This document shows, piece by piece, positions 1 to 33,436 of a stretch of 33,436 nt of DNA (positions are counted from its first letter, which is position 1; the number at the start of each line of letters is the position of its first letter). The stretch covers positions 1-33,436 of the forward strand of contig JACCRK010000378.1 of assembly GCA_013813565.1 (NCBI GenBank), given 5' to 3'. The notes under the pieces are model-generated. The model saw only the letters and a program-made list of their open reading frames with translations, was not told where the DNA came from and made no database searches. The translations under genes and the position numbers were made by a program. The DNA comes from Herpetosiphonaceae bacterium (lineage in GTDB: Bacteria > Chloroflexota > Chloroflexia > Chloroflexales > Herpetosiphonaceae).

Positions 1-1155
1 TTTCTCCACTTTGCCCTGCCCGATATCGACTCCAGCGAGCTGGAGGAGATCCGCGAGTCGCTTGAGAGCGGCTGGATCACCACCGGGCCGAAGGTTCGCC
101 AGTTCGAGGCCGCGTTTGCCGCCGCCGTCGGGGCCAAGCACGCCATCGCGGTCAACTCCTGCACCGCCGCGATGCACCTCGCCCTGGAGGCCGCCGGGCT
201 GCAGCGTGGCGACGAGGTGATTACCACACCCTACACCTTTGCCGCCACCGCCGAGGTGGTGCGCTACTTCGATGCCCGGCCCGTCTTTGTCGATGTCGAC
301 CCGCTGACCTTCAATATTCGCCCCGACCTGATCGAGGCGGCGATTACTGAGCGCACCAGGGCGATTATTGTGGTCGATATCGGCGGCATGCCGGTCGATC
401 TTGACCCGATTATGGAGATCGCCGAGCGCCACGGGCTGGCGGTGATTGAAGATGCCGCGCATACCTTTCCGGCGGCCTACAAGGGCCGGCCGATCGGCAG
501 CATCAGCCACGCCACCTGCTTTAGCTTCTACGCCACCAAAACCATCACCACCGGCGAGGGCGGCATGATCACCACCGACGACGATGCCTGGGCCGAGCGC
601 TGCCGAATCATGTCGCTCCACGGGATCAGCAAGGATGCCTGGAAGCGCTATACCGCCGAGGGATCTTGGTACTATGAGATTATCGCGCCAGGCTATAAGT
701 ACAATATGACCGATGTGGCCGCCGCGATGGGCGTGGCCCAGCTGCGCAAGGCCGAGCGGATGCGCGAGCGCCGCCAGGAGATCGCCCGCCGCTACCACGA
801 GGCCTTTGGCGGCATGGCCGAGCTGGAGCTGCCCTCCGACAATCCCGAGTGCCTGCACGCCTGGCACCTGTATATGCTGCGCCTGAACCTTGATCTGCTC
901 ACGATTGACCGAGCGGTCGTTGCCGAGCAGCTGAAAGCGCGGAATATCGGCGTCAGCGTCCACTTCATCCCGTTGCACCTGCACCCCTATTATCGGGAAA
1001 CCTACGGCTATGCGCCCGAGGATTTTCCGGTCTCGTATGCCGAGTACCAGCGCGAGATCTCGCTGCCCATCTACTCCAAAATGAGCGATCAGGATGTCTC
1101 CGATGTTATCGAGGCGGTAACGGGGATTGTGGCGAGTCATCGACAGCGACGCTAA
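1..1155 (+). CDS. DegT/DnrJ/EryC1-family sugar aminotransferase, 5' end cut by window
   Basis: This is a PLP enzyme that aminates a keto group on a nucleotide-activated sugar, usually with glutamate as donor. The reading frame is open from base 1 (F-L-H-F-A-L-P-D-I) and gives 384 visible residues. The family normally starts a few residues before the LPDI-like stretch, so only the start codon and a handful of residues are missing. SGWITTGPKVRQFE lies near the N-terminus. VIEDAAHTF supplies the Asp that contacts the PLP nitrogen. SFYATKTITTGEGG carries the Schiff-base lysine, about visible residue 180. The next gene starts 46 bases downstream on the same strand and the run continues with glycan genes. 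A role in making an amino sugar for surface polysaccharide or protein glycosylation therefore fits. The exact sugar substrate cannot be read from the sequence. Confidence 0.93.
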   Translation, partial: FLHFALPDIDSSELEEIRESLESGWITTGPKVRQFEAAFAAAVGAKHAIAVNSCTAAMHLALEAAGLQRGDEVITTPYTFAATAEVVRYFDARPVFVDVDPLTFNIRPDLIEAAITERTRAIIVVDIGGMPVDLDPIMEIAERHGLAVIEDAAHTFPAAYKGRPIGSISHATCFSFYATKTITTGEGGMITTDDDAWAERCRIMSLHGISKDAWKRYTAEGSWYYEIIAPGYKYNMTDVAAAMGVAQLRKAERMRERRQEIARRYHEAFGGMAELELPSDNPECLHAWHLYMLRLNLDLLTIDRAVVAEQLKARNIGVSVHFIPLHLHPYYRETYGYAPEDFPVSYAEYQREISLPIYSKMSDQDVSDVIEAVTGIVASHRQRR

Positions 1156-1201
1156 TGTGATGGCTCAGCTGGGGGTGCTATGGATGTGAGCGAGGATAAC
1201 A

Positions 1202-1768
1202 ATGCGGAATGAGGCACTACGGCAACTCAACTATTTGTGCTATGAACTGGGTTTGATTGTCAACAAACGCTGGTGGCGCTGGCTGACCTGCTGGTTCGGC
1301 GGCGGCGCTGGCGTTATCGTTTCCTATCGACTTGATCGCTGTCTGTATCTTGTCTTTGGCAAGAGCTGGTCGATAGTGCGCCTCGCGTTCTTCCCCTTGT
1401 TTCTCTTCCTCCGCCTCATCAGCGCCAATCATGAAATCCACTTCCGCGCTGAGATTGGGCAGGGCTTAAAGATCCTGCATCCAGGCTTAGGCCTGGTTAT
1501 CTCGGCATATGCCATTATTGGTGATCATTTGACCCTCACGGGAGGCAATTGCATTGGTGGACGTAAGGGCCTCAAGCGCGGCAATCTAGTGCTTGGGAAT
1601 CATGTCTCTCTTGGCGCGAATGCAGTGATCCTTGGCCCGGTTCGGATCGGTGATCGGACTGAGATTGGTGCTGGCGCTGTGGTGGTACATGATTTTCCCG
1701 GCCACGGCGTTCTGGCCGGCGTACCGGCCAAAGCTCTTCGCTTGAACGACCAGGAGGGTGATCTTTGA
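1202..1768 (+). CDS. Serine-acetyltransferase-like hexapeptide (left-handed beta-helix) acetyltransferase
   Basis: This 188-residue protein is likely an acetyl-CoA-dependent O- or N-acetyltransferase acting on a sugar. The N-terminal half is helical with a hydrophobic, aromatic-rich part (VNKRWWRWLTCWFG, then FFPLFLFLRLI). The C-terminal half has hexapeptide-type turns: IHFRAEIGQGLKILHPGLG, TLTGGNCIGGRKG, LVLGNHVSLGANAVILGPV, and the usual end AGVPAKALR. The EIH and LHPG positions resemble the Asp/His catalytic region of CysE, but genomic context points to polysaccharide rather than cysteine synthesis. Start ATG 1202 follows gcgagga by five bases. The last bases overlap the TTG start of the next gene. 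Compared with PglD it lacks a Rossmann-like N-terminus, so it is not a simple orthologue. The acceptor is unknown. Confidence 0.85.
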   Translation: MRNEALRQLNYLCYELGLIVNKRWWRWLTCWFGGGAGVIVSYRLDRCLYLVFGKSWSIVRLAFFPLFLFLRLISANHEIHFRAEIGQGLKILHPGLGLVISAYAIIGDHLTLTGGNCIGGRKGLKRGNLVLGNHVSLGANAVILGPVRIGDRTEIGAGAVVVHDFPGHGVLAGVPAKALRLNDQEGDL

Positions 1769-2349
1769 AACGGGCTGTTGACCTTATCGGCGCCGCGCTT
1801 GGGCTTGGTGTGCTCTCGCCGATCTTGCTTGGTGTTGCGCTGGCTATCAAGCTCAGCAGCCCGGGGCCGGTTTTTTACCGTGCGACCAGGGTTGGCCGGG
1901 GTGGCACGCCGTTTCGGCTGTATAAGTTCCGCAGCATGGTGGTGGATGCCGATCGGCGGGGGCCGGCGATCACGGCCGGCGGCGATCCACGGGTGACGCC
2001 GATCGGGCGCTGGCTGCGCCGTACCAAAGTTGATGAGCTGCCGCAGCTGCTCAACGTGCTGGCTGGGGAGATGAGCCTGGTCGGCCCGCGCCCGGAAGAC
2101 CCGCGCTACGTGGCGCTCTATGATGATGACCAGCGGCGCATCCTGACGGTCCGGCCAGGAATTACCAGCGCGGCCTCGCTGGCGTACCGTCACGAAGAAG
2201 CTCTTTTAAGCGGGCCGGACTGGGAGCGGACCTACCGCACCACGATTATGCCCCAGAAACTGGCTATTGACCTCGCGTATGTTGAAAAACAATCGCTATG
2301 GGAGGACTTTCGTATTATACTATTCACCATCGTTGCTATGGCGAAGTAG
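1765..2349 (+). CDS. Bacterial sugar transferase (polyprenyl-phosphate phosphoglycosyl transferase, PglC/WcaJ C-domain type)
   Basis: This small 194-residue monotopic membrane enzyme moves a sugar-1-phosphate from a UDP-sugar to undecaprenyl phosphate, the first membrane step of glycan assembly. It has only the core domain: a hydrophobic re-entrant helix at residues 5-30, then LYKFRSM, the metal/catalytic pair D90-E91 in TKVDELPQLLNVL, and GEMSLVGPRPE near residues 101-111. The start is TTG at 1765, overlapping the previous stop by four bases (ttga) with aggagg seven bases upstream. ATG starts in frame are absent here, so translational coupling is likely. The N-terminal four-helix part of WcaJ/WbaP-type enzymes is missing. 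It is followed 29 bases later by a FlaA1/CapD-type dehydratase. The sugar is not predictable from sequence, but an acetylated amino sugar fits the neighbours. Confidence 0.94.
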   Translation: MKRAVDLIGAALGLGVLSPILLGVALAIKLSSPGPVFYRATRVGRGGTPFRLYKFRSMVVDADRRGPAITAGGDPRVTPIGRWLRRTKVDELPQLLNVLAGEMSLVGPRPEDPRYVALYDDDQRRILTVRPGITSAASLAYRHEEALLSGPDWERTYRTTIMPQKLAIDLAYVEKQSLWEDFRIILFTIVAMAK

Positions 2350-2378
2350 TTATGTCTACATAGCGAGAGGAGGAACGC

Positions 2379-4367
2379 TTGGTTGAGAGAACATTTGCGT
2401 TTTTGTTACGGCTGCGCAATCGACATTTTTTCCTGATGGATATTGTAATTTTTTTGATCACCCCGGTAATGGCGCTGTCCCTGCGCCTGGATGGAATCTC
2501 CGCTATTTCCCCCTTCATGCCATCGCTGCTCATCATCATGATCGTCTTTTCGATCATCAAGGTGTTCTTTTTCTACCGCGGCGATATCTACACCCACTAC
2601 TGGCGCTACGCCAGCGTCGGTGAGCTTTCCTGGCTGATCATTGCCTGGATGGGCGCCATTGCCACCCAGACGCTGATCTTTGTCGGGATAAAGTCCATCG
2701 GTCTGCTCGCCCCGACTTTTCCGCTATCGGTGCCTTTGATCGATGGCCTGCTTGGGCTTCCGCTGGTCTGCTTAGGCCGCTACAGCGTCCGGCTTGCTGA
2801 TCGCGGGACTGCCCGCGTCCGCGATGACAAGAGTCACAAGCGGGTGCTGGTGATTGGTGCCGGCGCTGCGGGAGTTATGATCGTTAAAGAGATGCAGCAT
2901 CAATTGCATCTCTGTCTTGAGCCGGTCGGCTTTGTCGACGACGATGTTCAGAAACACGGATCCCGGATCTGTGGGCTACCAGTTCTGGGCGGCCGAGAGC
3001 GCATTCCAGGCGTATTTGAAGCGCTGAATGTCAGGCAGGTGCTGATTGCGATGCCCAGCATCTCGGGCAAAATCATCCGCGAGATTGTCAGCATCTGTGC
3101 GCAGGCTGGCATTCAGGCGAAGATCATTCCTGGCATGTATGAGGTGCTGGATAATCGGGTCAGCATCAACCAGATCCGCAACGTGCAGATCGAAGACCTG
3201 CTGCGCCGCGAGCCGGTTCAGACCGACGGAGCCATGGTCGAAGCGCTGGTCAGTGGCAAGCGGGTCCTGATCACCGGCGGCGGCGGATCGATCGGGAGCG
3301 AGCTGTGCCGGCAGCTGCTGCGCTGTCAGCCAAGCGAGCTCATTGTGCTCGGGCACGGTGAGAACAGCGTCTTTGAGACCCAGAATGAACTGCGTCGCCT
3401 GCTGACGGCCAATAACTACCAGGCCTGCACGATCACCGGGGTGATCGCCGATATTCGCTTTCCGGAGCGCATGCAGGCCATCTTTGAAGACTATCGTCCG
3501 GAGCTGGTCTTTCACGCTGCGGCGCACAAGCATGTTCCGCTGATGGAGATGAATCCCGGCGAGGCCATCACCAACAATATTATGGGCACCCACAACCTGC
3601 TGAACGCCGCGCTGGCCACCGGCGTCGAGCGCTTTGTGATGATCTCCAGCGACAAGGCGGTCAATCCGACCAGCGTGATGGGCGCGGCCAAGCGCGTTTC
3701 CGAGTACCTGGTTCACCGCGCCGCCAAAAACAGCGGCAAACCGTACGTGGCGGTGCGCTTTGGCAATGTGCTGGGCAGCCGCGGCAGCGTCGTGCTGACA
3801 TTCAAGCAGCAGATTGCCCGCGGCGGACCGCTGACGATCACCGACCCGAATATGACCCGCTTTTTTATGACTATCCCCGAAGCCGTCCAGCTGGTGCTCC
3901 AGGCGGCGGTGCTTGGCCACGGGGGCGAGGTGTTTATGCTCGACATGGGCGAGCCGATCAAAATCGTTGACCTGGCCCGCGATATGATCAAGCTTTCGGG
4001 CCTTGAGCTTGGGCATGACATCGATATTGCCTACACCGGCCTCAGACCTGGTGAAAAGATGTATGAGGAGCTGTTTTTGCCCAATGAGTCGTATGTGAGA
4101 ACCCGGCATGAGAAGATTTTCATCGCGAGCAACGCCACCAACTTTATTCCCCATAATCTCGATAACGAGCTGGCCTTGTTGGCCCAACTGGCCTCTAGCA
4201 ATAACAAAGCGGCCATTCTGGCAGTCCTTAAGTCCCTGGTTCCAGAATTCCAGTCGGACGATCTGAAATCGCTGCCTGGTGCGTCTGTCCATGCCGAAGC
4301 GAATGCTGCGCGTGCGCTCCAAACAACGAACGAACGACTGTTACGAACACGGCTTAATCAAAGGTAA
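2379..4367 (+). CDS. Membrane NDP-sugar 4,6-dehydratase, FlaA1/CapD/PglF/WbpM family
   Basis: This 662-residue enzyme likely converts UDP-GlcNAc to a 4-keto-6-deoxy sugar, the step before a DegT aminotransferase acts. Four hydrophobic segments lie at about residues 17-36, 48-66, 84-104 and 116-132. A first nucleotide-binding fold follows (VLVIGAGAAGVMI, about 156-168), then the SDR catalytic fold starting VLITGGGGSIGSEL (about 296-309). The active site reads SSDKAVNPTSVMGAAKR: the Lys is K438 and the usual SDR tyrosine is Met434, the known hallmark of this family. The start is TTG at 2379 with agaggagga four bases upstream. The first in-frame ATG (2436) has no comparable site and would cut into the first helix. 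This is the last gene of the run. A strong stem-loop follows 24 bases after the stop. Confidence 0.94.
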   Translation: MVERTFAFLLRLRNRHFFLMDIVIFLITPVMALSLRLDGISAISPFMPSLLIIMIVFSIIKVFFFYRGDIYTHYWRYASVGELSWLIIAWMGAIATQTLIFVGIKSIGLLAPTFPLSVPLIDGLLGLPLVCLGRYSVRLADRGTARVRDDKSHKRVLVIGAGAAGVMIVKEMQHQLHLCLEPVGFVDDDVQKHGSRICGLPVLGGRERIPGVFEALNVRQVLIAMPSISGKIIREIVSICAQAGIQAKIIPGMYEVLDNRVSINQIRNVQIEDLLRREPVQTDGAMVEALVSGKRVLITGGGGSIGSELCRQLLRCQPSELIVLGHGENSVFETQNELRRLLTANNYQACTITGVIADIRFPERMQAIFEDYRPELVFHAAAHKHVPLMEMNPGEAITNNIMGTHNLLNAALATGVERFVMISSDKAVNPTSVMGAAKRVSEYLVHRAAKNSGKPYVAVRFGNVLGSRGSVVLTFKQQIARGGPLTITDPNMTRFFMTIPEAVQLVLQAAVLGHGGEVFMLDMGEPIKIVDLARDMIKLSGLELGHDIDIAYTGLRPGEKMYEELFLPNESYVRTRHEKIFIASNATNFIPHNLDNELALLAQLASSNNKAAILAVLKSLVPEFQSDDLKSLPGASVHAEANAARALQTTNERLLRTRLNQR

Positions 4368-4391
4368 TGATAGCGGCGCTGGGGCCATGGC

Positions 4392-4443
4392 AAATGCCAG
4401 CAAGGGAATGGCAGGAGTTTCCGCCATCCCCTTGCTGGCATTT
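4392..4443. terminator. Stem-loop between convergent genes, probable bidirectional terminator
   Basis: Arms 4392-4412 and 4423-4443 pair over 21 bases with a single mismatch around a 10-base loop. The structure starts 24 bases after the dehydratase stop and ends four bases from the HMG-CoA reductase stop on the other strand. It lacks a clear T-run on either side, so termination may rely on stem strength or on Rho. Confidence 0.7.
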
Positions 4444-4447
4444 GGCG

Positions 4448-5992
4448 TCAGCGATTGCGGCCGTACTGCTCGTGGCTGGAGACCCAGTCGGACGACGAGA
4501 TTGCCGAGGCCAGCGAGATCTCGCCGGCCAGCGCAACGGCGGCGATGATCTCGGCCAGCTTCTGGACCTTGTTCATGCCGGAACAGCCCAGCAGATCCAG
4601 GCATTCGCGCTGGGTGGCCAGGCTGGTGCCGCCGCCGTAGGTCGCCACGATCAGCGACGGGATGGTCAGGGAGAGATACAGGTCGCGCTCCGGCGTCACC
4701 TCGGCGTAGAGCACGCCGGCCGACGACTCGGCGACGTTGGCGACATCCTGGCCGGTGGCGATAAACATCGCCGTGATGCCGTTGGCCGAGTGCAGGCCGT
4801 TGTTGTTGACCCCCGACATAAACCCGCCGATAGTCGCCACGCCGTAGTGGTAGGCCAGGCTTTCCGGATCGACGCGCATGTTCTCGATCAGCACGTTGCG
4901 CGGGACAATCACCTCGGCGGTGACGCGCTTGCCACGGGTGCGCATGATATTGACCTGCGAGGCCTTTTTGTCGGTGGCGAAGTTCGACTCCAGGTAGAAA
5001 TGCTTGACCCCAGGATAGTTGTCGAGGATCCAGGAGCAGGCGGCGAAGGTGGCTCGGCCAACCATATTCTGGCCGGCGGCGTCGCCGGTGGAGAAGTTGA
5101 AGCGCATAAAGACAAACTTGTTGGAGAGGTAGGGGTCGATATACTGGAGCTTGGCGATCCGCGAGGTCGTCTCGGCCTCCTCGCGAATCTTGGGCAGGTT
5201 TTCCTCGACCCAGCGGACAAAGTCGCGACACTGGCGGGCGTCCTCGAAGACAAACACCGGCGCCCGCTGCATGGCATCGCCGACCACGGTGGCCTTGACC
5301 CCGCCGGACAGATTCATCACCTTGATGCCGCGGTTGTAGGAGGCGACCAGCGTACCCTCGGCGGTGGCCAGCGGGATGAGGAACTCGCCCTGGGCGTGCT
5401 CGCCGTTGACGATCAGCGGTCCGGCCAGCCCCAGCGGCACCTGGGCGACCCCGGTGAAGTGCTCGCAGTTGCCCTGGGCGATGTGCGGATCGAACGAGTA
5501 GCGGGAGACATGGTCCAGCTTGGCCCCGGTCAACTGCTCGGCGAAGGCCTGGCGCTGGCGAATGATCGCCTCGCCAAAGTCATCCTCGCTGTTGCGCGGG
5601 ATTCGCGCCAGGTCGACGCGGCCCTCGGCGATCGCGTCCTCGACCTCGAAATCCAGGGCGCCAAACTGGTTGCTGGCGAAGGCGATGCCGATGGTGTGCT
5701 TGCCCGGCGGCAGCGGCTCGACCATCGCCCTGACCAGCAGGATCGTGCCCAGCGCAAAAACGAGCGGTCGCTCCTCAGAGATGCCGTCCAGGTCGGTGAT
5801 TGTCTCGTCGCCGAGGTCGAGGCTGAGGGCTGAGCGCGGGACCGACGTTCCATTGATCGAGATGTTCTGCAACGCGGTCAGCTCGGCGTCGCTGAGGCGA
5901 TTCTTGATCGCAAACTGGACTCCGCCGGCGGTGTTCTGAAGGCTGCCGAAGGTGTACAGCTGCCTGAGGAGCATACTTGGGATGATCGCCAT
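4448..5992 (-). CDS. Hydroxymethylglutaryl-CoA reductase, class I type, with an extra N-terminal domain
   Basis: This enzyme reduces HMG-CoA to mevalonate with NAD(P)H, the committed step of the mevalonate route to isoprenoids. The 514-residue product keeps all four catalytic residues of class I enzymes: Glu212 in TAEGTLVAS, Lys342 in FATDKKASQVN, Asp416 in ATGQDVANV, and a C-terminal His507 in SSHEQYGRNR. It also has the CoA-side motif ENCEHFTG-like NCEHFTGVAQVPLGLAGPL (about 175-193). The catalytic part starts near residue 125. The first roughly 120 residues form a separate soluble domain that I do not recognise and that has no obvious membrane helix. Start ATG 5992 follows ggagga by six bases. 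No other mevalonate gene is in view. Class I HMGRs and an alternative mevalonate pathway are known from Roseiflexus-like Chloroflexota, which fits the inferred host. Confidence 0.95.
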   Translation of the reverse strand: MAIIPSMLLRQLYTFGSLQNTAGGVQFAIKNRLSDAELTALQNISINGTSVPRSALSLDLGDETITDLDGISEERPLVFALGTILLVRAMVEPLPPGKHTIGIAFASNQFGALDFEVEDAIAEGRVDLARIPRNSEDDFGEAIIRQRQAFAEQLTGAKLDHVSRYSFDPHIAQGNCEHFTGVAQVPLGLAGPLIVNGEHAQGEFLIPLATAEGTLVASYNRGIKVMNLSGGVKATVVGDAMQRAPVFVFEDARQCRDFVRWVEENLPKIREEAETTSRIAKLQYIDPYLSNKFVFMRFNFSTGDAAGQNMVGRATFAACSWILDNYPGVKHFYLESNFATDKKASQVNIMRTRGKRVTAEVIVPRNVLIENMRVDPESLAYHYGVATIGGFMSGVNNNGLHSANGITAMFIATGQDVANVAESSAGVLYAEVTPERDLYLSLTIPSLIVATYGGGTSLATQRECLDLLGCSGMNKVQKLAEIIAAVALAGEISLASAISSSDWVSSHEQYGRNR

Positions 5993-6077
5993 TACAAATC
6001 CTCCGCGTAGCTCTGGCCCGAATCAGGGTACGATGGCCAGCGATCGTAAAACTATGGTGGGTAGAATGCGCCCTGGG

Positions 6078-6107
6078 ATTATAGTATGCTCCGGCCCTGA
6101 GACGCAA
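6078..6107 (-). promoter_or_regulatory. Candidate sigma-70-type promoter for HMG-CoA reductase
   Basis: On the minus strand a perfect TATAAT (6078-6083) follows a partial -35 TTGCGT (6102-6107) with an 18-base spacer. The expected transcript start lies about 80 bases before the ATG at 5992. The -35 match is weak, so the call rests mainly on the -10 box and its position. Confidence 0.4.
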
Positions 6108-6122
6108 ACCGCATCCGCCCGG

Positions 6123-6161
6123 CGCCGGCACGCAGGTTCCGGAGATCGCAGCGTGCCGGCG
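6123..6161 (-). terminator. GC-rich stem-loop after the lactone oxidase gene
   Basis: A perfect 11-base inverted repeat (6123-6133 and 6151-6161, cgccggcacgc) with a 17-base loop begins 22 bases after the stop of the oxidase gene on the minus strand. No T-run follows. It would separate the oxidase transcript from the downstream HMG-CoA reductase promoter. Confidence 0.5.
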
Positions 6162-6183
6162 TCCTCGAAGGCCGAGGGTAGCT

Positions 6184-7491
6184 TCAGGCGCCGACGCCGA
6201 GGATGCGGCGCAGGTAGGGGTTGAGCAGCAGGCCCGCCGGGTCGAGGCTGGCGCGCACCGCCTGAAAATGCTCCCAGCGCGGGTAGAGCGGCGCCAGCTC
6301 CCGCGCGGTGAGCGAGTGCAGCTTGCCCCAGTGGGGGCGCCCGCCGTAGGAGCGCAGGATATCCTCCAGCGCGGCGAAGTACTCGTGGTAGGCCATGCCC
6401 TTGTACATGTGCGCAGCGATGTAGGCCGAGTCGCGGCCCGCCGCCGGGCTGAGGTCGATGTCGTCACCCCGCACCACCCGACACTCCAGCGGGAAGTGAA
6501 CCTGGAAGCGCCGCCGGCGGATGCAGCGATCGATCGCCTCCAGGGCCACGGCCAAGTTCTCTAGCGGGAGGCTGTACTCCATCTCCTGGAATCTGACCAG
6601 CCGCGGCGTGGCGAAGATCTTGTGGCTGTCGTTGATGTCCATGCCGCTGGAGACGAGGCTGGCGATCAGCCCACTGGCGGCCGGCGTCGCCGTCGGAAAA
6701 TGGCGACAGACCTCGCTGATCAGCCAGAGCACGCTGTTCTCCAGCACCAGCTCCTGGTAGTGGCGCAGGGTATGGCGCAGCTGGCTGTGGGCAGCCTGCT
6801 GCGAGATGTTCATGCGTTTGGTCATGACTTTGTCGGTGTGGGGCAGCCAGTAGAACTCGAAGTTGCGGTTGGCGGCGGTGTTGTGACCCAGCTGCTCCAG
6901 GCAAAGGCCCAGGTTTTCGCGTCGCCAGACATACTCCAGGCGGTAGGCCGGTACCAGGCGCAGGGTAACGCTGGCGATGATGCCCAGCGCCCCCAGCGAC
7001 ACCTGGGCGGCGCGCAGAATCTCCGGGCGCTCGTGCTCTGAGCAGACCAGCACCTCGCCCTGGCCGGTCACCAGGGTCATCCCGATCACCTGGGTCGAGA
7101 TGCTGCCCAGGGTCAGGCCGGTGCCGTGGGTGCCGGTGCTGATCGCGCCGGCGATCGACTGAGCGTCGATGTCGCCGAGGTTCTCCTGGGCCAGCCCGTG
7201 GCGGCTGAGCAGCGTGCCCAGCGCCTTGATTTTCGTGCCGCCGCGGACGGTGGCGGTGCCGGCCGCCACATCGATCTGCTCCAGTCCAGAGTAGTGGTCC
7301 AGGCTGATCAGCACGCCGTCGGTGGCGACCAGCGGCGTGAAGGAGTGGCCCGATCCAACCACCCGCAGGCCGCGCCCCTGCTGGCGGCACTCGTTGACGA
7401 TGGCGACGATCTCGTCCAGGCTTTGCGGGTAGCGGATGACCATCGGCTGGCAGGTGACGGACGCGGACCAGTTGCTCCACTGCATCGGCAT
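6184..7491 (-). CDS. FAD-dependent sugar-1,4-lactone oxidase (D-arabinono/L-gulono-lactone oxidase family)
   Basis: This 435-residue flavoenzyme of the vanillyl-alcohol-oxidase fold would oxidise an aldonolactone or alditol, passing electrons to O2 or another acceptor. The N-terminal FAD domain shows VVGSGHSFTPL, where His49 matches the histidine that carries covalent FAD in this family. It also shows GAISTGTHGTGLTLGSIS and SLGALGIIASVTLRL. The C-terminal ALO domain ends with YGGRPHWGKLH and LDPAGLLLNPYLRRILG, typical of the family. I chose ATG 7491 because aaggag sits seven bases upstream; that ribosome site overlaps the stop codon of the preceding PLP-enzyme gene. Longer in-frame starts upstream lie inside that gene. 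The ten-base gap suggests one transcript and coupled translation. The true substrate is unknown, since family members range from ascorbate-type lactones to xylitol. Confidence 0.93.
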   Translation of the reverse strand: MPMQWSNWSASVTCQPMVIRYPQSLDEIVAIVNECRQQGRGLRVVGSGHSFTPLVATDGVLISLDHYSGLEQIDVAAGTATVRGGTKIKALGTLLSRHGLAQENLGDIDAQSIAGAISTGTHGTGLTLGSISTQVIGMTLVTGQGEVLVCSEHERPEILRAAQVSLGALGIIASVTLRLVPAYRLEYVWRRENLGLCLEQLGHNTAANRNFEFYWLPHTDKVMTKRMNISQQAAHSQLRHTLRHYQELVLENSVLWLISEVCRHFPTATPAASGLIASLVSSGMDINDSHKIFATPRLVRFQEMEYSLPLENLAVALEAIDRCIRRRRFQVHFPLECRVVRGDDIDLSPAAGRDSAYIAAHMYKGMAYHEYFAALEDILRSYGGRPHWGKLHSLTARELAPLYPRWEHFQAVRASLDPAGLLLNPYLRRILGVGA

Positions 7492-7501
7492 CGAACGCTC
7501 C

Positions 7502-8692
7502 TTATAAAAAGGCCTGGCCCTGGCCGCGATAGGTCGGCAGCTCATCGACGATCGCGCCATCGAACACCGCCAGCAGGCTGTTAAACCGTTCGCACAGCTC
7601 GCCAGCCTTGCTATGGCGCATGAAGATCGGGTCGCCCAGCGCCAGCCGCTCGGGTCCGGGGTAGCGGATGGGCGTCTGGACCTCCCCGGCGCCCTCCAAC
7701 GGCAGCAGCGTGGCGCCGCGCGGCAGGTAGGGCTGCGGCAGCTTCTCCGGGCCGGCGCTGCCCGAGGCCACGTAGCCGCCACCCAGGCAGGTGTAGATAT
7801 CGGGCGCGGGCCGCCGCACGATCTCGATGGCGAAGCCGGCGGCGGGCTGGTGGCGAAAGGCCCGGTAGTGATCGAACAGCGTCGGTGAGAAAAAGCCCGA
7901 TCCAACCGTGACCTCGCTGATATCAGGCTCGCCGATGGTTGACTCGATGCTGCCCGTGCCGCCGCCGTTGATGAAACGCAGCCGCATGCCCCGCTCGCGC
8001 AGGGCGGCGACCACCGCCGACCGCCGCCGGGCCACCGCCACCCGCGAACGCTGCTGGAGCACGCGCACCAGCAGATTTTTCGCCGCCTGGCCGGGCATGC
8101 GGTCGCCGAGGCCAGCGATCTGCGCCTCGTAGCCCATGATGCCATCCAGGCGCAGGTGCTGGTGGGCGGCGATGGCGTCGGCCAGCGGCAGCACAGCGGC
8201 GGCGGCCCGCAGCGGCGAGCGCATCACGCCAAAGTGCAGCCCTGGCAGCTGCAGCGACATATCGATATCCAGGCAGACCGGCAGAACTACCCCGCTGGCG
8301 GCCGCGATCGCCCCGACGTGGCGGATCTGCTCCAGCGAGTCAACCATAGCCACCAGCGTCTTGCCACGGGCGATCTCGGCGCACATCGCCCGCAGATGCT
8401 CGGGCCGCCAGCACGGGTAGCCCAGCAGCAGATCGTCGAAGCCCTGCCGGCTTAGCCAGACCGCCTCGGGGGCGGTGAAGCACATGATGCCGGCGAAGGC
8501 CGGGTTGGCCGCCAGGATTTTCTCGATGATCGCCACGCAGCGGATCGACTTGGAGGCAATGCGGATGCGCCGTCCAGCCGCGCGCTGCAGGATCTGGCGC
8601 ATATTGACGGTCAGAAGGTCGAGGTCGACGTAGGCGAAGGGCAGCGGGCAGGCGGCGAAGATCGGCTTGTAGGTGGCATAATCAGGTGACAT
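7502..8692 (-). CDS. Fold-type III PLP enzyme, alanine-racemase-like N-domain (D-threonine aldolase / amino acid deaminase type)
   Basis: This 396-residue protein belongs to the alanine racemase/D-threonine aldolase superfamily, which works on D-amino acids through a TIM barrel with PLP. YVDLDLLTVNMRQI (about 21-34) leads to IASKSIR, with Lys48 as the likely PLP lysine. FINGGGTGSIEST and VTVGSGFFSPTLFDHY match the phosphate-binding and metal/barrel-end regions of the D-threonine aldolase branch. The C-terminus includes the RLALGDPIFMRHSKAGELCERF region; the His and Cys spaced like this resemble the metal site of D-threonine aldolases. Start ATG 8692 has ggagag four bases upstream; a longer frame from 8761 has no ribosome site. 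It is first in a two-gene unit with the lactone oxidase. Aldolase, dehydratase and racemase activity are all open. Confidence 0.85.
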   Translation of the reverse strand: MSPDYATYKPIFAACPLPFAYVDLDLLTVNMRQILQRAAGRRIRIASKSIRCVAIIEKILAANPAFAGIMCFTAPEAVWLSRQGFDDLLLGYPCWRPEHLRAMCAEIARGKTLVAMVDSLEQIRHVGAIAAASGVVLPVCLDIDMSLQLPGLHFGVMRSPLRAAAAVLPLADAIAAHQHLRLDGIMGYEAQIAGLGDRMPGQAAKNLLVRVLQQRSRVAVARRRSAVVAALRERGMRLRFINGGGTGSIESTIGEPDISEVTVGSGFFSPTLFDHYRAFRHQPAAGFAIEIVRRPAPDIYTCLGGGYVASGSAGPEKLPQPYLPRGATLLPLEGAGEVQTPIRYPGPERLALGDPIFMRHSKAGELCERFNSLLAVFDGAIVDELPTYRGQGQAFL

Positions 8693-8751
8693 AGCTCTCC
8701 AAACTGGGCAACCGGCTGCGCCTGGTCGTCCGACAAGCGCAGCGCGGCCAA

Positions 8752-8760
8752 AGTATACCA
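8752..8760 (-). promoter_or_regulatory. Candidate extended -10 promoter for the PLP enzyme / lactone oxidase pair
   Basis: The minus strand reads tggTATACT here, an extended -10 form (TGn before the hexamer), placing the transcript start about 50 bases before the ATG at 8692. No good -35 box is visible. The rest of the gap 8693-8866 holds only a short imperfect hairpin. Confidence 0.35.
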
Positions 8761-8866
8761 CCAGCGGGAGGATGGCCGATCAGGCCGATGGTCCATCGGT
8801 CCCTCCAGCCCTTCCACAGGCTCAACGCAAGCCAGATACATAGTGGAGTGCTAGGTCGCCCAGGCA

Positions 8867-11800
8867 CTACCCACCTGATGAGTTCGTTTGCTCAACTGCT
8901 AGACTCCGTCGGATAAGATTCGCCTGCGCCGTATACTCGCGACTCAAACCTGGATCATGGCTTGCGGTAAGGACCATAAGTTGGTTAAGACATTTCAAGA
9001 CGTCGGCGTTGTTAGCGCATGCTTGCAATATACTTAAGGCCCGTTGCGCTGCCTTAAACGCTTGCTCAGACTGAGAATACTGTTGAAGGACCTGGCTTTG
9101 GAGCAATTCGGCAAGTCCTTCCTCTGCTTTGCTTGAAAACTTGCGGGCAAAAGCAATAGCGGAATCACAGAACTCTAGCGCTTGTTCATACCGGCTGCTG
9201 TTCAGGGAAAGCTCCGCATAAATCCGATACCACTCAGCAAGATAGGTCTCAATATTAATCTCGTCAAAAATTAAACGCGATTGAGCTAAATGTTTCTCTG
9301 CTGCCGGATAATCATTCAGCAACAGGCAAGAAGCTCCTAGATTCATGTGCGATACAGCTGAACCAAGCTTTGAACCCAACCTATCCCAGAGCAGTAAACA
9401 TCGTTTGGAATACTCGATTGATTTTTCTATATTATTCATTTTTCGATACGCATCACCAGTATTTGATAATATCATTGCCTGACCATAGATATCATTGATC
9501 AACAATTTCATCTCATACGCCTCATCAGCCAAACTGATAGCTTGTTGAAAATCACCTAGATCGGTAAATACAATAATGAGATTATTATAGGTGTCTGCCA
9601 ATCCAGATATATTATTTAACGCACGGTAGATATCGGTAGACTGATAGAAATAATGAATAGCCTGTTCAAGATAACCTAAAATCCTGTAGTAGCCGCCGAT
9701 AAGGTTATAAGCCTTCGCCTGTTCAGGCTCGCACGCGAGCTTCTGCGCCAGCGCCAGACCCAATACTGCCCAACGGATCGTTTCAGTATAGCGGCCCTGG
9801 CGGTGATGCAGTCCAGCCCCAAGCAGTAAGGCTCGCAGGCGCTCGATCGAGTCAGCCTCACCAATGAGTTGAATGGCTTCGTCCACATGTTCAAACGCAA
9901 TATCATAGTGGGCGCGGCGCTCGTGGACCGTGGCAATGTGGCGGAGAATGCGGGCTTCGGCTTCAATTTGTGACGGCCCACAGCTGCGGAGCAGCCGTAA
10001 CCCAGCATTGAAGGACTCCAGCGCTGCGAGATACTCACCCGCCTGCAGCTGGACCGCGCCGAGCTTAAACCGAATATCAATCTGGTCTGGGCGATCATCG
10101 ACGAGGGGGAGGAGGCGTTGGTAGTAGCTTATCGCATCGGCGTTCGCATACAACGCCTGGGCGGCCTCGCCAGCTTTGCGTAAATACTCACATTTTTTGG
10201 ATATATTGTCGCTGCGCTCGTAGTGGTAGGCGAGCATATCGACAAACTGTTCCGTGGTATCACCTAACGTCATCTCAAGGTAGCGGGCGAACTGATCGTG
10301 CAACGTAGCGCGGGTTGTATAGGCGAGGCTTTCGTAGATAACCTCCTGGGTGATAATGTGCTTGAAGAGATACATCAGCTCGGTTTTAGGGAGATCGCGC
10401 ACAGTTATATCCAGCCGGCTCAGGTGCTCCAGGTCAGCAATGACCTGTTCTGCGCTACCAAGCAGTGGATAGTACTCCCAGAGCCAGTCGGCGCGAAACA
10501 TCTGGCCAATAATGCTTGAAACCTTCAGCGTGATCTGCTGTTTCTCGCTCAGGTGATCGATGCGACTGAGAATGAGGCTATGCAAACTGTTTGGCAGATC
10601 AATCGACTGCCATCCCTGGCCCGGATCGGAGTTCAAGCCATGCTCATGGAGATAGCGCAGCAGCTCTTCGATATAAAACGGATTACCATCGGCCCGTTTC
10701 ATGAGCGTATCAACCACCGACTTTGTGATGGCCTGCGTCGTATCGGTTCCCCACTGTGCCAGGTTGCGCATCACTAATTTCCTGGTTTCTGCCGCCGTAA
10801 ACGGGCCTAGCTGCAGATCGAGGGTTTGCTGAAGGGTTGCATCCAACGATTTAAACTGAATCAGCTCGGTTGGGCGATAGGTCAGCAGCAGCAGAATCGG
10901 CAGATCATGGATCGCCCCTTCGATCGCTTTGAGCAAATCATGCGACAGCCCATCCATCCAATGTCCATCTTCGATAACGATTATCAAGGCGCTGTGCTGG
11001 TTGCGCAATTGCTTTCCACGGACCCGCAGACACTCAATCAGCAGCCCTTCCAGCGCTTCCTTGCGGACTTTGGCATCAAGCGACTGGGTGATCTCATTAT
11101 CAGGAATAGGCATGTTTAAGAGGGATCCAAGCAGCGGAAGGCGGGTACGCAAAAGTGGATTAGTGCGCTCCAACGTTTGCTCCAGCATCTGCACCTGCTC
11201 GACGCGGGTGGCGCTACGCTCTATGCCAAAGAACGCCGACCAAATCGTATACCAGGCGTGATAGGCGGTGTTGATGGCATAGGAGTGACACGCACCAGTA
11301 TGGATCAGCAAACCCTGGCGCCGGGCCTGGTGGATGACCTCAGCCACCAGCCGCGACTTGCCCATGCCGGCATCGGCGCAGATTCGCACAATCCGGCCCT
11401 GGCCCTGCTTAGCCAGGTCGGACTGAGCCACAACTGCAGCTAGTTCGGTTTCCCGACCAATCATAGGCAGGCTATAGAACACCTGCGAGGGATACATTGC
11501 TGAAGGATCATGATGATCGTCGAGTAGATAGAACGTGATCGAATCTTGTTTACCCTTCACCTGAATTGTCTGGGCTGCCTCCCACTTAAAGAACGGGCCG
11601 ATGAGCTGCCGAAGATGCGCATGGACCGCGATCTGGCCCGGACGGGCATGCTGCATCAGGCGGGCGGCCACATTGACGGCATCGCCTAATACCCCGTAGC
11701 TGCGCCGCGTGCTGCCGCCGTAGGTTCCGGTCCGCATAATCCCAGCACTGATCCCAATTCGGACCGGCTGAATCCCTAAGGCCATGGACGGAGCCCGGAG

Positions 11801-12817
11801 CTCCAGGGCCGCCCGAATCGCCCGCTCAGGATCATCTTCGTGGATGATCGGTGCGCCAAAGGCGATGTAGAGATAGCTGCCCTTATCACCAATAGTTAAC
11901 TGGATCAGCGTGCCTTCATAGCGCGCCACAACGCCCTGAATCCAGCAGATAAAAGCGTTGAGCTGATCGCGGGCGGCTTCATCGTGTTCGAAATCAATAC
12001 CATCAAAAGCCAGAAAGAGCGCCACCGCTGGCCGCAGCTCGGTCACGAACTCGCCATTGCCGGCCCGCAGCCGCGCCGCCACCGCCGGTAGCAGCCAGGC
12101 GTTCAGGGAGCCATCAGGCGCCAGATCGGGCAGTGGTGTTGAGGTCGAGGCTAGGGGGTCGGCAGCGCCAGAACCTGCGACCACCGCCATCGGGCCGCCA
12201 GCGCTGTCACGCCAGGCGCCGATCGTGATTCGGCCGGCCAGCCGCTGGGCGGTGGCGGCATCCAGCACCACCTCGCCGCTACGGGCCAGTGCCTCGGCCT
12301 GGGCCAGCCGCTCCAGGGTGGCGCCGGCCAGCACATCCAGGTGCTGGATAGCGGGATCGCCGACGAGGAAGCGGCGCACCGAGCCGCTGGCGACCGCAAC
12401 CTTGATCGTCAGGGCGATGGACGTGCCATCGGAGACGGGCAGCGCCGCGAAGGTGGCCATCGTGGTCTGCATGGCCAGGGCGCAGCAGGTGGCGCGCCAG
12501 CCATCATCATTGTCCACCCAGCAGGTGATTGCATCGCCGCTGAAGCCGACGACGCTGCCGCCGTAGCGATCAAGCACACCGATCAGCGCCGTATAAACGG
12601 CATCGATCTGACGGGTGACCTCCTCGGCACCCCGGCGCATGCCGAACTGGGCGGCCAGAGCGGCGGTCAGGGCGGTAAAGCCGGCGATATCGGCAAAGAG
12701 CACTGCCCCTGGGGCACGTTCGGGCAGCGGTATACCTTGACGCAGCGCGGCATAGCGGTCTGAGGGCAGGTAAGGCCGAATCAGTGCCGGGTCAAAGGTC
12801 ATGGTATCGCGGGGCAT
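8867..12817 (-). CDS. Soluble-adenylyl-cyclase-like protein: two class III cyclase domains, AAA ATPase and TPR repeats
   Basis: This 1316-residue cytoplasmic protein has the layout of the bicarbonate-sensed soluble adenylyl cyclases (mammalian ADCY10 and bacterial relatives). C1 (about 36-215) carries both metal aspartates, D43 in LFADIAGFTAL and D95 in GFSGDAITCW. C2 (about 264-435) has lost the first (LFLAFDGIDF). It keeps the D-x-x-N-x-x-x-R set in YGVLGDAVNVAARL (D379, N382, R386) and has GDKGSYLYIAFG, close to the C2 of ADCY10. The two would form one asymmetric active site making cAMP. An NTPase module starts near 452 with Walker A CADAGMGKSRL (K487) and Walker B LIIVIEDGHW (611-620). 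From about 880 to the end are TPR-like helical repeats. The AT-rich 3' half contrasts with the GC-rich cyclase half. ATG 12817 follows agagagg; ATG 12802 is an alternative. Whether it senses bicarbonate is untested. Confidence 0.92.
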   Translation of the reverse strand: MPRDTMTFDPALIRPYLPSDRYAALRQGIPLPERAPGAVLFADIAGFTALTAALAAQFGMRRGAEEVTRQIDAVYTALIGVLDRYGGSVVGFSGDAITCWVDNDDGWRATCCALAMQTTMATFAALPVSDGTSIALTIKVAVASGSVRRFLVGDPAIQHLDVLAGATLERLAQAEALARSGEVVLDAATAQRLAGRITIGAWRDSAGGPMAVVAGSGAADPLASTSTPLPDLAPDGSLNAWLLPAVAARLRAGNGEFVTELRPAVALFLAFDGIDFEHDEAARDQLNAFICWIQGVVARYEGTLIQLTIGDKGSYLYIAFGAPIIHEDDPERAIRAALELRAPSMALGIQPVRIGISAGIMRTGTYGGSTRRSYGVLGDAVNVAARLMQHARPGQIAVHAHLRQLIGPFFKWEAAQTIQVKGKQDSITFYLLDDHHDPSAMYPSQVFYSLPMIGRETELAAVVAQSDLAKQGQGRIVRICADAGMGKSRLVAEVIHQARRQGLLIHTGACHSYAINTAYHAWYTIWSAFFGIERSATRVEQVQMLEQTLERTNPLLRTRLPLLGSLLNMPIPDNEITQSLDAKVRKEALEGLLIECLRVRGKQLRNQHSALIIVIEDGHWMDGLSHDLLKAIEGAIHDLPILLLLTYRPTELIQFKSLDATLQQTLDLQLGPFTAAETRKLVMRNLAQWGTDTTQAITKSVVDTLMKRADGNPFYIEELLRYLHEHGLNSDPGQGWQSIDLPNSLHSLILSRIDHLSEKQQITLKVSSIIGQMFRADWLWEYYPLLGSAEQVIADLEHLSRLDITVRDLPKTELMYLFKHIITQEVIYESLAYTTRATLHDQFARYLEMTLGDTTEQFVDMLAYHYERSDNISKKCEYLRKAGEAAQALYANADAISYYQRLLPLVDDRPDQIDIRFKLGAVQLQAGEYLAALESFNAGLRLLRSCGPSQIEAEARILRHIATVHERRAHYDIAFEHVDEAIQLIGEADSIERLRALLLGAGLHHRQGRYTETIRWAVLGLALAQKLACEPEQAKAYNLIGGYYRILGYLEQAIHYFYQSTDIYRALNNISGLADTYNNLIIVFTDLGDFQQAISLADEAYEMKLLINDIYGQAMILSNTGDAYRKMNNIEKSIEYSKRCLLLWDRLGSKLGSAVSHMNLGASCLLLNDYPAAEKHLAQSRLIFDEINIETYLAEWYRIYAELSLNSSRYEQALEFCDSAIAFARKFSSKAEEGLAELLQSQVLQQYSQSEQAFKAAQRALSILQACANNADVLKCLNQLMVLTASHDPGLSREYTAQANLIRRSLAVEQTNSSGG

Positions 12818-13000
12818 GGAGCCTCTCTTCCAGCCGCTGATCGCGCTCGTGTTCCATCGAATGAAAAAGCACCAGAACGATTACGACGTTAGCAGACCAA
12901 CGATCACATTATAGAGTACTCTTAGCCAGGTTGGGCGGAGCTCAGCCCTTCCACCACCAGCCCGACGGGATTGAGCTGCTGGCCCGTCTCCGCCAAAGAC

Positions 13001-13010
13001 TTGCTATACT
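13001..13010 (+). promoter_or_regulatory. Candidate extended -10 promoter for the GH18 gene
   Basis: The divergent gap 12818-13048 holds TTGCTATACT, which contains an extended -10 element (TGnTATACT), about 40 bases before the GH18 start. No clear -35 box stands upstream. On the other strand a lone TATAAT (12908-12913) may serve the cyclase gene. Confidence 0.35.
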
Positions 13011-13048
13011 TGCCGCGCTATTCCGTTATTTTTCAGAAAGGGGTTGTG

Positions 13049-14266
13049 ATGTCTGGTATCTCACGCCGGCGCTCGCAGTGCGCAATCCTCGCCACTATGG
13101 TTCTGCTGATCGGATTTGGGGCGCTGCAGGCGCAGGCCCGGCCGGCGCTCAGCCTGCTGCTTCCCACCTTTAAAGTCTATCAGCCGCTGCTCCTCAACCC
13201 TGGCGGCGCACCGCGCTGGGTCTCCGGCTACTATGTCGGCTACCAGCGCGACCTGTATCCTGTCGCGGCGGTCGACTTCAGCGCCATCACCCACCTGATC
13301 GTCGGCCGCATCCGCCCGGCCAGCGATGGCAGCGTCATCACTGACTTCGATATTGACCCGGTCAATGGCCCGGCGATGGCCAGGGCGCTGGCCGACCGCG
13401 CCCACCAGAACAACCGCAAGGCCATCCTGATGCTGGGCGGGGCTGGCGAGCACGCTGGCTTTGTGGCCGCCGCCCAGCCCGCCCGCCGCGCCGCGTTCGT
13501 CCAGAACCTGCTCGCCACGCTGGACGATCTCGGCTACGACGGGATCGATGTGGACTGGGAGCCGATCCTTGATAGCGACCGCCCGCTGCTGCTGGCCCTG
13601 CTCCAGGATCTGCGCGCCGCCCGGCCCGGCATCCTGCTGACCATCCCGGTTGGCTGGGTCAACGCCAACTTCCCCGGCGCTGTCGACGCCTACTACGCCC
13701 AGCTGGCCGGGCTGGTCAACCAGATCAACATCATGAGCTACGACATGGCGGGAAACTGGGACGGCTGGGAGAGCTGGCACTTCGCCGCACTCGGCGGCCA
13801 CAGTCCGTCCCGACCAAGCTCGATCGAGACCAGCGTCGGCAGCTATCTGAGCGCCGGTGTCCCGGCCGTCAAGCTGGGCATCGGCATCGGCTTCTATGGC
13901 TCGTGCTGGCGGGGGGTGACCCAGCCGCGCCAGCCGCTCAACGGCCAGGTGTCGCAGGGCGAAAGCGACAACGCGATGAGCTACGCCAACATCATGCAGC
14001 ACTACTACCAGCCAGCGGTGCGCAGCTTCGATGCGCTCGCCAAGGTGCCCTATCTCAGCTCAGCGGCGGGCCTGGGGCCACAGAGCTGCACGTTTATCTC
14101 TTATGAAGATGCCGAGTCGATTGCGGCTAAGGGCACCTACGTGCGCAGCCAGGGACTTGGCGGCACGATCATCTGGACTATCGGCCAGGGCCATATCGCC
14201 ACCGCGCCGGTGGGCAGCCGCGATCCGCTGCTGCTGGCAGTTCGGCAGGCGTTTCTCGATCCGTAA
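13049..14266 (+). CDS. Secreted GH18 glycoside hydrolase (chitinase-like)
   Basis: This 405-residue exported protein would cleave beta-1,4-linked N-acetylglucosamine polymers or related glycans by the GH18 substrate-assisted mechanism. A signal peptide is plain: RRR near residues 6-8, a hydrophobic core (AILATMVLLIGFGALQ) and a cut after A-Q-A near residue 30. The catalytic motif YDGIDVDWEP (about 163-172) has the full D-x-x-D-x-D-x-E pattern, with Glu171 as proton donor. INIMSYDMAGNWDGW and the late GTIIWTIGQ give the substrate Tyr/Trp positions of the barrel. A second domain is not evident. I chose ATG 13049, preceded by aaagggg at five bases, because a longer frame from 12971 would put 26 residues ahead of the signal peptide. 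It stands alone, divergent from the cyclase and convergent with the transporter gene. Chitin versus peptidoglycan or N-glycan substrate cannot be decided. Confidence 0.93.
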   Translation: MSGISRRRSQCAILATMVLLIGFGALQAQARPALSLLLPTFKVYQPLLLNPGGAPRWVSGYYVGYQRDLYPVAAVDFSAITHLIVGRIRPASDGSVITDFDIDPVNGPAMARALADRAHQNNRKAILMLGGAGEHAGFVAAAQPARRAAFVQNLLATLDDLGYDGIDVDWEPILDSDRPLLLALLQDLRAARPGILLTIPVGWVNANFPGAVDAYYAQLAGLVNQINIMSYDMAGNWDGWESWHFAALGGHSPSRPSSIETSVGSYLSAGVPAVKLGIGIGFYGSCWRGVTQPRQPLNGQVSQGESDNAMSYANIMQHYYQPAVRSFDALAKVPYLSSAAGLGPQSCTFISYEDAESIAAKGTYVRSQGLGGTIIWTIGQGHIATAPVGSRDPLLLAVRQAFLDP

Positions 14267-14304
14267 GCAACCCTGCCGGCGACAATCCGTGCCATCCCGC
14301 CGTG

Positions 14305-15768
14305 CTAGCGCCGTGCTCGATGCGCCGCGCGCCGCGCCAGCACGGCCTGAATCCGCCGATGGCGCTGGCGGGTGAGCGGATAGGCCAGCGTCGTGATCGC
14401 CGCCGCGCCGATCAGCAGCGCCGGCAACGGGCCCGTCAGCACCCTGATCACCAGCAGGGTATCCGGGCTCTGGGTGGTGCGGCTCACACCCGCGCTGGGC
14501 GACTGGTAGCCGGACCAGCCCAGGGTTTGCAGCGCAATAAAAATGGCGATCGCTCCGGTGAGCTTACGGGCAAAGTTCTTGATGCCATAGTAGATACCTT
14601 CGCGGCGCTGGTGCGTCCGCACCTCGTCCCAATCAATAACGTCGGGGAATATCGCATCTGGCAGCACATGCGCAGCGGCCACCGAGCAGCCCGCCAGCAC
14701 GGCCAGCCCAATAACCAGTCCAACCTGGCCCGGCTGCACCAGAAACAGCGCAAGCTGCACGACAGCCCACAGGATCAGCGCCGCCACATAGGCCCGCTGT
14801 TTGCTCAGGCGCTTGGCCAGCCAGATCCACAGCGGCAGCGCCACCACGGAGGTGACCAGCATCGCCCCAAGCACCGCTGACTCCAGCGCCAGCGGCTCCC
14901 CAGCCACGCTCACGGCCGCCTGGACGTCGCCCGCCGCCACCCAGTACACCAGGAAAAACGGCAGCATCAGCGCCACCAGATCGAACGTAACCCAGTTGAA
15001 GAGAAAGAGCAGCGTGGCATAGCGAAACGGCACGTTGCGCCAGAGCAAGCCCAGGCTGGTGCGCAGCGGTGGGCTGGCAGGCTGTGTGGCTGGCGCTGGC
15101 AGTGGTCGTTCGCGAATGAACAGCCCAACCAGCAACAGCGGCACGATCGCCAGGCCGCCAAAGATCGCCGCCATCAGGAGATAGCCCTGCTGTTGGTTCG
15201 CCCCGCCGGTATCGATCAGGATCGGCGCGGCGACAGCGGTAACCAGCGAGGCGCATAGGTTGAAAAACATGCGGTGGCCGGTCAGGCTGGTGCGCTCATC
15301 GTAGTCACTGGTGAGCTCGGGCGTCAGGCTGGCGTAGGGGACCGCGATCAGGGTTTGCAGGGTATCACACAGCATAAATGCCAGGCCGACGCTCAGCATC
15401 AGGGCGACCTGGCTGCTCCAGGGCGGGACCCACCACTGCAGCAGAAAGCTCAGGCCAAAAGGCACCGCGAAGATCAGCAAGAACGGCCGGCGTCGCCCCC
15501 AGCGGGTGTGCAGTCGATCGCTGAACGTGCCGACGATCGGATCGTTGAGGGCATCCCACAGAATACCGATCAGCGCCGCAAACGAGGCCAGACGGGCATC
15601 CAGCCCAACCACATCGGTCAGAAAGATCGCGTAGAAAATCTGGCGCAGCGTATTAAAGCTGGCCAGGCTCCAATCGCCTGAGCCGTAGAGCCACTTGACT
15701 CGCCGGAGCAACCGGGCGGGGGCGGGCGGAGCGGTGGGCAGATCCGGGAGGTGGCCAGCGTTGTGCAT
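14305..15768 (-). CDS. MelB-type (GPH family) major facilitator transporter
   Basis: This 487-residue, roughly 12-helix cation symporter sits in the cytoplasmic membrane. It has the signature WDALNDPIVGTFSDR, with D72 and D76 matching the two cation-site aspartates of MelB. It also has the HTRWGRRRPFLL loop and a helix-IV Asp in FMLCDTLQTLIAVPYASL. GPH proteins carry sugars in bacteria, and the animal MFSD2 lysolipid and sphingosine-1-phosphate carriers belong to the same fold group. Start ATG 15768 follows aaagga, which overlaps the stop of the upstream gene; a longer frame from 15822 lies within that gene. The ten-base gap to a sphingosine-1-phosphate-lyase-like enzyme implies the two are co-expressed and may share a substrate. 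No glycosidase lies in this unit, so a sugar substrate is not assured. Confidence 0.9.
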   Translation of the reverse strand: MHNAGHLPDLPTAPPAPARLLRRVKWLYGSGDWSLASFNTLRQIFYAIFLTDVVGLDARLASFAALIGILWDALNDPIVGTFSDRLHTRWGRRRPFLLIFAVPFGLSFLLQWWVPPWSSQVALMLSVGLAFMLCDTLQTLIAVPYASLTPELTSDYDERTSLTGHRMFFNLCASLVTAVAAPILIDTGGANQQQGYLLMAAIFGGLAIVPLLLVGLFIRERPLPAPATQPASPPLRTSLGLLWRNVPFRYATLLFLFNWVTFDLVALMLPFFLVYWVAAGDVQAAVSVAGEPLALESAVLGAMLVTSVVALPLWIWLAKRLSKQRAYVAALILWAVVQLALFLVQPGQVGLVIGLAVLAGCSVAAAHVLPDAIFPDVIDWDEVRTHQRREGIYYGIKNFARKLTGAIAIFIALQTLGWSGYQSPSAGVSRTTQSPDTLLVIRVLTGPLPALLIGAAAITTLAYPLTRQRHRRIQAVLARRAAHRARR

Positions 15769-15778
15769 ACTCAATCCT

Positions 15779-17242
15779 TTATTCGGCGGCACGATCCTGT
15801 GGGAGCGTGAATTGCTCCACAATATCCAGCACCGCCTCGTTCAAGTCGGCCCGGTTCGGCAGCGCACCCATCATTCCGTACATTGCCGCCGAGCGCTCGG
15901 GGCCGCCGCTGGCGCCACCTACGCCCGCAGTTGCGCGCCGCGCCAGTCGCCGGATCAGCACCCGTGGGAGTAGCCGGGCGGCCAGGCGAACGCCGGCGTG
16001 CTTGAGAGCAGTTTTCCGCCGGCCACCTGCCGCCTGCACCGTCGCAGTGGCGGCGCGCAGATCGGTCAGAAACAGCTCAAGGCTGGTGGTGTGCACAACG
16101 TTAATCGTCATATGCAGGCTGGGTGGTGATTGCTGACGGTCGAGATGCCAGCCGCGCTGCGCCATCTCATCACCAATCGCATAGATATCCAGATCGTCGT
16201 GGGCGATCGCCAGCACGCTCATCACAGGATCGCCCACCACCTGCATGCCGGGGATGGCGGCGATGCCGGCGCGGAGGGCCGCTGTTGATCGCATGACCTC
16301 GGCGGCGATGCGCTCATAGCCGGACTGACCGAGGTAGTGCATTACCGCCCAGGCCGCCGCGATGCTGCCCCCTGGACGCGTGCCGGTCATCGTTGGTGAG
16401 GCGTAGATACCGCCGGGCCAATCGGTATACACAAACAGCTGGTGGCGGCGCAGCTCCGGCGTCCGATACAGGATCACCGATGCGCCTTTGGCGGCATAGC
16501 CATACTTGTGAAGGTCAACCGACATCGACGTGACGCCGGGAACCGCAAAATCAAATGGTGGCACCGGGTGGCCCAGCGAGCGCAGAAAGGGCAGAAAGAA
16601 GCCGCCTACGCACGCATCAACATGGCACAGAATAGTGTGCTCAGCGGCCAGGCTGGCGATCGCCGGGATCGGATCGATCACGCCGTGGGGGTAGGCGGGT
16701 GCCGAGCCGACCAGCAAAATCGTATTCCGCGTGATCGCCTTGCGCAGCTTGCCCACATCGGCCTGAAAATTGGCATCGACCGGCACGTGCACAGCCTTGA
16801 CATCAAAATAGTGGGCTGCTTTCTCAAAAGCCGGGTGGGCTGTCGCTGGAAGAATTATCTCTGGGTGGCGAACGCGTGGCCGGCTGGCGCGGGCCCAGTC
16901 GCGGGCAGTTTTGACCGCCATCAGGATACTTTCAGTGCCGCCGGAGGTCATGTTGCCAACGACCTGGCCGGAGCTGCCTAAAAGCCGCGCCGTCATCGCG
17001 ATCACCTCGGTCTCCAGCTGGCGCAGGCTTGGAAATGCACTTGGATTGAGCGCATTCTCAGCAAAAAACAGCCCATAGGCCTGCTGGGCGATCGCACTCA
17101 CATCCTGGCCGGCGTAGAACACCAGGCTGAACACCTTGCCGGCATGCCAGTTGACATCATGCTGCTGCAGCTGGCGAAGCTGGGCCAGCACCTCGGACTG
17201 GGAACGACCCTCGGCGGGCAATCTGATCTCCGGTTCGCTCAC
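15779..17242 (-). CDS. PLP-dependent sphingosine-1-phosphate-lyase-like enzyme (group II decarboxylase fold)
   Basis: This 487-residue fold-I PLP enzyme of the GadB/SPL group has features that favour the S1P-lyase branch over glutamate decarboxylase. They are GNMTSGGTESILMAV (about 96-110), HVDACVGGFFLPF with the PLP Asp209, SVDLHKYGYAAKGASVILY with Schiff-base Lys246, and a C-terminal AAMYGMMGALPNR stretch typical of S1P lyases. Those enzymes split phosphorylated sphingoid bases into an aldehyde and phosphoethanolamine. The N-terminal membrane helix of the eukaryotic enzyme is absent, as in known bacterial ones. The start is GTG 17242 with aagggagg six bases upstream; no in-frame ATG is well placed. 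It leads a two-gene unit with a MelB-type transporter. No serine palmitoyltransferase is in view, so substrate could be host- or diet-derived or a different amino acid. Confidence 0.85.
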   Translation of the reverse strand: MSEPEIRLPAEGRSQSEVLAQLRQLQQHDVNWHAGKVFSLVFYAGQDVSAIAQQAYGLFFAENALNPSAFPSLRQLETEVIAMTARLLGSSGQVVGNMTSGGTESILMAVKTARDWARASRPRVRHPEIILPATAHPAFEKAAHYFDVKAVHVPVDANFQADVGKLRKAITRNTILLVGSAPAYPHGVIDPIPAIASLAAEHTILCHVDACVGGFFLPFLRSLGHPVPPFDFAVPGVTSMSVDLHKYGYAAKGASVILYRTPELRRHQLFVYTDWPGGIYASPTMTGTRPGGSIAAAWAVMHYLGQSGYERIAAEVMRSTAALRAGIAAIPGMQVVGDPVMSVLAIAHDDLDIYAIGDEMAQRGWHLDRQQSPPSLHMTINVVHTTSLELFLTDLRAATATVQAAGGRRKTALKHAGVRLAARLLPRVLIRRLARRATAGVGGASGGPERSAAMYGMMGALPNRADLNEAVLDIVEQFTLPQDRAAE

Positions 17243-17321
17243 ATCCAGCCTCCCTTGCTGAGGTTATTTAGTTTCAACGCTTTGTCACCTTCGTTTCACG
17301 GTGATAGTGGCCGATCGCAAC

Positions 17322-17364
17322 GCTGCAGGTGGCGGAGCGAGGTACGATCTCCGCCACCTGCAGC
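17322..17364 (-). terminator. Strong stem-loop after the catalase gene
   Basis: A perfect 15-base inverted repeat (17322-17336 and 17350-17364, gctgcaggtggcgga) with a 13-base loop lies 28 bases after the catalase stop on the minus strand. No T-run follows it. It probably ends the catalase transcript before the lyase-transporter unit. Confidence 0.6.
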
Positions 17365-17392
17365 TATCCTTGAAGCTACTCGAGCGGACAGC

Positions 17393-19591
17393 TTAGGCCG
17401 GAACTTGATCCTTCTTGTCGCGGTCCCAGTGGCGATGCTGGGCGATTGCATCAATAAAGCTTTGGGCAAAGCCGCTATCGCCGGCCTGGTGGCGCACCGT
17501 GACAACGCCTTTGTCGCTGGTGACCTGGTTTTGCGATGCCGCGCCGCTGAGCTCAACGCCGGTGATATTCGTGCGCATCAGCAGGTCAATCCCCTCATCG
17601 CTGGCGCCAATCGGCTTGCAGTGCTTGAAGGCCTCGTTGAGGAAATGCAGCGCCTCGCCGCTGGTCTGCAAGGTTACCATACTCTGCTTGCCGCCAGCAA
17701 CATACACGGCATCGTACATGATCGATGCGGTGGTCAGGAAGTTTTTATCGACCTTCACCTCCTGGCCGTCGCCGCTCTTGATGCTGCCCAGATGTTTCGA
17801 GACAATCTCAACCTGGGCGCCAGCCGCTTGAAGGGCGGTCTTGATCTGCAGCAGGGCGCTGTGGTCGAAGCCGGCGGCGGCCAGAATCGCAATCTTGCGG
17901 GTTTTAATCGAATCCTTGACGGTGTTTTCCATGCTCAGCGCCGGTGAGCGCCCTGGCGCCGCAGCCCCGCGCCGGCTGCCTGGCTTCGGGGCCGCCGACT
18001 CGCTGAGGTAGCTGAGATCGCCGCTAAACTCGGTCACGCCAATCTCTCTGGCCACCCGTGCGGCAAACTCCTGGTCAACATTGGCCGCCAGCTCGATCAT
18101 CCGCTGGCGAATGTGCATATGCTCGACCTTGCCCAGTTCAAACTGCAGCGCCTGCACAATATGCTCTTTTTCAACCGCGGACTGGCTGTTCCAGAAGAGC
18201 GTGGCCTGGGTGAAATGGTCGTTGAAGCTCTCGCTGCGCTCACGCACCTTGGCCGCATCGATGGTCTCGGCATGGCTCACAAAACCCTGCATCGCCTCGG
18301 GCGCGTGCATCGGACAGCCGCCGCCAAGCGAGTTCGGCTCGTAGTTAACCCGGCCTTTATTGATCGTCTGGCGCATATAGCCGTCGCGCTGATTGTTGTG
18401 GACCGCCGCGACCGGGCGGTTGATCGGAATCTCCGCAAAGTTTGGCCCGCCCAGCCGAATCAGCTGGGTGTCCAGGTAGGAAAACAGCCGTCCCTGGAGC
18501 AGCGGATCGTTGCTGAAATCGATGCCTGGCACGATGTGGCCGGGGTGAAACGCGGCCTGCTCGGTCTCGGCAAAGAAGTTATCCGGGTTGCGATTGAGCG
18601 TCATCTTGCCGATTTTGCGGACTGGCACCAGCTCCTCGGGAATAATCTTGGTCGCGTCAAGCAGGTCAAAGTCGAACGAGTCGGCATCGGCCTCCTCGAC
18701 GATCTGCACGCCCAGCTCATACTCGGGGTAGGCGCCCTTCTCAATCGCCTCCCACAGATCGCGCCGATTGAAGTCCGGGTCTTTTCCGGCGATTTTCTGG
18801 GCCTCATCCCACACCAGCGAGTGCATGCCCAGCAGCGGCTTCCAATGGAATTTGATAAAGCGCGATGTGCCGGCCGCGTTGATGAAGCGGAACGTATGCA
18901 CACCAAAGCCCTCCATCATGCGGTAGCTGCGGGGCAGGGCCCGATCTGAGAGAACCCACATCACCATATGCATGGACTCAGGCATCAGCGAGATAAAATC
19001 CCAAAAGTTGTCGTGGGCCGCCGAAGCCTGCGGCATCTCGTTGTGCGGCTCGGGCTTAACCGCGTGAACCAGATCGGGGAACTTGATCGCATCCTGAATG
19101 AAGAAGACCGGCATATTGTTGCCCACGAGGTCGAAGTTGCCATCTTCGGTATAGAATTTCGTGGCGAACCCGCGGGCATCGCGCACGGTGTCGGCCGACC
19201 CACGAAAGCCGGCGACCGTGGAGAAGCGCACAAAAACCGGTGTCTGAACCTGCGGGTCCTGGAGAAACTTGGCTTTGGTGTACTCAGCCAGCGACTCATA
19301 CACCTGAAAATAGCCGTGGGCCGCCGATCCGCGGGCGTGGACAATCCGCTCGGGAATGCGCTCGTGGTCAAAGTGGGTCATCTTTTCGCGGAAGATAAAA
19401 TCTTCCAGCAAGGTCGGGCCACGTGGCCCCGCCTTCAGCGAATTGTGATTATCGGCAATTCGCACGCCCTGGTCGGTGGTAAGGTAGGTGCCCTCGGGGT
19501 GTTCGCGGTGGTTTTCTAAGGCTTCGGTCTTGGCAGTCGCTGGCTCAGAGTTTTGCTTCTCGACATTGGTTGGGCGTTCTCCTTTGTTCAT
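17393..19591 (-). CDS. katE: Large-subunit monofunctional heme catalase (clade 2, HPII type)
   Basis: This enzyme breaks H2O2 into water and O2 in the cytoplasm. The 732-residue length, with a C-terminal DJ-1/PfpI-like domain, is that of clade 2 catalases. The distal His85 is in [12 protein letters not shown], the distal Asn is in [14 protein letters not shown] (158/159), and the heme-ligand Tyr372 is in [10 protein letters not shown] with R368 before it. The extra flavodoxin-like domain starts about residue 585 at [19 protein letters not shown], after a low-complexity linker ([14 protein letters not shown]). I chose ATG 19591 because aaaggag stands seven bases upstream and the protein then begins like other KatE proteins (lysine-rich, then GTYLTTDQG); a longer frame from 19834 is unsupported. 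The N-terminal region is short compared with E. coli HPII. It is monocistronic and divergent from the next gene. Confidence 0.95.
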
Positions 19592-19745
19592 CGGGGGTTC
19601 TCCTTTACTGATTGGTTTGTGTGGCGTAGCACAGACAATCCGCGGACCAACAGTGGGCGTTCGGCGCAATCGTTCTAGCAAGTTGGAAGCCAGCAGGCAC
19701 CTGGCAGCGAACGTTTCCCGCTGGCAGATCCGGTTGCAGGCAGAC

Positions 19746-19773
19746 TTGACGGCCGGGTTGGGGCAAGTAGAAT
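19746..19773 (+). promoter_or_regulatory. Sigma-70-type promoter for the gene at 19839
   Basis: TTGACG (19746-19751) and TAGAAT (19768-19773) each match consensus at five of six bases, with a 16-base spacer. The expected start of transcription is about 60 bases before the ATG at 19839. I saw no equally good promoter for catalase on the other strand of the 19592-19838 gap. Confidence 0.55.
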
Positions 19774-19838
19774 AGGCTGATGTTCCATCCCAAACCGCTG
19801 CGCGCAAGCGACCATGGCCAATAACGGAGAACAACCTA

Positions 19839-20516
19839 ATGAGCGATGCCGACTATCCCTCGTTTGCCCACCTGTTTGTGCGCCAGCCACAGTGGCAGAC
19901 TCCGCTGTATATTCATCTGCTCAGGTTCAACGACAACGTTGTGTGGACGATGAGCGCCATCGTGCAGTCGCTGGCCCGCTCGCCCAGCCCGGCCCGCGAG
20001 ATCTGCGCTCTGCTGAATGGGCTGGACTGGCGCGAGCATCTGGTTGGCGGCGTCGCCAGCATCCTTGGCCAGCACCAGTCGGCCCCGGTCATCGCGGCGG
20101 TGTGGGCGGCCTTCGACGAGGGCAGCTGGGTCTCGCCGCAGCTCGCGGTGGTGGCATCGCTGATCGACCCGGCATTCGCCGAGCAGGCCCGCGAGCGGAT
20201 TCTGCGCCGCTGTCAGGGCGTGCCCGACCGCACCGAGCGCGAGTCGCCGCTGGTGCGTACCGTCGTCAGTGGCCCCGGCGGCGATTACCAGCGGGCCTGC
20301 AAGGCCCTGGCGGCCCTGGTTGAGGCGACCCAGCACACGCCTGCGCTGCGGACTTGGCTGGAGGCCGAGCAGCAGTCCGCCGAGATCCAGCAGATGCTCA
20401 GCGACGATCCCGATGGTGGCGCCGCTATCGTCAGGCACTGGCGGCGCAGCTGTATCCAGCTATGTCAGGAGTGCGTCCAGCTGTTGCGCCAGCAGCTGAG
20501 GCCGCCTAAGGTGTAG
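19839..20516 (+). CDS. Uncharacterised soluble alpha-helical protein
   Basis: I do not recognise this 225-residue protein. It starts with ATG 19839 about eight bases after a ggaga site and has a good promoter upstream, and its codon use looks like that of its neighbours, so it is probably real. It has no signal peptide, no membrane helix and no cysteine cluster apart from a C-terminal pair (CIQLCQEC). The composition suggests stacked amphipathic helices: an N-terminal aromatic stretch (FAHLFVRQPQWQTPLYIHLL), then repeated Ala/Leu/Val helices such as WREHLVGGVASIL and PVIAAVWAAFDEG. A HEAT- or ARM-like fold is possible but not shown by a motif. It diverges from katE and precedes the zinc-ribbon gene by 65 bases on the same strand, so the two may share a transcript. 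Confidence 0.7.
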   Translation: MSDADYPSFAHLFVRQPQWQTPLYIHLLRFNDNVVWTMSAIVQSLARSPSPAREICALLNGLDWREHLVGGVASILGQHQSAPVIAAVWAAFDEGSWVSPQLAVVASLIDPAFAEQARERILRRCQGVPDRTERESPLVRTVVSGPGGDYQRACKALAALVEATQHTPALRTWLEAEQQSAEIQQMLSDDPDGGAAIVRHWRRSCIQLCQECVQLLRQQLRPPKV

Positions 20517-20581
20517 CGAGATCTAGTTGACTCATAGGGCGTGCCCGCCAAATTCCGATCAGCATAGTGGAGGAATCGATC

Positions 20582-21091
20582 GTGAGCGGCTTTTTCATCT
20601 GCCCGCACTGCGAGGCCAAAGTTCCAGCCAGCGCCCGCGCCTGCCCGGAGTGCGGCTCCGACGAGCAGACCGGCTGGTCCAGCGGCCCGGCGGCTGGCGG
20701 CGTATTTCCAGCCAGCGATCACCCCGACGACCTGGAGTGGCGGCGTGAGCGCCGGTCGGCCCTGGCTGGCTGGATGAAGGTCGTCTTGATCGGGATGGTC
20801 GTGATCCTGGTCTTTGGAACCGCTTCCAAGACCAACTACCGCGAGATCATTATGCTGCCGCTGATTCTCCTGGTTGTCGGGGTCGGCTACCTTGCTTTCC
20901 GCCAGCGGCCCGCGCTCAACCTGGGGCTGGGCCGCGAGCAAGCGCTGTACGCCACCCTGCTGGAACAGGCCCGTGGCGACCAAGGCCTGGCCGAGCGCCT
21001 GATCGCCTACGAGCAGCGCCGCCAGCCCGGCGCAACCCGCCAGCAAGCCATTCAAAACGCCATCTACCGCTGGGAGCGTGACAATGGTTAG
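20582..21091 (+). CDS. Small zinc-ribbon protein with two membrane helices
   Basis: This 169-residue protein has an N-terminal zinc ribbon with C7-P-H-C10 and C21-P-E-C24 knuckles (FICPHCEAK, ACPECGSDE). A flexible Gly/Ala/Pro stretch follows, then two hydrophobic segments at about 65-80 (KVVLIGMVVILVFG) and 89-105 (IIMLPLILLVVGVGYLAF), and a soluble helical tail rich in Gln and Arg (about 115-169). It is likely an inner-membrane protein with the ribbon and tail on the cytoplasmic side. I chose GTG 20582 because ggagga lies seven bases before it; the in-frame GTG at 20567 would place that ribosome site inside the gene. No function is assigned. Zinc-ribbon membrane proteins of this build are common and unstudied. 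Confidence 0.75.
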   Translation: MSGFFICPHCEAKVPASARACPECGSDEQTGWSSGPAAGGVFPASDHPDDLEWRRERRSALAGWMKVVLIGMVVILVFGTASKTNYREIIMLPLILLVVGVGYLAFRQRPALNLGLGREQALYATLLEQARGDQGLAERLIAYEQRRQPGATRQQAIQNAIYRWERDNG

Positions 21092-21330
21092 TGGCTAGGG
21101 GTTGGGGATTAGCTGACTCCAATGGGTAAATTAGCCACTAGCAGCTAGCATCCAGCAGGTAGTGCTTTGTCAGGGCTAAAGTGATGGCCCGTTGGCTTCG
21201 ACAGGCTCAGCCAACGGGCCATCAGTGTCTATTTATCCTACGATTGACAGACTACTTAGCCACTAGCTACTGCTACTAGCCCCTCAGCTTGCTTCATAGA
21301 TTGTACGCCCCACCGTCGCAAACACCCATG
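21092..21330 (+). other. Gene-free stretch with short repeats
   Basis: This leads into the LacI promoter. It contains two identical ttagccactagc copies (21131-21142, 21256-21267), and an inverted relative (ttagtggctag, 21088-21098) overlaps the upstream stop codon. A large hairpin is listed separately. I see no ORF or RNA gene here. Confidence 0.6.
21182..21224. repeat. Perfect 16-base inverted repeat with tcgacaggctc loop
   Basis: Arms 21182-21197 and 21209-21224 pair perfectly around an 11-base loop, tcgacaggctc. The loop with its flank (cttcgacaggctcagc) looks like a dispersed intergenic element: a related cttccacaggctcaacg occurs at 8811-8827 in another gap. It may act as a terminator for the zinc-ribbon gene, but its distance of about 90 bases from the stop is long. 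Confidence 0.6.
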
Positions 21331-21359
21331 TTGACAAACAATAATCCTGCCGTTATAAT
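21331..21359 (+). promoter_or_regulatory. Perfect-consensus sigma-70 promoter of the beta-glucan locus
   Basis: TTGACA (21331-21336) and TATAAT (21354-21359) both match consensus exactly with an optimal 17-base spacer. Transcription should begin near 21366, inside the first LacI-type operator. The leader would be about 145 bases long and contains one small inverted repeat (21446-21452 with 21468-21474). A promoter this strong needs a repressor, which the next gene supplies. Confidence 0.85.
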
Positions 21360-21360
21360 C

Positions 21361-21377
21361 CATTGAAATCGCTTTCA
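21361..21377 (+). promoter_or_regulatory. LacI-type operator O1, on the transcription start
   Basis: The site cattgaaatcgctttca begins two bases after the -10 box. Its 14-base core, tgaaatcgctttca, is a near-palindrome with the central CG typical of LacI/GalR-family operators. The same 17 bases recur inverted at 21497-21513. A repressor bound here would block open-complex formation. Confidence 0.8.
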
Positions 21378-21496
21378 AGAGATATTCAAATGCCTCTGGC
21401 GATTGCGACAACCAACCCACCTTCAACACCAATGGCCTGATCGTTAGGTTCGATCCAACTACTTATCCGAACCTGATTGCCTGCATCTAGCGATTG

Positions 21497-21513
21497 TGAA
21501 AGCGATTTCAATG
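21497..21513 (-). promoter_or_regulatory. LacI-type operator O2, overlapping the lacI-family start codon
   Basis: This is an exact inverted copy of O1 over 17 bases, ending in the ATG of the regulator gene. Core centres lie 133 bases apart. The position suggests autoregulation by looping or by a roadblock to elongation, and may also affect ribosome binding, since it covers the region where a ribosome site would lie. Confidence 0.8.
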
Positions 21514-22557
21514 ACGAACTCACTTAAAATAGAAGAGATCGCAGCGCTAGCCCAAGTATCGGCGGCCACCGTCTCACGAGTGCTGAACAACTACCCGCAT
21601 GTGCGTCCGGCGCTGCGCGAACGGGTACTCCAGGTCATCAAAGACAACAACTACACCCCGCACGCGGCCGCCCGCAGCCTGGCCAGCAGCCGCACCAAAA
21701 TCATTGGGCTCCTGATCCCACGCAGCGCCGTGGTTGTCTTTGCCGACCCATACTTCCCGCGCATCATTCAAGGCATCACCGAGGCATGTAACCGACTAGG
21801 CTACTACCTGATGCTCTCCATGGTCAGCTCCACGGTTGAAGAAACTTTCTATAAAAACCTGCTCCGTGGCCGCCACTTCGACGGCGTGCTCACCCTGGCC
21901 AGCGACATCGACGACCCAATTTTGCCGGTGGTGATCAAGCAAAATATTCCGCTGGTGATGGTGGGCAACCACCCCTACTTTACCAACATTATTTCGGTAG
22001 ATGTCGACAACCGTCAGGGCGCCTGTATCGCCGTCCAGCATCTGATTGATAGTGGAAACGAGGTTATTGCCACCATCACTGGGCCGCTCAACACCATGGT
22101 TGGCCTGGAGCGGCGCGACGGCTTCAAGCAAGCCCTGCTGCAAAACGGCCGGTCGGTGGTGCCCGAGCTGATTCTTGAGGGCGACTTCACCCAGGAAAGC
22201 GGCTACCAAGCCATGCAGCGGCTGCTGGACCACACCACCCGCCCGAACGCCGTCTTCGTGGCCAACGACACCATGGCCATTGGGGCAATGCGCGCCATCC
22301 ATGATGCCGACCTGCGGGTGCCGGACGATGTATCCCTAGCCAGTTTTGATAATCTTCCAGTGGCGTCGTACGTCAGCCCGGCCCTGACCTCGGTCAACCA
22401 GCCGATGTTTGAGACTGGCGACGTCGCAGCTCAGATCCTTATATCAATGATCGAGGGCACCATGCCAGTGTCTGCCCGAACATTGCTGCCCACCAACCTG
22501 GTAGTGCGCCAGTCATCGGGTGCCGGTAGCCGTAACGCAGGAGGTGCCGCGGACTAA
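21511..22557 (+). CDS. LacI/GalR-family transcriptional regulator of the beta-glucan locus
   Basis: This 348-residue repressor has an N-terminal helix-turn-helix and hinge (KIEEIAALAQVSAATVSRVL, residues 6-25; then HAAARSLAS, 51-59). A periplasmic-binding-like sugar domain follows from about 63 (KIIGLLIP), including SVDVDNRQGACIAVQHLI and VFVANDTMAIGAMRAI. I chose ATG 21511 because the family starts just before the K-I-x-x-I-A motif; the longer frame from GTG 21496 has no ribosome site and would encode the operator. No clear Shine-Dalgarno sequence is present at either. Two identical operators flank its leader, so it very likely represses itself and the downstream genes until an oligosaccharide, perhaps laminaribiose or cellobiose, binds. 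The effector is inferred from neighbours. Confidence 0.94.
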   Translation: MTNSLKIEEIAALAQVSAATVSRVLNNYPHVRPALRERVLQVIKDNNYTPHAAARSLASSRTKIIGLLIPRSAVVVFADPYFPRIIQGITEACNRLGYYLMLSMVSSTVEETFYKNLLRGRHFDGVLTLASDIDDPILPVVIKQNIPLVMVGNHPYFTNIISVDVDNRQGACIAVQHLIDSGNEVIATITGPLNTMVGLERRDGFKQALLQNGRSVVPELILEGDFTQESGYQAMQRLLDHTTRPNAVFVANDTMAIGAMRAIHDADLRVPDDVSLASFDNLPVASYVSPALTSVNQPMFETGDVAAQILISMIEGTMPVSARTLLPTNLVVRQSSGAGSRNAGGAAD

Positions 22558-22658
22558 CATCACAGATCGGCTGAAACAGGAGCAATTTGGAGCCATCGGA
22601 TTCAATGCTGATACCTTTTCAAAGATGACCTGATCAAAACTACAAAGGAGTACGACCC

Positions 22659-24464
22659 ATGTTTAAGCGCACGCCATTCTTTTCACTGCTGATGATCATG
22701 ATGCTGATTCTGGCCGCCTGTGGTGCCGCTGTCACACCAACGACCGCCCCCAGCGTCGCAACCGAGGTCCCGGCAGTCTCGGGAAACACCGATGCAACCG
22801 CGGCGCCCGATGCCAAGCCAACCGCCGTCCCCGCCGTTGAAGCGACCGCCGTTCCTGCGGTTGAACCGACCGCTGATACCAGTGGCAGTGCCGACGCACT
22901 CAAAGATTACCTGACCGCCTCAACCGAGCAGCAGGCCACCTGGGTCCGCAACTTCAATCCCTTCGTCACCGATCGCCGCTTCCCAACGCTCTATGGCATC
23001 TATGAGCCGCTAATGGTGTACAACACCATCAAGGGCGAGATTGTGCCGTGGCTGGCCACCGAATACACGTGGAGCGACGACAACAAAATCCTGACCTTCA
23101 CTATCCGCGATGGCGTCCTATGGTCGGACGGCAAGCCGTTCAGCGCCAAAGACGTGGCCTACACCTGGAACCTGCTCAAGTCCAACACCGCCCTGGTGAC
23201 CGGCAGCAGCGCCTGGACGTACCTGGACAGTGTCACCGCTACCGACGAAAAAACGGTGGACTTCACCTTCCAGAAAGTGTTCACCCCTGGTGTGTACGAT
23301 ATTATGAACCAGATCATCGTGCCCGAGCACATCTGGTCGACCATCGAAGATCCGGTCAAGTTCACCAACGAGAACCCGGTCGCAACTGGCCCGTTCACCG
23401 AAATCACCCTGTTCCAGAACCAGATCTACGGTGTGGGCAAAAATCCCAACTACTGGCAGGCAGGCAAGCCCTACATCGCTGGTATGCGCTTCCCGGCCTA
23501 CCCAGGCAACGATCAGGCTAACCTGGCCACCATCAACGGTGAGAACGACTGGGCGGGCAACTTCATCCCCGACATCGAGAAGACCTTTGTAGCCAAAGAC
23601 CCGAACAACGGCTACTTCTTCCCGTCTGCTGGCGGCACAGTCTTCCTGTACCTCAACACCACCAAGGCACCATTTGACGATGTCAACGTCCGCAAGGCCA
23701 TCAGCCAGGCGATCGACCGCGACCAGATCGTGGCGGTGGCCATGTACGACTACACCAAGCCCGCCGACGCCACCGGCCTGAGCGACGCCTACCCAAGCTT
23801 CAAGAGCCAGGCGATCGTTGATGCTGGCGACTGGACCACTCTAGATATTGAGAAAGCCAACGCGGCCCTGGACGCCGCCGGCCTGACCCGCGGCGCCGAT
23901 GGCATCCGCACCACCACCGATGGCACCCCGCTGAAGTACGATCTCAACGTGGTCTCGGGCTGGTCCGACTGGGTTTCGGCCTGTGAAATCATGTCCCAGA
24001 ATCTCAAAGAAGTCGGCATTGACGTAACCGTCAAGACCTACGACTTCAGTGCCTGGATCGACAAGGTCAATAAAGGCGAGTTCGATATGTCAATCGGCTG
24101 GAGCACCGGCGGCGCGACCCCAATCAACTTCTACCGCGGCCAGATGTCGAGTGCAACCTTCAAGCCGGTTGGCGAAGTCGCCAGCGAAAACTGGCATCGC
24201 TACGTCAGCAAAGACATGGACGCGCTGATCGAAGAATTCTCCGTAACCTCGGACCCATCCGCCCAGAAGGCGGTTGCCGAGAAGATGCAGGAAGCATTCG
24301 CCGCCGAGGCTCCAGCCGTCCCGCTGTTCCCCGGCCCGATGTGGTTCGAGTACAACACCACGCGCTTCACCGGCTTCCCGACCAAGGATGATCCGTACGC
24401 TTCCGGGTCGCCCTTCAGCACATCTGACCAACTGCTGTTGCTAACCACAGTCAAGCCCAAATAG
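22659..24464 (+). CDS. Family-5 extracellular substrate-binding lipoprotein of a peptide/oligosaccharide ABC transporter
   Basis: This 601-residue binding protein catches the substrate outside the membrane. The signal peptide ends in a lipobox, LILAAC, with Cys21 as the lipid-bearing residue. A Thr/Ala/Pro/Glu/Val linker with a near-duplicated unit (TAVPAVEA, TAVPAVEP, about 46-64) tethers the domain. The body has family SBP_bac_5 traits: NFNPFV near 95-102, LTFTIRDGVLWSDGKPFSAKD-type strand with WSDGKPFSAKDVAYTW, and FDDVNVRKAISQAIDRDQI. Although named for dipeptides, members next to GH1 genes bind cello- or laminari-oligosaccharides in Thermotoga, and the beta-glucosidase and GH16 genes here favour that. 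ATG 22659 follows aaaggag by eight bases. It is 101 bases after the regulator with no terminator between, so a shared transcript is likely. Confidence 0.94.
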   Translation: MFKRTPFFSLLMIMMLILAACGAAVTPTTAPSVATEVPAVSGNTDATAAPDAKPTAVPAVEATAVPAVEPTADTSGSADALKDYLTASTEQQATWVRNFNPFVTDRRFPTLYGIYEPLMVYNTIKGEIVPWLATEYTWSDDNKILTFTIRDGVLWSDGKPFSAKDVAYTWNLLKSNTALVTGSSAWTYLDSVTATDEKTVDFTFQKVFTPGVYDIMNQIIVPEHIWSTIEDPVKFTNENPVATGPFTEITLFQNQIYGVGKNPNYWQAGKPYIAGMRFPAYPGNDQANLATINGENDWAGNFIPDIEKTFVAKDPNNGYFFPSAGGTVFLYLNTTKAPFDDVNVRKAISQAIDRDQIVAVAMYDYTKPADATGLSDAYPSFKSQAIVDAGDWTTLDIEKANAALDAAGLTRGADGIRTTTDGTPLKYDLNVVSGWSDWVSACEIMSQNLKEVGIDVTVKTYDFSAWIDKVNKGEFDMSIGWSTGGATPINFYRGQMSSATFKPVGEVASENWHRYVSKDMDALIEEFSVTSDPSAQKAVAEKMQEAFAAEAPAVPLFPGPMWFEYNTTRFTGFPTKDDPYASGSPFSTSDQLLLLTTVKPK

Positions 24465-24483
24465 CAACGACTAGTCCGCCCAA

Positions 24484-24514
24484 GCAGGTCGGCGGCGTAA
24501 TGCCGCCGCCCTGC
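24484..24514 (+). repeat. Imperfect stem-loop in the gap before the first permease
   Basis: Outer arms gcagg/cctgc (24484-24488, 24510-24514) and inner arms ggcggc/gccgcc (24491-24496, 24502-24507) form a GC-rich hairpin. It ends with gccctaca, the same tail as the palindromes at 25545 and 30203. It may lower read-through so that the binding protein is made in excess of the permeases. Confidence 0.5.
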
Positions 24515-24537
24515 CCTACACGGAAAGGAAAGCAACG

Positions 24538-25515
24538 ATGCGGTATGTTCTACGTCGAATTGGGTTTTACTGCGTTGCCGCCTGGGCTTCGCTCACCCTG
24601 AACTTTCTCATGCCTCGCCTGATGCCCGGAGACCCGGCATCGACCATTTTTGCCCGCTATCGCGGCCAGCTTCGGCCCGAGCAACTTGAAGCCATGAAAG
24701 AAGCGTTCGGCTTCAACGACGCCCCTTTAATTGAACAATACTTCGGCTATCTTTCCCACGCTGTTCGCGGTGACTTCGGCATTTCTATCTCGGCTTTTCC
24801 ATCACCGGTGACCACTGTGATCGGCAGCGGGCTGATCTGGACGCTGTTGATCGGCATCACCGCCCTGGTGATCAGCTTCGTCCTGGGCAGCATGCTTGGG
24901 ATCATAAGCGCCTGGAAGCGTGGCAGCAAGCTGGATAACATCTTTCCGCCGTTGCTGATCTTCCTTGGCTCGTTTCCGTTTTTCTGGCTGGCGATGGTCG
25001 CGCTGTATGTGCTTGGCTTCAAGGCGGGCTGGTTCCCCCTGCGCCACGCCTACTCCGACCGGCTGACGCCCGCCTTCACCTGGCCCTTTATCAGCAGCGT
25101 TATCAGCCATCTCATCCTGCCCGCGCTGTCGATTATCCTGGTCTCGATCGGCGGCTGGGTGCTGGGCATGCGCAACACGATGATCAACGTGCTCGGCGAG
25201 GACTACATCACGCTGGCCTCGGCCAAGGGCCTGTCAACCCGCCGGGTGATGTTCCACTACGCGGCCCGCAACGCCCTGCTGCCCAATATGACCGCCTTCG
25301 GCATGGCCCTCGGCTTCGTACTCGGCGGCCAGATCATCGTTGAAACCGTGTTCTCCTACCCTGGGCTTGGCTACCTGCTCATTCGCGCAGTCAGCAACCT
25401 GGACTATCCGCTGATGCAGGGCATCTTCCTGATGATCACGCTGGCAGTGCTGGGCGCCAATCTCATCGTCGACCTGCTGTATGTTCGCCTGGACCCACGG
25501 GTGCGGGGGAGCTAG
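24538..25515 (+). CDS. ABC transporter permease, DppB/OppB type
   Basis: This 325-residue inner-membrane subunit lines the transport channel with the next permease. It begins with the usual DppB pattern, MRYVLRRIGFY followed by a first helix and MPRLMPGDPA. It has about six hydrophobic segments (for example LIWTLLIGITALVISFVLGS and FPFFWLAMVALYVLGF). The cytoplasmic EAA-type loop that docks on the ATPases is LASAKGLSTRRVMFHYAARN (about 223-242). ATG 24538 follows aaagga by about nine bases. It is 73 bases after the binding-protein gene, with a GC-rich stem-loop in the gap, and 106 bases before the second permease. Substrate is taken to be beta-gluco-oligosaccharide from the neighbouring GH1 and GH16 genes; the sequence alone would equally fit peptides. 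Confidence 0.94.
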   Translation: MRYVLRRIGFYCVAAWASLTLNFLMPRLMPGDPASTIFARYRGQLRPEQLEAMKEAFGFNDAPLIEQYFGYLSHAVRGDFGISISAFPSPVTTVIGSGLIWTLLIGITALVISFVLGSMLGIISAWKRGSKLDNIFPPLLIFLGSFPFFWLAMVALYVLGFKAGWFPLRHAYSDRLTPAFTWPFISSVISHLILPALSIILVSIGGWVLGMRNTMINVLGEDYITLASAKGLSTRRVMFHYAARNALLPNMTAFGMALGFVLGGQIIVETVFSYPGLGYLLIRAVSNLDYPLMQGIFLMITLAVLGANLIVDLLYVRLDPRVRGS

Positions 25516-25544
25516 CAGCTGCCCGAAGAGATCTGCGGAATGCC

Positions 25545-25603
25545 GGCGGGTACGGAGACCCGCCCTACAGGCGAATCATGTACGGCGGGTCTCTGTACCC
25601 GCC
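25545..25603. repeat. Paired palindromic elements between the two permease genes
   Basis: Two 20-base hairpins (25545-25564 and 25584-25603), each with arms ggcgggt/acccgcc and a six-base loop, stand in opposite orientation 19 bases apart. They differ by one base when aligned as inverted copies, so the whole 59-base block can also fold as one long hairpin. A third copy is at 30203-30228. Confidence 0.75.
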
Positions 25604-25621
25604 CACTAAAGAGGCACTACT

Positions 25622-26635
25622 ATGCAAGAACACGCCAACGATCCAGCGGCGCTGGTCCTGAGCGAAGACAAAGCCAAGCCAACCAGCCAGCCGGCTTCAG
25701 CCTTTGCGGCTCGCTTTGGTTGGCTGATCGCGATTTTGCGCAATCCCAAGGCCTTGATTGGGTTGGTGATCATGGTAGTGTTTGTGTTCACGGCCGCCTT
25801 TGCCCCGGTGATCGCCAGACACGATCCGAATAAATTTGTCGGGCGCCCGCACCAGGCGCCCTCGGCCAAACACTGGTTTGGCACCACCGGCCAGGGCAAA
25901 GATGTGTTTTCCCAGACCGTCTGGGGCGCTCGCACCTCGCTCATGGTGGGCTTTGGCACCGGCTTGCTCGTCACCCTACTGGGCATCATCATGGGCATGA
26001 CCGCCGGCTACTTCGGCGGCTGGATCGATGATGTGCTTTCGCTGCTCACCAACGTGGTGCTGATTATTCCCGGCACGCCGCTGCTCGCCATTATGGCGGC
26101 CTTTCTGGCGCCGGGGAAATTCACCATCATCCTTGTGCTCAGCGTGATCGGCTGGGCGTGGCCCGCACGGGTGCTGCGCTCCCAGACCCTCAGCCTGCGC
26201 ACCAAGGATTTCGTGGCGTCATCGATTGTGTCTGGCGAAGGCCACTTCAACATCATCTTCCGTGAGATCCTGCCCAACATGACTTCGTTGATCGTGTCGG
26301 GCATGTTTGGCTCGATCATCTACGCCATCGGTGCCGAGACCGGCCTAAGCTTTCTCGGCCTGACCAACATCAGCGATGTCACCTGGGGCAGCAACCTCTA
26401 CTGGGCCCAGAACAACGCCGGACTGCTGGTCGGAGCCTGGTGGACGATTGTGCCATCGGGTCTGTGCGTGGCCTTGATCGCCTTCGCCCTGGCTATGATC
26501 AACTATGCGATGGATGAAATCACCAATCCGCGGTTGCGGGCAGAAAAGGAACTTTCCAATGTCTTCAAACAACGCAGCACTCTTGCCACGCCAGTCGTTC
26601 GTGCAGCCAAACGAGGCGTTGCTGACGGTCGATGA
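25622..26635 (+). CDS. ABC transporter permease, DppC/OppC type
   Basis: This is the second channel subunit, 337 residues. An N-terminal cytoplasmic tail of about 40 residues leads to the first helix (ALIGLVIMVVFVFTAAFAPVIA), then the DppC hallmarks HWFGTTGQGKDVFSQTVWGA and SLMVGFGTGLLVTLLGIIMG. The EAA loop is SSIVSGEGHFNIIFREILPN (about 200-219). The WTIVPSGLCVALIAFALAMI stretch and NYAMDEITNPRLR close the membrane part. ATG 25622 follows aaagagg by about seven bases. The 3' end overlaps the next gene by 77 bases if that gene starts at 26559; the extra tail (about 25 residues after ELSNVF) is beyond the conserved family end. It works with the DppB-type subunit and two ATPases. Confidence 0.94.
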   Translation: MQEHANDPAALVLSEDKAKPTSQPASAFAARFGWLIAILRNPKALIGLVIMVVFVFTAAFAPVIARHDPNKFVGRPHQAPSAKHWFGTTGQGKDVFSQTVWGARTSLMVGFGTGLLVTLLGIIMGMTAGYFGGWIDDVLSLLTNVVLIIPGTPLLAIMAAFLAPGKFTIILVLSVIGWAWPARVLRSQTLSLRTKDFVASSIVSGEGHFNIIFREILPNMTSLIVSGMFGSIIYAIGAETGLSFLGLTNISDVTWGSNLYWAQNNAGLLVGAWWTIVPSGLCVALIAFALAMINYAMDEITNPRLRAEKELSNVFKQRSTLATPVVRAAKRGVADGR

Positions 26636-27601
26636 TCTGTGCGTGGAGTACCGCACGCCACGTGGCCCGGTGCGCGCGGTCGACCATGTCTCGTTCTCGA
26701 TCGCCCACGGCGAAGTGTTCGGGCTGGCCGGCGAGTCGGGCAGCGGCAAATCCACGATCGCCCACGCCATCATGCGAATCTTGCACCCGCCAGCGGTGAT
26801 CACCGGCGGCCATGTGAATTTCTCCGGCGACGATGTGCTGGAGATGGATGGCGATGAGCTGGCGCGCTTTCGCTGGCGCGATGTCTCGATGGTGTTTCAG
26901 AGCGCCATGAACGCGCTCAACCCGGTGATGACGATCGGCGAGCAGATCTGCGATGTGATCCAGTGCCATCTGCGGCTGAGCAAGGCTGACAGCATGGATA
27001 AGGCCGCCCACCTGCTCGATCTGGTCGGCATTGAGCGCAGCCGCCTGGCGGCCTATCCGCACCAGCTTTCGGGCGGCATGCGCCAGCGCGCCGTGATCGC
27101 CATCGCCCTGGCGCTTAACCCGCCGCTGATGATTATGGACGAGCCGACCACGGCGCTGGACGTCGTGGTCCAGAAAGAGATCCTCCAGCAGATCAGCGAT
27201 CTGAAAGACAAGATGGGTTTTTCGATCCTGTTTATCACTCACGATATGTCGCTGATGGTCGAGTTCTCCGACCGCATCGGGATTATGTACGCTGGCGAGA
27301 TTGTCGAGACGGCTGACGCCCACGATGTCTTCAATAACCCGCAGCATCCCTACACCCGTGGCCTGATGAGCTCGTTTCCTTCGCTGGTCGGCCCCAAGGT
27401 CAAGCTGACCGGCATCCCCGGCTCGCCGCCTGACATGGGCAAGCCACCAAGCGGCTGCCGTTTTCACCCGCGCTGCGACCAAGCCATGGCGATCTGCTCC
27501 CTGCAGCGACCGGCGCTGCGTGAGGTTGCGCCGGTCCACCGTGCCGCCTGCCATCTCTATGAGCTAACCGGCGTTACGCCGCGAACCGAGCGAGGTACCC
27601 T

Positions 27602-27605
<4 letters not shown>
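26559..27605 (+). CDS. ABC transporter ATPase, DppD/OppD type
   Basis: This 348-residue cytoplasmic ATPase powers uptake together with the DppF-type subunit. It has Walker [11 protein letters not shown]-loop [13 protein letters not shown], signature LSGGMRQR, Walker [13 protein letters not shown] and H-loop FITHD. The C-terminal oligopeptide-transporter domain has [15 protein letters not shown] and a final ACHLY; four cysteines spaced like this bind an iron-sulfur cluster in some relatives. I chose ATG 26559 because aaaagga ends eight bases upstream and a longer frame from 26505 has none; the start nevertheless lies 77 bases inside the DppC gene. The in-frame TTG near 26620 would remove the overlap but has no clear site. 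The stop overlaps the start of the next gene (atga). Confidence 0.94.
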
Positions 27606-28618
<1,013 letters not shown>

Positions 28619-28709
28619 TCTGACCCAGACTTGAGAATAATGTTCCTCTTGGATGCTCCAATGTGAGCAGGCCTGGATTTGTAGCGCCCAACAGCGCGAA
28701 GGAGTTTGT

Positions 28710-30080
28710 ATGTCTCTATCCCGTTTTCCGACCGACTTCCTGTGGGGTGCGGCAACCTCGTCGTATCAGATCGAGGGAGCCTGGAACGAAGATGGCCGCG
28801 GCGAGTCGATCTGGGATCGCTTCAGCCGTCAGCCTGGCGCGATCAAAGATGGCAGCAATGGTGATGTGGCCTGTGACCACTACCACCGCTGGCGCGACGA
28901 TATCGCGATCATGAAGCAGCTTGGGCTGCAGGTCTATCGCTTTTCGATCGCCTGGCCGCGCATCCTGCCAAACGGCCGTGGCGCGGTCAACCAGAAGGGC
29001 CTGAAGTTCTATAGCGACCTGGTTGATGAGCTGCTAGCCAATGACATTGTGCCGTTTGCCACCCTCTACCACTGGGATCTCCCCCAAACCTTGCAGGATG
29101 AGGGTGGCTGGGCGGTGCGCTCCACCGCCGAGGCCTTTGTTGAGTACGTCGATGTCGTCACCAGCGCCCTGGGCGGCCGGGTCAAGCAGTGGATCACCCA
29201 CAACGAGCCGTGGTGCGCCAGCATTCTGGGCTACCAGAATGGCGAGCACGCCCCTGGCCTGCAAGACTGGCCCTCGGCGCTGGCCGCCAGCCACCATCTG
29301 CTGCTCTCGCACGGCTGGGCGGTCGATGTGATCCGGCGCAACAGCCCCGGAGCGCAGGTCGGCATCACGCTGAATCTGACTCCGGCTGAGCCGGCCTCGT
29401 CCAGCCAGCACGACCAGGAGGCAACCCGCCACTTCGATGGGTTTTTCAACCGCTGGTTTCTCGACCCGATCTACGGCCGCGGCTACCCGGCGGATATGGT
29501 CGCCGACTATGCCGCCGCAGGCCGTCTGCCCGGCGGCATGGCCTTTGTTCAGGCCGGCGACCTGGAGACGATCGCCGCCGCCACCGATTTTCTGGGCATC
29601 AACTACTACAGCCGGGCCGTGCTGCGCAACAGCCAGGTACCCGAGGCCGATAACGAGCCGCGCAGCGTTTTCCAGGCGCCCGAAAACGAGTGGACCGAGA
29701 TGGGCTGGGAGGTCTATGCCGATGGCCTGTACCAGCTGCTGATACGGGTGCAGGCCGACTACAACCCGGCCAATATCTACATCACCGAGAACGGCGCCAG
29801 CTACTCCGACGGCCCCAACGGCGACGGCAAGGTCCATGACCACCGGCGCATCCAGTACCTGCACGACCACCTGGTGGCATGCGAGCGGGCCATCCAGGCC
29901 GGGGTCAAGCTGGGCGGCTACTTCGCCTGGTCGCTGATGGATAACTTTGAGTGGGGCTGGGGCTACAAGCAGCGCTTTGGCATGGTCTGGGTCGACTACG
30001 AAACCCAGCAGCGCGTCCCCAAGGAAAGCGCCCACTGGTACAGCCGCGTGATCGCGCACAATACGGTTCAGCCAGTCTAA
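28710..30080 (+). CDS. GH1 beta-glucosidase, cytoplasmic
   Basis: This 456-residue enzyme cuts glucose from the non-reducing end of beta-linked gluco-oligosaccharides by a retaining mechanism. It starts FPTDFLWGAATSSYQIEGAW, the family N-terminal signature, and has no signal peptide. Glu166 in THNEPW is the acid/base and Glu360 in YITENGAS is the nucleophile. Further substrate contacts are in the SLMDNFEWGWGYKQRFG segment (408-424), typical of glucose-binding GH1 members. ATG 28710 follows gaaggag by five bases; a longer frame from 28653 is unsupported. Placed right after an oligosaccharide-type ABC transporter and before a secreted GH16, it most likely hydrolyses imported laminaribiose, cellobiose or longer products. 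GH1 specificity is broad, so galactoside activity cannot be excluded. Confidence 0.96.
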   Translation: MSLSRFPTDFLWGAATSSYQIEGAWNEDGRGESIWDRFSRQPGAIKDGSNGDVACDHYHRWRDDIAIMKQLGLQVYRFSIAWPRILPNGRGAVNQKGLKFYSDLVDELLANDIVPFATLYHWDLPQTLQDEGGWAVRSTAEAFVEYVDVVTSALGGRVKQWITHNEPWCASILGYQNGEHAPGLQDWPSALAASHHLLLSHGWAVDVIRRNSPGAQVGITLNLTPAEPASSSQHDQEATRHFDGFFNRWFLDPIYGRGYPADMVADYAAAGRLPGGMAFVQAGDLETIAAATDFLGINYYSRAVLRNSQVPEADNEPRSVFQAPENEWTEMGWEVYADGLYQLLIRVQADYNPANIYITENGASYSDGPNGDGKVHDHRRIQYLHDHLVACERAIQAGVKLGGYFAWSLMDNFEWGWGYKQRFGMVWVDYETQQRVPKESAHWYSRVIAHNTVQPV

Positions 30081-30202
30081 GTCCGCCGGGGCTGCCGCGA
30101 TCGGCGGCGGCCCCACCCAAACTGCGGCAAGCTTGCCATGATGTGGCCAGGCATGATTTGTTGCGCCCTTTTGACCAGTGACTGTGGAACGCTAACGGGT
30201 CG

Positions 30203-30228
30203 GGCGGGTACTAGAGACCCGCCCTACA
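30203..30228 (+). repeat. Third copy of the ggcgggt/acccgcc palindromic element
   Basis: Arms ggcgggt (30203-30209) and acccgcc (30217-30223) with loop actagag are followed by ctaca. Apart from one inserted base and one nearby change it equals the left copy at 25545-25569. It sits 122 bases after the beta-glucosidase stop and 40 before the GH16 gene. Confidence 0.7.
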
Positions 30229-30230
30229 TC

Positions 30231-30247
30231 AGTGATCGCTGATCACT
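30231..30247. promoter_or_regulatory. Perfect 7-3-7 palindrome before the GH16 gene
   Basis: The stretch agtgatcgctgatcact has seven-base arms around gct and ends 20 bases before the GH16 start codon. It differs from the LacI operator (tgaaatcgctttca) though it shares the atcgct centre. It could be an operator, or a hairpin that shapes translation of the GH16 message. Confidence 0.4.
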
Positions 30248-30267
30248 AACAACTATGGAGGACTTAT

Positions 30268-33200
30268 ATGAATGTCCATCGAACCGTCGCTTTTTTTGTG
30301 CTGCTGAGCCTGTTTGTGGCCAGTGCAATGGTTCCGTCTATGCCGCGTGCCATCGCGGCGGCCGCCCTGCCGGTGGTCGACAACTTCGAGGCGCCGCTGG
30401 TCACCAACGGCCAGGCCGGCGCCATCCCAATCGGCTTTTTCGTCGCCAAGGACCCCAACCCCGCCACCACGACAACCTTTGGCCGCAGCACCACCCCGCC
30501 GGTGGCGCTGCCAGGGTCGCCTGTTGGCAACAACGTGCTGAAGACCGACTTCAATGTCGTCTCATATGGCGTGGTGATCCACGCCTTCGAGAACGCCGCG
30601 GTCAACGAGTGGGTCACCCAGGACTGGAGCCCCTACGCCGGAATGTCGTTCTGGATCTACGGCAGCAACAGCGGCACCAGACTGTTTATCGATGTCCTCG
30701 ATAACCGCAATGACGACTCGACCACCGACGATGCCGAGCGCTACTCGGTCGAGTTCCTCGACAACTTCAGCGGTTGGCAGCTGAAGCAGTTCCCGTTCAA
30801 CACGTTCAATCGCAAAAACGTCGGCAACGGAGCGCCCAACGATGGCTTCACCCTGAGCCAGGTCCACGGCTGGGCCTTCGGCGCGGTGGCCACCGCCGGC
30901 AATACCTACACCTACTATCTCGACGACGTGCAGGTCTATGGCGTCGCCCCGCCGATCCCGCTGGCGGTCAGCCTGTCGAATGTCAGCTACGCCGCTCAGG
31001 AGGGCAGCGTCGCCAGCGCGAAGGTCAAGCTGACCAAAATCGCGACCCACCCGGTGACGGTGAGTTTCGCGACCGCGCCCGCCCAGGCCACCCCTGGCCG
31101 CGACTACACATCGACCTCCGGCACCGTCACAATCCCCACTGGCCAGCTCGAGCAGAGCATTCCGGTCACAACCCTGGAGGATGGCAAGTATGAGGGCGAT
31201 GAGGGCATTCTGATTAGCATAACCAACCCGATCAGCGCCGAGCTGGGCGTGCTCAGGACCGCCCGGATCGCCATTAACGACAATGAGATCTACGACCCGC
31301 TGCTGCTCAACGATTTCGAGGGGCCGTCAGCGGGCTGGGATAGCACCGCTGGCGTCACCCTGACCCACCGCGAGATTATGGCCGGCGATCCGCAGTCCCT
31401 GCCCGGCCAGGGCGCCTACGAGGGTGTGCTCGACGCCACCTACACCGGCAGCGGGGCCGCGTTTGGCCGCACGTTCGCCCAGGGCATCGACCTGCGCGGC
31501 AACCCAGGCATGAGCTTCTGGTACTACGGCCGCAACACCGGCCAGCCAGTCACCATGCAGCTGCTCGACAACAGCGCCGCCGACCCCGGCCCGACGGGCT
31601 GGAACGAGGTCTGGAGCGATGAGTTCAACACCGCCGCTGGCACCGCTCCCAACCCGGAAAATTGGACCCACGAGATTGGCGATGGCACCGCCAACGGCAA
31701 TGTGGGCTGGGGCAACGACGAGCTGGAATACTACACCAACAGCACCGACAACGCCGCCACCGACGGCACGGGCAACCTGGTGATCACTACCCGCGATGTG
31801 TCGGGCACCACCAGCCTGCACTGCTACTACGGCCCCTGCCAGTACACCTCGGCCCGCCTGCTAACGACCAACAAGGCCGAGTTCGCCTACGGGAAGATCG
31901 AGTCGCGGATCAAGGTGCCCCGTGGCGCGGGCCTGTGGCCGGCGTTCTGGTCGCTCGGCACCGATATTGCCCAGGTTGGCTGGCCACAAACCGGCGAGAT
32001 CGACATCATGGAGTTTGTCGGACGCGAGCCCAAGCAGGTCTTTGGGACAATCCACGGCCCCGGCTACGCCGGCGGCCAGAGCTTTGGCAGCATCCACACC
32101 TTTGCCGCCGATGTGCCCGATGACTTCCACACCTTCCGCATCGAGTGGCAGCCAAATTTGATCAACTGGTACGTTGACAATATTTTGTACCACACCGCCG
32201 AGCCATCCGATGTCGCCCCAGACGAGTGGGTCTTCAATCACCCGTTCTTCCTGCTGCTCAACGTGGCGGTCGGCGGCAACTTCGGCGGCCCGGTCGGCAA
32301 CAACACGGTGTTCCCGCAGGAGATGAAGGTCGACTATGTCCGCGTCTACCAGGCCGACGACAGCGCCGAGCGCTTTGAGAGCAGCTTCAACGATGACTTC
32401 ACTGGCTGGCAGAAGATTGAGCTGCCCTTCAGCAGCTTCACCCGCTCCGGTGTCCAGCCGCCCGACGCCCCCAACGATGGCCTGAGCCTGAACGCGGTGC
32501 GCGGCTATCGCTTCGTCCTGCCGACCGCCGCCAGCGCCACCGTCTCGATCGACCAGGTGCGGGTGATCTCTGGCTGTGAGAATGAGCTCACCGTCACGAG
32601 CTCGGCTGCCAGCGGCCCCGGATCGCTGCCAGCGACCCTCGGCGAGGTCTGCGCCAGTGGCGTTGTGCGCTTCGCCCCCAGCCTGGCCAACAGCACCATC
32701 GTGCTGACCGCTGATCTGACCCTGGAGAGCAGCGTCACCATCGACGGCAGCGACGCCCCCGGCCTGGCGATCAGCGGCGCCGACACCTATCGCACGCTCG
32801 TCGTCAACCCCCTGGCCAGCGCCACCGTCAAGGCGATCACCCTGACCAACGGCTATGGCTTCCAGCTCGGCGGCGGTGTCCTCAACAACGGCACCCTGAC
32901 CCTCGACCACGTCACGGTGGCCAACAACCGGGTCACCACCGACGGCACTGATTTCTGGAAGGGTGGCGCAGGCATCTACAGCGGCGAGAATAGCACGCTG
33001 ACCGTGATCAACAGCACCATCCGCGACAACAAGGTCACCGCTGGCAACGGCGGCGGCGTGTACGCGTTCTTCAACAGCACCGTCACCATCAGCAACACGA
33101 CGATCTACAGCAACACCACCAACGAGGTCGGCGGCGGGCTGCGCCTGCTGAGCAACGCCAACGTGGTCAACAGCACGATCAGCGGCAACAGCACCACCGG

Positions 33201-33436
33201 CTGGCACGGCGGCGCGGTCTTCCACACCGACGGCGTGCTCAATCTGGTCAACACCAGCGTCGTAAGCAACACCGCCCCAGGCGGCACCACCGGCGGCATG
33301 TTTGTCGGCACCTTCACCGCCTCCAACGCCACCCTGACCCTGCGCAACAGCCTTGTGGTTGGCAACAGCGGCGGGCAGTGCCTGGTATTTGACGAAGGCG
33401 CCGGAACTGTCACCCTGTCCTCGCTCGGCCACAACC
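30268..33436 (+). CDS. Secreted multidomain GH16 beta-1,3-glucanase (laminarinase-like) with CBM-like, Calx-beta and beta-helix parts, 3' end cut
   Basis: This exported enzyme likely cuts beta-1,3-glucan outside the cell. The frame is open from ATG 30268 (ggagga seven bases upstream) to the window end: 1056 residues without a stop. A signal peptide (1 to about 31) ends near AIAAA. A carbohydrate-binding-like beta-sandwich spans about 35-226 and a Calx-beta domain about 233-338 (TPGRDYTSTSGTVTIP). A second sandwich copy begins at about 346 but breaks off at LLDN (435). The GH16 domain, about 442-696, follows: WSDEFN, LWPAFWSLG, and catalytic GEIDIMEFVG with Glu577 nucleophile and Glu582 acid/base. 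The rest of the sandwich resumes at 697-768. From about 770 a Ser/Thr/Asn-rich right-handed beta-helix runs on (GGGVLNNGTLTLDHVTV, NSTIRDN and similar turns). The first domain type resembles CBM11/CIA30-like folds; that assignment is tentative. Confidence 0.93.
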   Translation, partial: MNVHRTVAFFVLLSLFVASAMVPSMPRAIAAAALPVVDNFEAPLVTNGQAGAIPIGFFVAKDPNPATTTTFGRSTTPPVALPGSPVGNNVLKTDFNVVSYGVVIHAFENAAVNEWVTQDWSPYAGMSFWIYGSNSGTRLFIDVLDNRNDDSTTDDAERYSVEFLDNFSGWQLKQFPFNTFNRKNVGNGAPNDGFTLSQVHGWAFGAVATAGNTYTYYLDDVQVYGVAPPIPLAVSLSNVSYAAQEGSVASAKVKLTKIATHPVTVSFATAPAQATPGRDYTSTSGTVTIPTGQLEQSIPVTTLEDGKYEGDEGILISITNPISAELGVLRTARIAINDNEIYDPLLLNDFEGPSAGWDSTAGVTLTHREIMAGDPQSLPGQGAYEGVLDATYTGSGAAFGRTFAQGIDLRGNPGMSFWYYGRNTGQPVTMQLLDNSAADPGPTGWNEVWSDEFNTAAGTAPNPENWTHEIGDGTANGNVGWGNDELEYYTNSTDNAATDGTGNLVITTRDVSGTTSLHCYYGPCQYTSARLLTTNKAEFAYGKIESRIKVPRGAGLWPAFWSLGTDIAQVGWPQTGEIDIMEFVGREPKQVFGTIHGPGYAGGQSFGSIHTFAADVPDDFHTFRIEWQPNLINWYVDNILYHTAEPSDVAPDEWVFNHPFFLLLNVAVGGNFGGPVGNNTVFPQEMKVDYVRVYQADDSAERFESSFNDDFTGWQKIELPFSSFTRSGVQPPDAPNDGLSLNAVRGYRFVLPTAASATVSIDQVRVISGCENELTVTSSAASGPGSLPATLGEVCASGVVRFAPSLANSTIVLTADLTLESSVTIDGSDAPGLAISGADTYRTLVVNPLASATVKAITLTNGYGFQLGGGVLNNGTLTLDHVTVANNRVTTDGTDFWKGGAGIYSGENSTLTVINSTIRDNKVTAGNGGGVYAFFNSTVTISNTTIYSNTTNEVGGGLRLLSNANVVNSTISGNSTTGWHGGAVFHTDGVLNLVNTSVVSNTAPGGTTGGMFVGTFTASNATLTLRNSLVVGNSGGQCLVFDEGAGTVTLSSLGHN

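Follow-up and report, generated by a model that had tools for sequence, protein, structure and literature searches.

A GH16 catalytic domain nested inside a CBM11 module, conserved across three bacterial phyla

The locus and its domain layout

The window, meaning the whole 33,436-nucleotide stretch of DNA that was analysed, comes from a Herpetosiphonaceae bacterium of the Chloroflexota. Its last gene begins at 30268 on the plus strand, and the reading frame runs off the end of the contig. The contig end cuts the gene within a beta-helix, leaving the C-terminus and any surface anchor outside the available sequence. Across the protein, Pfam recognizes CBM_11 in two separate stretches together with GH16, Calx-beta and beta-helix domains. 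The features of the gene and of its upstream neighbours are as follows.

21496..22557, plus strand: LacI-family regulator opening the cluster (Pfam LacI and Peripla_BP_3)
22659..28618, plus strand: SBP_bac_5 binding protein, two permeases and two oligo_HPY-type ABC ATPases, probably for oligosaccharide uptake (Pfam)
28653..30080, plus strand: GH1 beta-glucosidase-type gene, a probable functional partner (Pfam Glyco_hydro_1, 580 bits)
30268..33435, plus strand: the gene under study
30268..30369, plus strand: gene start and N-terminal hydrophobic signal peptide, residues 1-34, sequence MNVHRTVAFFVLLSLFVASAMVPSMPRAIAAA (called by visual inspection of the sequence rather than with a predictor)
30370..30945, plus strand: CBM11 copy 1, uninterrupted, residues 35-226 (Pfam CBM_11, 45.9 bits; strand pattern in the predicted model)
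30955..31290, plus strand: Calx-beta domain, residues 230-341 (Pfam Calx-beta, 39.4 bits)
31303..31584, plus strand: first half of CBM11 copy 2, residues 346-439, ending ..LLDNSAAD (best excision 440-695; one CBM_11 match once excised)
31585..32352, plus strand: inserted GH16 domain of the GH16_3 or laminarinase type, residues 440-695 (Pfam GH16, 89 bits; best structurally solved relative, 2hyk)
31996..32013, plus strand: catalytic motif E577-I-D579-I-M-E582 (invariant in 37 aligned GH16 domains)
32353..32571, plus strand: second half of CBM11 copy 2, residues 696-768, starting ADDSAERF.. (Pfam CBM_11 profile positions 109-180 at residues 698-767; excision results)
32572..33435, plus strand: C-terminal right-handed beta-helix, cut by the contig end (Pfam Beta_helix, 38.5 bits)

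Taken as a unit, the LacI regulator, SBP_bac_5 protein, permeases, ABC ATPases, GH1 enzyme and GH16 gene read as a beta-glucan utilisation cluster. Elsewhere in the window, the minus strand encodes an ordinary large catalase with a C-terminal DJ-1/PfpI-like domain (17393-19834).

An intact GH16 domain within the second CBM11

The original prediction read this protein as two copies of one domain, the second split by a complete GH16 domain and the first serving as a built-in control. Pfam, an excision scan, AlphaFold2 and about 40 relatives bear this out, and an intact GH16 is confirmed as nested in the second of two CBM11 modules. The motifs on which the prediction was built are all in frame at the residues it gave. 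When the halves of copy 2 were joined and aligned to copy 1, the score was 192 (BLOSUM62) against a mean of 32 and a maximum of 59 for 2000 shuffles. Taken singly, the first and second halves scored 70 and 129, with shuffled maxima of 64 and 52, respectively. Spliced alignment placed the optimal excision at residues 440-695, where the score reached 199 compared with 129 without excision; the break points first proposed, 437 and 697, lie no more than three residues from this optimum. Once GH16 is removed, copy 2 becomes a single match to the whole CBM_11 domain, with 75 bits over positions 15-180 of the 182 in the profile.

The predicted structures show the same relationship. AlphaFold2 modelled the nested unit (residues 340-772, using 37 sequences from the window and from fetched loci) with a mean pLDDT of 92.2 and a pTM of 0.87, and a longer chain (residues 31-772) with a pLDDT of 90.1 and a pTM of 0.72. 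In the longer model, copy 1 has strands at 125-133 and 138-144, followed by 158-164, 168-176, 201-208 and 214-224, while split copy 2 has strands at 414-422 and 427-434 before the insertion and at 701-708, 712-720, 744-750 and 754-767 after it. Each predicted strand of copy 1 has its counterpart in copy 2, before as well as after the insertion, and in both copies the PFxxF strand is followed by a short helix (177-179 and 721-723). By this pattern, the split copy would share the beta-sandwich of copy 1, as the original prediction had anticipated. The opposing view, that there is no nesting and that the halves are either separate small domains or an assembly or frame artefact, has nothing in its favour beyond the first half being low in identity and can be set aside: two independent half-domains are ruled out by the single CBM_11 match after excision and by both structure models, which are confident and continuous in strand pattern, and mis-assembly is ruled out by the roughly 40 homologues from independent genomes.

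Turning to the guest, the GH16 domain stands at 89 bits against a Pfam cut-off of 22, and its ExDxxE catalytic motif is intact as EIDIME. A Foldseek search of the PDB with the nested model aligned the GH16 part to the jelly-roll fold of 2hyk (TM 0.95 on the target, rmsd 1.7, 50% identity); the matches listed concern GH16 only and are silent on the host fold. From family membership, the enzyme would be a laminarinase-type endo-beta-1,3(4)-glucanase, a putative assignment for both substrate and activity. The GH16_3 laminarinases of Nocardiopsis sp. F96 (2hyk), Thermotoga (3azx/4dfs) and Pyrococcus (2vy0) share about 48-50% identity over the whole catalytic domain, as well as EIDIME. However, those structures are catalytic domains alone, whereas the present GH16 is a guest in CBM11.

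Relatives and origin of the nested arrangement

Relatives were gathered by a scan of genome contigs and by several whole-genome searches, and their architectures were assigned by domain mapping. The homologue search that the original prediction had proposed returned about 40 distinct proteins with the same insertion, from Chloroflexota, Actinomycetota and Deinococcota, in addition to uninterrupted CBM11 copies. The nested protein is present in 7 of the 400 Chloroflexota genomes sampled (with further cases from the contig scan), 14 of 111 Deinococcota, 6 of 247 Acidimicrobiia, 4 of 250 Microbacteriaceae (both halves seen) and one Nitriliruptoraceae. CBM11 is rare throughout these three phyla, and the genomes that carry it are in many cases the ones with the nested protein. 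The insertion point is common to the homologues, falling between ..LDNRAxD and PDTAERF.., and the exit linker, which joins the final GH16 strand (VDYVRVY) to AERF, has a length of exactly five residues in 34 of 39. Mostly, the nested unit is preceded by at least one uninterrupted CBM11 and a Calx-beta domain.

A longer insert in the homologues was considered on the basis of 600-aa tblastn spans and rejected, as parts of the query had aligned to the upstream CBM11 copy instead. MAFFT alignments that mixed uninterrupted and nested sequences placed CBM copies onto GH16 and were left out. Among the other architectures encountered, one protein joins CBM11 and GH16 linearly (L049), and two from other Chloroflexota (L193 and L202) have CBM11-like domains on serine/threonine protein kinase-like proteins, where they are possibly extracellular sensors.

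In the CBM11 tree, one branch with an SH-aLRT of 100 parts 39 split rows, which include a few duplicates of one gene, from 46 uninterrupted rows. The same separation is recovered from the columns before the insertion alone (SH-aLRT 99) and, weakly, from those after it (SH-aLRT 41). Because a single branch sets all split CBM11s apart from the uninterrupted copies, the phylogeny would be explained best by one old insertion into one CBM11 and subsequent spread of the cassette. In the GH16 tree, the nested state needs four changes and the Trueperales group stands apart. That tree does not establish a single origin of the nested GH16 itself, which may nonetheless be compatible with the data: a constrained tree that keeps the nested GH16s and the rows interleaved with them together is not rejected (p-AU 0.256). 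Three stand-alone GH16 proteins (L014, L140 and L141) are placed inside the nested GH16 clade and are probably catalytic domains that escaped from the CBM host.

Role of the split module and comparison with known systems

The host module matches CtCBM11 of Clostridium thermocellum Lic26A-Cel5E (1v0a, 2lro, 6r31) at profile level, with two thirds of the domain covered (E 9e-10). CtCBM11, a binder of beta-1,3-1,4-glucan, has no interruption, while 256 residues are inserted in the split copy; in the 1v0a alignment, this insert falls in the loop carrying CtCBM11 Asp99. The ligand contacts of CtCBM11 are reportedly Tyr22, Tyr53, Tyr129, Tyr152, Asp99, Arg126, Asp128 and Asp146. The split copy has no equivalents of Tyr53, Asp99 and Arg126, and none of these three was found in any of the 39 split copies. 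The alignment is of low identity, and the split copies have indels close to the Tyr53 position; in it, the Tyr53 column is Phe, Trp or Tyr in 46 of 46 uninterrupted copies, the Arg126 column is basic (Lys or Arg) in 39 of 46, and the Asp99 column is Asp in 25 of 46, compared with 0 of 39 split copies in each case. Positions of the fold core are conserved in split and uninterrupted modules alike, and the host has kept many of its hydrophobic core and Gly/Asp positions. Given that the equivalents of the ligand contacts are gone and the fold core is conserved, the split CBM11 has probably lost ordinary CBM11 binding while keeping its fold. The Asp146 column is Trp in 20 of the 39 split copies, and binding through new residues such as this one may occur.

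In relatives belonging to Acidimicrobiia, Nitriliruptoraceae and part of the Trueperaceae, the first half of the split CBM11 contains a second guest of roughly 100-150 residues, which interrupts the hairpin with the Tyr53 equivalent; this is in keeping with a module that has ceased to serve in binding. These second guests are of two unrelated kinds, a beta/EF-loop type (L142, residues 345-550 of a long frame; L150, L152, L153, L154, L012 and L007) and a helical type (L016 and L155), and no family in Pfam or NCBIfam matched them. A tentative generalization, held at slightly under even odds, is that this CBM11 has become a chassis for insertions that gave up binding, took up a hydrolase at one of its former ligand loops and, in these lineages, a second, unrelated guest at another, and spread as a unit across three phyla. 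Also in the genome of the nested protein studied here, a cellulase-like protein (L187, contig C103:502-1038) has an uninterrupted CBM11, arranged linearly and flanked by two discoidin-type domains; it keeps SYGG, RRSDWQP and NPDAAERW, near the CtCBM11 pattern of ligand residues.

The explanation favoured here, with a probability of about 0.55, is that the split CBM11 serves as a rigid frame for the enzyme while the upstream uninterrupted CBM11 binds the substrate, the arrangement stemming from one old insertion and the spread of a cassette. A secreted endo-beta-1,3(4)-glucanase would have arisen when, in a single ancient event, GH16 entered the beta-sandwich loop that carries Asp99 in CtCBM11. 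The cassette of uninterrupted CBM11, Calx-beta and GH16-split CBM11 would then have spread through Chloroflexota, Actinomycetota and Deinococcota. On this view, the split module would no longer be a normal glucan-binding module and could act as a two-point clamp that fixes the orientation of the enzyme, with the uninterrupted upstream copy or copies holding the substrate. Uptake of the products would probably fall to the ABC transporter encoded nearby, with the GH1 beta-glucosidase completing their breakdown.

The original prediction had gone further in proposing that nesting fixes the catalytic cleft rigidly against the binding face. A fixed orientation of GH16 relative to its host is plausible from the higher pTM of the nested unit than of the longer chain with its linear tethers and from the constant length of the exit linker, with the pTM difference lending weak support to rigidity. 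The binding face is where the proposal falters, as split copies are without the CtCBM11 contact equivalents that uninterrupted copies mostly keep. It is unlikely, then, that the split CBM11 still binds glucan and that its cleft and the catalytic cleft are aligned for one chain to span both. Insertion in the Asp99 loop could make the two clefts neighbours, the orientation looks fixed in the models, and much of the host core is conserved; against this stand the three contact columns, each empty in all split copies, and those relatives in which a second foreign domain has replaced the Tyr53-equivalent hairpin.

Less likely again is that the nesting is a frozen accident, tolerated since the GH16 termini are adjacent and offering no gain over a linear tether. 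The stand-alone GH16s within the nested clade imply that the host is dispensable for the enzyme, and the linear CBM11-GH16 protein leans in the same direction. However, the insertion point and the exit-linker length have been kept in about 40 proteins from three phyla, and the core of the host fold has been retained while its ligand residues were lost.

Drawings of carbohydrate-active enzymes (CAZymes) nearly always show the modules as beads on a string, and the function of a CBM is usually assigned by family membership. Here, a family match masks a split module with an enzyme inside, one that probably no longer binds. Annotation pipelines could interpret the arrangement as CBM11-GH16-CBM11 and label both ends as binding modules. 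The nested, linear and stand-alone GH16 relatives provide a natural, phylogenetically replicated set for testing the effects of coupling a catalytic domain rigidly.

No report of GH16, or of any glycoside hydrolase, inside CBM11 was found in the open-access literature; the nesting is widespread and conserved and, as far as that search shows, not previously remarked upon. Catalytic domains that carry an inserted CBM are well documented. They include GH10 xylanases interrupted by CBM4 pairs (Pm25 and Xyn10C) and SusG with CBM58, which are discontinuous too, but there the catalytic domain hosts the CBM. A well-documented nesting of CAZyme domains also occurs in CE20 esterases, where an inserted ancillary beta-sandwich shapes the active site, but in the opposite direction and with different families (PMC12313940). 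The description of the present insertion as uncommon is fair, with the qualification that a precedent exists. The closest is BoPDA, a CE4-type deacetylase of Bacteroides ovatus in which the CE4 domain lies inside a CBM, an arrangement reported as unique to that protein (PMC11713874). As in BoPDA, a catalytic domain sits within a CBM beta-sandwich and the direction of nesting is the same; however, the guest here is GH16 and not CE4, whereas BoPDA is an unrelated enzyme, not a glycoside hydrolase, with a proposed role in capsule biosynthesis and a CBM not filed as CBM11 (PMC11713874).
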